Below are positions 1 to 44,463 of a stretch of 44,463 nucleotides of DNA, one piece after another. The DNA comes from Candidatus Woesearchaeota archaeon (GTDB lineage Archaea; Nanobdellota; Nanobdellia; SCGC-AAA011-G17; GW2011-AR20). The stretch lies in assembly GCA_018302465.1 (NCBI GenBank), contig JAGVZQ010000018.1, positions 1 through 44,463 of the forward strand. The letters run 5' to 3'. Under the pieces are notes generated by a model that searched no databases, was not told the DNA's origin, and saw only the letters and a program-made list of their open reading frames with translations. Position 1 is the first letter of the stretch; each line of letters starts with the position of its first letter. Both the position numbers and the translations under genes were made by a program.

Positions 1-1
1 C

Positions 2-1099
2 CAGCTGCAACATACTTCAAAACAGTCTAAAGCTAAAAAAAGTCTTCCTATAGATGAAGAACTAGAGCAAATACTTGCAACCCAAAGAGCTAAGATAAAA
101 GTCATTGGCACAGGTGGCGGTGGTGGAAACACAGTTTCAAGGATTTCTGAAGTTGGAATATCTGGTGTAGAAACATTAGCAATGAACACAGACGCTCAAG
201 ACTTGCTTTATGCAAATTCTGATGTTAAAATATTGCTTGGAAAAGAAACAACAAAAGGCATGGGTGCAGGATCTCTCCCCCAGGTTGGAGAAGAAGCAGC
301 TCGTGAATCGGAATCAGAGATAAAGCAAGCTCTAGCCGGTTCAGATATGGTTTTCATTACTTGTGGTTTAGGAGGAGGAACTGGAACTGGATCCTCTCCT
401 GTAATTGCAGATATAGCAAAAAAAGCAGGAGCATTAACTGTTGCAGTTGTCACAATACCTTTCTCAATGGAAGGGCAAAGAAGATTTGATAATGCCTTAC
501 TGGGTTTAGATAAATTAGAGCAGGTAGTTGACACATTAATAGTTATTCCAAATGATAAGTTACTAGAGTTAGCTCCTGATTTACCTCTGCAGACTGCATT
601 TAAAGTAGCAGATGAAATCTTAACTAATGCGGTAAAAGGTATTGCAGAACTTGTCACAAAAGCAGGTCTTGTTAACTTAGACTTTGCAGATATACGATCA
701 GTTATGGGAAAAGGAGGAGTAGCCATGATTGGAGTTGGCGAATCTGATACAGAGAACAGAGCAGTAGAAGCAGTAGAAAAAGCAATTTCCAATCCCTTAC
801 TTGATGTTGATATCACAGGAGCAAACGGAGCATTAATCAATGTTTCTGGAGGCACAGACATGACCTTAAGTGAAGCCCGCGAAATAGTCCAAAGAGTTTC
901 AGAAAAATTAGATGAAGATGCAAAAATAATCTGGGGAGCTCAGATTTCAGAAGATTTGGAAAATACAGTAAGAGCAATGCTAATAGTAACTGGGGTTCAT
1001 TCTCCTCAAATTTTTGGCTCTAAAAAGACAAAGAGAAAAACGAGTGAGTCAAAAAAGAAAGAAAAAGAAGAAGAACTGGGCATAGAATTCATGGATTAA
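2..1099 (+). CDS. ftsZ: Cell division GTPase FtsZ (5' end outside window)
   Basis: The frame is open to the left edge, so the true start lies before the window; the ATG at 182 is internal. FtsZ is the tubulin-family GTPase that assembles the division ring at midcell. The visible part begins just before the N-terminal glycine-rich loop (GTGGGGGN near bases 109-132) and includes the tubulin signature GGGTGTG near bases 371-391, followed by the T7 and C-terminal domains. A short Lys/Glu-rich tail ends in GIEFMD; in archaea the FtsZ tail is the expected binding site for SepF, which is also encoded here at 4091. Length and motifs fit an intact FtsZ. Confidence 0.96.
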
Positions 1100-1101
1100 A
1101 G

Positions 1102-1110
1102 TTATAAATA
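1102..1110 (+). promoter_or_regulatory. TATA box for the ParB-fold gene
   Basis: TTATAAATA is centred about 24 bases before the ATG at 1130. In archaea this spacing puts the transcript start at or next to the ATG, so the gene is probably leaderless. Confidence 0.6.
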
Positions 1111-1129
1111 TTCTTAATCTCCTTATCTT

Positions 1130-1528
1130 ATGAAAGTTGTGCCTAAAATTATAAAGGAAGTTGGTTTTGATTTTCATTGGAATGTTGAAAAAGTTTGGGC
1201 ATTAAATTATCCTGCAGAAGAAATAGATATAAGGGAATTAGAATGGCATTTTGAGATCCCTTTCTGGAGCAAAAAAGGCGGGTTTTATGATTTGAGTCCA
1301 AATGACGTAATCAGCAAGCCAGAACTGTTCAAAGAAGAGTATGAAAGAACTATGAATGCAAATCTGGCTCACCCTATAGACATAATGAAGAACAAAGGAA
1401 AGTGGTTAATCCTAGATGGATTGCACAGGCTAGTCAAGGCAAAGATTATTGGGGCCAAAAAAGTGAAAGTTAGAAAAATACCTCGTTCAGAAATCCCGAA
1501 TATTGAGAAAAAAGCGCTTAACTCTTAA
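1130..1528 (+). CDS. ParB/sulfiredoxin-fold domain protein
   Basis: This 132-residue protein is soluble. Its second half carries a ParB-N-like signature: HPIDIMKN, then WLILDGLHRLVKA near residues 85-100, then a beta-strand and VRKIPRSEIP. In ParB and sulfiredoxin-fold proteins the D-G-x-H-R-hydrophobic segment forms the nucleotide or nuclease pocket. No HTH DNA-binding domain follows, so it is not a full partition ParB. It sits alone between ftsZ and secE with its own TATA box. The function is unknown; the fold call is by motif only. Confidence 0.6.
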   Translation: MKVVPKIIKEVGFDFHWNVEKVWALNYPAEEIDIRELEWHFEIPFWSKKGGFYDLSPNDVISKPELFKEEYERTMNANLAHPIDIMKNKGKWLILDGLHRLVKAKIIGAKKVKVRKIPRSEIPNIEKKALNS

Positions 1529-1547
1529 CATCACCTCCCTCAGTAAT

Positions 1548-1556
1548 ATTTATAAA
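1548..1556 (+). promoter_or_regulatory. TATA box for secE-spt5-rpl11
   Basis: ATTTATAAA lies about 26 bases before the ATG at 1578, which supports that start and a leaderless operon transcript. Confidence 0.65.
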
Positions 1557-1577
1557 CCCTATTTTCTCAAATTCAAT

Positions 1578-1754
1578 ATGTCTATCTGGGAAAAATTAAA
1601 AACATTTATAATTGAATCAAAAAGGGTTTTAAGGGTAACTAAAAAACCCTCCAAAGAGGAGTTTATAGCAGTGGTTAAGGTATCTGGAATAGGTATCTTG
1701 GCAATAGGATTAATCGGATTTTTAATCCACTTTGCATCTGCTTTAATCAAATAA
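1578..1754 (+). CDS. secE: Protein translocase subunit SecE / Sec61 gamma
   Basis: This 58-residue protein is a tail-anchored subunit that clamps the SecY channel in the membrane. An amphipathic N-terminal helix carrying the typical RVLRVTKKPSKEEF stretch is followed by one transmembrane helix (about residues 35-56). I chose the ATG at 1578 because a longer reading from 1503 would run through the promoter and add residues no SecE has. It is followed one base later by spt5, the classical archaeal secE-spt5-rpl11 order. Confidence 0.92.
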   Translation: MSIWEKLKTFIIESKRVLRVTKKPSKEEFIAVVKVSGIGILAIGLIGFLIHFASALIK

Positions 1755-1755
1755 A

Positions 1756-2208
1756 ATGACAATCTTCGCAATAAGAACAACAGCGAACAGAGAAGATCAA
1801 GTTCTTGATTTTGTTAGCTCTAACGCTAAAAAGAAGTCCCTTAAAGTGTACTCTATAGTCCATCCTCATGGAATGAGAGGCTACATCTTTATAGAAGCAG
1901 AATCCAAACAAGATGCTGAAAATGCTTCTCAGGGAGTGCCATATGCTAAAGGAATTCTTCCAGCTCCTGTAAAATATACTGAAATAGAGCATATGCTGGA
2001 ACAGGCGCAAATTCAGGTTAATATAAAAAAGAATGATATTGTAGAAATAATATCAGGGCCATTTAAGAGAGAAAAAGCTAAAGTTGTTAGAATAGACAAG
2101 CAGAAAGAAGAAGTTATTATTGAATTATTAGAATCTGCTGTTCCTATTCCAATGACATTAAAGTTAGATTCCATAAAAGTTATAAGAAGAGAGGAAGAAG
2201 AAAAATAA
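1756..2208 (+). CDS. spt5: Transcription elongation factor Spt5 (NusG family)
   Basis: The protein is 150 residues long. The N-terminal NGN domain (about residues 1-85) carries the typical RTTANRE strand and the HPHGMRGYIFIEA core that docks on the RNA polymerase clamp. A KOW domain follows (about residues 90-145; NDIVEIISGPFKREKAKVVRID). With Spt4 it keeps elongating polymerase processive. The size is normal for archaeal Spt5. It lies between secE and rpl11, the usual context, with the stop and next start separated by one base. Confidence 0.96.
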   Translation: MTIFAIRTTANREDQVLDFVSSNAKKKSLKVYSIVHPHGMRGYIFIEAESKQDAENASQGVPYAKGILPAPVKYTEIEHMLEQAQIQVNIKKNDIVEIISGPFKREKAKVVRIDKQKEEVIIELLESAVPIPMTLKLDSIKVIRREEEEK

Positions 2209-2209
2209 A

Positions 2210-2917
2210 ATGGCAACTGAAAAATTAGATTTACTGGTAGAAGGAGGAAAAGCAACTGCTGATCAGAACACAGCACAAAAGCTCGGTCCTTTAGGAGTAT
2301 TACAGAAAGTATTATCATCAGTTAATGAAAAGACTGCATCATTTGCAGGAATAAAAGTTCCAGTAAAGGTTTCAGTTGATACAGACACAAGAGAATTCAC
2401 AATAACAATAGGTACCCCTCCTGTTTCTGAATTAATCAAAAAAGAGTTCAATATCAAAAAAGGATCTGGAACTCCGGATAAACAAAAAATAGCTAATATG
2501 TCCATAGAAGATGCAATAAAAGTGGCAAAGATGAAAAGAGACTCAATGCATGTTAACTCCCTAAAATCTGCTGTTAAATCTATAGTAGGCTCAGCAAATT
2601 CAATGGGTGTTCTAGTAGAGGGAAAACAAGCAATAGACACTTGTAAAGATATTGATGAAGGGAAATACGATGTACAAATAAAATCAGAAAAAATAGAAAC
2701 TCCAAAAGATAAAAGAGAAATATTAAAATCTCAATTAGATACATATAATGAAGGATTAAAGAAAGAATTAGAAAAATTAAAAGCTGAGGCAGCAGCTGAG
2801 GCAGCTAAGACAGAAGTTAAGGCTGAAAAGGCTGAAGTTAAAGAAGAAAAAGCTACAGGTAAGGAAGAGGCTGTCAAGGAAGAAAAAGCTGCAGATAAAA
2901 AAGAAGAAAAGAAATAA
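2210..2917 (+). CDS. rpl11: Ribosomal protein uL11 with charged C-terminal tail
   Basis: At 235 residues it is longer than the usual 140-165. The N-terminal domain (about 1-70; LVEGGKATADQ, LGPLG) and the C-terminal rRNA-binding domain (about 75-160; SIEDAIKVAKMKRDSM, KSIVGSANSMGV) are complete. uL11 forms the base of the L7/L12 stalk, where GTPase translation factors act. The last 60 or so residues are a low-complexity Ala/Glu/Lys tail, probably disordered and lineage-specific. It is the last gene of the secE operon; L1 and L10 do not follow, and a tRNA gene comes next. Confidence 0.95.
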   Translation: MATEKLDLLVEGGKATADQNTAQKLGPLGVLQKVLSSVNEKTASFAGIKVPVKVSVDTDTREFTITIGTPPVSELIKKEFNIKKGSGTPDKQKIANMSIEDAIKVAKMKRDSMHVNSLKSAVKSIVGSANSMGVLVEGKQAIDTCKDIDEGKYDVQIKSEKIETPKDKREILKSQLDTYNEGLKKELEKLKAEAAAEAAKTEVKAEKAEVKEEKATGKEEAVKEEKAADKKEEKK

Positions 2918-2945
2918 TTTTTTCTTTTATTTTAATTTCAATAAA

Positions 2946-2953
2946 TTTATAAA
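2946..2953 (+). promoter_or_regulatory. TATA box for tRNA-Pro
   Basis: TTTATAAA lies about 28 bases before the mature tRNA 5' end at 2978, the standard distance for archaeal stable RNA promoters. Confidence 0.6.
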
Positions 2954-2977
2954 CAATTATCTAGGATTTATTATAGG

Positions 2978-3051
2978 GGGGTCATCGGCGAGCTTGGCTA
3001 GGCTTCGAGGTTTGGGACCTTGCGACCCAGGTTCAAATCCTGGTGACCCCA
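2978..3051 (+). tRNA. tRNA-Pro (TGG)
   Basis: The gene is 74 bases long with no intron. Acceptor GGGGTCA pairs with TGACCCC and the discriminator is A. The anticodon stem CGAGG/CCTTG encloses the loop TTTGGGA, giving anticodon TGG. The T arm is CCAGG-TTCAAAT-CCTGG. CCA is not encoded. Confidence 0.95.
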
Positions 3052-3134
3052 CATTCTAAAAATAGTAAGGAAAATCATTGAAACAAAAGCTTTAAAAAAC
3101 AATTAGTTAATAAATTTAAATATTCTCGAAGAAA

Positions 3135-3344
3135 ATGGCATCTCATAAAAAAGGAACTGCAGGACGTTTTGGCTCACGTTACGGAAGAAAGATAAGACAT
3201 ATAGTTTCTGAAGTAGAAAAAAAATTAAGAGCGTGGCATAAATGCCCCTATTGTAAAAAATTAAAAGTAAAGAGAGAATCCTCAGGCATATGGGTATGCA
3301 GATCATGTAATTCAAAATTTACAGGGAAGGCTTATACAGTTTAA
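3135..3344 (+). CDS. rpl37ae: Ribosomal protein eL43 (L37Ae)
   Basis: This 69-residue large-subunit protein begins with the family signature GTAGRFGSRYGRKIR. Its Cys4 zinc ribbon (CPYC near residues 37-40, CRSC near 55-58) grips 23S rRNA. The length is a little short but complete. It heads a compact run of genes, with the rpoP ATG one base after its stop. Confidence 0.95.
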   Translation: MASHKKGTAGRFGSRYGRKIRHIVSEVEKKLRAWHKCPYCKKLKVKRESSGIWVCRSCNSKFTGKAYTV

Positions 3345-3345
3345 G

Positions 3346-3483
3346 ATGGTAAATCATAAATGTTTTGTTTGCGGAAAAATTGTAAAACAGGACTACACAA
3401 AGAAAAAAATAAGATGTCCTTATTGTGGCTCTAAAATACTTTACAAGCCAAGAACAGTTTCAAGAAAAGTAGAGGCTGTATAA
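3346..3483 (+). CDS. rpoP: RNA polymerase subunit P (Rpo12)
   Basis: This 45-residue zinc-ribbon protein has CxxC (CFVC, residues 6-9) and CPYCGSKILYK (from about residue 24), ending in the typical KVEAV. Rpo12 bridges Rpo3 and Rpo10 in the archaeal RNA polymerase assembly platform. It starts one base after the eL43 stop and ends one base before the prefoldin start, the usual archaeal eL43-rpoP-prefoldin grouping. It is short, but the motifs are clear. Confidence 0.92.
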   Translation: MVNHKCFVCGKIVKQDYTKKKIRCPYCGSKILYKPRTVSRKVEAV

Positions 3484-3484
3484 A

Positions 3485-3802
3485 ATGGAAGAAGAAAAAA
3501 TCCGGAAACTGCAGCAGCTAGAGCATAATATGCAGACTTTGATGATGCAGCGTCAATCATTTCAGTCTCAGCTTCTTGATATAGAAAGTGCAGAAAGGGA
3601 ATTAGAAAAACCACAGAAAGAAATTTACAAGATTATGGGAACAATAATGGTGAGCATTTCCCAAAAAGATATTCAATCTGAATTAACAGAAAAGAGAGAG
3701 ATTCTAAACCTAAGAGTGAAAAGTATTGAGAAGCAGGAATCTTCCTTGAAGCAGGAATCTGAAAAAATAAAAAAAGAGGTTTTGGAGAAGTTAAAAAAGT
3801 AA
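3485..3802 (+). CDS. pfdB: Prefoldin beta subunit
   Basis: The 105 residues form long N- and C-terminal coiled-coil helices with a central hairpin (about residues 44-66; EIYKIMGTIMVSIS). Prefoldin beta4-alpha2 hexamers hold unfolded proteins and hand them to the thermosome in the cytosol. The length is slightly under the usual 115-120. It is packed between rpoP and the UPF0147 gene with one-base gaps. Confidence 0.92.
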   Translation: MEEEKIRKLQQLEHNMQTLMMQRQSFQSQLLDIESAERELEKPQKEIYKIMGTIMVSISQKDIQSELTEKREILNLRVKSIEKQESSLKQESEKIKKEVLEKLKK

Positions 3803-3803
3803 A

Positions 3804-4049
3804 ATGATAGAAGAACAAGTGAGAGAAGTGATAAGTGTTCTGGAAATGATAAAAGAGGATGGAAGCGTTCCAAAAAATGTTAAGGGAAAAATTGATCTGA
3901 CTATAACCTCTTTAAGCTCTGATAATGAAACTTCAATAAAAGTGGACAAGGCATTGCAGGAGCTGGGAGATATGTCAAATGACCCTAATATCCCTATCTA
4001 TACCAGAGTGGAAATATTAAACATAATCAGTATGTTGAGCACAGACTAA
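3804..4049 (+). CDS. UPF0147 family protein
   Basis: This 81-residue all-helical protein matches the archaeal UPF0147 family: VISVLEMIKEDGSVPKNVKG near the start, then ELGDMSNDPNIPIYTR and VEILNIISML. The function is not established. Its fixed place next to prefoldin and ribosomal genes in archaea suggests a translation- or folding-related role, which is inference only. Confidence 0.85.
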   Translation: MIEEQVREVISVLEMIKEDGSVPKNVKGKIDLTITSLSSDNETSIKVDKALQELGDMSNDPNIPIYTRVEILNIISMLSTD

Positions 4050-4056
4050 TAGAAAT

Positions 4057-4066
4057 CTTTATATAT
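4057..4066 (+). promoter_or_regulatory. TATA box for sepF
   Basis: CTTTATATAT is centred about 29 bases before the ATG at 4091 and supports that start over the upstream in-frame codon at 4070. Confidence 0.55.
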
Positions 4067-4090
4067 TTATTGCACTTGAATCACCATAAA

Positions 4091-4522
4091 ATGGATACAT
4101 TCTCAAAACTAAAAAACATCTTTAAGAAGGAAGATAATGATATCTCAGTTGATGATGAATTAGGGGAAGAATACGTTGAATTGGCACATCCTGATGATAG
4201 AAGGCCTAAAGCAAAAGTAACAGTAAGACCATTTGTTGTTGAAGATTTCACAGACATAAAACCAATCTTAGATTCCTTAAGAGAAGGCGTCACAATAGCT
4301 TTAGTAAACATAAGACCGTTAAAAGAGAAGGATATTGTAGAATTAAAAAGAGCGGTAAGTAAGCTAAAGAAAACATGTGACGCAATAAATGGAGATATTG
4401 CAGGATTCGGAGAGGATTGGGTTGTGGTAACACCATCATTTGCACAGATATACAGAACTAACCAGATGGAAGAGATAAAAGAAGCATCTAGTGCAAGTGA
4501 AAGAATGCGCCCACAAGAATAA
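4091..4522 (+). CDS. sepF: Archaeal SepF-like FtsZ anchor
   Basis: This 143-residue protein has a charged, flexible N-terminal part (about 1-45; MDTFSKLKNIFKK is a plausible amphipathic membrane-targeting helix) followed by a compact alpha/beta SepF core. Core landmarks are KVTVRPFVVEDFTDIKPI, the GVTIALVNIRPL strand, and DIAGFGEDWVVVTPS near residues 105-125. In archaea that use FtsZ, SepF is the membrane anchor of the division ring; FtsZ is encoded 3 kb upstream. The TATA box supports the 4091 start. Confidence 0.88.
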   Translation: MDTFSKLKNIFKKEDNDISVDDELGEEYVELAHPDDRRPKAKVTVRPFVVEDFTDIKPILDSLREGVTIALVNIRPLKEKDIVELKRAVSKLKKTCDAINGDIAGFGEDWVVVTPSFAQIYRTNQMEEIKEASSASERMRPQE

Positions 4523-4532
4523 TTTTATAAAT
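4523..4532 (+). promoter_or_regulatory. TATA box for the zpr1-dph2-glyS operon
   Basis: TTTTATAAAT is about 26 bases before the ATG at 4553, which suggests a leaderless operon transcript. Confidence 0.6.
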
Positions 4533-4552
4533 TAATCTCTTATTCTTTTATT

Positions 4553-5062
4553 ATGGAAATAATAGACAAGCAGCCATGTCCAGTATGTAAGGAAAAAACC
4601 TTAATACTAACAGAAGAAAATAGAGAAGTGCCTCATTTTGGCATGTGCTATCTAATGTCTATGAACTGCCCATCCTGCCACTATCACTCGTCTGATATCC
4701 AAGTTGAAAAAAAAGATAATCCAAAAAAGTATACGTTCATCCTCGAAAATGAAGAAGACTTAAAGGTAAGAGTAATAAAATCAGGAGAAGCCACTATAAA
4801 AATTCCGCAACTTAGAATGTCTGTTACTCCAGCGCCTTCATCTATTGGATATATCTCAAATATCGAAGGCGTTCTAAGAAGATTCAAAAAAATAGTAGAA
4901 GATCAAAGAGACATAGCAGAAGATCCAAGTGTTAAAAAAACTGCAAAGAACTTACTAAAGAAATTTTGGAAAGCTGAATCTGGTGAATTAAAGTTAAAAA
5001 TAATAATAGAAGATCCATCTGGAAATTCTGCAATTATTTCTAAAAAGGTTGTTATAAAATGA
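4553..5062 (+). CDS. ZPR1-type zinc finger protein
   Basis: The 169 residues match a single ZPR1 module: a Cys4 zinc finger (CPVC near residues 9-12, CPSC near 43-46) followed by a beta-rich domain. It has the family segments RVIKSGEATIKIPQL and a conserved stretch near EGVLRRFKKIVE. Eukaryotic ZPR1 has two such modules and helps fold EF-1A; archaeal versions have one. Its stop overlaps the ATG of the Dph2-like gene (ATGA), so the two are probably translationally coupled. Both connect to elongation-factor biology, which makes the pairing suggestive. Confidence 0.85.
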   Translation: MEIIDKQPCPVCKEKTLILTEENREVPHFGMCYLMSMNCPSCHYHSSDIQVEKKDNPKKYTFILENEEDLKVRVIKSGEATIKIPQLRMSVTPAPSSIGYISNIEGVLRRFKKIVEDQRDIAEDPSVKKTAKNLLKKFWKAESGELKLKIIIEDPSGNSAIISKKVVIK

Positions 5063-5736
5063 AAGTTTCTTTTATAGATGCAAGAGCAGAATTCGATATC
5101 ACAAAATTAAAGTCATTAATAGTTTCTAAGTTCCAAAAAGAAAAAGTAGGGTTAGTCAGTGCTGTTCAATTTCTGCCCCAGTTAGAAGAAATAAAAAAAT
5201 CATTGCCTAAGTCAGTAATGGCAGGTCAGGTAGTTGGATGCAACATCCTTAACACTGTGAAATTAAAAGAAAAAGTAGATAGTTTTCTTTATATCGGATC
5301 AGCATATTTTTATCCTGTCGAAATAGCTTCAAAAACTAAACTATCTGTTTACATAGCAAATCCATTAACAAACAAAATAACTAAAGTTTCAAAAGAGCAG
5401 ATAGACATTCATGAAAAAAAGAAAAAAGGCAAATTATTAAAATTCCTGTCTTCAAATAAGATAGGAATTCTTGTCTCAACAAAACCAGGACAGGAAAATA
5501 TAAGATTAGCTCAGTTAATAAAAGAAAAGCTTAATAAAGAAACTTTCATCTTTATCTCAAATACTTTAAATCCCGCAACTTTAGAAGATTTTTCAGATAT
5601 AGAATACTGGATTAACACAGCATGCTCAAGAATAGAGCATCCAAAAATAATTAATTACGAAGACATTCCCTCTGAATGTTTAGACGTCAAGCCAAAAACT
5701 GAAGGGTTTAGACCAAACCTGATCAAAGCCAAATGA
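5059..5736 (+). CDS. dph2: Dph2-like protein lacking domain 1
   Basis: The 225 residues match domains 2 and 3 of archaeal Dph2, the radical enzyme that starts diphthamide synthesis on EF-2. Matches include GLVSAVQFLPQLEEIK, GQVVGCN (Cys61), YIGSAYFYPVEIA, QENIRLAQLIKEKL and WINTACSRI (Cys189), then INYEDI. Dph2 is normally near 330-350 residues, and three cysteines, one per domain, bind the 4Fe-4S cluster. The first domain and its cysteine are absent here. The start is fixed by ATGA overlap with the upstream gene, and the stop overlaps glyS, so this is a stable short form rather than an annotation error. Confidence 0.8.
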   Translation: MKVSFIDARAEFDITKLKSLIVSKFQKEKVGLVSAVQFLPQLEEIKKSLPKSVMAGQVVGCNILNTVKLKEKVDSFLYIGSAYFYPVEIASKTKLSVYIANPLTNKITKVSKEQIDIHEKKKKGKLLKFLSSNKIGILVSTKPGQENIRLAQLIKEKLNKETFIFISNTLNPATLEDFSDIEYWINTACSRIEHPKIINYEDIPSECLDVKPKTEGFRPNLIKAK

Positions 5737-7241
5737 CAAAAACAGAGAAGATAATAAATATTGCAGCAAAAAGAGGTTTCTTTTTTCCATCCGGAGAAAT
5801 ATACAATCCTATTGCTGGGTTCTGGACATATGGTCATTTGGGAACATTAATGAAGCATAACTGGGAAGATTTATGGAGAACTTATTTCTTAGGTCTTGAT
5901 ACAAATTATTACGAAATAGAAGATGTAAATATAATGAATAAAAAAGTATTCGAAAGCTCAGGTCATTTAGAAAATTTCAAAGATCCATTAGTTGAATGTA
6001 AAAAATGCCATAACCGCTGCAGAGCAGACCAGCTAATAGAGGATGAAGTAGACATCAGCACAGACGGCCTTAAAGAAAAAGAAATGGATGAACTAATAAA
6101 AAAGCATAAAATAAAATGTCCTAACTGCGGAGCTTCAGAATTTGGAGATGTTAAATGGTTCAACATGATGTTTGACTTAAAGGTTGGTGCAACAGGAAAT
6201 GATATTGTCTATCTAAGACCGGAAACAGCACAATCTCCTTTTGTAGCATTCAAAAAAGAATTCTTAGCATTAAGAGAAAAAATACCAATGGGTCTAGCAG
6301 TCATAGGAAAAGCATTCAGAAATGAAATCTCACCAAGGCAGGGTTTTTTTAGACTAAGAGAGTTTACTCAAGCTGAATTGCAAATATTTTTTGATTCGGA
6401 TAAAATAGATGAATGTTTAGAGTGGAATAAAGTAAAAAATTATAAATTAAGATTATATTTAGTAAATAACAGGAAAACAAAAGTTATAACAGAGATAAAA
6501 TGTGATGAGGCAAACAAAAAATTAAAACTTCCGAAATTTTATGTTTATCATTTAGCAAAAATCCAGCAGTTTTACTTTGAAATATTGAAAATTCCAAAAG
6601 ACAAATTCAGGTTTCGTGAATTATCTGGAGAAGAAAGAGCCTTTTACAATAAAATACATTTTGATATTGAACTAGACTTAGAAACATTAACAGGTTTTAA
6701 AGAAGTAGCTGGATTGCATTTTAGAGGAGACCATGACTTATCAGGTCATCAAAAAGGCTCAAAAGAAAAACATGAAGTAACAATAGATGGAAAAAGATTC
6801 ATTCCAAATGTTTTAGAACTAAGTTTCGGAGTTGACAGAAATATCTGGGCCCTAATGGACTTATCATTTAAAGAAGAAAAAGAAAGAACTTTATTTAAGT
6901 TCTCCCCAGTTATCTCACCAATCCAAGTTGCGGTATTTCCATTATTAAGAAAAGATAAACTGCCTGAAAAAGCAAAGGAAATTTTCAATTTATTAAAAGA
7001 AGAATTCAGTACATCCTATGATGAAACTGGTTCAATTGGAAAAATGTATAGAAGAATGGAAGAAATTGGATGTAACGCGATGATAACTGTAGACCATCAA
7101 ACTCTAAAAGACAATACTGTTACTTTAAGAGACAGAGATTCAATGAAACAAATAAGGGTAAAAATTAAAGATTTAAGTTCTGTTTTAAAAAAATTCTTTG
7201 ATAATGAGAAGATAGAAAAACTGGGAAAATCAGTGAAATAA
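5733..7241 (+). CDS. glyS: Glycyl-tRNA synthetase
   Basis: This 502-residue class II synthetase charges tRNA-Gly. It shows the GFFFPSGEIYNPIAGFWTYG start and a zinc-binding insertion with CKKC (near residue 90) and CPNC (near 130). Motif 2 (FRNEISPRQGFFRLREFTQ) and motif 3 (NVLELSFGVDRNIWALMD, about residues 350-370) are present, and a C-terminal anticodon-binding domain begins near residue 390. It is somewhat shorter than many archaeal GlyRS but complete. Its ATG overlaps the dph2 stop. Only three bases separate its stop from the tRNA-like fragment at 7245. Confidence 0.96.
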   Translation: MTKTEKIINIAAKRGFFFPSGEIYNPIAGFWTYGHLGTLMKHNWEDLWRTYFLGLDTNYYEIEDVNIMNKKVFESSGHLENFKDPLVECKKCHNRCRADQLIEDEVDISTDGLKEKEMDELIKKHKIKCPNCGASEFGDVKWFNMMFDLKVGATGNDIVYLRPETAQSPFVAFKKEFLALREKIPMGLAVIGKAFRNEISPRQGFFRLREFTQAELQIFFDSDKIDECLEWNKVKNYKLRLYLVNNRKTKVITEIKCDEANKKLKLPKFYVYHLAKIQQFYFEILKIPKDKFRFRELSGEERAFYNKIHFDIELDLETLTGFKEVAGLHFRGDHDLSGHQKGSKEKHEVTIDGKRFIPNVLELSFGVDRNIWALMDLSFKEEKERTLFKFSPVISPIQVAVFPLLRKDKLPEKAKEIFNLLKEEFSTSYDETGSIGKMYRRMEEIGCNAMITVDHQTLKDNTVTLRDRDSMKQIRVKIKDLSSVLKKFFDNEKIEKLGKSVK

Positions 7242-7244
7242 CAC

Positions 7245-7282
7245 GGACCGATAGTTTAGTGGTAAAAATAGAAAGTTTTATT
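7245..7282 (+). pseudogene. Orphan tRNA 5' half (Asp/Gly-like)
   Basis: GGACCGA (acceptor), TA, and a D arm GTTT-AGTGGTA-AAAA read exactly like the first half of a tRNA including box A. A usable anticodon loop is not visible, and no 3' half ending in TCGGTCC follows before or after the adjacent LAGLIDADG ORF. It could be a tRNA cut by an intron-homing event, a split tRNA completed in trans, or a relic. The amino acid cannot be assigned; the D arm is most like Asp or Gly tRNAs. Confidence 0.5.
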
Positions 7283-7305
7283 AGTATAAAAGTCTTAAAA
7301 GCACA

Positions 7306-8313
7306 ATGAGAAGAAGAGTACTGATAAAAAATCCAAATTTATTCTTTAAGGAAATAACTAAAAAAGAAAGCTTAAGAAAATTTTGTAGTGATAATAATTT
7401 TATATATTCTACAACAAAACAATGGGCAAGAGGAGAACTTTTGATCCCTGAGGATAAGTTTAGAATGTTCTTGAAAAATTCTAGTAGAAAAAGTTATTGG
7501 TTAAATAAAGTAGATTACAAGGAAGAGAATTGGGGGGCTAAAAAGGGGTCTAGAGCGAGTATCAACAAAAGCAAAGAAGAATTAAACTTCCGAATGAAAA
7601 GAGCAAGAAGAGCAATAAAAAACAAACCCAAAAAAATTAAACTGAAAATAAATGAAGGGACTTGTGAATTTTTTGGAGCCCTAATGGGGGATGGATGTAT
7701 AACAAAGCACAAATTAAAAGATAAGAAATATTACAAGTATATAATTATTTTTAGTGGACATAAATCCTTAGATAAAGAATACCATGAGAAATACTTAAAA
7801 GATCTGATAAAAAAAGAATTCAAGTTAAATTCCTCAGTCCAACTAGGGAAAGTAAAAAACGTCAGAACTTTAAAAATATTTAATAAATCTTTATTAAATG
7901 AATTGATAGATTATGGATTTCCATTGGGTAAAAAAGGTCAAAAATTAAAGATTCCTCGAAGATTTCTAAAAATGCCCTGGGAGTATAAAAAATTTATTAT
8001 AAGGGGTCTTTTTGATACAGATGGATCCATATATGCTAGGAGAGATGAAGATTATAAATATCCTCATATTTCTATTACCTCAAGGAGTAGAAAATTAATA
8101 GAACAATTATATAAAATCTTAAGAGAAAGAGATTATTCTGTTTGGATTACCAAGCCAAACAATTCAAAATTAGCAGAGTCTTTGGTTTTAAAAGGTATAA
8201 AAAATACAAAAAGATGGATGAAAGATATTGGAAGCTCAAATCCTAAACATGTATTTAAATACAAATACTGGTTAAAAAACAAAAAATTGCCTGCATACTT
8301 GACGGGCCCTTAG
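7306..8313 (+). CDS. LAGLIDADG homing endonuclease-like protein 1
   Basis: The protein has 335 residues. A basic N-terminal part with an HTH-like segment (about 20-60) precedes two LAGLIDADG motifs: FFGALMGDG at 122-130 and IIRGLFDTDG at about 231-240. Each keeps the acidic residue that coordinates the cleavage metal, so a monomeric double-motif endonuclease is likely active. Such enzymes cut intron- or intein-free alleles to spread their host element. It begins 23 bases after the orphan tRNA 5' half, and its last three codons lie inside tRNA-Ala. It is either intron-encoded with a lost 3' exon or free-standing. Confidence 0.85.
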   Translation: MRRRVLIKNPNLFFKEITKKESLRKFCSDNNFIYSTTKQWARGELLIPEDKFRMFLKNSSRKSYWLNKVDYKEENWGAKKGSRASINKSKEELNFRMKRARRAIKNKPKKIKLKINEGTCEFFGALMGDGCITKHKLKDKKYYKYIIIFSGHKSLDKEYHEKYLKDLIKKEFKLNSSVQLGKVKNVRTLKIFNKSLLNELIDYGFPLGKKGQKLKIPRRFLKMPWEYKKFIIRGLFDTDGSIYARRDEDYKYPHISITSRSRKLIEQLYKILRERDYSVWITKPNNSKLAESLVLKGIKNTKRWMKDIGSSNPKHVFKYKYWLKNKKLPAYLTGP

Positions 8314-8375
8314 CTCATCGGTAGAGTACTTCCTCGGCATGGAAGGGGTAGCGGGTTCAATTCCCGCAGGGTCCA
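8304..8375 (+). tRNA. tRNA-Ala (GGC) with C at position 33
   Basis: The gene is 72 bases long with no intron. Acceptor GGGCCCT/AGGGTCC contains the G3:T70 wobble pair that marks alanine tRNAs, and the discriminator is A. The D arm is GCTC-ATCGGTA-GAGT, the anticodon stem CTTCC/GGAAG, and the loop TCGGCAT gives anticodon GGC. Position 33 is C (base 8335) instead of the near-universal T. Its 5' end overlaps the last codons of the LAGLIDADG ORF on the same strand. CCA is not encoded. Confidence 0.92.
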
Positions 8376-8537
8376 TATCAAAAAAGGCACTAAAGCTACC
8401 ATTATCTAAAAGGTTTGAAAAAAAGTTAATTTCTCTGCCTTAGAGATTGTAAAACTAGTAGAAAGAGAAGGTAAGACCTAGTATGAAAAAATTATAATCC
8501 AAAACCTTAAAAAACAACTCTTCTTTTAACATTTATT

Positions 8538-8804
8538 GCAGACTAGATTGGCGGGTTAGCCCCTCGTTGTTGCCACAAACGGGCTTTATGGTGGAATCGA
8601 ATCCCAGAGAGAGGTAGATGTAATGTCATAAGCCTCAGTCGTACCATTGACCCTCTGTCCTGTTTGGTTGGTATGATAAGAAATCAGGTCAGGGCAGGAA
8701 TGCAGCAGCCTTAACTTATTATATCGGCGCTTGCAGGTTAACAGAGGATAGGAAAAACTGAGACAAACTTATGATATATCATTTATCCATCTCTGGGTGT
8801 CTGC
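8538..8804 (+). ncRNA. Signal recognition particle 7S RNA
   Basis: The helix 8 / domain IV signature is at about 8687-8710: GTCAGG, a GGAA tetraloop, then AGCAGCC, the site bound by SRP54. The 5' GCAGAC (8538-8543) pairs with the 3' GTCTGC (8799-8804), forming archaeal helix 1. The 5' part resembles the Alu domain. At roughly 267 bases it is slightly short for archaeal SRP RNA. Ends are estimated from helix 1. Its partners SRP54 (40826) and FtsY (43227) are also encoded in this window. Confidence 0.9.
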
Positions 8805-8830
8805 ATCTTATTAAATAAAAAAAGAAAAAA

Positions 8831-10072
8831 TTAGAAGCTTTTTTCTGTTAGTATCTTGACATTGCTTTCTCCAGGTCTTACTCTAGAGTCCATTGCAACT
8901 AGATATTTCAGGTTACTTTTCTCAGCCCCTAGTACTAAATTCCTATCAACATATCCATCAAATACTACAGCATAAGCATTCTTTAAATTTCTTATAGTTC
9001 CTCCTAATTCACTAGTTGGAACTTTTCCAAGAATCGCTAATTTCTCATCAAGAATAAAAGCTCCTCTTGTTCCAACTAAGTCATCAAGTAGCTGCTTAAA
9101 TTTTTTTGTCTCTTCTGGTTGAGCAGCAGAAGGTCTGCTTACCTCAGGCTTTCTTGGAACACTTAAACTGCTGGTTGAACTCCTTTTGTCTTGAACCATT
9201 ATGGGTTGAAGTCTTGGGGCTATCCTATCTCCAAGAACCCCCATCTCCATTTTAAACTGCTCAATTGTAATTCTGCTTCTCAATGCCTTATGAATCTCCT
9301 TCTTTGTAATTTCTTCAACTTCTTTTCCATCAGGAGCCTTTACAACATAGTCCAGCTCAACGCCTGAGTCTATAAGCCCTTTAATAATAAGGTCCCCCCC
9401 TCTATCTCCATCAACGAAAGCAACCAGTACTTTCTTAGATCCTAGAACCTTTATACTTGCTGGAGCGCTTGTTCCATTAACTGCTATAATATTCTTGATT
9501 CCATGTTTTAACAGATTCAGAACATCCGCTCTTCCCTCTACAAGTATAACTTCCTCGCTTTCCTCCACTGCAGGCCCAGCAGCTAATCTGTCTGGCCCAT
9601 ATTCCACAACTTCCATCATTCTCACAGAATGCTCTACTAAATCAGTTAATTCTTGAGAATCCGGCAATACACTAGAGGTTAGTTCTCTTAAAAGCTCTTT
9701 AGCTCTTTCTATGACGAAATTTCTCTTAGAAATCCTAACATCTTCTATTTTCTCAACTCTTACTTTAGAATTACATGGTCCAATTCTTTGTATCGTTTCC
9801 AAAGCAGCTGCAATAACAGCTGTCTCTGCTTTATCTAAGTTACTTGGTATTATAATAGCACCATTTGTTCTTCCATTTCTGGTCTCTAAATTAACTTCAA
9901 TTCTTCCAATTCTTCCACTTCTTTGTAGTTCTCTTAATTCTAGCTCATTTCCTAACAAACCCTCTGTTTGCCCAAATATGGCTCCAACCACATCAGGTTT
10001 TTCCACAACGCCCTCTGCGTTTATGACAGTATGAACTATATATTTTGCTCCTACAGGGCTTATCTTTGCCAT
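8831..10072 (-). CDS. dnaG: Archaeal DnaG-like (TOPRIM) protein
   Basis: The 413 residues match archaeal DnaG, a core exosome-associated protein with weak primase activity. The N-terminal domain (1-165) starts MAKISPVGAKYIVHTVINA. The TOPRIM domain (about 170-260) has ILVEGRADV (catalytic Glu) and VAFVDGDRGGD (metal-binding Asp pair). A linker and a C-terminal domain (about 320-413) follow. A GGAGG Shine-Dalgarno seven bases before the ATG fixes the start. It is transcribed toward the SRP RNA, with the two 3' ends nearly meeting. Confidence 0.95.
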   Translation of the reverse strand: MAKISPVGAKYIVHTVINAEGVVEKPDVVGAIFGQTEGLLGNELELRELQRSGRIGRIEVNLETRNGRTNGAIIIPSNLDKAETAVIAAALETIQRIGPCNSKVRVEKIEDVRISKRNFVIERAKELLRELTSSVLPDSQELTDLVEHSVRMMEVVEYGPDRLAAGPAVEESEEVILVEGRADVLNLLKHGIKNIIAVNGTSAPASIKVLGSKKVLVAFVDGDRGGDLIIKGLIDSGVELDYVVKAPDGKEVEEITKKEIHKALRSRITIEQFKMEMGVLGDRIAPRLQPIMVQDKRSSTSSLSVPRKPEVSRPSAAQPEETKKFKQLLDDLVGTRGAFILDEKLAILGKVPTSELGGTIRNLKNAYAVVFDGYVDRNLVLGAEKSNLKYLVAMDSRVRPGESNVKILTEKSF

Positions 10073-10249
10073 TTGAATTCCTCCTATAAAGCCCTATAAA
10101 CTTAGAAACAAAGCCCGTTTTAACCCCAAATTCCCCTAATAATCAATTTTTCTGCATAATTTGAATTTCAAATTCATTTTTAATTAATTGTGATGAATAA
10201 AGCTTAAATTTGGCTCCGTTTTAGTTTAAAGGTGATTTTTTAATTATAA
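10073..10249. other. dnaG upstream region
   Basis: This part of the 314-base gap between dnaG and the paralogue cluster holds the dnaG ribosome-binding site (GGAGG on the minus strand near 10080-10084) and TTTATAGGG-like boxes. No ORF or stable fold was seen in the rest. Confidence 0.4.
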
Positions 10250-10326
10250 ATTGTTGCCTGGTACACTAACTCTCAAATTCATTGTGCAGCCGTTGGCTTA
10301 CTCCATTGAGTATTCTCATGCCAGGC
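10250..10326 (-). ncRNA. Candidate small structured RNA (H/ACA-like)
   Basis: On the minus strand GCCTGG (10326-10321) pairs with CCAGGC (10261-10256). Inside lie two roughly 10-base unpaired arms, a second helix CTCAA/TTGAG, and an apical AGCC/GGCT hairpin flanked by GA and TGA elements that could form a kink-turn. ACA follows the outer helix after one base (10254-10252). This is the layout of an archaeal H/ACA guide RNA with one pseudouridylation pocket. A minus-strand TATA box ends 22 bases upstream. The target is not identified. Confidence 0.42.
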
Positions 10327-10347
10327 TATATTTATTATAACTACCAT

Positions 10348-10357
10348 CTATATAAAG
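10348..10357 (-). promoter_or_regulatory. TATA box upstream of the candidate small RNA
   Basis: The minus-strand CTTTATATAG is centred about 26 bases before the first base of the candidate RNA helix at 10326. No protein-coding start follows at that distance, so it supports a non-coding transcript. Confidence 0.5.
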
Positions 10358-10386
10358 ATTTCTATGACCACTTAAAAAAAGTGAAA

Positions 10387-10872
10387 TTATTGTAATGCTT
10401 TGAAATATCTCTTAATCTCATCATATAAAGCATATGTCTCAGATCTAAGTTCTTTATGAACATGGTCAAAATGCTGGCTTACAACAATCTTATCAAAGAT
10501 TTCTCTTATAAATTTAGAAACAGGATTCTTTTCCCAGTTCTCTTCATAGTCCTTTTCCACATAGCTCTCAAGATATACAGAAACATCACCATGGACTAGC
10601 TTCTTTTTTTTGATAGTTACTTCCTTAAGATTATTCCCCCTTATAACCACATCAATAATAACCCTAGTATAGTCATCTACCTTTTTCTTTAAATCCCACC
10701 TAATAAGAACAGATTTCCCATCAGCTGCCTCACTATCCTTATATTCTTTTTCAATAAAGTGATATTTCCTCTGAGAAGCCCATTCTTTCATAAGTCTGTA
10801 AGCTTCTCTCAAATTCACAGCTCCAGTTCTGCTTATTGAAATTTCTTTAATAACATAGTATGTTTCTGACAT
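10387..10872 (-). CDS. Lineage-specific protein, tandem paralogue C
   Basis: This 161-residue soluble protein has no recognised family. It shares a pattern with its two upstream neighbours: a YRLMKEW helix followed by an aromatic segment and an acidic turn, then a K-x-D-D-Y strand pair (KKKVDDYTRVIIDVVI), then an ESYVEKDYEENWEKNP segment and a C-terminal helix. The predicted make-up is an alpha/beta domain with alternating charged strands. It has no signal peptide or membrane segment. It is the last of three same-strand paralogues. Confidence 0.72.
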   Translation of the reverse strand: MSETYYVIKEISISRTGAVNLREAYRLMKEWASQRKYHFIEKEYKDSEAADGKSVLIRWDLKKKVDDYTRVIIDVVIRGNNLKEVTIKKKKLVHGDVSVYLESYVEKDYEENWEKNPVSKFIREIFDKIVVSQHFDHVHKELRSETYALYDEIKRYFKALQ

Positions 10873-10902
10873 ATTCTGAATAACATCCTTTAGTTCTTAA
10901 AT

Positions 10903-11400
10903 TTAACCTCTCAGCCCAAATCTTTCTTTTATAAAATCTACAAACTTATAAAGAACAGTATAAAAATCATATTTATAATCATCAAGTCTTTTTCTCATAA
11001 TCAAGTTATAATAAATTTTATCAATAAAGCTGTATTGCTCCCAATCCTTAGTTCCATATTGTATATGCCCTATTATCTTAAGTTCAAAATCTCCTTTGTC
11101 CAGTTTTCTTTTAATGTCCCCTATCTGAACCTCAGTCTCGCTAATCCCCAGAAGTAAAAAAGTAACCTCAATATGATAACTTACATAATTGCTGATTTTA
11201 TGAACTCCTTTCCAGTGTATCTCTAAATTTTTTCTTTCTCCAAATCTTCTTTCAGTATATTTGGTTTCAAGACTTTTTTCATCAGCAAATCCTCTATCTT
11301 CCAACCATAACTTCATAAATTTATACACATTCCCAAAATCAGCAGCGCCCTGAAATCTTATTTTTAGTCCGCCCTTTGGAGTAATATAAAATTTTTCCAT
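10903..11400 (-). CDS. Lineage-specific protein, tandem paralogue B
   Basis: This 165-residue member has the same layout: YKFMKLWLEDRGF, then HKISNYVSYHIEVTFLLLG, then YGTKDWEQYSFIDKIYYNLI. I prefer the ATG at 11400, one base after the upstream stop, because it aligns with the N-terminus of paralogue C (MEKFYI against MSETYYVI). An ATG three codons upstream overlaps the previous stop and is equally possible. No function is recognised. Confidence 0.72.
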   Translation of the reverse strand: MEKFYITPKGGLKIRFQGAADFGNVYKFMKLWLEDRGFADEKSLETKYTERRFGERKNLEIHWKGVHKISNYVSYHIEVTFLLLGISETEVQIGDIKRKLDKGDFELKIIGHIQYGTKDWEQYSFIDKIYYNLIMRKRLDDYKYDFYTVLYKFVDFIKERFGLRG

Positions 11401-11401
11401 T

Positions 11402-11890
11402 TTAATCATGCAGTCCTATAGTCTTCTTTATTTTGCCCATAAGTTCTTTTGCATCTTCTTCCAAATCATCTTCATAACCATCTTTAATTCTCTTTTTGAT
11501 TATGAAATTATTATAAACATGAAACAAGAATCTCGTAAATGGCGTTTTCTGCCAATTGCCCATGTAGTCTAAATCTATATAAACCTCAATCTTTATCTTC
11601 ATTCTTCCAGTATACTTGCTTCCTTTTTTCCTTAACTCTATAATAATAATAAAGACTTCTATATGGTACTCAGCATAATCATCTATTTTTCTGTCTCCAT
11701 AAAGCTTTAGATTAACATCATTCCCCTGTGGCTTAACTTTCTCTGTATTTTCAACTTCGCTAAAAGTATATTGCCTCTTCCCAAACCAGTCTACTATTAC
11801 TTTGTATAAGAGGTCTATATCAAATTCGCCATCTTTTAAAATTAAAAATCCCTTCCCAGGACTAACAGAATCCCTCTTTTCAATAGCCAT
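11402..11890 (-). CDS. Lineage-specific protein, tandem paralogue A
   Basis: The first of the three has 162 residues. It shows VIVDWFGKRQYTF, then DRKIDDYAEYHIEVFIIII, then DLDYMGNWQKTPFTRFLFHVYNNFII. The conserved core (W-x-x-x-R, D/N-Y-x-x-Y/V-x-I-x-V, W-x-x-x-P/S-F) suggests structural rather than obvious catalytic conservation. Stop and start codons of A and B nearly touch, so the set is transcribed together. The function is unknown. Confidence 0.72.
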   Translation of the reverse strand: MAIEKRDSVSPGKGFLILKDGEFDIDLLYKVIVDWFGKRQYTFSEVENTEKVKPQGNDVNLKLYGDRKIDDYAEYHIEVFIIIIELRKKGSKYTGRMKIKIEVYIDLDYMGNWQKTPFTRFLFHVYNNFIIKKRIKDGYEDDLEEDAKELMGKIKKTIGLHD

Positions 11891-11967
11891 AAAATAAAAA
11901 CCATTCCTAAATTAATAAAGGTTTCCTTTCAAGGTTAATATGAAACCCTTAGCTAACATTGATAATC

Positions 11968-11977
11968 CTTAAATATT
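11968..11977 (+). promoter_or_regulatory. TATA box for the HIT gene
   Basis: CTTAAATATT is centred about 24 bases before the ATG at 11997, consistent with a leaderless mRNA. Confidence 0.5.
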
Positions 11978-11996
11978 ATTTAATAAAACTAGGTAT

Positions 11997-12401
11997 ATGG
12001 AAAAATGCATCTTTTGTAAAATCTCAAAAAATGAAATACCTTTTAATAAAATCGGTGAATCAAAAAATTTTATCTCATTCCTTGACCTTAGCCCAAAAAA
12101 TAAAGGGCATGCTTTAATAGTCCCAAAAAAGCATTATATAAATTTAAAAGATTTCCCCGAAAGTCTAGGGAATGAATTAATAAAATTCTCAAAAGAGATT
12201 ATGAATAAAATTTCTAAAGCTACAAAAGCAACAGACTTTAAGTTCTTAATTAATAATGGAGAAAAAGCAGACCAGTTTGTATTTCATGCTCATTTCCATA
12301 TAGTTCCATATTATAACAAGGATGAAGAAACAAAACCTAAAGTTTCAAATGAAGAAAGAAAGAAACTAGCAGAAAAGATAAGCAAAGTAAAAGTTTATTA
12401 A
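11997..12401 (+). CDS. HIT family nucleotide hydrolase/transferase
   Basis: The 134 residues contain the histidine-triad motif HAHFHIV at 97-103, preceded by the substrate-pocket segments DLSPKNKGHALIVPKKHY (about 30-47) and FLINNGEKADQ. CIFC near the N-terminus (residues 4-7) is a zinc-binding feature of the Hint/HinT branch. These enzymes hydrolyse nucleoside phosphoramidates or dinucleoside polyphosphates; the exact substrate cannot be read from sequence. It is a single-gene unit with its own TATA box. Confidence 0.92.
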   Translation: MEKCIFCKISKNEIPFNKIGESKNFISFLDLSPKNKGHALIVPKKHYINLKDFPESLGNELIKFSKEIMNKISKATKATDFKFLINNGEKADQFVFHAHFHIVPYYNKDEETKPKVSNEERKKLAEKISKVKVY

Positions 12402-12422
12402 TTATAAATCTTAAGCTAATTT

Positions 12423-13271
12423 ATGGACTTGTATGAAAAAGAGGTATCAGAGCTTTTAAATCTTTTTAGACGAGCTTCAACTGAGAAAGAAGAAGGATTA
12501 GGTAAAAGTTTTTGTATACAAGCAGTGCATTTGCCAAGTTACAAAGAAGAAGAATTCAATGCAGACAAAAGCAGGTTAATAGGTATTCTTGGACGCCAGA
12601 TTTCAATATTAGATATACTAATGAAGAGAAACAATGTAAGAGTCAACCAATTAGGACGCATTCTAGGTCTAAACGCTAGGCAGATGGAATTATTTTTAAC
12701 CAGTTTTTTGAGAGAAATGAATGAACCAAATTTTAGAAATAATCAATTCAGATTATGTAGTAATAAAAACTATGAGCGCTTACGTAGTGATGCAGAAAGG
12801 TTTTTTAGAACATTGACTAGGATGAAAAGAATGGGAACTGTAGAAAACTCAAAGGTTCCGGAAGAATTAAAAGAAAGTTTAAGGGTTTTCTTAACAGAAG
12901 AATATGGAAGAGATAGAGTGGATAGAGTATGCGCACCCATGAAAGTATTAATTCTCGACCAATCTCGCGAGATTGACGCCATACGCCCCTTGGGAGATCT
13001 GGTAAGATACATGATAAATAACGAAATTGAGCAGTTAAGAGATGTGCCTGAAAGTGAAAGATTATTTGTAGAAGAAAATGTGAGAATATGTAGAAGTCTT
13101 TTGAAAAGCATCCGCCGTGAAGAGTCTGTTGGAACCCAGTTTAAAAACTTAATAAGGAGCTGTTTTGATAGAACAATGATAGTAGAAAGAATAGCAGAAA
13201 TAAACAGCGCAGCCAATCCAAATAAAGGACAAAAATTAACTCCGGACGAAATAGATGCAATGTTTTCTTAG
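12423..13271 (+). CDS. Uncharacterised protein with helix-turn-helix-like segment
   Basis: The 282 residues are predicted mostly helical and rich in Arg and Glu. One segment (VNQLGRILGLNARQMELFLTSF cut short here as VNQLGRILGLNARQ, about residues 77-90) looks like an HTH or winged-helix recognition unit. The rest shows no motif I recognise. A TATA-like AATTATAAAT lies about 20 bases upstream. There is no signal peptide or membrane segment. It may be a DNA- or RNA-associated protein, which is inference. Confidence 0.7.
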   Translation: MDLYEKEVSELLNLFRRASTEKEEGLGKSFCIQAVHLPSYKEEEFNADKSRLIGILGRQISILDILMKRNNVRVNQLGRILGLNARQMELFLTSFLREMNEPNFRNNQFRLCSNKNYERLRSDAERFFRTLTRMKRMGTVENSKVPEELKESLRVFLTEEYGRDRVDRVCAPMKVLILDQSREIDAIRPLGDLVRYMINNEIEQLRDVPESERLFVEENVRICRSLLKSIRREESVGTQFKNLIRSCFDRTMIVERIAEINSAANPNKGQKLTPDEIDAMFS

Positions 13272-13310
13272 CAAAAACCTTTTTAAAACATAATAATGTC
13301 TAATTCTTAG

Positions 13311-13384
13311 GCCTCTGTAGCTTAGCCTGGTAGAGCGTCAGTTTCATGAGCTGAAAGTCGGGTGTTCAAATCACCTCAGAGGCA
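13311..13384 (+). tRNA. tRNA-Met (CAT), elongator type
   Basis: The gene is 74 bases long without an intron. Acceptor GCCTCTG/CAGAGGC, discriminator A, D arm GCTT..GAGC, anticodon stem TCAGT/GCTGA with loop TTCATGA (anticodon CAT), T arm GGGTG-TTCAAAT-CACCT. The anticodon stem lacks the three G:C pairs of an initiator, so it is elongator Met; a tRNA-Ile(CAT) read through C34 agmatidine cannot be excluded. Confidence 0.93.
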
Positions 13385-13406
13385 TTTTTAAAAAATAAAG
13401 AAAAGA

Positions 13407-13813
13407 TTACCTTCTTGTTAAAGTAATCTCAATTGTGCTAACTCTTATCTGTTTCCCTTCTTTGTTTTCAAACTCCTCACTGTCTATTTTTATGTCCTTT
13501 ACATCCACGGTATTCTCTAAAAACCTTTTTGTAGCAACTTCTGCAATATCAACACATCTGGCAATAAACTTGCCTCTGCCTTTAATTATAACTTCTTTAG
13601 CTCCTTGTGTTGTAAACTGCATTACCACACCTGTTACGTAAATTATGTCGGGTAAGAAAACCTACTCCGATTTCACTCTTCCAGAAATAGATTTTTCTAT
13701 TCTCTGTTAAAAGGTTTGTTACCTACGAACACAGTGTAGTCGTCAGCGGTTCCTTGTCTTCCTCCATTTGTACTAGATTCCTCAAGTACATTATCTATGT
13801 TTTCTTCATTCAT
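13407..13813 (-). CDS. alba: Chromatin protein Alba, interrupted by a 62-base insertion
   Basis: Alba is a small dimeric DNA/RNA-binding chromatin protein. Its N-terminal part (13813 to about 13709) starts after a GGAGG Shine-Dalgarno and ends DDYTVFVGNKPF. The rest (about 13646 to 13407) continues with YVTGVVMQFTT, GAKEVIIKGRGKFIARCVDIAEV and RVSTIEITL. In other archaea these join as KPF-MN-YV with no gap. Here about 62 bases with stop codons and a frame shift lie between. Removing them would restore one frame. The gene either contains an intron or is broken. Confidence 0.72.
13647..13708 (-). other. Insertion / putative intron in alba
   Basis: This segment separates the KPF and YVTG parts of Alba and contains in-frame TAG and TGA codons. 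It holds a strong hairpin (CAGA-G-AATAGA / TCTATT-TCTG around AAAA). Its 3' part pairs with exon 1 (GGTAA with TTACC, AAACCT with AGGTTT). I could not draw a canonical 3-4-3 bulge-helix-bulge, so splicing is unproven. Boundaries are uncertain by a few bases. Confidence 0.45.
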
Positions 13814-13841
13814 TTTATGTTACCTCCGTAATCCCATTTCA

Positions 13842-14720
13842 TTAATGAGCATGCTGTAATAATCTAATCTGTTTCCTTTGAATATTAAATCCTATAAGAT
13901 TTTTAAATCTTTTCTTTGATTTTGATATGACAACAAGAGAGTGCTGTTTAAATTTTTTAGATTTATCTGGGGTATAGCCATAATAAGAATGAAAATTAGT
14001 TTGTATTTCTAAAGAGTTAAGTAAACGTTGCACAAACTTAATCAAATTAAAGTCTTTGTTATAAACAGAGAGAGCACCTTTACAGTCAACACATCCTTCA
14101 CTATCAAAAAAGCCCCTCAAGAATGAAGATTTAATATTGGTCTCTGAATCCATCAGTTTGTTTAGGCTAAATTTTGATAAGAGTTTCGCAGCATCTATAG
14201 AATCAATGTAAGCTACCCACTGTAGTTTTCTACTTTTTATATAACTTGGTTTTCTTATATTCCTGCTATAGAATCTAACTTTAAAATTAGACCATTTAGA
14301 AAGGGTTTGCCTAAAAGTTTCTACAAAATCAAGGTCAGTTGCGGATAAAATAACTCTTCTTTGTTTAAGGCTGACATGACCATCCCCGTACACGACACCA
14401 AGAATATAGGCTAAATCAGTATCTAGTACATTGGCTGAGCTTGGCAATTTTTTAGTTCTAAGCATAGCAGATATTTTCACTGCTTTTGGTTGAGTGATCT
14501 TATTCATTTTTCTCATTCTCTCAATATTCTCGTTAGAATTGCACGCCTTAATCCTTGATTCAGAAAAATAATAAGGCTTTCTTCCTTTATTTATCCATCC
14601 TTCAACAGCATTTCTGCTTTTTATATTTAAAATCTTAGAAATCCTCAAACTCCCAAGACCATTCTTTTTTAGTTCCATAGATTTGTTATAATGTTCCAAA
14701 GTATATGCTGTAAAACCCAT
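13842..14720 (-). CDS. LAGLIDADG homing endonuclease-like protein 2
   Basis: The protein has 292 residues. An HTH-like N-terminus (about 20-50; LGSLRISKILNIKSRNAVEG region) is followed by two motifs: LAYILGVVYGDG at 103-114 and FLRGFFDSEG at 200-209. The second motif has Asp-Ser-Glu-Gly in place of Asp-x-Asp-Gly, still acidic. It ends 28 bases before the alba ATG on the same strand and has its own TATA-like TTTATAAA near 14737. It lies outside the alba insertion, so it is free-standing or a displaced intron endonuclease. Confidence 0.82.
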   Translation of the reverse strand: MGFTAYTLEHYNKSMELKKNGLGSLRISKILNIKSRNAVEGWINKGRKPYYFSESRIKACNSNENIERMRKMNKITQPKAVKISAMLRTKKLPSSANVLDTDLAYILGVVYGDGHVSLKQRRVILSATDLDFVETFRQTLSKWSNFKVRFYSRNIRKPSYIKSRKLQWVAYIDSIDAAKLLSKFSLNKLMDSETNIKSSFLRGFFDSEGCVDCKGALSVYNKDFNLIKFVQRLLNSLEIQTNFHSYYGYTPDKSKKFKQHSLVVISKSKKRFKNLIGFNIQRKQIRLLQHAH

Positions 14721-14804
14721 ACAGAAAATAACTAACTTACATTTATAAACTTCACGCGCAAGTTTGTCCCGTTGACTAGTGAGTTGAAAATATACTTTTT
14801 AGAA

Positions 14805-15002
14805 CTACTTTTCTTTCTTGTGTTGCTCTACCATTCTGGTAATATAGCCAGCAATAACATTTCTTAGTTTTTTAGAAGGAAAATCGACAAATTCTGAAGC
14901 AATTTTCTTGTTGCCTTCAAAATCTTCTCCAAATCTGTCTCCATGATCTTTATAAGTCTTAATAGCTACTCTCTTAATCAATGCTGTTTTAATTCTTCCC
15001 AT
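14805..15002 (-). CDS. rps17e: Ribosomal protein eS17
   Basis: This 65-residue small-subunit protein is of normal archaeal length, with the family start MGRIKTALIKRVA and the conserved FEGNKKIASEF and SKKLRNVIAGYITR segments. It lies 22 bases after the Trm11-like methylase stop and probably ends that operon. Confidence 0.94.
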   Translation of the reverse strand: MGRIKTALIKRVAIKTYKDHGDRFGEDFEGNKKIASEFVDFPSKKLRNVIAGYITRMVEQHKKEK

Positions 15003-15024
15003 GCCTTATAAAGCCAAAAATACA

Positions 15025-16047
15025 TTATTTAAACCTTTCTAATACCCATATCCTTCTCTTTATCTTTGAACCTTTTAAATCATAAATAATAGGGTTTTCA
15101 ACCTCTTCAAATTTAACAGACCTAAACCCAGATCTCTCAACTAAACTCTGAAAATCCATGCTTACCTCTCCCTCATAGATTTTTATTATTGGTTCTATAA
15201 ACACTAATTTTCCTTTAACAACATCTCTAGCCGCTTCAAAAAAGTTAGAATATAAAACTCTTAATTCTGCTATAATTTTCTTTGCTTCCTTCTCTTGTAA
15301 TAATTTTTTCAGATAAGGCCCCATATAAGGCTCAGTTGCTATAGCTTCAACTTTTTTTAAGTAAAAATTTAACCTTCCGGCATCCCCTTTTATAACTTTA
15401 AAATTATTTTTAGTATGAAATTTTTCTCTCAACCAGTTAAGATTAGCTCTTACATCTGAAATATCTTTATCAATCCCGATAACATCCAATTTTTTTAACA
15501 AACCTTCCTGCAATATTGTGCCGCATCCACAAAAAGGGTCTAAAACTTCATATCTAGCCTGGCTTAAATTAATCAGTATTTTTGCCAATCTTATAGAAAC
15601 CACTTTTTTCTCATCAAATTTAGGCCTATTCTCATCCCTGTTTTTATAATCTTTAGGATTAGATATAGAATACATTTCGAATATGCTATCTTCAATATTA
15701 ATTAATTCTAAATCATTTTTATTTGGTTCATCAGAATACTTTCTAAACATCGCCTTTACTTTTTCTTCTTTAAATTTCTTTTTTAATTCATTTAATACTT
15801 TATCTCCATAAACAGAATAAGTTATCTTATTTTTATCAATTACAATCTTATCTAAACTTGTCTCTCTTCCTATTTTAATTATTCCGCCAAATTCCTCAAC
15901 AGAAAAGTTAAATTTATCCAGCTCAAGAATTAAAAATTTTTTTTCTGAATAAACAATTTTATAAGTTAATCTTCTTGCTTTAAGAAAACTAATGACTTCT
16001 AAAATTCCTAAACTTTTATCTCTTCCAAGAACGAATAAATATTTCAT
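15025..16047 (-). CDS. Trm11-like RNA guanine-N2 methyltransferase
   Basis: This 340-residue protein has a divergent N-terminal RNA-binding part (about 1-110) and a Rossmann methylase domain. The SAM-binding LDPFCGCGT is near residues 168-176. The catalytic motif reads ATEPYMGP (about 237-244) where typical N2-guanine methylases have D/N-PPY. Archaeal Trm11 (TrmG10) makes m2G or m22G at tRNA position 10. The TEPY variant makes the exact substrate uncertain. It starts directly after trhO in an operon with two other RNA-modification genes. Confidence 0.75.
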   Translation of the reverse strand: MKYLFVLGRDKSLGILEVISFLKARRLTYKIVYSEKKFLILELDKFNFSVEEFGGIIKIGRETSLDKIVIDKNKITYSVYGDKVLNELKKKFKEEKVKAMFRKYSDEPNKNDLELINIEDSIFEMYSISNPKDYKNRDENRPKFDEKKVVSIRLAKILINLSQARYEVLDPFCGCGTILQEGLLKKLDVIGIDKDISDVRANLNWLREKFHTKNNFKVIKGDAGRLNFYLKKVEAIATEPYMGPYLKKLLQEKEAKKIIAELRVLYSNFFEAARDVVKGKLVFIEPIIKIYEGEVSMDFQSLVERSGFRSVKFEEVENPIIYDLKGSKIKRRIWVLERFK

Positions 16048-16890
16048 TTAATTAATTTCCTCAGGACAGTAACCCTTATGTCTAGATTGGCAGTTTTTAC
16101 AGCAGATGAAAAGCTTATCACACTCTACATTCTTGCAGTTTACATAAATATCACTGAATTCATTGCATATATCACACCTTGAAATTGGATGAACTTCTTT
16201 AGTTGAATCTAAAGGAATTGAAACTCTTCTGTCAAAAACAAAGCATTTCCCTTCCCAGTGAGCATCAGAGCATTCCTTCCCATAATTTAAAATTCCGCCA
16301 TCCAATTGATAAACATCTTTAAACCCTTGATTCAATAAAGCAGCAGAAGCTTTTTCACACCTAACACCGCCAGTGCAGTACATAACAATCTTCTTATTCT
16401 TTAGTCCATTAATTTTATTAATCTTTTCTGGAAATTCATTGAAAACATCTATGTCTAACTCAATGGCATTTTTAAATTTGCCAATTCTTGTTTCATATCT
16501 GTTTCTGACATCTAATAAAACCACATCTTCTTTTTTATCAAGCATTTCTTTTAACTTTTTAGGAGATAGCTTACATGAAGCTTTCTTGCCGTCTACTTTA
16601 GGATCAAACCTTATTATCTCCTTTCTAACCCTGACGAACATCTTTCTATAAGCATACTCATCAGAATAAGTATCTTTAAACTCTATACCTTTAAACTCAG
16701 AATAAGATAGTAATTTCTTTTTATATTCCTCAACTTTTTTATCTTCTCCAGATATACCTCCATTTATACCTTCGTTAGAAACAAGGATTTTCCCTTTAAT
16801 TCCTAATTTTTTACAATAGGTCAAATGTTCCTCAACAAACTTCTCAGAGTTCTTAATTTCAGTATATTTGTAAAATGTGACAACTTTCAT
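16048..16890 (-). CDS. trhO: tRNA uridine-34 hydroxylase TrhO (rhodanese family)
   Basis: The protein is 280 residues from the ATG at 16890; the upstream in-frame codon at 16929 would add 13 residues overlapping the upstream gene's stop, so I reject it. It contains an N-terminal acylphosphatase-like domain (about 1-95), a rhodanese domain with the active loop CTGGVRC near residue 173, and a C-terminal Cys-rich zinc region. TrhO (YceA/YbfQ family) makes 5-hydroxyuridine at wobble U34 using O2. It is co-transcribed with a U32 protein that may make the same modification by another route. Confidence 0.9.
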   Translation of the reverse strand: MKVVTFYKYTEIKNSEKFVEEHLTYCKKLGIKGKILVSNEGINGGISGEDKKVEEYKKKLLSYSEFKGIEFKDTYSDEYAYRKMFVRVRKEIIRFDPKVDGKKASCKLSPKKLKEMLDKKEDVVLLDVRNRYETRIGKFKNAIELDIDVFNEFPEKINKINGLKNKKIVMYCTGGVRCEKASAALLNQGFKDVYQLDGGILNYGKECSDAHWEGKCFVFDRRVSIPLDSTKEVHPISRCDICNEFSDIYVNCKNVECDKLFICCKNCQSRHKGYCPEEIN

Positions 16891-16915
16891 TATAAGAAGT
16901 ACTAAAACAGTGTTT

Positions 16916-17812
16916 TTAAATTTTTTCAAAGACTAAAAAGTTCTTGGAGGCATATTCTTCCCCCTTTTTATTAACCTCACCATTAGATAAAAAAAGAAGA
17001 GGCAATTTCTTTAACTGAGCATCATTATGAGCTAAGACCAGATCAGCATCATTAATCACTTTCTTATTTTTCACTTTAACAAAGAATTTTATCTTCCCGA
17101 CATTGCTGGGAATTTCAATTATATACTCCATATCAGAATTCTTCCTTATAATCTTCTCTTCAAGCACAGTAGCCATTTTACTTGAAAAATAGTTAGTTAT
17201 ATTTAACCCAATATCCTTCTTTATTCTGGGCTTTTTTTGGGGTTTTTGCTCAGCCTGCTTCTCTATAATTTGGGGTTGCTCTGGTAATCTTACTGGTTCT
17301 TGAACTATATTTTCCTGTATCTTTTCTATTTTATTCTCTTCAATCTTAATTTCATCTTCAGCAGGTTGTGTAATACTAAACCTTTCATCTATCATTCTCA
17401 TTGCTTCTTCTTCATTAATAAGATACCATCTCCAGAATATTCCATCTTCTCTCTGGATAGGGTAAGCAAAATCCTTTAGCTCTCTCAAGGCAACTCTTTG
17501 CCACGCATCTAGCTCACTATCTTTTAGGATTTTATTTTCCTTTAATAAATCAAAAACATTCTTATGTACGTCTCTAAGATGGGAATAAAGAACATCTAAT
17601 TTCCTCTCTTGCCCCTCAACATAATAAACTGGGCTTCCCCCTACTTTTGCAGTGCTTATCTTAACAGATCTTCTGCTCACCAATTCGCTTAAGATAGCAC
17701 CAGAGAAAATTAAATTGCCTCCAAATTGTTTAGAAATCTGTACAGGCAATACCGGTCCATTTGCTCTGATAAAGGAAAGTATCTTTTCTCTCATCGTAGG
17801 GTCATAATTCAT
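16916..17812 (-). CDS. Winged-helix protein with C-terminal nuclease-like domain
   Basis: The 298 residues comprise an N-terminal winged helix (about 1-75; MREKILSFIRANGPVLPVQI, then a SPVYYVEG wing), a middle helical region with FWRWY, a Glu/Gln/Pro-rich linker (about 155-200), and a C-terminal alpha/beta domain with a KIKFFVKVKNKK strand and ADLVLAHNDAQLKKLPLLFLS. The C-terminal pattern is reminiscent of PD-(D/E)xK or restriction-endonuclease-like folds, but I see no certain active site. The function is unknown. It sits inside the tRNA-modification operon between ferredoxin and trhO. Confidence 0.7.
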   Translation of the reverse strand: MNYDPTMREKILSFIRANGPVLPVQISKQFGGNLIFSGAILSELVSRRSVKISTAKVGGSPVYYVEGQERKLDVLYSHLRDVHKNVFDLLKENKILKDSELDAWQRVALRELKDFAYPIQREDGIFWRWYLINEEEAMRMIDERFSITQPAEDEIKIEENKIEKIQENIVQEPVRLPEQPQIIEKQAEQKPQKKPRIKKDIGLNITNYFSSKMATVLEEKIIRKNSDMEYIIEIPSNVGKIKFFVKVKNKKVINDADLVLAHNDAQLKKLPLLFLSNGEVNKKGEEYASKNFLVFEKI

Positions 17813-17845
17813 AGAAATGAAGAATAATAGTGAATATAAAAAGAT

Positions 17846-18064
17846 TTATGAGATTTTTATTATATTTACAGGGCAATCATTGGCAGTCTTTTTAACTGCA
17901 TCAATATCCTCAAACTGTATTTCTCTCATAAAAAAGTTCTTTATTTTCTTAGCTTCTTTTAAGCAGGCCTTTCCATCTTCATTAGATAAACTCCACAATT
18001 CAGGAAAATGCTCAACGCAAGCTCCACATCCTATACATTTATCTCTATAATAAACAATTTTCAT
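17846..18064 (-). CDS. Single 4Fe-4S ferredoxin
   Basis: The 72 residues include CIGCGAC (Cys10, 13, 16) plus a distal CP (Cys64), the four ligands of one 4Fe-4S cluster as in thermophile ferredoxins. Its ATG overlaps the end of the U32 gene, so the two are likely made together. It probably supplies electrons or cluster function to the U32 enzyme, which is inference. Confidence 0.9.
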   Translation of the reverse strand: MKIVYYRDKCIGCGACVEHFPELWSLSNEDGKACLKEAKKIKNFFMREIQFEDIDAVKKTANDCPVNIIKIS

Positions 18065-19299
18065 TTTTTGTCTACAATAACATATAATTTATCATTAGTC
18101 CTTATCCTATCAGGAACAAGCATAGTAATCTTCATACCTTTAGAAACTGCCTTTACTTTCTTATCATCTAAATAGATACAAGAAGCCTTTGTTTCCATTA
18201 CCCCAGTAGTAGGCCCCATAATCATTAATTCATCCCCTTCATGTAATTGCCCGCCATTTAGAAAGAACTCACCAATATTTGATTTCCTAAAATAGTTCTT
18301 TACAACTCCAACAAATACTTTTTCTTTTGTAGAATTTGACCCATAAATCCCGCTCCACTCTCCTAGTTTTTTTCCCAAGTAATATCCACCATGCCAAAAT
18401 CCCCTGTTATAAACAGTTCCAAGCTCAGAAACCCATTTCTTTATTTTTTCTTTATTATAACTCCCTTCATAATACGAATCAACTGCTTCTCTGTAAGCTT
18501 TTATTACAACATGAACATAATCTGCTTTCCTTCCTCTGCCCTCAATTTTTAAAACAGAAACTCCTGCTTCAAGAATTTTATCAATAAATCCAATTGTGCA
18601 AAGATCTTTTGGAGACATAACATATTTATTATCTATTACAAGCTCATCCCCTGTTTCTTCATCTATTACTCTGTAATTCCTTCTGCAGTTTTGCAAGCAA
18701 GCACCTCTGTTTGCTGAAGAGTTGTATGTAGCAAGGCTCATATAGCACTTTCCTGAAATCGCAACGCATAGAGCTCCATGTGCAAAAATTTCAATTTTAA
18801 CTAGCTCTCCATCTGGGCCCCTTATATTATCTTTTTTAATGCCATCACAAATCTCCTTAATCTGTTTTAATGTTAATTCCCTAGCCAATACTATAACATC
18901 CACAAATTGAGAATAAAACTTAACAGTTTCAAGATTGCTTACATTTGCTTGTGTAGACAAATGAACTTCTATTCCTATTGATCTTGCATAAAACATAGCA
19001 GCAACATCACTGGCAATTATAGCAGTTATTCCAAATTTTTTAGCAGCATCACATATCTTTTTCATTAAATTTATATCATGGTCATACAAAATAGTATTAA
19101 CAGTCAAATAAGTTTTAACATTATTTTTCTTGCATATCTCAATTATTTTCCTTAAATCATCTATATTGAAATTATTAGCAGAGCACGCCCTCATATTTAA
19201 TTGCTCTACTCCAAAATATACAGAATCCGCTCCTGAATCAATTGCAGCCATGAGTGATTCATAAGAGCCTACAGGTGCCATTAATTCTACTTTAACCAT
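18061..19299 (-). CDS. trhP: U32 family protein, TrhP-like tRNA U34 hydroxylation enzyme
   Basis: This 412-residue protein has a TIM-barrel-like U32 core (MVKVELMAPVGSYESLMAAI start, GADSVYFG, HLSTQANVSN). The Fe-S cysteines characteristic of the family lie in KCYMS and GACLQNCRR (about residues 178-205). A C-terminal OB/beta-barrel domain carries GVVKNYFRKS and LVPDRIRTNDKLYVI. Bacterial TrhP (YegQ) makes 5-hydroxyuridine at tRNA position 34 with prephenate; RlhA and UbiU/V are other U32 members. The neighbouring ferredoxin and trhO favour a tRNA role. Confidence 0.85.
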   Translation of the reverse strand: MVKVELMAPVGSYESLMAAIDSGADSVYFGVEQLNMRACSANNFNIDDLRKIIEICKKNNVKTYLTVNTILYDHDINLMKKICDAAKKFGITAIIASDVAAMFYARSIGIEVHLSTQANVSNLETVKFYSQFVDVIVLARELTLKQIKEICDGIKKDNIRGPDGELVKIEIFAHGALCVAISGKCYMSLATYNSSANRGACLQNCRRNYRVIDEETGDELVIDNKYVMSPKDLCTIGFIDKILEAGVSVLKIEGRGRKADYVHVVIKAYREAVDSYYEGSYNKEKIKKWVSELGTVYNRGFWHGGYYLGKKLGEWSGIYGSNSTKEKVFVGVVKNYFRKSNIGEFFLNGGQLHEGDELMIMGPTTGVMETKASCIYLDDKKVKAVSKGMKITMLVPDRIRTNDKLYVIVDKK

Positions 19300-19340
19300 A
19301 CTAAAAAAGACATACTAAGGATTATAAAATTTTCTGAAAT

Positions 19341-19358
19341 GAAAATAGCTAAAAAATA
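19341..19358 (+). repeat. Left copy of an 18-base direct repeat flanking the ATPase pseudogene
   Basis: GAAAATAGCTAAAAAATA here and GAAAATAGCTAAGAAATA at 20545-20562 differ at one base and bracket the decayed ATPase. They may be an insertion scar or the end of a deleted earlier copy. Confidence 0.45.
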
Positions 19359-19460
19359 AACCTATAATGTACCATTTCCAGCTTCTTTTAATCAACAGAA
19401 AGGTTTATATATTCTAAGTTAGTTATATTTAACATAAAATAGATTATATGTTAATTGAAA

Positions 19461-20556
19461 ATGGCACAAATTAAAGATGTTTTACCTGACATGAATTCAT
19501 GGTGGAAGGAAAAATTTGAAGTAGAATTTAATGAGAGGGAACTGCATAAAAAAGTGCAGAAATACCTTCCATTAAGGCAGATAATAGCTTTTACAGGTTT
19601 GAGAAGAGTTGGAAAAACAACATTAATGCTAAAAATAATAGAAGACGAGATTAAAAAAGGGGTTAATCCGGAAGATATCTTATTCTTTTCATTTGATGAA
19701 TTTAAAAACATAGAGTTAGATGAAGTAATAAAGGCATATGAGGAAATTTTTGAAAAGGATATAAGAAAGGGAAAACACCTAATATTATTTGATGAGATAC
19801 AGAAATTAGACAACTGGGAAAACAAAATTAAAAGAATCTATGATACCTTTAGAAATATTAAAATAATAATTTCAGGCTCAGAATCTTTATTTATAAAAAA
19901 CAAATCAAGAGCAATTTTAGCGGGAAGGATTTTTGAATTTAAAGTTGAAACTTTAACATTTAAAGAATTTCTTAATTTCAAAAAAGTTAGTTATAAACCT
20001 ATAAATTTATACAAAAAAGAATTAATTAAATTATTTAATGAATTTACTTTAACTTTGGGTTTTCCAGAATTGGTTGATGTTAAAGAAAAGGAAATAATAA
20101 GGAAATATGTTAAAGAAAGTATTTTGGAAAAAGTAATTTACAGTGACATTCCCAGATTATTTAAGATTAAGGATGTTTCAATTTTGGAATCTTTATATAA
20201 TATACTTTTGGAAGATCCTGGAGAGATAGTTGAAATATCTAAATTAGCAAAAGAGCTTAATGTTTCCAGACAATCATTATCTAATTATTTAAAATATTTA
20301 GAAGATTCGTTTTTAATAAGAAAACTATATAATTATTCCAAAAATAAAAGAAAAGTTGAGAGAAAATTAAAAAAATATCATCCGACCAGATGATATGCCC
20401 ATAGAGATTAAATACGGAAAAATTAATGAAAAAGGCATTTTTGTATTTATGGAAAAGTTTAATGTTAAGAAAGGTTATATAATTTCATTTGATAAGGAAG
20501 AAAATGGAAAAATAGATATCATTCCCGCATTTAAGTTTTTATTGGAAAATAGCTAA
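19461..20556 (+). pseudogene. Decayed AAA ATPase with DUF4143 C-terminus
   Basis: The first frame (19461-20393, 310 residues) has a P-loop GLRRVGKTT at 46-54, Walker B LILFDEIQ at 107-114, a sensor segment (KIIISGSES) and a winged helix (about 245-290), then stops after KKYHPTR. The family's C-terminal nuclease-like DUF4143 domain should follow. Its last part is present in another frame from 20395 (MPIEIKYGKINEKGIFVF to 20556, 53 residues), but the roughly 50 residues between are missing. An internal deletion and frameshift have therefore broken the gene. A TATA-like GTTTATATATT is at 19404-19414. Confidence 0.8.
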
Positions 20557-20562
20557 GAAATA
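20545..20562 (+). repeat. Right copy of the 18-base direct repeat
   Basis: This copy overlaps the last codons of the broken ATPase (ENS-stop) and matches 19341-19358 at 17 of 18 positions. Confidence 0.45.
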
Positions 20563-20565
20563 GTA

Positions 20566-21132
20566 TTAAGGTCTAGTCCAGTGAACTTCATAATAAGTTA
20601 CATCTTCCTCTACATCAACTATGCCCAATAATAACCTCTTTCTTGTGCTATGTGCAACTCTATTCTTAGCGCTGAATTCATGCCATGTCAAAGTGCTTCC
20701 TTCATGCACCGGATATAATATCCATTTAGCATGATCCTCTCCAGGCTTAACTCCTCTATCATAAACTCTGAAATCAGCACCAAATTTTAAAGCTGTCTTG
20801 ACAACATAGCCTCTGCTTCTCATGTCTCTAAAAACAATATATTTCAGCCATACATTAGGTTCAACTTTTCTCGCTTTATTTAATAAATCCTTGAACTTCA
20901 AAGACTTTTTTCCATCCTTTACAGCTATCTTAGCTTTTTCTAATAAATACAAAGTTTCAACAAAAGAATAAACAATCTTACCTTCTCTTGGCTCGCCAAA
21001 TCTGCTGGAGTCATATAACTGTCTTGCACTCCCTTTATCATCTGCAATAACATTCTCAGTATGCAGCTCAGTATTGAATTTCCTGACTTCTATTTTCTCT
21101 TCTTCTTTATCTTTCAATTTAACTTTTGCCAT
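20566..21132 (-). CDS. endA: tRNA-splicing endonuclease EndA
   Basis: The 188 residues are a single catalytic-type subunit, the size of homotetrameric (alpha4) enzymes. The catalytic triad is visible: Tyr124 in FRVYDRG, His134 in GEDHAKW, Lys165 in STRKRLL. It cuts bulge-helix-bulge motifs in precursor tRNAs, and three intron-containing tRNAs are encoded in this window. It is divergently arranged with RNase Z, a second tRNA-end enzyme, sharing a 50-base intergenic region. Confidence 0.95.
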   Translation of the reverse strand: MAKVKLKDKEEEKIEVRKFNTELHTENVIADDKGSARQLYDSSRFGEPREGKIVYSFVETLYLLEKAKIAVKDGKKSLKFKDLLNKARKVEPNVWLKYIVFRDMRSRGYVVKTALKFGADFRVYDRGVKPGEDHAKWILYPVHEGSTLTWHEFSAKNRVAHSTRKRLLLGIVDVEEDVTYYEVHWTRP

Positions 21133-21182
21133 ATATACTTTTTACCATAAGGTATTTAAAAGGCTTTTCTTTAAATCACATT

Positions 21183-22070
21183 ATGAAAATAACATTCCTT
21201 GGAACATCAGCAATGCTTCCTACAAAAGAAAGAAACCCCAGTTCTATATTCATAGAATATGGAAAAGAAGGCATATTGATAGATTGTGGAGAAGGTACTC
21301 AAAGACAGATGAGGATTAAAGGCATAAAACCCACAAAGATTTCAAAATTATTAATAACTCACTTCCATGGAGATCATGTTCTTGGAATTCCTGGATTAAT
21401 GCAAAGTCTTGGAGCCAGTGAATATCAAAAAACATTAGAGATTTATGGGCCTGAAAAATCATCAACTTACATAAAGAGTATGCTCAAAGGATTCGCATTT
21501 AAAGGAAAAATAAAATATAAAGTGCAGGAATTAAAAAACAGCAGCAAGTTCTTCAGTAATGATGATTTTATATTATACTGTAAAGGTCTTAAGCATGATA
21601 TTCCTTGTCTCGCATATTCATTAATAGAGAAAGATAAACTAAAAATAAACATAGATTACACAAAAAAGTTTGGCCTGACAAAACATCCCTTGCTTGGAAA
21701 GCTCCAGAAAGGAAAATCAATTACATACCAAGGGAAAAAAATAGATGTAAAGAAAGCAACTATAAAAAAACCAGGGAAAAAAATATCAATAATCCTGGAT
21801 ACTTCACCAGATAAATCCATAGAAAAATTTGTTCTTAATTCAGATTTATTAATCTGTGATTCCACATGGAGCTCAGATACAATAAATAGAAGGGGCTCCC
21901 ATATGACTAACTTAGATGCAGCAAATATCGCAAAGAAATCAAAATCAAAGAAATTAATCCTTACCCATTTCTCTCAAAGATATAAAACAGTTAATGAACT
22001 ATTAAAAGAATCAAAAAAAGTATTTAAAGAAACATTAGCTGCAGAAGATTTAATGGAAATTAACGTTTAA
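21183..22070 (+). CDS. rnz: Ribonuclease Z (tRNA 3' endonuclease)
   Basis: This 295-residue metallo-beta-lactamase-fold enzyme trims the 3' trailer of precursor tRNAs so CCA can be added; the tRNAs in this window do not encode CCA. It shows MKITFLGTSAMLPT, DCGEGTQRQM and the zinc motif HFHGDHVLG near residue 60, with later ligands in the GLKHDIPCLAYS and ILTHFSQRY segments. I chose the ATG at 21183, which gives the canonical family start; an upstream frame would overlap the divergent endA promoter. Confidence 0.95.
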   Translation: MKITFLGTSAMLPTKERNPSSIFIEYGKEGILIDCGEGTQRQMRIKGIKPTKISKLLITHFHGDHVLGIPGLMQSLGASEYQKTLEIYGPEKSSTYIKSMLKGFAFKGKIKYKVQELKNSSKFFSNDDFILYCKGLKHDIPCLAYSLIEKDKLKINIDYTKKFGLTKHPLLGKLQKGKSITYQGKKIDVKKATIKKPGKKISIILDTSPDKSIEKFVLNSDLLICDSTWSSDTINRRGSHMTNLDAANIAKKSKSKKLILTHFSQRYKTVNELLKESKKVFKETLAAEDLMEINV

Positions 22071-22905
22071 TTTTCTCAACCTTTGAGTATATCATGAATT
22101 TGTATAATTCTCCCCATACTCCTAAAACCAATGAAACTATAACATTTAGTATAATTAAAAGGATAAAGTAATCTCCAATAGCGTATTCAAAAAGCTTCAA
22201 AACAATTGAGCCTAAAATGCCAACTGCAAGGATTATAACAACTGTTGACAAAACTACTGAAAACCTATTCTTTAAAAAATTAAAAGCATCAAAAAAAATG
22301 TCAGTCAATTTTTTATTTGATAAGAACAGCATAGGGGCTAAAAAGTAAAGCCATAATCCTAGGAAAATTCCAAACAATACCGCCAATATCATCAGAACTA
22401 TTACCTCAGTATCCTTATTATTTATAGGCATAGCAATCAACAGGATTACAATACCTCCGATAAGAGCAACAATAAAAGACATAATCTTCATTCCTATATA
22501 TCTCCAGAAAAAGTGTCTTGCTCCGCCTGTTAAAGACTCTTTTAAGCTTATTTTCTTCTTAGTTAATAAATTCCTAATCATGTGATACTTCACAACATTA
22601 GTCCCACTACCAACAAAAAAGGTTATAACTATAAACAGTGCAAGATAAAATGCTGCCTTCACAATAAAAGCAGGATCTAAAGTTTCTAAAAATCGTACAA
22701 GAGACTCTCCTGATTGTAGAAGAGGGTCTGCTGATTGTAGTAAAGAATAGCCTAAAGAATTTAACAGATTAGTTAAGCCAAGTAAATTAATAAAAAAATA
22801 ACCTACAATAAAACTAACAATAATAAATATAGCATCTGGTATAAACAATTGTAAGTTATTAAATAAATCCTTCCAACTTTTATTAAAAGTTTCTTTATAC
22901 ATCAA
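22060..22905 (-). CDS. Six-helix membrane protein of unknown function
   Basis: The 281 residues contain about six transmembrane helices (near 20-50, 88-110, 138-160, 170-195, 215-238, 243-265). The first loop is rich in Leu and Ser, and KVEKIKR at the C-terminus fits a cytosolic end. It resembles the multi-pass integral membrane domains common in archaea with no known reaction. Its end overlaps the rnz 3' end by about ten bases. Confidence 0.8.
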   Translation of the reverse strand: MMYKETFNKSWKDLFNNLQLFIPDAIFIIVSFIVGYFFINLLGLTNLLNSLGYSLLQSADPLLQSGESLVRFLETLDPAFIVKAAFYLALFIVITFFVGSGTNVVKYHMIRNLLTKKKISLKESLTGGARHFFWRYIGMKIMSFIVALIGGIVILLIAMPINNKDTEVIVLMILAVLFGIFLGLWLYFLAPMLFLSNKKLTDIFFDAFNFLKNRFSVVLSTVVIILAVGILGSIVLKLFEYAIGDYFILLIILNVIVSLVLGVWGELYKFMIYSKVEKIKR

Positions 22906-22933
22906 AAAATAAAAAGTAAAAGAGGTATTTAAA

Positions 22934-23278
22934 TTAATCTGTTTGAGTAACCGCTACTTCTACTGAAGAGACTTGTCTCCTTAACCTATAGATATTAAAT
23001 TCCCTAGCTGATGTTAATAATGCACAAGTTCCACAAACAAGAAAAGAACCTAGCAATAAAGCATCCATACCTTGAAGAAAACTTAATCCTTCAGAATTAT
23101 CAAGAGAAGTTATGTAACTTGGATCTACCAAAAGTAACCTTGAAGTTAAGTAAATTGCTTGGCATACTCCCAATGCATCAAAAGGAGCATAAGAATTCCC
23201 AAGATTGATAAGACCGCTTAACTCAGATCTAGCATCTTCTAAACTTTCTACTCTCTCGGTCTTTGGATACCAGGACAT
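22934..23278 (-). CDS. Small uncharacterised protein, one or two membrane helices
   Basis: This 114-residue protein has a hydrophobic segment near residues 68-90 (SFLQGMDALLLGSFLVCGTC) and a weaker one near 30-50. The C-terminal tail is hydrophilic. It starts one base before the tfb stop region, so it is probably co-transcribed with tfb. No family is recognised. Confidence 0.65.
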   Translation of the reverse strand: MSWYPKTERVESLEDARSELSGLINLGNSYAPFDALGVCQAIYLTSRLLLVDPSYITSLDNSEGLSFLQGMDALLLGSFLVCGTCALLTSAREFNIYRLRRQVSSVEVAVTQTD

Positions 23279-24199
23279 TTAATCCTCTAAATCTTTCTTC
23301 TTAATCTCGCCTTTAAGATCTAATTCCCTAAGTAACTCCTTATACCTGTTTCTTATAGTAACCTCAGTTACTCCAGCAATGTCTGCAACTTCTCTCTGAG
23401 TTCTTTTCTCATTATTAATCAAAGCTGCGACATATAATGAAGCAGCTGCAATTCCTGTAGGTCCTCTTCCAGAAGTTAACTCAATTTTCTGAGCTTTCTC
23501 TAAAATCTCAACAGCTTTTGTCTGCGTATCAGCATTTAATTTCAAAGCTGAAGCAAACCTAGGTATGTAGTCAATAGGATTACTTGGTAAGATTCTTATT
23601 CCTAGCTCTCTTGTAATAAATCTGTAAGTTCTTCCTATCTCTTTCTTATCAATCCCAGATGCTTCTGATAGCTCATCTAAAGTTCTTGGAATCTCATGTC
23701 TTCTGCAGGCAGCATATAATGCTCCAGCAACAACTGACTCCATTGACCTTCCTCTGACTAAACCTCTTTGTACAGCCATAGTATAGACTCTTGCAGCCTC
23801 TTCCTCAACACTTCCTGGTAATTTCAAATAAGAAGCAACTCTTTTCAGCTCAGCTAAAGCTAATTTCAAATTCCTTTCAATAGCTGTAGAAATCCTATGT
23901 TGCCACTTTCTTAGTCTAAAATACTTGTTTCTTTCTTTGCTCTGTAATTGATAAACATCTCCTCTTTGCCCAACATCAGTCCCTAAACCTCTATCAAACT
24001 TTGTATAAGTCATAGGACTTCCGGTTCTTCTCTTTTTATCCCCCTCATCATGATCAAATTCTCTCCATTCCTGGCTAAAATCAATCATCTTTTCTTCAAT
24101 TACTAATCCGCAATCTCTGCAAATGACCTCTCCCTTATCTTTATTCATAATAAGGTTTATCCCCCCACATTCAGAACATTTTTTGATATATGGCGCCAT
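23279..24199 (-). CDS. tfb: Transcription initiation factor TFB (TFIIB)
   Basis: The 306 residues include a zinc ribbon (CSEC near 8-11, CRDC near 27-30), the B-reader/linker (EWREFDHDEGDKKRRTG) and two cyclin repeats (about 115-205 and 210-300; ASGIDKKEIGRTYRFI, VTEVTIRNRYKEL recognition helix). TFB binds TBP-DNA and the BRE and recruits RNA polymerase. I chose the ATG at 24199, four bases after GGGGGT; a GTG at 24211 would place the start inside that ribosome-binding site. Confidence 0.96.
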   Translation of the reverse strand: MAPYIKKCSECGGINLIMNKDKGEVICRDCGLVIEEKMIDFSQEWREFDHDEGDKKRRTGSPMTYTKFDRGLGTDVGQRGDVYQLQSKERNKYFRLRKWQHRISTAIERNLKLALAELKRVASYLKLPGSVEEEAARVYTMAVQRGLVRGRSMESVVAGALYAACRRHEIPRTLDELSEASGIDKKEIGRTYRFITRELGIRILPSNPIDYIPRFASALKLNADTQTKAVEILEKAQKIELTSGRGPTGIAAASLYVAALINNEKRTQREVADIAGVTEVTIRNRYKELLRELDLKGEIKKKDLED

Positions 24200-24373
24200 T
24201 TTTACCCCCACACGATGAACGCATAATAAGTTTTAAAAAACATTATAATCCTCGATTTATAAAGGTTTCTAATTTATTGTAACCACTAAAAAATAATGAA
24301 AAGCGTAAAATTTATATACTAGAACATAATCTTTGTAATCACATGTAACACCCTTCAATAAAAGAGGTGATTT

Positions 24374-24757
24374 CTATTTTTTTATCAAAACAGCGTTAAT
24401 AGCGCCTTCTTGACCAGGTCTAGAAGTAATCTTGGCATCTCCTGCCTCAGTTCTTACTATAGCCCCTTTAGTAATGATATTCCTTCTAACAAAATGCCTG
24501 TTAGCTTCACTGCTAACCACAGTCAAAATCTTGCTTTTTGTATATTTTTTTGAGCCTGGATCATAAACATTTGCTATATTATTCGATAATTGAACTATTT
24601 TTCTCTTCCCGCCCCTGATTCTAGGGCTAATAGTGTTTCTTTCATCCATTTTTGTATGTGAAGGAAGTCTGCCAGTTACCCTAAGCTTTTTCTTCCTATA
24701 ATCTCTATATCTTCCGCCAGATATTTTCCTTTTTGATCTTTCTTGTAGTATTGCCAT
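24374..24757 (-). CDS. rps8e: Ribosomal protein eS8
   Basis: This 127-residue archaeal eS8 is of normal length. Landmarks are RKISGGRYRDYRKKKLRVTG, the central KRKIVQLSNNIANV and the C-terminal RPGQEGAINAVLIKK. It is a small-subunit protein and appears to be a single-gene unit, with a 174-base gap to tfb. Confidence 0.95.
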   Translation of the reverse strand: MAILQERSKRKISGGRYRDYRKKKLRVTGRLPSHTKMDERNTISPRIRGGKRKIVQLSNNIANVYDPGSKKYTKSKILTVVSSEANRHFVRRNIITKGAIVRTEAGDAKITSRPGQEGAINAVLIKK

Positions 24758-24809
24758 GCTAGTATGATTAAACTCCTTCTTTTAAATATTACGATTAGGC
24801 TATACAAAA

Positions 24810-24819
24810 CTTTAAATAC
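24810..24819 (+). promoter_or_regulatory. TATA box for the Sm-like / eL37 operon
   Basis: CTTTAAATAC is centred about 26 bases before the ATG at 24841, which supports that start and leaderless transcription. Confidence 0.6.
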
Positions 24820-24840
24820 ATTATGATTTTCAAAATAGCC

Positions 24841-25068
24841 ATGAGTAATAGTGAGAGACCATTGGATATTCTTAATGAATCAAGAAATAAGAGAATAATG
24901 GCTGAATTAAAGAATGGAAGGCAGTTCATAGGAACTCTAAAATCGTTCGACATTCATATCAACATCGTTCTGGAAGATTCTGAAGAGCATGTAGATGGAG
25001 AATTAAAGAGGAAAATAGGAAAAGTATTTCTAAGGGGAGATACAATAATCTTAATATCCCCACAATAA
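24841..25068 (+). CDS. Sm-like archaeal protein (LSm)
   Basis: This 75-residue LSm protein shows Sm1 (RIMAELKNGRQFIGTLKSFD, then N in HINIVLED) and Sm2 (VFLRGDTIILISP). LSm proteins form heptameric rings that bind U-rich RNA. The pairing with eL37, four bases downstream, is the classical archaeal arrangement. The start is set by the TATA spacing. Confidence 0.94.
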   Translation: MSNSERPLDILNESRNKRIMAELKNGRQFIGTLKSFDIHINIVLEDSEEHVDGELKRKIGKVFLRGDTIILISPQ

Positions 25069-25072
25069 GAAA

Positions 25073-25306
25073 ATGACAAAAGGAACTTCTTCTATGGGTA
25101 AGAAATCTGGGAAGCGAACCCAGGTTATAAGATGTAGAAGGTGCGGTAAGAAGACTTATCATAAATCCCATAAAATATGCTCAAGCTGCGGTTATGGGAA
25201 ATCAAAAAAGATGAGAAGTTATGCATGGCAGAATAAGACTGGAGCAGTAAAAAAACAAAAAACCATCAGAAGATCTAAGAAAGGAAACAGAAGATTCCCA
25301 AAATAA
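25073..25306 (+). CDS. rpl37e: Ribosomal protein eL37
   Basis: The 77 residues include a zinc finger (CRRCGKKTYHKSHKICSSCG, Cys21, 24, 36, 39) followed by YGKSKKMRSYAWQNK. It is part of the large subunit. The annotated start at 25073 adds a short MTKGTSS lead that is common in the family; MGKKSGK eight codons in is the alternative. It follows the LSm gene by four bases. Confidence 0.93.
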   Translation: MTKGTSSMGKKSGKRTQVIRCRRCGKKTYHKSHKICSSCGYGKSKKMRSYAWQNKTGAVKKQKTIRRSKKGNRRFPK

Positions 25307-25322
25307 TTAACTTTATTAAACC

Positions 25323-26030
25323 TTAACTGATTCTAATCTTGTAAAGAGGGAGTGCCGGAGCGGTCAAACGGGCTGGATTTTGAAATCTTTCATAAAAAAG
25401 ATTCAGAAGGCTTAGCTTAGGAGTTTGACTGAGACACCCAGTATTTTCATTTACAGAATAATTCAATAAACTCATAAAAAACATAGACAAAGAAATTAGC
25501 CATAAACCCAAATAACCTAAAAAGACAGGTATCATAATGTAAGATTTCTTAAGTAAATTAATATACTCCTTTTCATTTATTTTGAAATAAGAAAGGAAAG
25601 TAAGATAAGCAATTACAAGAAATATTAAAGACAATACAAGATCAAATCCCTTAAAGATAAGAAGTATAAATAATATGTAGGATATTAAACTGAAAACAGA
25701 AAAATAAACTAAATATAATTTTTTCTTATTGAGATAATAAAAGTTCAGACCCTGAAATATAACGTAAACTAAAAAAATTATAACAGGAATAATAATTAAA
25801 AGAGTATAAGCAGTGCCTGCAGCATTACCAATATTATTTATTAAATTCTGGGCGCCTGCAGCATCTACATTTGGATCTATAGCATTAATCTGCGGAGCGT
25901 AGGCATAAATAACAGTCAATAAACTTTTTAATTTAAGTTTTGCATAAACTAAAAATAATCCCAAAAATAAGACAAACCCTATATCTAACAAATAAGTTCT
26001 AAAAATATTTTCTTTGATTGTTTTTTTCAT
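25323..26030 (-). CDS. Five-helix membrane protein, last gene of the murein-hydrolase operon
   Basis: The 235 residues include about five transmembrane helices (near 14-32, 70-96, 103-125, 128-147, 162-186). The extracytoplasmic loop after helix 1 contains NAIDPNVDAAGAQNLINNIG. The last 30 residues overlap, in antisense, the tRNA-Ser-like relic, so the original C-terminus may have been shorter. It starts three bases after the giant gene's stop. It may anchor or export its neighbours, but nothing in the sequence proves that. Confidence 0.72.
   Translation of the reverse strand: MKKTIKENIFRTYLLDIGFVLFLGLFLVYAKLKLKSLLTVIYAYAPQINAIDPNVDAAGAQNLINNIGNAAGTAYTLLIIIPVIIFLVYVIFQGLNFYYLNKKKLYLVYFSVFSLISYILFILLIFKGFDLVLSLIFLVIAYLTFLSYFKINEKEYINLLKKSYIMIPVFLGYLGLWLISLSMFFMSLLNYSVNENTGCLSQTPKLSLLNLFYERFQNPARLTAPALPLYKIRIS
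25346..25386 (+). pseudogene. Degenerate tRNA-Ser-like 5' half
   Basis: GAGGGAG, TG, a class-II-type D arm CCGGAGCGGTCAAACGG and CTGGATTTTGAAATC resemble the first half of a tRNA-Ser(TGA). A few bases on, GATTCAG pairs with CTGGATT like the other side of an anticodon stem, but no T arm or acceptor complement (CTCCCTC) follows. The region also reads as the 3' end of the membrane-protein gene on the other strand. It is probably a relic; a split or heavily altered tRNA is less likely. Confidence 0.4.
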
Positions 26031-26033
26031 ATT

Positions 26034-29000
26034 TTAAGCGAAAAATTGATTTGCTCCATCAACTATAGATAAAGCAATCTTTTCCTGAGTTCCTACATCT
26101 AAAAGTTTTACTCTGTCTCCAGGGCTGCATAAATATCCAAGCTCTACTAAAATTGCAGGAGCTTCAACACTAACGCCAAGGCTATCCTGTAAAACACTAA
26201 AATCCGCTCCGCTAATACCTCTGTTCTTAGTTCCAATATAATTCACAATAAGGGGCTGGATTTCTTGAGCTGCTCTAAGGCTTTCATCATAATATTCATT
26301 CTTAATTTTGCACTGGTTTAAAGAAACAAAATTAGTAACTCCATCCTGTAAAGAGTCTTCATCTTCAGCACAAAAAACATAAGCTTCAGTCCCATCAACG
26401 CATTCAGTCTGTAAATTATTTATATGAACGCTTAAGAAAAGATCAGGATTATATGAGTTAGCAATTTGTTTCCTTCGGTAAAGACTGATATAAGAATCAT
26501 CATTCCTGGTCATAAAAACAGTCGCTCCATTTTTTTCAAATTCTCCTTTAAGTTTCTTAGATATATCAAGCACAAGATCAGATTCCTTGATAACTCTGCC
26601 ATTTTCATTATGGGTAGTCCCGCCATCAGTTCCACCATGTCCTGAATCAATAACTATAGTCTTTCCGTTTAACCCTATAGAAAAAATAGGTTGTAATTGA
26701 TTAGAATTTTCAGATAATTGGGCAAAATTTAAAGAGTTAATAATATCAATCTGTTCTTGTGTAAGCATGTTTCCATCAGCAGTGTCAGAAGTTGAAGCAA
26801 CAGGATTCCAATTTACTTTATCAAAACTCCACTCCCAAGTTTTACTAATATCCTCTTTATAATAAGTAGTATCTACTGAACTTTCAGAAACAGGAGTATA
26901 TGAATAGGTGCTATCAGGAGCAGGTCCATCAAATTTATTAACAGTAGCAACTAAAACTGCATCCTTAACAGCATCTATAGTAGGATTATAATTTTCAAGA
27001 TAACCAATAAACTCCCTATGACTTTGAGGCAATGCTTGTTGGGCATTATTTTCTCCTTCAGCTGATTGTACAAGATTCCAGTTGGTTTTTTCTGAACTCC
27101 ACAACCATCCATTATCATATTTATAGTAAAGAGCATCTGCTACTGCAGAAGCAGGATCATATACCAGTATTCCATCTTTGTCAGGAACAAACGTAGATAA
27201 AATAACTTCCCCTTGTTCCTTGCTTAATATGACAGACCTAGTTGGAACAGTAAGAGTAGTTTGTCCACCTGTTGCTTCATTACCTGATACTTTATTAACA
27301 AACTTATTCTCATTATCTAATTGATAAGTGCCATCTTTTTCTTCTGAAAATAATAATGAAATAAGTTTAGGATCAACATCCATCCTTTCTAGCAAAGCCT
27401 CATTCTTTTCTCCCTGAGCAATATTAAACTTGCCATCCTGATCTACATAACCAACATAATAATCAAATGAATTACTTCCCTTAAGTATAGGATAATCAGC
27501 ATCAATAATCCCCATATTTTTTATATCTAGCAACTTGCCATTGTTTATATAATATTTATCTAGTCCTGGATATTCTATGTATAATCTTGCACTAGAAAAG
27601 AATTTATCAGAATATTTTAAAATAAAATCTTGTCCATCTGGAACAGTAGGTACATCAGGAGCAGGTGCAGAATTTGTTGCCTCATTAAGTATCTGTGCTT
27701 CCCTGTAAGCCTTTACAGAAACACACTTATCCTCGGACCATGCACAATCAAATACACAAGGATCCCATTTCTCACACTCCACCTCATCTTTATAAGCAGA
27801 ACATTTTTCTCTTTGAACGGTATTACATGAAAAACATTCATTAAGTGTTAGAAGGTTGGGAGATGTTTTTGAATTATATAAACAGGACCCCATATCTTTA
27901 GTCCTTTGATGACATACATCTTTGTTATGAGAAGAAGGAGAAAAAATAGTTCCAGCATTAATGTCAGAACAGGCATTACTATCAACTAATTTAGACCCTC
28001 TCTCTATTCTACATTGTTCTTGTGTCAGTTCTCTTTTGCTAACAGATCCGCCATAACAAGGAAAATAACCTATTTCCTCATAATAACCCATTTCCTCATC
28101 ATTGACACAATAGTAAACATCATCAGATACACAAAGAGTGAAAGTTGCTGTAGCCTCTCCAGTTATCTGAGATGTTTCAGTTGTACTAACCTCCCCAACT
28201 TTACTTCTTATGAGCTCATTGAAACTCTCATCCTTAGCCAAAGCAAGATATATCTGTCCAATTCTTAATTGAGCCAAAGCCCCAAAGTCAATAGACTTAG
28301 CAGCAATAAATCTTAAACTGCTTTCATCATCTTCATTGGAAATAAATTTAATAAACTCTTTTTTAATTTCATCTCCAAAAATACCTTCTTCATTAAGTAA
28401 AATATTAAACATATCTTTCTCAATCAGTGCATTATAAATTACATTAAACTTATTCTCAAATTCTTCTCTTGTAAGGCCGAGACCTAAATCATCTCCAGTC
28501 TCCTTTTGTACTATATTCTTAATATTCTCATCTACAATCTCCTTATTGTTAAGTCTTATAGTTCTTGTATCAATCCAGCATTGTCCTAATTCAAGACCTT
28601 CTTCATCCTCTCCACATTTTCCAACAGCCTGCCAGTTACCTTCAACACCACCAGTGCCAGGATTGCTTATGCTGCAGACTCTGATTAAACCTCCAGTAAC
28701 ATCTCCAAAGCTAGTGGGCCCACCAATTGCAGGACCAGTTTCATCTTCAGGGACACACTCTTCTTTTGTTTTTATTTCTTTATTCAGTTCATTAACAACA
28801 GTCTTATCTGTGATGTATTGAGCGCCAAATTCAGTTGTTGCTCTTCCAAATCCGCAGTTTAATTTTCCATTAATCTCGACGCAAATTTCAGCATATCCAC
28901 TCCTTCCTATAAAATCAAGATTCTTGCTTACAAATTCTCCCTTAGGAACAAACCCTCTCGCACTTCCTCCAGCTCTATCAGTAACATAAGCAACATTCCC

Positions 29001-32000
29001 TAAATTATCTTTTAAGTAAACACTATACCTGATATCAGTAGCTCTTCCAGCATAAATATGATAAAATACATTATATCTTGATTGCTCTTCAACATTGCTG
29101 AATATTCCTTCTGCTCTGTTTAACCTTGTATCACCTGCGCTGCTTGCCCAAGGATACTCATCAAAGAAAGCTGTAAACTGTGGAGGACTATCTGGTGTAG
29201 TTATCTGATCTATAAAGTTTCCAACACCTGGAACTGTGCCTGCATAAACATTCCTACATACTTCAGTCCCAACTTGTCCTAAAGATCTTGACTTATAAGA
29301 TGCCAAAGCAGATGTTGAATAATCATCAACAAAGAACTTTGCTGAATCTCCTGTTTGTTCCAGTCTCTTTGAAAATTCACCAGGAGAATATTCTCCTCCC
29401 CCCTCAGTATTACTTAATAATCTATCTCCTATAGAAGAAACAATTCCCCCAAAACTTGAAATCACTGAGGTACTTTCTCTCCACAAGGTTTCACAAATAA
29501 ATACACTTTTTATCTTATCACATATTCCTACATTTTGCCCTGTTGCTTTTGAAGTTTGTAAACATTGTTCATATCCCTGAAACAAACTTCTTATTCCTTC
29601 TAAACCAGATTGTACACCAGGTAAACAGACTGGAACTAGGTCAGTTCCTCCAGCCCCAACAAAGTTTGGATAGCCAAGAACTAAGGAGCCAATTATTCCA
29701 GTCTCAGGAACACTATCAACATTCCATCTGCCTCCTAAGTTAAACCTGGAAGTAGGGCACATAACAGGATCACAGACATTAAATATAATCTGACAGTCTC
29801 CCGCACTCATAACATCAGTACAATGTATCTTGCTGCTTATCTCTTGATTTGCTGAACTTGAAAAACTACAGATAAGATTTCCTACTCTTGTTGTTCCCGG
29901 CTTACATAATCCAGCTCTTGCAACTGCTTGTTTCAATTCCTGCTCTTTTCTCAAATTTAATTTAACTAAACTGTCAGAAGTTATTATTACATCATCATTA
30001 TCACACATCACTCCATTAGGTCCGACATTTCTTTCATCAACTGTCTTTGGAGTTCCATCTCCATAATATTCTAATACTCTTACATAATTCCCATTTGAAG
30101 TAGGAACACAGAACGGCCTGCCATTCTGATAAAATTCTACAACTCCTGGCCTAACATAACTCTGCCTTATTCTCTCTCCAAAATAGTTTTCTGTTTCAGA
30201 ATAATAGTATTTGCCTGCTTTATCTCTATATAATGTACTCCCACTTTCTGTAATAACTACATTATTAAGACTTCTTTCCAGCTTTGTCTTTAAATCCAAT
30301 AATCTCCTATTTTTAGGATCATTTTTTATTCTTTCATTTAATGTAACAAGATACTCACTGCCTTTAACTTCCTCAATAATAACTATGTTCCCATTAGGAT
30401 CAAGTGCCTTGCCATCCACGTAAAATACAGGTTGAATATCGCCAAATTCTTCAATGACAGTTTGACTCTGTACAGCTTGCGATAATTGATTTAATCTTGT
30501 ATCAAATACCTCCTTTGCAAAATTATCTCTCTCACTTCCGCTTAATCCACTCTTACTTGTAGCAGTATTAGAGTAATCTCTTGCAGCAGTTATATCACTC
30601 TTAGTCTTTTCTAAGCTTGCTTGTTTTGCTTTTAATTGCTCATCTAAGGAATTCAAGTTTTGGCTTTCAATCGCATATTCAACACTTTCAGGATTTAAAG
30701 TCTTAAGCTTATCCTCTGAACTTCTTACCTGTAATTGAAGTAAATTTAAATCTCTTGCATCACTTTGAGGTATTAATATATCTGCCCGACTACTAAGTTT
30801 ATACTGAGAATATTCAGCAGCATAACCAGTTTCTAAAAATTCATTAGCAGATTTAATATTTCCTGCTTCTTCATTTATTCTTGCATTGATATAATCTTTA
30901 TTTTTTATCACACATTCATCATAGTTTGAATAATCCTTGCCAACTCCGCTATTCTTGCTACAGTATTGACCAAAACCACTCTTCCCATCAGCCCCCCTCA
31001 TCACAAGATCTCTTGCTTCAGAAACCTCACTACTTACAGTTAATAAATTCTTTAAGGATATAAATGCAAAAACACCTATACATATTGCCTTCCATGTTTT
31101 TACAGTTTTATCTAATCCATCAATAATTCTATCAAGTTTTTTAATAACAGCTCGCGTAGCATTTATCTGTGAATCTATCTGTTCCGTATTAAACTGAATA
31201 GATCTTCTTTCTATTGGAATATTAACATCCACAACGCTAATGCTTTTACCAACCCCTGTTCCTGGAAGTACTGTAACATAGGCCTGCTTTTTAGTATCTA
31301 AACTAATTATCTGTAATACTACAGACTTATCGCCATTGGTTTGTAAAGTTTTTACCTCATCTAAGTTAACAGTTTCAGTTCTTCCTTTTATTGTAGAATC
31401 TTCTGAAAATATTTGTCTTAAAATAATTCTGTTTGAAGCAATGGAATCAACAATCCAGTTGAAATTTCTGTTCTTGTCATCCACTCCATTAATAACAACA
31501 TCAGTAACCTTAAGTGTTTTCTGCTCGTTATTAATACTTAGTGTTACCGTTGGCTCTTCTTGTGCACTCACTCCATCTAACCTGGTAAATTTAACCTTAA
31601 TATTTTCATCTTCCAAAAATACTTCAGCATTGCTTAAATCCAGATTTTCAGATATTTGTCTGTTTATTTCTTCTTTTTCCTCATTAGCTTTTGTAAATAA
31701 CTCCCCCCCACTCACTAAACTATACGCAGATAACGCTTGTCTTTTATAAAATAAATTATTCTCGCTTAATCCCTCATAAGCTTGTCCTAAATAATAATAT
31801 GCTGAGTTCAGTTCATTTTCCTCTAATCCTCTGGATATAGACTCTTTTATCTCTGCTATAGACTTACAATACAATCTTATACTGGTCTGTGTTAAAGCAT
31901 CTGCATCCTCAAATTCTACATTCTGGCAGACATCTTCATCTTCTGCTACAGCAGTTGGAGAAGACTCTTCCTTTAATTCAAGGGAGTAGGTTGCTCTAAC

Positions 32001-33560
32001 TTTGTTTGTAGCTTCAGTAATAGTTATCCTTCCATCTTTATTAGCATCTAATCTAGAATTTTGATTATAGGCTATTGTTCCAGAATTAAATATTACAAAA
32101 TTAGAGTCTCTGCCAATACCATTAGGATATAACACAGCCATATACACATCTTCGAGATTACCTAACCTAATCTTATCTTTATAGCTATTTAAATAATTCT
32201 TAACTAAATCAAGTTGGTTTATAGAGGACATTGTTCTCAAACTATTTGTACTCGTTCCTAAACTGTCTGCTGTACTTGGTAAAAATTGTATCAAACCCAA
32301 TGCATTGGAATCAGAATTTTCTGCCCTAGGATTAAACCCAGATTCAAAAGCCATAACAGCCATTAAATGATTAGGATTTATTCCCAGATCATTAGATATA
32401 ACCTCAACTTTATTAACAAACCCAGATTCAAATTTGTTTGCATATTTTTTATAACCAGCAGAATTCACATCAACCTTATTAATACTAGCTGAAAAAGATG
32501 AAACAACAGGCTCTGTTTTCTTGCTAAGGTAAACAATCTTCAAGCTCTTCCTTTGCCCCTGGTTATTAACAATAATAACTTCATCATATTGTGTATCTTC
32601 TTTAATTGAATTTTTTATTCTCTCAACTTTCCAGTTGCTTCCAGGATATAATCTCTGTCCCTCTACTAAGTTATATACATCTCCATTTATTTCAAATGTA
32701 GCAGTATCTTTTGGTAAAATGATATCATTTAATCTAACTCTAAAGAAGCTATTCTGAACCGGTCCAAAATCCTGCAACCTAATCGGAGAGCTAATCTCAC
32801 CTCTGTTGAGAGTAAAAGTTCTTATTCTCCTTAATCTCCCATCATAAACGCTTAAAGTAACACCCTCATCACTTATTTTATCAGCCCTGATATAACCGCT
32901 GTTTGACCAGAAAGATGCCTTGCCATTTTCATTGATCCAGTTTTCCTCATCAGTTCTTTCAATTAATCTTAAATCCTTTGAGCCAAAACCAGAGAGAGTA
33001 TTCTCAAGATCAAATCTAATATCTAAGGTTATTTCAGCATTTATAGTAGCTCCGCCACCTGCACTCAAACTAGCCCCGCCAGAGCTAATAGAAGCTAATG
33101 TATCATTAAATTCAGGCAATTCATTTTCATTTGTCTTTCTCAGTTCAACTATCAAATAGCCCATATCAAAAAATCTTCCATTATTATCTACAACATATCT
33201 CTTGTCTCTAGGTTTGATGTACTGGACATTAGAAACAATATTATTAGTGCTCTTTCTTCCAGAAATTGCAACTCTCTCTATTTGAGGAATTCCAAACAAA
33301 GGTGAACTGCTTGGTGAATTATCTGCAAAAGCTAAACTACCTAATGTAGCGCCTTTCAAGTACACATAAACAGGCACATTCTGCTCTTCTAAAACATTAG
33401 TTGGAACTATTGTAGGCTCAATCTTGTCAACATTTACAATTATCGATTCTCCAGTGTCTTCAATCGTATTAGAAAATATAGGAATATTACTTTGCGCACT
33501 TGCAAAGCTACTTGAAACTATTAAAACCATGCAAAGTATTGAAAATATTTTATTTATCAT
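26034..33560 (-). CDS. Giant secreted protein with lytic transglycosylase and amidase domains
   Basis: The 2508 residues begin with a Sec signal peptide (about 1-22, ending SFASAQ). Beta-rich domains reach about residue 360. An SLT-type lytic transglycosylase follows (about 375-520), with the catalytic Glu in AFESGFNPRA near 405, GLIQFLPSTA, and a C-terminal EF-hand-like DANKDGRITITEA near 503, an arrangement typical of phage and secretion-system murein lysozymes. Coiled-coil and Cys-rich regions fill the middle, with one possible membrane helix near 815-835. The C-terminus (about 2297-2508) is Amidase_3 with all key residues: DSGHGG, KESDL, SVHIN, VELGYL. Archaea lack murein, so bacterial walls are the likely substrate. 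Confidence 0.88.
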   Translation of the reverse strand: MINKIFSILCMVLIVSSSFASAQSNIPIFSNTIEDTGESIIVNVDKIEPTIVPTNVLEEQNVPVYVYLKGATLGSLAFADNSPSSSPLFGIPQIERVAISGRKSTNNIVSNVQYIKPRDKRYVVDNNGRFFDMGYLIVELRKTNENELPEFNDTLASISSGGASLSAGGGATINAEITLDIRFDLENTLSGFGSKDLRLIERTDEENWINENGKASFWSNSGYIRADKISDEGVTLSVYDGRLRRIRTFTLNRGEISSPIRLQDFGPVQNSFFRVRLNDIILPKDTATFEINGDVYNLVEGQRLYPGSNWKVERIKNSIKEDTQYDEVIIVNNQGQRKSLKIVYLSKKTEPVVSSFSASINKVDVNSAGYKKYANKFESGFVNKVEVISNDLGINPNHLMAVMAFESGFNPRAENSDSNALGLIQFLPSTADSLGTSTNSLRTMSSINQLDLVKNYLNSYKDKIRLGNLEDVYMAVLYPNGIGRDSNFVIFNSGTIAYNQNSRLDANKDGRITITEATNKVRATYSLELKEESSPTAVAEDEDVCQNVEFEDADALTQTSIRLYCKSIAEIKESISRGLEENELNSAYYYLGQAYEGLSENNLFYKRQALSAYSLVSGGELFTKANEEKEEINRQISENLDLSNAEVFLEDENIKVKFTRLDGVSAQEEPTVTLSINNEQKTLKVTDVVINGVDDKNRNFNWIVDSIASNRIILRQIFSEDSTIKGRTETVNLDEVKTLQTNGDKSVVLQIISLDTKKQAYVTVLPGTGVGKSISVVDVNIPIERRSIQFNTEQIDSQINATRAVIKKLDRIIDGLDKTVKTWKAICIGVFAFISLKNLLTVSSEVSEARDLVMRGADGKSGFGQYCSKNSGVGKDYSNYDECVIKNKDYINARINEEAGNIKSANEFLETGYAAEYSQYKLSSRADILIPQSDARDLNLLQLQVRSSEDKLKTLNPESVEYAIESQNLNSLDEQLKAKQASLEKTKSDITAARDYSNTATSKSGLSGSERDNFAKEVFDTRLNQLSQAVQSQTVIEEFGDIQPVFYVDGKALDPNGNIVIIEEVKGSEYLVTLNERIKNDPKNRRLLDLKTKLERSLNNVVITESGSTLYRDKAGKYYYSETENYFGERIRQSYVRPGVVEFYQNGRPFCVPTSNGNYVRVLEYYGDGTPKTVDERNVGPNGVMCDNDDVIITSDSLVKLNLRKEQELKQAVARAGLCKPGTTRVGNLICSFSSSANQEISSKIHCTDVMSAGDCQIIFNVCDPVMCPTSRFNLGGRWNVDSVPETGIIGSLVLGYPNFVGAGGTDLVPVCLPGVQSGLEGIRSLFQGYEQCLQTSKATGQNVGICDKIKSVFICETLWRESTSVISSFGGIVSSIGDRLLSNTEGGGEYSPGEFSKRLEQTGDSAKFFVDDYSTSALASYKSRSLGQVGTEVCRNVYAGTVPGVGNFIDQITTPDSPPQFTAFFDEYPWASSAGDTRLNRAEGIFSNVEEQSRYNVFYHIYAGRATDIRYSVYLKDNLGNVAYVTDRAGGSARGFVPKGEFVSKNLDFIGRSGYAEICVEINGKLNCGFGRATTEFGAQYITDKTVVNELNKEIKTKEECVPEDETGPAIGGPTSFGDVTGGLIRVCSISNPGTGGVEGNWQAVGKCGEDEEGLELGQCWIDTRTIRLNNKEIVDENIKNIVQKETGDDLGLGLTREEFENKFNVIYNALIEKDMFNILLNEEGIFGDEIKKEFIKFISNEDDESSLRFIAAKSIDFGALAQLRIGQIYLALAKDESFNELIRSKVGEVSTTETSQITGEATATFTLCVSDDVYYCVNDEEMGYYEEIGYFPCYGGSVSKRELTQEQCRIERGSKLVDSNACSDINAGTIFSPSSHNKDVCHQRTKDMGSCLYNSKTSPNLLTLNECFSCNTVQREKCSAYKDEVECEKWDPCVFDCAWSEDKCVSVKAYREAQILNEATNSAPAPDVPTVPDGQDFILKYSDKFFSSARLYIEYPGLDKYYINNGKLLDIKNMGIIDADYPILKGSNSFDYYVGYVDQDGKFNIAQGEKNEALLERMDVDPKLISLLFSEEKDGTYQLDNENKFVNKVSGNEATGGQTTLTVPTRSVILSKEQGEVILSTFVPDKDGILVYDPASAVADALYYKYDNGWLWSSEKTNWNLVQSAEGENNAQQALPQSHREFIGYLENYNPTIDAVKDAVLVATVNKFDGPAPDSTYSYTPVSESSVDTTYYKEDISKTWEWSFDKVNWNPVASTSDTADGNMLTQEQIDIINSLNFAQLSENSNQLQPIFSIGLNGKTIVIDSGHGGTDGGTTHNENGRVIKESDLVLDISKKLKGEFEKNGATVFMTRNDDSYISLYRRKQIANSYNPDLFLSVHINNLQTECVDGTEAYVFCAEDEDSLQDGVTNFVSLNQCKIKNEYYDESLRAAQEIQPLIVNYIGTKNRGISGADFSVLQDSLGVSVEAPAILVELGYLCSPGDRVKLLDVGTQEKIALSIVDGANQFFA

Positions 33561-35482
33561 ACAAACTCCGGCAATCTGAAATTATTATTCAGATTATTTC
33601 TTTCAATAGTATCATAATTATTAATTAAATCATTTTGTGTTAATGAAGTTTCTTGTACAATTGTATATAATACCAATTCATTATTCCCTGCTAAATCTTC
33701 TCTATTTATCCTATAATCAAATGAGTTTCCTCCTATTAATACATGGTCTAATTTGGCTTCTTCTAATGTCTGTTTAACACATTTCTCTCCAACAAATAAA
33801 TTTCCAAATATGCCCAGTCCTAAAGGCTTTGAGCACGTATTTATTTCTTGTTTAGGAATAATCACTTCTCCATTTTGCAGAACATTAATGTTTAGTTTAT
33901 AATTCCCTTCTCTTAGTTGAACTGAAGTTAAACTTGGATAAGTAGCAAAATAGCTATATCCATTATCAGCGGTAAACTCAATATTTACAATCTCATTACT
34001 GACATCCCTTACAGTTCCTGTTTCTTTGTCTATTAAAATTACCTTAATAGTTTTAGTATAAACTGATTCTAAAGTTAATGAAACACTTGAAACTGCATTT
34101 GTGTCTAATGCTAATTCTGATTTATCATAACCTTCTTTCTCAACAATTATCTTTCCGTTCAGACATTGTGGGAATCTCTCATTTAGTCTTCCATTAACAG
34201 TCTTTCCTATATCGCATACGGAGCTGAAGCATTGGAAAGTAATATCCACATCGTCTATAGGCAGAAGAAAGTTATCTTCATTAAAACCAAGAACACTCAC
34301 ATCCAGATTATGATTCCTTACCTCGCAGACATTAAATTCATCATTTTCATTAACAGTATTAAGTTCAACCTGATTTTCTCTTGCCTGGTTATTATCAACT
34401 ACTACCATGAATGCATATTGGAAAATATAGCCCTCTTCCTCTAAGGTAACCAACACCGGATAAGACACATCATAAACAAAATGGTAGCTGTTTAAGCATA
34501 AAAATCTTGATAAATACTTAAAAGGGCCCTTATTCTCTATAATACTTTCTCCTTTCATAATATCTCCATTATCAGGCATAACTTGCATATTAAACGGCCA
34601 ATTAGTTGAGTACCTGAAATTTACATTAGCAGTGCTTCCTATTCCTAAACTGTAATATTTTTCATTGCCAGAATTCTTTACATTTTGCACATTTGTTTCT
34701 ACAATTTTCTTAAAGTCATCTTCCACTTTGCTTTTTTGCCATGTCTTTTTATCACAGCTAAACCCAACATTAGTTCCAGGTATCTCATCATAAAGCACAA
34801 TCATATCTATAGTCATTTCTTCAAAGAACAAATTCTGGTTTTCTTTCTCCATTATTTGCCTGCCTAAAGAATAAAGTTTGCCTAATTTGACATCCAGAAT
34901 AACAGAAAAACTGTTCAGGTTTGTTTTTATCCCATTAAATGTAACTTCCAATGGGCTTTCAACATTAATTAATATTTGATTATTTTTTATGCTGACATCC
35001 ACATTAGTATCTGAATTATAATCAACATTATATACATCTAATTGCTTCAGGTTTTCATAGCAGGAATTAATATTACCCTTTATATAATCCTCTAATTCTG
35101 TTTCTAAATCTTGTTGAGAAGGTATATTTACTGTGTTAATGCCATTAGGTGTTTTATAAAACCAGTAATTTACATTTAAGGCACCATTTCCAAACAAGTC
35201 TAAACTATCCCCAAACTTAACTAAAGGATTTTTATTAAAACTCTGCTCTAAATTAGCCTTCCCGCCTTGCAATCCAATTAAATCAGCGCCATCTCTTGCT
35301 ATATCTAATATGCATGACTCCATGAGGCTTTTTGCAGGAACTAATTCTGGCCTTACTTCTAAATCTATTTTAGATTGCTGTAACAGATTATTGCCAACTA
35401 AATAAAATGATAAAACAATTACTGCAACTATAATAATCCCTATAAGAATGTAAATGCTGGTCTGACCTCTTTTTTTTAGCAT
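33557..35482 (-). CDS. Pilin-like membrane-anchored surface protein
   Basis: The protein is 641 residues from the ATG at 35482; a TTG two codons earlier is less likely. KKRGQ followed by TSIYILIGIIIVAVIVLSFYLV is a class III (type IV pilin-like) signal and anchor, with likely cleavage before the Gln. The rest is extracytoplasmic and beta-rich, with a PEGA/carboxypeptidase-regulatory-like segment near residues 445-475 (GKIIVEKEGYDKSELAL). The stop overlaps the ATG of the giant gene (ATGA), so the two are coupled. It may form a stalk or scaffold for the giant protein, which is inference. Confidence 0.8.
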   Translation of the reverse strand: MLKKRGQTSIYILIGIIIVAVIVLSFYLVGNNLLQQSKIDLEVRPELVPAKSLMESCILDIARDGADLIGLQGGKANLEQSFNKNPLVKFGDSLDLFGNGALNVNYWFYKTPNGINTVNIPSQQDLETELEDYIKGNINSCYENLKQLDVYNVDYNSDTNVDVSIKNNQILINVESPLEVTFNGIKTNLNSFSVILDVKLGKLYSLGRQIMEKENQNLFFEEMTIDMIVLYDEIPGTNVGFSCDKKTWQKSKVEDDFKKIVETNVQNVKNSGNEKYYSLGIGSTANVNFRYSTNWPFNMQVMPDNGDIMKGESIIENKGPFKYLSRFLCLNSYHFVYDVSYPVLVTLEEEGYIFQYAFMVVVDNNQARENQVELNTVNENDEFNVCEVRNHNLDVSVLGFNEDNFLLPIDDVDITFQCFSSVCDIGKTVNGRLNERFPQCLNGKIIVEKEGYDKSELALDTNAVSSVSLTLESVYTKTIKVILIDKETGTVRDVSNEIVNIEFTADNGYSYFATYPSLTSVQLREGNYKLNINVLQNGEVIIPKQEINTCSKPLGLGIFGNLFVGEKCVKQTLEEAKLDHVLIGGNSFDYRINREDLAGNNELVLYTIVQETSLTQNDLINNYDTIERNNLNNNFRLPEFV

Positions 35483-35484
35483 AA

Positions 35485-35607
35485 TCAATCCCCTTTTACC
35501 CTCTTTTTTATAAGATCCATAATTTCTGTATTTATATCTTTCTTTAAACTAGATTTAAATTTCTCCCATAATTTTTCATCCTCAATTAGAAGAAGGTACT
35601 TTTTCAT
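35485..35607 (-). CDS. 40-residue ORF upstream of the pilin-like gene
   Basis: The frame encodes MKKYLLLIEDEKLWEKFKSS followed by a Lys-rich helix ending KKRVKGD. Helical propensity and charge resemble small RHH-like or leader peptides. It ends three bases before the ATG of the pilin-like gene, whose GGGG ribosome-binding site lies inside this ORF, and an ATTTAAATA box lies about 25-30 bases upstream. It could be a real small protein or a translated leader. Confidence 0.45.
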   Translation of the reverse strand: MKKYLLLIEDEKLWEKFKSSLKKDINTEIMDLIKKRVKGD

Positions 35608-35642
35608 CAAAATTAACAACTCTTATCACTATTTAAATATTT

Positions 35643-35671
35643 CTTAGTTACTTACTTAGTTACTTACTTAG
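35643..35671. repeat. 12-base tandem repeat at a gene end
   Basis: CTTAGTTACTTA occurs twice (35643-35654, 35655-35666) followed by CTTAG. On the coding strand the unit contains TAA codons in several frames, starting with the stop codon of the 258-residue gene (35664-35666). Confidence 0.8.
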
Positions 35672-36440
35672 TAAGTAAAACTTTAATAGTTTTTATATGA
35701 GAATAAAGCATAACTGCCGAGCTTATCATGTTCATGTTCATCTTATAAGCAGTATCTAACCCATCTTTAATTATTAATACATTATTTAAAATCCTGTCAG
35801 AATAAGCCAAGCTCTGAGAAGATATTCTCTGCCTGATAACAAAGAAAGGAGTTTTATTAAGCTCTTCTTCTATCTTAAAATGAAAAAGAAATCCACTTTG
35901 CAGACTAGTTTTTAAATTATTAATTCTCTCAACACGGGCCTCATTTACTAAATCATCGCCTCTGAAAGCCATTTCTTTATTTCTTAATAATTTAAAGAAT
36001 AGCATATTTAACCTATTGTTAAAATCAATTTTCTCTTCCTGAGACCTAAGCCCAGGCAGCTTATTAAGTATATTTCCTGTTTGATCAAGAAAGCTATCCT
36101 GCCATTCAACAATTTCTTTGGCAAACTGGATGTTGTTGTTTAATGGGGTGCCAATTTCATCCAGCATTTTCCATGCTCTTGAAAGGTTAATAGCCTCGAA
36201 CTCTGAATCCTTTCTGCCCATTGCATTCCTTATTTCAGTAGTAGTAGGCTGAATTAAAGAAAAAGTTCTTTCCATAATGTCAATATCAGATTTAAAGACA
36301 AAAAAGGGATAGAATCTCTCTTTTATTTTCTCATTAGAAAGAGGAAATGAAATATTTCTTTTAATATCTCTGACAATTGGAACGCTTTCTATATCTAAGG
36401 TCTTTGGACTCAACTGATTTAATCCATGTATGTATATCAT
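35664..36440 (-). CDS. Uncharacterised helical protein at the head of the giant-protein operon
   Basis: This 258-residue protein is predicted mostly alpha-helical, with no signal peptide or clear membrane helix. It opens MIYIHGLNQLSPK and includes ERFYPFFVFKSD and FRGDDLVNEARVERINN, but no motif I can tie to a family. It is the first gene on the minus strand before the 40-residue ORF, pilin-like and giant genes. A 56-base gap with a new TATA-like box follows, so it may or may not share their transcript. Confidence 0.65.
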   Translation of the reverse strand: MIYIHGLNQLSPKTLDIESVPIVRDIKRNISFPLSNEKIKERFYPFFVFKSDIDIMERTFSLIQPTTTEIRNAMGRKDSEFEAINLSRAWKMLDEIGTPLNNNIQFAKEIVEWQDSFLDQTGNILNKLPGLRSQEEKIDFNNRLNMLFFKLLRNKEMAFRGDDLVNEARVERINNLKTSLQSGFLFHFKIEEELNKTPFFVIRQRISSQSLAYSDRILNNVLIIKDGLDTAYKMNMNMISSAVMLYSHIKTIKVLLTK

Positions 36441-36569
36441 CAGCCCAGTCTACAGGTAGAATATCCTTAAATACGTTTCTAAAATTCAAGGTACGCTCAA
36501 ATAAAGTTTAAATAATTAATTAGAATGATAGAACGTAATATTTAAAAGGAATAAAACATTATAAGCAAC

Positions 36570-37556
36570 ATGAAAAAACTGGAGAACTATTTAGAGCGTA
36601 TAGACGAAAATATATTTATTCACGGTTTAGATTTGAAAAGTTTTCATTGCAAACATAGTAAAAAAGTAATGCCTATAATAGAGAATAAATTTCATTTTTC
36701 TACATATTACTACTGGATCCAGGGAAAGAGTCCAATTCCAATAAGTGTCCTAAAGATTTTTTCTAGAGTAGATAAAAATGTACTAGACAAAGCATATAAA
36801 GAAATGAAGGCAGCATCCGTTGGAAATAAAAAAATATTTCTTCCAAAAAAGTTCGATAAAAAACTAGCATACCTTATAGGCTCAATACATGGAGATGGAG
36901 GGATGCATAAAAACCAAAAATATGTCACAATAGCAAATGATTCAAAAGAATACCTAGAAGATATGATAAGCATATTATTCCAAGATATATTTAAAGTAAG
37001 AACTAGAGTATCTAAATTTAAAAATATTTACAGAGCAGAAGTAGGAAGCCGAGCTGTATGTTCCTTCTTATCATTATTCTGCCCATTCGGGAAAAAAACA
37101 GGACTACTCCATATACCAAAAGAGGTTAAGTCAGATGAAAAGTTAAAAATAAGCTATCTTTCTGGTTTGTTTGATACAGACGGATGCATAGGCTATGGAA
37201 AAAATAACACATATTTCACATTTGTACAAAGAGACAAAATATTCGTTTTCGAGGTTTACGAATGCCTAAAATCACTTGGAATACATGTAAATGAACCAAA
37301 AATATTTTATTCCCCTGTAAAACCATATAGCGAGGGAAGAGATTTAGAAGAGTGGAGAATCTACATAGGATCAAAAAAAGATTTATACAACTTATTGTCC
37401 AAAATAAGTTTTTATCACCCAAGTAAAAAAACTAAAGCAGAAAAAGTAAAAGTTATAGTGGGCTTGGTAGGATTTGAACCTACGACCTTCTCCATTTTAA
37501 GCTCTGCTCGTCAAGGAAATGTCATAGCCTCTAGACCACAAGCCCACAAAACCTAA
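36570..37556 (+). CDS. LAGLIDADG homing endonuclease-like protein 3
   Basis: The frame is 328 residues; the first 295 are a normal double-motif endonuclease with LAYLIGSIHGDG at 99-110 and YLSGLFDTDG at 196-205. An HTH-like part precedes the first motif. From about residue 296 the frame is the antisense of tRNA-Val (the GFEPTTF-type pattern of a tRNA read backwards), so the C-terminal tail is an accident of position and no earlier stop exists. It has its own TATA-like ATTTAAAAGG near 36540 and is not inside an intron. It may target a tRNA gene. Confidence 0.82.
   Translation: MKKLENYLERIDENIFIHGLDLKSFHCKHSKKVMPIIENKFHFSTYYYWIQGKSPIPISVLKIFSRVDKNVLDKAYKEMKAASVGNKKIFLPKKFDKKLAYLIGSIHGDGGMHKNQKYVTIANDSKEYLEDMISILFQDIFKVRTRVSKFKNIYRAEVGSRAVCSFLSLFCPFGKKTGLLHIPKEVKSDEKLKISYLSGLFDTDGCIGYGKNNTYFTFVQRDKIFVFEVYECLKSLGIHVNEPKIFYSPVKPYSEGRDLEEWRIYIGSKKDLYNLLSKISFYHPSKKTKAEKVKVIVGLVGFEPTTFSILSSARQGNVIASRPQAHKT
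37459..37545 (-). tRNA. tRNA-Val (GAC) with 14-base intron
   Basis: Exons total 73 bases. Acceptor GGGCTTG/CAAGCCC, discriminator A, D stem GTC/GAC, anticodon stem TTTCC/GGAGA, loop TTGACG-T after splicing (anticodon GAC), T arm GTAGG-TTCAAAT-CCTAC. The intron sits at the canonical 37/38 position. The fold is a textbook bulge-helix-bulge: TTGA pairs with TTAA, with 3-base bulges CGA and AAT. The third LAGLIDADG ORF runs into it on the opposite strand. Confidence 0.94.
37495..37508 (-). other. tRNA-Val intron (position 37/38)
   Basis: The intron AGCAGAGCTTAAAA is bounded by cuts after the second base of each 3-base bulge, the standard EndA geometry. Confidence 0.88.
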
Positions 37557-37604
37557 AATTAGCTGTATACTAAGTCTTTTAAGTTTTTTCAATTTATAAA
37601 AATC

Positions 37605-37739
37605 ATGGAACAAGCAAAACCATTGATAAAAAAGATGATTTATGAAAGAAATGAGATAGAATCAGCTGTGGAGTGGCTTAAAAAAGAGATTAAAGACGAG
37701 AATATTAAAAAACTGATAAACAAGGCATTTTCTATATAA
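37605..37739 (+). CDS. 44-residue ORF between two tRNAs
   Basis: It encodes MEQAKPLIKKMIYERNEIES followed by an amphipathic helical stretch ending INKAFSI. An AATTTATAAA box is close upstream (about 10-15 bases), which is tight for a promoter. It has regular codon composition but no known family, and it may be a small charged protein or chance. Confidence 0.4.
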   Translation: MEQAKPLIKKMIYERNEIESAVEWLKKEIKDENIKKLINKAFSI

Positions 37740-37745
37740 AATAAA

Positions 37746-37844
37746 AGCCTCAGGGGCGATTTGAACACCCGACCTATTGCTTACAAGGCAATTGCTCTAC
37801 CATTGCTCTTGAAGGAATAAACCGTCAATCTGAGCTACTGAGGC
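37746..37844 (-). tRNA. tRNA-Thr (TGT) with 27-base intron in the D-loop
   Basis: Exons total 72 bases. Acceptor GCCTCAG/CTGAGGC with discriminator T (typical of archaeal Thr), anticodon stem ATTGC/GCAAT around CTTGTAA (TGT), T arm GGGTG-TTCAAAT-CGCCC. The D arm is split. Removing 37803-37829 gives GCTC-AGTGGTA-GAGC, a perfect D arm. At the junctions the exon GCTC pairs with an intron GAGC, 3-base bulges AGA and AAT lie on opposite strands, and the intron has its own 7-position stem (TTGACGG/CCTTCAA, one mismatch). Confidence 0.93.
37803..37829 (-). other. Non-canonical D-loop intron of tRNA-Thr
   Basis: The intron is inserted between D-loop positions equivalent to about 15 and 16. The fold gives a 4-bp central helix and two 3-base bulges but lacks a good outer exon-exon helix, so it is a relaxed bulge-helix-bulge. 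Confidence 0.85.
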
Positions 37845-37883
37845 CTAATAAAAAAATCTAAGAAACAAAGTTTAAATAGGTTT

Positions 37884-38453
37884 TTATTTCTCAATTTTCT
37901 TCATAACTCTTATCTCGACCCCACCAAGAGGATAAGTTTTATTCAAAAATTCTTTCATAGAACCATGAATCCTATTTGATATCAGTTCTGAAATAAATAG
38001 ATTATAATCTGTTTCGCTAAATAATTTATCAAAAAATTCCTCACATTTTTTCTTAAGCTCGCTTCTTACAGAATTATGAGTATTAAACCTAGTTAATAAT
38101 AAAGGTTTTACCACAACCTTAACGCCATCTTTTGTCTTTTTTATAAAAGAAGCATCAACTCTATCTCTTCCAGGTCTTACAATTCTTTTTATATGAGCAG
38201 AAGAAACTTCATAACCAACTAACTCAGTTAATGCATTATTATCCTTAACTTCTTTAATCTTGAAGCTTATCTTCACATTCTGCATTCTTATATTTCCAGT
38301 TAAATTAGACATACTTGTACTTACTATTCTCCCAATTAATCTTTCAGGCTCATAAGCTGGGGTCTCACCTAATGATTTCTCCTTAAAGTGAGATGTAGAA
38401 GAAATAGTATACCATTTCTTTTTTCCTTTTTTTGTTAAAGATTGAACTGCCAT
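37884..38453 (-). CDS. rps3ae: Ribosomal protein eS1 (S3Ae)
   Basis: The 189 residues match archaeal eS1: KKKWYTISSTSHFKEKSLGE near the start, LTGNIRMQNVKISFKI in the middle, and an IKRIVRPGRDRVD segment, ending VEIRVMKK. It is part of the small-subunit platform near the mRNA exit. It starts two bases after the uS15 stop. Confidence 0.95.
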   Translation of the reverse strand: MAVQSLTKKGKKKWYTISSTSHFKEKSLGETPAYEPERLIGRIVSTSMSNLTGNIRMQNVKISFKIKEVKDNNALTELVGYEVSSAHIKRIVRPGRDRVDASFIKKTKDGVKVVVKPLLLTRFNTHNSVRSELKKKCEEFFDKLFSETDYNLFISELISNRIHGSMKEFLNKTYPLGGVEIRVMKKIEK

Positions 38454-38455
38454 TT

Positions 38456-38911
38456 TTAACCTATCAATAATTTAGCCTGCTCCCTGTCATACTTCCAGTT
38501 TTGAGGTAATTTGCCATTTGCTTTGTAATACTTGACAAGTCTCTTAATCTTGCTTTCTGTAAGCTGCAATCCTCTTAAAGCAGACATATCTCCTTTATTC
38601 AATTCTAAATGTTTATGAACATTATTTTCCTTTCTTATCAAGTCAAGTAAATCCTCAGGTATCTTAGAAGCAAGTTTATTTTCTTCTAATATCATGCTTA
38701 TTTTTTTATTTGTAATTGTTCTTAAATCAGGTATTCCGTAAATATCCCTAAGAGCAACACCTATCTTACTTTGACTATACCCTTGTTTTGATAATTTAAT
38801 GACCAGCTGCTCAGCTTCTTTAGCATCATACCTAACCCAATTAGGTTTAATCTTCTTTAAAGGTTTTTTACTGCCACTCTTCCCTTTCTTTCTGCTATGT
38901 AATCTTGCCAT
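38456..38911 (-). CDS. rps15: Ribosomal protein uS15
   Basis: The protein is 151 residues from the ATG at 38911, which gives the canonical archaeal start [14 protein letters not shown]; an upstream frame adding [12 protein letters not shown] is not family-like. It has an archaeal N-terminal extension plus the uS15 core ([15 protein letters not shown], then [20 protein letters not shown]). It is the first gene of the uS15-eS1 pair. Confidence 0.95.
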
Positions 38912-39004
38912 TTTTATAAAAACGCCTAGAAAAAACATTCTAGGCATAGACCAGCTAAAACCGGTATATCCTTATTTAATAATGAAAAGTAAGGATTTAT
39001 AAAA

Positions 39005-39250
39005 CTATTCTTTGTAGACCACATCATTAGGTCTTACTTTATCTTCAACTTTTATCCCTACACTATCTCCTTTTTTTGCCTTTTCTAACTCTTCATGCTC
39101 TGTCTGCATAGATTCTACTGTCTGTTTTAAGTCAGTAGTAGCTCCCTTAATATGGATCTCATCCCCTACGCTAAGGCTTCCTGATAGTTTTATTGCTGCC
39201 ACTCCAATTTTTGGATAGTATGCAAATACCTTACCTACTTCTTTTACCAT
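39005..39250 (-). CDS. Translation elongation factor-like domain protein
   Basis: The 81 residues form a stand-alone beta-barrel like domain 2 of EF-Tu/EF-1A: GKVFAYYPKIGVAAIKLSG, LSVGDEIHIKG, then a VESMQTEHEEL strand and GIKVEDKVRPNDVVYK. Such archaeal single-domain proteins are conserved but uncharacterised; a similar barrel ends U32 proteins, including the one at 18061. There is no GTPase domain, so it is not an elongation factor itself. Confidence 0.85.
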   Translation of the reverse strand: MVKEVGKVFAYYPKIGVAAIKLSGSLSVGDEIHIKGATTDLKQTVESMQTEHEELEKAKKGDSVGIKVEDKVRPNDVVYKE

Positions 39251-39281
39251 AAAATATAGAAAACTTAAAAGTATTTAAAAT

Positions 39282-39371
39282 TAGCCCCGCGAGGATTCGA
39301 ACCTCGGTCAATGGCTTTCCTCAGCTTAATCTACCAAAGGCCACTATCCTTGGCCACTAGACGACGGGGCT
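39282..39371 (-). tRNA. tRNA-Gln (TTG) with 17-base intron
   Basis: Exons total 73 bases. Acceptor AGCCCCG/CGGGGCT with the A1:T72 pair typical of tRNA-Gln, discriminator A, D stem GTC/GAT, anticodon stem GTGGC/GCCAT, loop CTTTGG-A after splicing (anticodon TTG), T arm CGAGG-TTCGAAT-CCTCG. The intron is at 37/38. CTTT pairs with GAGG (two wobbles) between 3-base bulges GGT and AAA, a weaker but recognisable bulge-helix-bulge. Confidence 0.92.
39317..39333 (-). other. tRNA-Gln intron (position 37/38)
   Basis: The 17-base intron TAGATTAAGCTGAGGAA is placed by the canonical position and by the bulge-helix-bulge pairing. Confidence 0.82.
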
Positions 39372-39399
39372 ATAAGAATAGAAATAAAGAAGATTTCTT

Positions 39400-39510
39400 T
39401 TAAAGCTTTTTATTCCCAAAAATACTTTCCTTGCCAAATAAAACATAATAAAGAACAAATAACCCTATTATTGATAATATAATTAAAAGAGCAGGATGAG
39501 GCTCATTCAT
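39400..39510 (-). CDS. 36-residue single-pass membrane peptide
   Basis: The peptide MNEPHPALLIILSIIGLFVL plus YYVLFGKESIFGNKKL has one clear membrane helix (about 7-27) and a basic C-terminus. Its ATG overlaps the bud32 stop (ATGA), a sign of translational coupling. Its small size leaves some doubt. Function unknown. Confidence 0.5.
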   Translation of the reverse strand: MNEPHPALLIILSIIGLFVLYYVLFGKESIFGNKKL

Positions 39511-40091
39511 TTATATCTTCCTCTCCCGCTTACTTTACTTAATCTATCTATAACCTCTTTATCATTATATCCCTTCAAAACAAAACTAAATGCTTCTTCA
39601 GCATGTTTATGATGTTTGCTCTCAAAAGCTTTCCTTAGTAAATGTAAATCAACTGCTTTATCCTCTATTCTTATTGATTCAAAACCTAAACCAAAATCAA
39701 AGAAAAATAGTTTATCATTATTTAAGATCATATTGCTCGTAGTTAGATCTCCATGAATCAAACTATTCTTATGTAACTCAGATATCTGCTTCCCCATATC
39801 CAAGCATAAATCATTTCTCACTCTTCTCTGCAGGTCATCAAAAACATCTTTTACAACATCGCCATGCAAGAATTCCATATTAATCTTCATCTTATCTTCA
39901 TCAACGCTTATAACACCAGGAACATTAATCATGTTTGCTTTTTGCAAAAGTTTAGCTTCTTTTTTTGTTCTTGATTTCCTTAATTTAATATCTATCTCAT
40001 CAATCCTATAATTCTTCTTTATTCTTTCTTTTATTAAAATATCACCATCTTTCCATAATTTAGCTTCTGCTCCTTGTTTAATAAGTTCCAT
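39507..40091 (-). CDS. bud32: KEOPS complex kinase/ATPase Bud32
   Basis: The protein is 194 residues from the ATG at 40091; a TTG two codons earlier is less likely. It is a minimal protein-kinase fold with the family start ELIKQGAEAKLW, the invariant Lys in ILIKERIKK, the catalytic loop IHGDLTTSNMI near residue 115 and the metal motif FFFDFGLGF near 130. Bud32 powers the Kae1 complex that makes t6A37 on ANN-decoding tRNAs. Kae1 is not adjacent here. Confidence 0.94.
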   Translation of the reverse strand: MELIKQGAEAKLWKDGDILIKERIKKNYRIDEIDIKLRKSRTKKEAKLLQKANMINVPGVISVDEDKMKINMEFLHGDVVKDVFDDLQRRVRNDLCLDMGKQISELHKNSLIHGDLTTSNMILNNDKLFFFDFGLGFESIRIEDKAVDLHLLRKAFESKHHKHAEEAFSFVLKGYNDKEVIDRLSKVSGRGRYK

Positions 40092-40126
40092 AGACAATAA
40101 GAGATAGTAGGTATTTATTAAATTAA

Positions 40127-40534
40127 CTATCTAAAATTAATAATATCAATCCATTTTATCTTATCAAAATGTTTGTCCATTGAAGCCAACTTTTTTATAT
40201 TATTATTTTTCATACATGCTAAAACAAGAGCATCATCAAAATCAAAAATTGATTTTTTCATAATCTGTGCTGCATCATAAATATCACCAAGTGAAGGTCT
40301 TAAAATTTTGACAGGGTAGCTATTAAAGAAAACCGCAACTTTACTAACAATCCCAGATTCATCAAGTTTATTCTGCACAAGCAAGATACAACTATAAACA
40401 ATAAAATCAGAAGTCACAACCTCAATCTTATTTTCTTTTAAAGAATTTAGATAATCCTCGCATAATTTGCATTTCTCATCACCGAGAAATATTTCCAAAA
40501 ATATATTTGCGTCTATAAAGACTTTTTCATCCAT
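40127..40534 (-). CDS. vapC: PIN-domain ribonuclease toxin (VapC-like)
   Basis: The 135 residues carry PIN-domain acidic residues: FIDANIFLEIF (Asp8 region), the mid Asp in LGDIYDAAQIM, and FDFDDALVLACM near 98-109, then ASMDKHFD near 117-124. These form the Mg-dependent RNase site. Its start overlaps the end of the upstream antitoxin-like gene by 22 bases, the normal VapBC layout. Target RNA unknown. Confidence 0.88.
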   Translation of the reverse strand: MDEKVFIDANIFLEIFLGDEKCKLCEDYLNSLKENKIEVVTSDFIVYSCILLVQNKLDESGIVSKVAVFFNSYPVKILRPSLGDIYDAAQIMKKSIFDFDDALVLACMKNNNIKKLASMDKHFDKIKWIDIINFR

Positions 40535-40779
40535 AATCTAGAAGCCTCATGTTGTAAATTAACTGAATTTTTTTTACCTTTCATTTCCTTCATAACACCT
40601 TCTATCAAAGCAAAGGGATTTTCAACTTTAGGGACTTTATTGGAATTTTTCATAATCCATTCTCTGAAAGCCTCCTCAGACGCCTTCTGCAAAGAACCCT
40701 TAAAGTATCCATATTTTTTCATAGCTACTTCTCTAAATTTATGCTCCAAGTCTGATTTAAATTCAAATTTTAATACCAT
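40513..40779 (-). CDS. vapB: VapB-like antitoxin
   Basis: The 88 residues open with a strand-helix stretch (MVLKFEFKSDLEHKFREVAM, then KYGYFKGSLQKASEEAFREW) like ribbon-helix-helix or related antitoxin DNA-binding domains. A C-terminal tail (about 55-88) would wrap the toxin. It is upstream of and overlapping the PIN gene. The call rests mostly on gene order and size. Confidence 0.75.
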   Translation of the reverse strand: MVLKFEFKSDLEHKFREVAMKKYGYFKGSLQKASEEAFREWIMKNSNKVPKVENPFALIEGVMKEMKGKKNSVNLQHEASRLWMKKSL

Positions 40780-40825
40780 AAGTACTTAAGTACCTAAATA
40801 ATATATAAACTTTTCCTTTTAAAAA

Positions 40826-42172
40826 TTACATTCCTTTTCCAATCTTGCCCTGAAGTTTCTTCATTAGTTTCTCAGGGTCTTGTCCTTTCATCATCTTCAT
40901 CATCTTTTTAGACATTCTATACTGTTTAATTAGCTCTCTTATATCAGAACCTGAAACTCCGCTGCCTTTTGCAATTCTCTGAATTCTATTTCCCTCTATA
41001 ATATCAGGATTCTCCAATTCTGATTTAGTCATGCTGTTCATAGCTTCTCTCCATTTTCCTAGCTTCCCTTCCTGAACTTTTAAAGTTTCCTTAGGTAATT
41101 TTATCTGTCCCATCCCGGGAACCATTTCCATTATTTTACTTAACGATCCCATCTTATTCATAGCTTCCATCTGTTCATATAAATCAACTAAATTAAAGTC
41201 TCCTTCTAATAGCCTTTTGCTAATATCCTCAGCCTTTTCTTCATCAATGGCTTCTTTTGCCTTTTCTAATAAAGATTCTATATCCCCCATACCTAGAACT
41301 CTTCCAACAAAGCCTTTAGGATTAAACTGCTCTAAATCATCAACTTTTTCTCCAACACCTATGAATTTAACATTTGCACCACTAGCAGCAGCACCAGATA
41401 ACGCTCCTCCCCCTCTTGCAGTTCCATCTAATTTTGTTATTATAATACTCGTAACACCGCATGCCTCATGAAATCCTTTTGCAAGTTTATATGCAGCCTG
41501 GCCAATATCAGCAGCCATAACTAAAATCTTCTCATCCGGTTTTATTTTTCTGTCCAAATTTTTTATTTCTTCTATTAAATCTTCATCCAAATCATGCCTT
41601 CCAGCAGTATCAACAATTAATATATCATATTTTGTAAATTCTTTTTCATATTTCTCATAAATTTTCAAAGCATTTTTCTCATTTTTATCAATATAAACAG
41701 GGATTTTTATAGAATCACAAACTTGTTTTAGCTGATCTGGCGCAGCAGGCCTATGCACATCTAAACCCACAGCTGCAACTTTATATCCTCTTTTATGATA
41801 AAATTTAGCTAATTTCCCTATAGTGGTAGTTTTCCCTGCACCATAAACTCCAACCATCATTATTTTGAAAGGTTTATTTTTGTTAATTTTTATTTCAGAT
41901 TTCTCATTCCCTAAAAATTTAACAAGTTCCTCATAAACAATATTAACAATTCTTCCTCTAAGATCAAGACCTTTAATGTCCTTCTCCTTCATCGCTCTTT
42001 CTTTGATTCTCTTTGTTATATCTAGAACTAAAGAAACATCTACATCTGCCTGTAGTAAAGCTCTTTGAATATCTTTAACTAAACTATTTATTGCATTCTC
42101 ATCTATAGTCATTCCCCTAGCTATCTTTCTAAGCCCTTCCTTTAACTTCTCACCTAAGTTGTCTAAAACCAT
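40826..42172 (-). CDS. srp54: Signal recognition particle GTPase SRP54
   Basis: The 448 residues comprise the N domain (1-90), the GTPase G domain with P-loop GVYGAGKTTT at 108-117, DTAGR near 190, TKLDGTARGG near 247, and a methionine-rich M domain (about 300-448; SKIMEMVPGM, then MSKKMMKMMKG) that binds signal peptides and SRP RNA helix 8. It pairs with SRP RNA (8538) and FtsY (43227) in co-translational targeting to SecYE. Full length. Confidence 0.97.
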   Translation of the reverse strand: MVLDNLGEKLKEGLRKIARGMTIDENAINSLVKDIQRALLQADVDVSLVLDITKRIKERAMKEKDIKGLDLRGRIVNIVYEELVKFLGNEKSEIKINKNKPFKIMMVGVYGAGKTTTIGKLAKFYHKRGYKVAAVGLDVHRPAAPDQLKQVCDSIKIPVYIDKNEKNALKIYEKYEKEFTKYDILIVDTAGRHDLDEDLIEEIKNLDRKIKPDEKILVMAADIGQAAYKLAKGFHEACGVTSIIITKLDGTARGGGALSGAAASGANVKFIGVGEKVDDLEQFNPKGFVGRVLGMGDIESLLEKAKEAIDEEKAEDISKRLLEGDFNLVDLYEQMEAMNKMGSLSKIMEMVPGMGQIKLPKETLKVQEGKLGKWREAMNSMTKSELENPDIIEGNRIQRIAKGSGVSGSDIRELIKQYRMSKKMMKMMKGQDPEKLMKKLQGKIGKGM

Positions 42173-42202
42173 AATAAGAAAAAGAAAAAGGGATTTTTAA
42201 AA

Positions 42203-43189
42203 CTATCCTCTGAGCAGTACAAATATCAAATAAAAAATATAAAGTAGAACGAAGCATATACCCTGCCATCTCTCAAACTCATCTCTTCTGCCAAAGAATA
42301 AAAACATGAATAAAAGCATAGTCACAACAATGAGGAATATCATATCATAGATAACAAAAGAAGGAATAGTAATAGGTGTAATAATAGCACTAATACCTAA
42401 TGCCCAAAAAATATTGAATATATTTGCTCCAACAACATTTCCCACAGCTATATCTACATTGCCTTTCAAGGCAGCAGTAATGGCTGTAAATAACTCGGGA
42501 AGAGAAGTGCCAATCGCAATAGTAGTGACAGAGATAACAAAAGCACTTACCCCTATATTGACTGCTATCTTCTCAACACTTGAAACAACCCATGTACTCC
42601 CAAGGTATAAACATACAGCTCCTGCAAATATAACTAAATAATTTACATAATTAACATTATAAGATTTTAAATTTATCTTACCTCCTCGAAATTTAGCTTT
42701 AAACAATTCCTCATTCTCTATAATTAGCTCATATAAATAATAAATAAAAATTGCCAAAAATAATACCATCAACACGCCATCCGCTCTTGTAATCTGGAAT
42801 GATTTTGATCCATCAACTAAAGATTCATTAGTTATAATAAACAAAACAAAAGTAGCAAGCAAAGCAAATGGAACTTCTTTTAAAGTGATTGAAGGATGTA
42901 CTTTTATTTTTATTCTCGTAATAATTGCTGCAAGACCAAAGATTAAAAGAATATTAGTAAGATTGCTGCCAATGATATTCCCCATAACAATATCCCCCCC
43001 TCCTTTTATTGCAGCAGATATACTGACAAAAAATTCAGGCATAGTCGTTCCCAATGTCACAACTGTAAGACCGATAATGAAAGTAGGAACCCCTAACTGT
43101 TTTGCCAGAGAAGAAGAGCCATCAACAAGCCAGTCTGCTCCCTTAACAAGAAGGAATAGACCAAGGATGAACATTAAGTATTCAGTCAT
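42203..43189 (-). CDS. CaCA-family sodium/calcium exchanger
   Basis: The 328 residues contain about ten transmembrane helices in two inverted halves. The paired alpha repeats are visible: GLTVVTLGTTMPEFFVSISA (about 42-61) with GNIIGSNLTNI, and ISVTTIAIGTSLPELFTAIT (about 226-245) with GNVVGANIFNI. The Glu in each T-x-PE is ion-binding. It resembles YrbG and archaeal NCX. Its physiological ion is not certain. It lies between srp54 and ftsY on the same strand. Confidence 0.93.
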   Translation of the reverse strand: MTEYLMFILGLFLLVKGADWLVDGSSSLAKQLGVPTFIIGLTVVTLGTTMPEFFVSISAAIKGGGDIVMGNIIGSNLTNILLIFGLAAIITRIKIKVHPSITLKEVPFALLATFVLFIITNESLVDGSKSFQITRADGVLMVLFLAIFIYYLYELIIENEELFKAKFRGGKINLKSYNVNYVNYLVIFAGAVCLYLGSTWVVSSVEKIAVNIGVSAFVISVTTIAIGTSLPELFTAITAALKGNVDIAVGNVVGANIFNIFWALGISAIITPITIPSFVIYDMIFLIVVTMLLFMFLFFGRRDEFERWQGICFVLLYIFYLIFVLLRG

Positions 43190-43226
43190 ATAGACTATAT
43201 GCTTGTCTTATTTATTAAATTTGCTA

Positions 43227-44318
43227 TTAAAATCCTAAATTCTTCATAACATACTCTTTATCAAATTCTTTTATATCGTCATAATTCTGCCCTACTCCAA
43301 AATAAAGAATAGGTTTTCCAGAAACAAAGCTTATACTCAAAGCAGTTCCTCCTTTTTCATCAACATCAGATTTGCTTAAAACTATTGCATCTATTTTTAC
43401 AGCACTATTGAATTTTTTTACCTGCTCTATGCAGTCATTTCCTGTAATGCTCTCACCAACAAAAATTTTCATATTTGGTTTTACAACCTTAACAATCTTT
43501 TTCATTTCTTCTATCAGGTTCTCATTGCTATGCTGTCTTCCTGCAGTATCAATTAACACAACATCATATCCTCTTGCCTTGGCGCTTTTAACCCCATCAA
43601 ATGCCACAGCTGCAGGATCAGCGCCATAATCATGCTTTATTACTTTCAATCCAAGATTCTTTCCATGCTCTTCTAATTGCTGAATTGCTGCTGCTCTAAA
43701 AGTATCAGCCGCAACCAATAAGCATTTTATGCCACTTTTGGAAAGCTTATTAGCAACCTTGGCAATAGTAGTAGTCTTGCCGCTTCCGTTTATTCCAAAA
43801 AAAACCATTACAAAAGGCTTTTCAGATCCTTTTATTTTCTGCACTAAATCAATCTTATCAAAATCAAGAACATCTTCTATGCTTTTTTTCAAAGAGTCTT
43901 TAATCGTATTTAGTATATCTCCTCTCTTTATTGGCTGGTCCACTAAATCCATTTTCAAATCCTGCTTGATTTTTTCAATGACCTCAGAAGCGACATTGTT
44001 TTCCATTAAAACTAATTCCAGTTCCCAGAATAATTCATCAAATTGCTCTTCATTTATTTTCTTTGTTATTACTTTTTCAGTTATAGATTCAAAAAAGCTT
44101 TTTTTCTTAGGCATTAATTCTTTTACTTCTTTCTTCTCAATAACATCTTCAACTTTAGGTTTTTTAATTTCTTTAACTGGTTCAGGTTTTTTAGCTTCTT
44201 TAGGTTCTTCAACAACTTCTTCAATTTCCTCTACAACCTGCTCTTCAGAATCTTCCTCAGCTTTCTTAGAGAACTTGCTTACAGCATCCTTTAATTTATC
44301 TTTAAAAAATTTAAACAT
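43227..44318 (-). CDS. ftsY: SRP receptor FtsY
   Basis: The 363 residues begin with an amphipathic N-terminus (MFKFFKDKLKDAV), then an acidic/Pro/Lys linker (about 22-70) that mediates membrane association, then NG domains with P-loop GINGSGKTTT at 175-184, DTAGRQ near 260, SKSDVDEKGG near 319 and the C-terminal GVGQNYDDIKEFD. It docks SRP54-ribosome complexes at the membrane. Confidence 0.97.
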   Translation of the reverse strand: MFKFFKDKLKDAVSKFSKKAEEDSEEQVVEEIEEVVEEPKEAKKPEPVKEIKKPKVEDVIEKKEVKELMPKKKSFFESITEKVITKKINEEQFDELFWELELVLMENNVASEVIEKIKQDLKMDLVDQPIKRGDILNTIKDSLKKSIEDVLDFDKIDLVQKIKGSEKPFVMVFFGINGSGKTTTIAKVANKLSKSGIKCLLVAADTFRAAAIQQLEEHGKNLGLKVIKHDYGADPAAVAFDGVKSAKARGYDVVLIDTAGRQHSNENLIEEMKKIVKVVKPNMKIFVGESITGNDCIEQVKKFNSAVKIDAIVLSKSDVDEKGGTALSISFVSGKPILYFGVGQNYDDIKEFDKEYVMKNLGF

Positions 44319-44407
44319 ATTTCAAATAGTTTAAATCAATTTATTAAGTTTTGTTTTTAATAATGTTAAATCAAAAATCTTATTAATGATTAGCATTTAC
44401 CATATTT

Positions 44408-44463
44408 ATGGAGAATACAAGAAAAAAATTAAGCATTTACTGGGATGAGCTTATATCAAAAAA
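44408..44463 (+). CDS. Start of an unidentified gene (cut by window end)
   Basis: An ATG at 44408 opens a frame that reads MENTRKKLSIYWDELISK to the window edge. There is no ribosome-binding site, and upstream AT-rich sequence could hold a promoter. Too short to identify. Confidence 0.35.
   Translation, partial: MENTRKKLSIYWDELISK

Follow-up and report, generated by a model that had tools for sequence, protein, structure and literature searches.

A secreted protein of 2508 residues and its pilin-like partner, encoded by a Woesearchaeota archaeon, probably form part of an apparatus for surface contact in small archaea, one bearing domains that cut bacterial murein; we assign this reading a probability of roughly 0.6. 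The genes lie in the window, the whole stretch of DNA analysed, which is a single contig of 44.5 kb from a metagenome-assembled genome (MAG) of 748,631 bp, estimated to be 97.7% complete and 0.18% contaminated. The evidence comprises the domains with their catalytic residues, a secretion signal, the coupling of the genes, their conservation, the turnover of the enzyme domains and the lack of Mur ligase in the genome. The nearest sequenced relatives are Woesearchaeota MAGs recovered from groundwater.

The giant protein and its operon

The features of the operon, all on the minus strand, are the following:

26034-33560, minus strand: giant secreted protein, whole gene, 2508 aa, a single open frame without internal stop
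33492-33560, minus strand: Sec-type signal peptide, residues 1-23, a hydrophobic stretch followed by ASA-Q
32511-33560, minus strand: conserved N-terminal domain (NT), residues 1-350; its own profile matched 65 proteins of the order set
31968-32429, minus strand: SLT lytic transglycosylase domain with EF-hand-like tail, residues 378-531, with Glu406 (Pfam, PDB)
30717-31922, minus strand: trunk part C1, residues 547-948; its own profile matched 71 proteins
28527-30215, minus strand: trunk part C2, the Cys-rich conserved core, residues 1116-1678 (45-row alignment)
26673-28526, minus strand: variable linker or tail, residues 1679-2296; its own profile matched close relatives only (3 proteins)
26037-26672, minus strand: Amidase_3 domain, residues 2297-2508 (Pfam, PDB, active-site residues)
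33557-35488, minus strand: pilin-signal partner P2, 641-643 aa, with a KRGQ class-III signal
25323-26030, minus strand: polytopic membrane protein P3, 235 aa, beginning 3 bases past the stop of the giant

The first-pass annotation, made from the letters of the window, had described a secreted protein of this length joining an SLT and an Amidase_3 domain with all zinc and catalytic residues, and the open reading frame, the Pfam and PDB matches and the motifs bear this out. The SLT domain was recognised by Pfam (PF01464) at residues 391-462 (1.4e-9, 38 bits against a cut-off of 21.3), and residues 378-531, which include the EF-hand-like stretch DANKDGRITITEA, matched the PDB entry 9udh, 'lytic transglycosidase', with 2.8e-30. 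Its active-site residues are in place, with Glu406 and the ES, GLIQF and AYN motifs all present, and the column of the catalytic Glu holds E in 58 of 60 rows of the SLT alignment. The Amidase_3 match (PF01520) covers residues 2302-2503 (2.1e-41, 142.3 bits against a cut-off of 27), and residues 2298-2505 matched the amidase 4rn7 with 6.7e-20. Residues H2308, E2326, H2379 and E2473 sit in the expected motifs, and from knowledge of the family we take them to be the zinc ligands and the catalytic Glu. Membership of Amidase_3 is thus given by profile and residues, and cleavage of the MurNAc-L-Ala bond is predicted. A hydrophobic N-terminus is present in 80 of the 81 trunk proteins that retain the N-terminal domain.

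P2, which has 643 aa if translated from TTG and 641 from ATG, overlaps the giant gene by 4 bases (ATGA). It begins with a class-III pilin-type start, MLKKRGQTSIYILIGI, in which [KR][GA]Q followed by an N-terminal hydrophobic helix is found as KRGQTSIYILIGI; the proposed ATGA coupling of the giant to a pilin-signal protein of 641 residues was therefore confirmed. Strict [KR]GQ occurs in 77 of 101 P2 relatives, and most of the others listed have AQ or near variants. Within the order, P2 was directly upstream of the trunk gene and on the same strand at all 63 loci with an identifiable neighbour, the commonest overlap being -4; the loci outside these 63 were ten contig ends and four in which the giant or its N-terminal part is split. 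In other families the pair of P2 and trunk was present at 39 of 40 loci, the remaining one being cut by a contig edge, so that P2 adjoins the trunk gene at all 102 identifiable loci class-wide. This joint inheritance suggests that P2 may hold the giant at the surface. As a prepilin peptidase match and secretion-ATPase matches are present in the genome of the window, P2 can, by prediction, be processed and then anchored or assembled at the base or tip of a filament.

P3 is the polytopic protein that had been noted three bases after the giant. It was directly downstream of the giant at 38 loci of the order, is weakly conserved and was mostly not found beyond the order. Upstream of P2, a gene of 258 aa (35664-36440) has relatives restricted to the closest genomes; the expectation of a same five-gene order in other genomes was consequently not borne out, and the conserved unit is P2 plus the giant, with P3 common within the order, that is, two or three genes. 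Profile searches of the PDB with P2 and P3 gave no credible relative (the P3 match was a designed helical protein), and AlphaFold2 on P2 with a 3-sequence alignment reached a mean pLDDT of 45.3.

The trunk and its wall enzymes

More than 100 loci were taken from relatives and their ORFs were called. Relatives of the giant occur in 82 of 103 order genomes, and the profile of C2 matched 186 of the 371 genomes sampled from the phylum, over the full length in some families and with the central motif only in others. The C2 alignment of 45 rows has 14 invariant Cys columns; these cysteines fit a presumably disulfide-bonded extracellular protein. A helix in C1 (residues 825-843; 31032-31088, minus strand) has a conserved Cys and is moderately hydrophobic, with a median peak hydropathy of 1.29. 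It may insert into the membrane or pack in the core; if it were transmembrane, the two enzymes of the giant would lie on opposite sides of the membrane. Searches of the PDB with trunk profiles gave no credible relative, and AlphaFold2 on C2 with a 3-sequence alignment gave a mean pLDDT of 30.6. On a quick core tree of 73 rows, 17 changes of family label were counted against a minimum of 16, and this near-minimal number argues that the trunk was inherited vertically. In one genome (G010) the trunk gene apparently occurs twice, in diverged forms on separate contigs (L079 and L096).

The enzymes carried by this trunk vary in kind and in place. The SLT domain follows the N-terminal domain in the family of the window and a few others, lies inside C1 in G064 and G065, sits in the C-terminal tail in many others and is encoded by a separate neighbouring ORF in L059 and L097; its position needed 16 changes on the trunk tree (73 rows, quick tree). 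Amidase_3 was found in 5 of the 103 order genomes, two at the C-terminus of the giant, two elsewhere and one on a contig piece that is followed by P3 and probably represents the end of a fragmented giant. Other giants bear Amidase_2 (L045), VanY (L067), NlpC/P60 (L077) or M23 (L080, L083 and G036, with an internal M23 in G059), and at L059 an M15 domain is on a neighbour gene. The 3D domains on the giants of L033, L036 and L037 scored 25.6, 26.3 and 23.1 against a cut-off of 23.8, and a DPBB match in L100 was slightly under its cut-off (27.4 against 28.8). Amidase_2, M23, VanY/M15, NlpC/P60 and 3D domains have unrelated folds and murein as common substrate. In several modules, as in the protein of the window, a domain cutting glycan strands is joined by one cutting peptides.

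By our own count, at least 34 order genomes carry a murein-cutting domain of some kind within the module, a lower bound since contig ends truncate many giants. The trunk module accounts for about 1% of each genome, and by the same kind of count about 27 of the 97 SLT-bearing ORFs of the order fall in it. There are also many trunk proteins with no recognisable wall enzyme. The wall enzymes are variable add-ons to a much older, vertically inherited trunk. The name of murein-cutting protein given in the first-pass annotation therefore holds for the member in the window and not necessarily for the ancestral function, since the enzymes vary on the older trunk.

Some candidates were discarded. All glucosaminidase matches were under the cut-off, and those in G064 and G065 overlie the SLT domain; weak Pfam matches in the tails (Tox-REase-5, HH_signal, A2M and similar), also under the cut-off, were disregarded.

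Side observations were made on the same genomes. Outside the trunk module there are about 70 ORFs with SLT and many with M23, in order genomes almost all of which gave no Mur ligase match. One of the proteins outside the module (L106, G016:C34; 711 aa) has an SLT-like and an Amidase_3 domain, the catalytic Glu of SLT being replaced by Thr. SGNH/GDSL hydrolases were recognised by Pfam beside the wall cutters in the giant tails of L033, L036, L037 and L045.

Beyond the order, small-genome families with a full-length trunk hold SLT (5), M23 (3) and Amidase_3 (2) in inserts or tails. The distant families, mostly with larger genomes, have giants with fn3/Ig-like repeats on which no murein hydrolase was recognised. 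At most of their loci the operon continues with a protein of about 190 aa having an N-terminal helix and then with a secreted protein of 480-1065 aa, in which domains are shuffled. SLT is on the downstream genes in L168, L169, L172 and L177, and PDB searches gave phage-lysozyme-like similarity for the downstream gene of L174, SGNH hydrolases for those of L165 and L173 and a weak match to an AmpDh2-type amidase for that of L163. The fact that wall enzymes are fused in one branch and on a separate gene in another suggests that the parts would work together.

By PDB match or local similarity, SGNH/GDSL hydrolases were also seen on the downstream genes in L160, L164, L165, L172 and L173; these might act as lipases or as deacetylases of murein or polysaccharides. 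The downstream secreted protein of L173 (L173:3590-6667, minus strand) starts with a stretch, DDIKVMTYNIRYACGHDE, that by eye resembles an endonuclease/exonuclease/phosphatase domain.

Substrate and relation to known systems

Both SLT enzymes and N-acetylmuramoyl amidases cut murein, which contains muramic acid, while pseudomurein is without muramic acid. A profile search with one family, the Mur ligase middle domain, gave no match in the genome of the window, so that murein-precursor genes, which would have spoken against the proposal, were absent from it as judged by this family. The same domain was present in just 5 of the 103 order genomes, as a single ORF each and with no pathway. Among the matches listed, the SLT+EF unit is 44-48% identical over nearly its whole length to tailed-phage proteins, mainly of phages of Gram-negative hosts (291 records). 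One of these relatives is encoded beside baseplate genes and another is a short separate gene annotated as lytic transglycosylase; similar domains occur on bacterial plasmids as well. The phage relatives of the amidase domain are mostly from phages of Gram-positive hosts, and these matches do no more than hint at a Gram-negative target. The absence of Mur ligase, the specificity of both enzyme types for muramic acid and the phage-like SLT domain point to bacterial murein as the likely substrate. The earlier suggestion that the enzymes of a murein-less archaeon act on bacterial walls was strengthened by the missing ligase, the order-wide trunk and the recurrence of unrelated murein hydrolases.

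A protein family of this kind is already in the literature. Castelle et al. (2021; PMC8204110) described fam00969, a family of Pace- and Woesearchaeota with proteins of up to about 3000 aa, and put forward bacterial walls as its target. It resembles the giant in lineages, size range, SLT domain and the bacterial-wall idea, and the giant very probably belongs to it, matched by size, domain and lineage, not by sequence. The main text names a transglycosylase only, and the trunk, P2, the other cutters and their turnover are absent from the passages concerned. Vigneron et al. (2022; PMC9723730) proposed 'vampiristic' Woesearchaeota with large GH23 lytic murein transglycosylases, read as predation on bacteria; these enzymes rest on CAZy annotation, and the passages concerned describe no operon or amidase. 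In what both papers state of these proteins, the family and the bacterial-wall idea are thus published.

Secreted archaeal peptidoglycan hydrolases kill bacteria, as shown for Halogranum, and Nanoarchaeota are rich in them (PMC12352652). Like the giant, they are archaeal enzymes aimed at bacterial murein, but they are smaller and consist of a catalytic and a wall-binding domain, whereas the giant has its catalytic domains on a conserved trunk with P2. From the virion-associated lytic transglycosylases of tailed phages, to which its SLT+EF unit is so similar, the giant differs as a cellular, vertically inherited carrier in an operon with no phage structural genes. VirB1/TraG-type murein hydrolases of T4SS (e.g., of Patescibacteria, PMC12102498) also have SLT and a second murein-cutting domain in one large protein; however, the producer of the giant is without murein and passage through its own wall would not be the role. 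SPEARE and the giant surface proteins of Nanohaloarchaeota (PMC6642349, PMC10266531) are other very large DPANN proteins discussed in connection with cell contact, known for archaeal hosts and likened to the giant by their descriptions only.

In the open-licence literature we found no description of exchangeable unrelated cutters on a vertical trunk, of the P2 partner or of the version with separate genes. The class-wide trunk with adjacent P2, the turnover of the cutters and the separate-gene enzymes of a distant branch appear to be new. That a vertical trunk has repeatedly gained unrelated murein cutters in murein-less organisms is stronger evidence for a bacterial target than one transglycosylase. 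The presence of one scaffold and partner gene across the class, with differing cutters swapped in, suggests a shared means of acting on bacteria. The finding bears on whether many such archaea live on bacteria; it also supplies small domains that can be expressed and tested directly, and an operon that can serve as a marker of DPANN archaea dealing with bacteria.

Proposed working and rival explanations

In the proposed apparatus, P2 would be processed by the prepilin peptidase and would be anchored in the membrane or assembled there. The giant, exported by the Sec route, would bind P2 through its Cys-rich, presumably disulfide-bonded trunk, displaying the cutter of glycan strands (SLT) and the amidase releasing stem peptides (Amidase_3), which could jointly open the murein of a touched bacterium. 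Exchangeable cutters on an old trunk would be expected if they tracked changing bacterial partners or prey. Surface location, binding of the partner, enzyme activity, target, and host entry, killing or feeding are all predictions from sequence. A more ambitious version, a single ancestral class-wide apparatus for breaching envelopes, made of P2, the Cys-rich trunk and in many members a membrane protein, whose murein-cutting heads, fused or neighbouring, are swapped according to the bacterial hosts or prey, is tentative, and we hold it to be slightly more doubtful than not; if true, these archaea would regularly have bacteria as partners or victims. The ancestral function may have been plain adhesion, because no wall enzyme is recognisable on many of the trunk proteins.

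The strongest rival to contact-dependent opening of murein is scavenging, in which the surface protein would digest wall fragments of dead bacteria for amino sugars and peptides, with no attack. A glycan cutter and an amidase on one protein also suit loose murein, and small DPANN genomes are poor in biosynthesis (e.g., PMC8204110). However, the phage-like SLT domain, with one relative beside baseplate genes, and the universal pairing with P2 fit contact with an intact wall better, and we consider scavenging unlikely. Anchoring by P2 would make a diffusible weapon unlikely and stays compatible with scavenging. The domains might instead bind murein or other glycans without cutting, for attachment, as the fn3/Ig-like repeats of the enzyme-free distant trunk proteins and the attachment proposed by Castelle et al. 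(2021; PMC8204110) would allow; the catalytic Glu kept in nearly all SLT rows, the retained ligand residues of the amidase and the pairing of cutters of different bonds make such a pure adhesin quite improbable.

It would be still less probable that the enzymes act on the envelope of the archaeon itself or help to assemble a secretion channel of its own, the role that VirB1-type transglycosylases have in bacteria. Bacterial secretion systems are accompanied by SLT domains and the polytopic P3 follows the giant, but the genome gave no match in the search with the one family, Mur ligase, and the few matches elsewhere in the order are isolated ORFs; remodelling of own murein was accordingly rejected. 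Finally, since the source is a MAG and the enzymes have domains of bacterial or phage type, the contig could be a chimera or bacterial contamination. The archaeal proteins eS8 and TFIIB are encoded on the same contig, in agreement with the original description of the surroundings as clearly archaeal, relatives with 52-56% identity occur in two further public MAG records and the trunk tree tracks the genome families. A chimera, named at the outset as what would overturn the proposal, is practically refuted by the order-wide conservation of the giant, and we give it next to no credence.

Two other loci in the genome of the window were recorded apart from the apparatus with predicted murein-cutting domains. 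Just beyond the operon, an ORF at 36570-37556 (plus strand) is LAGLIDADG homing-endonuclease-like, and a tRNA-Val prediction on the opposite strand (37458-37545) overlaps its end. At G000:C1:9854-10426 (locus L109), a second SLT protein, which stands alone and has 190 aa, shows ES and GLMQ motifs, and its contig also encodes a protein of 212 aa whose pilin-type start resembles that of P2.

Follow-up and report, generated by a model that had tools for sequence, protein, structure and literature searches.

The locus described here raises the question of how a lytic transglycosylase (LT) resembling those of phages came to lie inside a very large protein of a Woesearchaeota archaeon, and of what such a protein might be used for. 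The window (the whole stretch of DNA analysed, 44,463 nucleotides of contig JAGVZQ010000018.1) encodes this protein on its minus strand, and the answer favoured here, which we hold to be probable, is that the phage-type LT is exchangeable cargo on an ancient, giant secreted DPANN protein that would attack the wall of neighbouring bacteria.

The giant protein and its genomic setting

The contig is archaeal and of Woesearchaeota-type DPANN origin: genes for S3Ae, an archaeal-type S15 with S13_N, TFB and SRP54 proteins lie near the giant gene, an archaeal SRP RNA is present on the same contig, and a contig of the same genus has been deposited as Ca. Woesearchaeota. The genome to which it belongs, that of a tiny archaeon of symbiont type, measures 0.75 Mb and is 97.7% complete in 30 contigs. 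Elsewhere in the window, a LAGLIDADG-type ORF (36570-37556, plus strand) overlaps a tRNA match on the minus strand (37459-37545). The same genome also holds a second SLT ORF, of classic type, 190 aa long and truncated by the contig end (L025, G000:C1:9854-10426); it shares a 10.4-kb contig with a nearby cyclopropane-fatty-acid synthase (CMAS) ORF, and this contig could be a bacterial contaminant or a transfer.

The ORF of the giant protein (26034..33560, minus strand) is 2,508 aa long and combines an archaeal scaffold with two peptidoglycan hydrolase domains, all features being read on the minus strand. A Sec-type signal peptide (residues 1-23, MINKIFSILCMVLIVSSSFASAQ, 33492..33560) was predicted by eye and by hydropathy, and a conserved N-terminal scaffold domain (residues 5-340, 32541..33548), found in most scaffolds, was delimited with a custom HMM. 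A first cargo position, slot A, lies between this domain and a conserved middle scaffold domain (residues 554-920, 30801..31901), which includes a hydrophobic segment at residues 824-842. These are followed by a conserved Cys-rich scaffold core (residues 1237-1674, 28539..29852, alignment A1), a pair of Trp/Tyr-rich repeats in the tail (residues 2129-2189 and 2216-2278, 26727..27176) of a type common to 22 scaffolds, and slot B in the C-terminal tail, filled by an Amidase_3 N-acetylmuramoyl-L-alanine amidase (residues 2302-2503, 26052..26657). Slot A is occupied by the phage-type LT, assigned by profiles, AF2 and Foldseek. The initial annotation had placed a transglycosylase at 32000-32440, in mid-protein; the site is right, the domain is slightly wider (residues 372-531, about 31968-32447), and it actually falls within the first fifth of the giant protein.

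The giant gene stands in a conserved arrangement. The gene upstream (33557..35488, minus strand, 643 aa) overlaps it by 4 bp, and its product begins with a pilin-like leader of class III-like type, KKRGQTSIYILIGIIIVAVIV. In 101 of 112 scaffold loci a homolog of this gene sits immediately upstream on the same strand, and homologs also precede very divergent giant genes. The downstream gene (25323..26030, minus strand, 235 aa, about five membrane helices) starts 3 bp after the giant gene and has a homolog downstream in 33 of the 112 loci. In the same genome there is a prepilin peptidase, together with a pilus-type ATPase and two matches to platform proteins. Judged by its sequence pattern, the upstream protein may be processed and assembled as a pilin. 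The match to the pilus-type ATPase consists of two parts separated by about 1.6 kb in a single frame of 1,008 aa (G000:C27:57073-59136), the pattern that an intein or an insertion would give.

Two peptidoglycan hydrolase domains

Residues 372-531 form a member of the SLT (GH23) superfamily, of phage or baseplate-hub type and predicted to be catalytic. Pfam SLT matches residues 391-462 with 38.0 bits against a curated cut-off of 21.3, and the phage profiles phrog_4928 (E 3e-42) and phrog_196 (baseplate hub, E 2e-38) cover the whole domain; together these scores rule out a chance match as the source of the LT call. The best PDB match by sequence is 9udh (E 4e-32), named in the structure library as a bacteriophage lytic transglycosidase, and identity to LTs of named phages reaches 48%. 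An AF2 model of the domain built from a 40-sequence alignment has a pLDDT of 95.3. Its best Foldseek hit is again 9udh, and named phage transglycosylases are included among its viral structural matches. The possibility, raised at the outset, that the best matches might fall outside the SLT fold was not borne out, the top PDB hits being lytic transglycosylases and a cyanophage ejectosome protein, and the suggestion of a phage-type murein enzyme agrees with the profiles, with 9udh and with the similarity to named phages.

The three motifs on which that suggestion was based were found as described, with GLIQFLPSTA, YMAVLYPNGIG and DANKDGRITITEA at residues 422, 473 and 505 of the minus-strand ORF. 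The ES motif with the predicted catalytic glutamate (E406, within FESGFNP, codon at 32343..32345, minus strand) and the GLxQ motif (G422-Q425) are both present and are invariant in alignments A2 and A5. Glu406 and GLIQ are unchanged although the three other scaffold-borne LTs share only some 50% identity with the copy in the window. An EF-hand-like loop (DANKDGRITITE, residues 505-516, 32013..32048, minus strand) follows the YMxxLYP region and has the consensus LDxNxDGxITxxEA in alignment A5. The third motif of Slt70/MltE-type enzymes, AxYNxG, is absent and YMAVLYPNGIG stands there instead, as in the phage-type group, so the domain is not assigned to the classic Slt70/MltE type. A resemblance to type VI secretion effectors had also been proposed; no T6SS-type domain occurs among the Pfam hits of the giant protein or of the scanned neighbours, and sequence comparison revealed no VgrG in two long bacterial relatives, which is a weak test of a type VI link.

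The tail amidase, absent from the initial annotation, matches the Amidase_3 profile over residues 2302-2503 with 142 bits against a cut-off of 27, and its zinc and catalytic residues (H2308, E2326, H2379 and E2473) are present and aligned with those of homologs. It shares this profile and these residues with the Amidase_3 enzymes 4rn7, LytH (7tj4), CwlV (1jwq) and AmiC (4bin), but unlike them it is attached C-terminally to an archaeal scaffold, about 1,770 residues from the LT. The Trp/Tyr-rich repeat beside it, about 60 aa long (YYKYDNGWLWSSEKTNW), occurs in 45 copies in 22 scaffolds, located in the tails and in some genomes also at a third site in the middle domain; it is possibly a wall- or glycan-binding module.

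An archaeal scaffold with variable cargo

The initial annotation had proposed fusion of the transglycosylase to archaeal modules, and indeed the domains flanking the LT are kept in archaeal relatives that lack it. A search with the whole protein found homologs in 34 of 41 relatives (54% identity in G259, of the same family, and 58% in G287), most of them lacking the LT and amidase stretches. Of 371 genomes from the phylum, 189 contain a match to the Cys-rich core (E<=0.001), nearly always as a single gene per genome and mostly in frames of 1,200 to 3,200 aa, the matches being weak outside the order of the window archaeon and its sister families. By these sequence comparisons, the N-terminal, middle and Cys-rich core domains are archaeal and conserved across much of the phylum. 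A viral origin of the scaffold was rejected, since viral contigs and phage records yielded no relative of the core. Neither the scaffold core nor the upstream protein has a PDB relative by sequence, and an AF2 model of the core from three sequences reached a pLDDT of only 31.

What the slots contain varies between relatives. In slot A, the phage-type LT is carried by the window genome, G259, G287 and G279, a classic SLT by G073, G282, G280 and G284, and a metallophosphoesterase by G064 and G109, with other segments or a mere short linker in further relatives; two genomes have an SLT inside the middle domain, beyond slot A. On the core tree the four carriers of the phage-type LT form one clade (SH-aLRT 100) and the four carriers of the classic SLT are scattered, forcing at least two changes. 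The homolog in G287 carries both hydrolases, phage-type LT and amidase; G259 and the G279 fragment have a C-terminal end without the amidase, so the cargo of slot B was lost or gained separately. In G084, the phage-type LT has an ORF of its own that immediately follows a divergent giant gene, an arrangement that supports a functional tie between the two.

Pfam matches in 88 tails comprise SLT (18), M23 (five), Amidase_3 (four), NlpC/P60, GDSL and 3D (two each), and glucosaminidase, DPBB (RlpA-like), VanY and DUF2272 (one each), and those in 88 segments of slot A and the middle domain comprise SLT (nine), metallophosphoesterase (two) and glucosaminidase (one). The recognisable cargo is thus mostly peptidoglycan-active, the main exceptions being ankyrin repeats, GDSL, metallophosphoesterase and a transglutaminase-like match. 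In many scaffolds no hydrolase was recognised at all, so that the scaffold may originally have had a role other than wall cutting. Three close scaffolds of one family (L055, L277 and L278, in G064, G100 and G109) have a distinct cargo set, with a metallophosphoesterase in slot A in two of the three and a tail with 3D and a GDSL hydrolase in two of the three. No Pfam match was obtained for the roughly 170 aa that occupy slot A in the large sister family f54, and none above the cut-off for the slot A segment of G285 (L056:8610-9179), which contains WRHNNPLNIKYG and may resemble phage structural or lysozyme-like proteins.

The proposed transfer of the LT from bacteria was examined in a tree of 82 archaeal, bacterial and viral LT domains, in which the archaeal copies are scattered among those of bacteria and viruses. 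All four copies borne on scaffolds fall into a single clade (98/90), which comprises the window genome and three others and spans at least two genera of one family, by which measure the fusion of LT and scaffold is not recent. An origin deep within an old archaeal clade had been named as the outcome that would speak against transfer. A single clade of 12 archaeal LTs, and with it a deep single archaeal ancestry, was rejected by an AU test (p-AU 0.0014), and a grouping of the four scaffold-borne with five free-standing archaeal LTs was not rejected (p-AU 0.24), both p-values being weakened by the choice of groups after the tree was seen. These results fit several entries of such LTs into archaea from a bacterial and phage pool. 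The composition of the LT region shows no oddity, its GC of 0.31 being close to the 0.34 of the gene, and thus gives no sign of recent arrival.

Two further observations were made in passing. Sister phage-type LTs (L139 and L150, 100/99) occur in the archaeon nzgw56 and on a contig of Nomurabacteria (CPR), which suggests transfer between ultrasmall symbionts of different domains. The contigs L125 and L126 are nearly the same length and have an identical match score and frame, yet were deposited as Bacteroidales and Woesearchaeota, respectively, and one of these bins is probably wrong.

Proposed function and comparison with known systems

The probable role outlined above, an attack on the walls of neighbouring bacteria, would proceed as follows. 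The signal peptide would export the giant protein, which would then be displayed on the cell surface or released from it, and the pilin-leader protein encoded upstream would probably anchor it or assemble with it. The LT would cut the MurNAc-GlcNAc strands of murein and the tail amidase would sever the stem peptide from MurNAc, so that a single molecule could attack both parts of the bacterial wall. The target would be a neighbouring bacterium, whether host, prey or competitor, and the swapping of cargo could let the lineage track changing bacterial walls. The sequence-level claims are firm; the hydrolase activity, the surface location and the bacterial target we infer. It is quite possible, if short of probable, that the pilin-leader protein and the giant chassis, whose two or more cargo slots lineages would have loaded repeatedly with different peptidoglycan cutters from bacteria and phages, constitute a phylum-wide surface machine that breaches or kills bacteria on contact.

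The same enzymes could instead serve scavenging, releasing amino acids and sugars from the walls of dead bacteria by digestion and sparing live cells. This has already been proposed for Pacearchaeota (PMC11537232) and two complementary cutting activities would suit digestion, but the conserved giant scaffold and the adjoining pilin-like gene fit use on contact better than a diffusible enzyme, and we regard scavenging as rather unlikely. Adhesion, in which the LT and amidase would bind the bacterial wall uncut for attachment to a host, appears distinctly improbable, since both enzymes retain their catalytic residues, which are also conserved in diverged copies; in its favour, binding or attachment is proposed for such proteins in passages of Castelle 2021 (PMC8204110), and the Trp/Tyr-rich repeats beside the amidase may resemble binding modules.

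Bacterial lytic transglycosylases usually act on their own cell's wall, and remodelling of the archaeon's own envelope would be the corresponding role here. No Transpeptidase (PF00905) or Mur_ligase_M (PF08245) was found in the window genome or 20 relatives, bacterial controls being positive, which makes a self-target unlikely and bacterial murein the likely target. Pseudomurein, with its beta-1,3 links and talosaminuronic acid, is not an expected substrate of SLT enzymes. Self-remodelling and attack on a pseudomurein-walled archaeal host are, taken together, very improbable. The chance that a bacterial or phage domain was joined onto an archaeal contig by assembly or binning is negligible: the genome is in 30 contigs, but the frame is open over 2,508 codons and the separately assembled G259, G287 and G279 have the same domain in the same place, with both hydrolases in G287, and this shared insertion in three other assemblies excludes contamination or a chimera in practice.

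To our knowledge, the hosts of most Woesearchaeota and Pacearchaeota are not known. An orthologous giant protein that has repeatedly gained murein cutters is strong genomic evidence for bacteria as their hosts, prey or rivals, and the different wall cutters on one conserved protein point to a lifestyle of attacking or exploiting bacteria. The giant proteins supply concrete enzymes and genes with which to test this, and indicate that phage-type wall-cutting parts are re-used by cellular archaea.

Peptidoglycan degradation by Woesearchaeota has been discussed earlier (PMC9723730). Slot modularity, a phage-type LT, its pairing with an amidase and a partner gene were not found in the literature searched, which covered the main texts of freely accessible papers. 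Archaeal peptidoglycan hydrolases that kill bacteria, with homologs reportedly prominent in Nanoarchaeota (PLoS Biol 2025, PMC12352652), are likewise archaeal enzymes directed against bacterial murein, but the available passages describe modular hydrolases from a genome survey and do not mention a giant scaffold with slots. Phage LTs of the 9udh, phrog_196 and phrog_4928 type share with the present domain the profile, the fold, GLIQ, the YMxxLYP region and the EF-hand-like loop, whereas here the domain lies within a secreted archaeal giant protein and is not part of a virion.

Large DPANN proteins with an LT domain have been reported before: fam00969, as described in passages of Castelle 2021 (PMC8204110), comprises large extracellular proteins from the same archaeal groups, which can reach 3,000 aa and contain a murein-like transglycosylase domain whose proposed target is the bacterial wall. 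At the level of this description, the giant protein agrees with the family in being of Woesearchaeota type, 2,508 aa long and equipped with an SLT domain and, by eye, a signal peptide. In those passages the transglycosylase is a feature of the family, whereas here it is the cargo of a slot that is often empty or otherwise filled, is of phage type, and is accompanied by a second cargo, the amidase, and by a conserved pilin-like partner gene.
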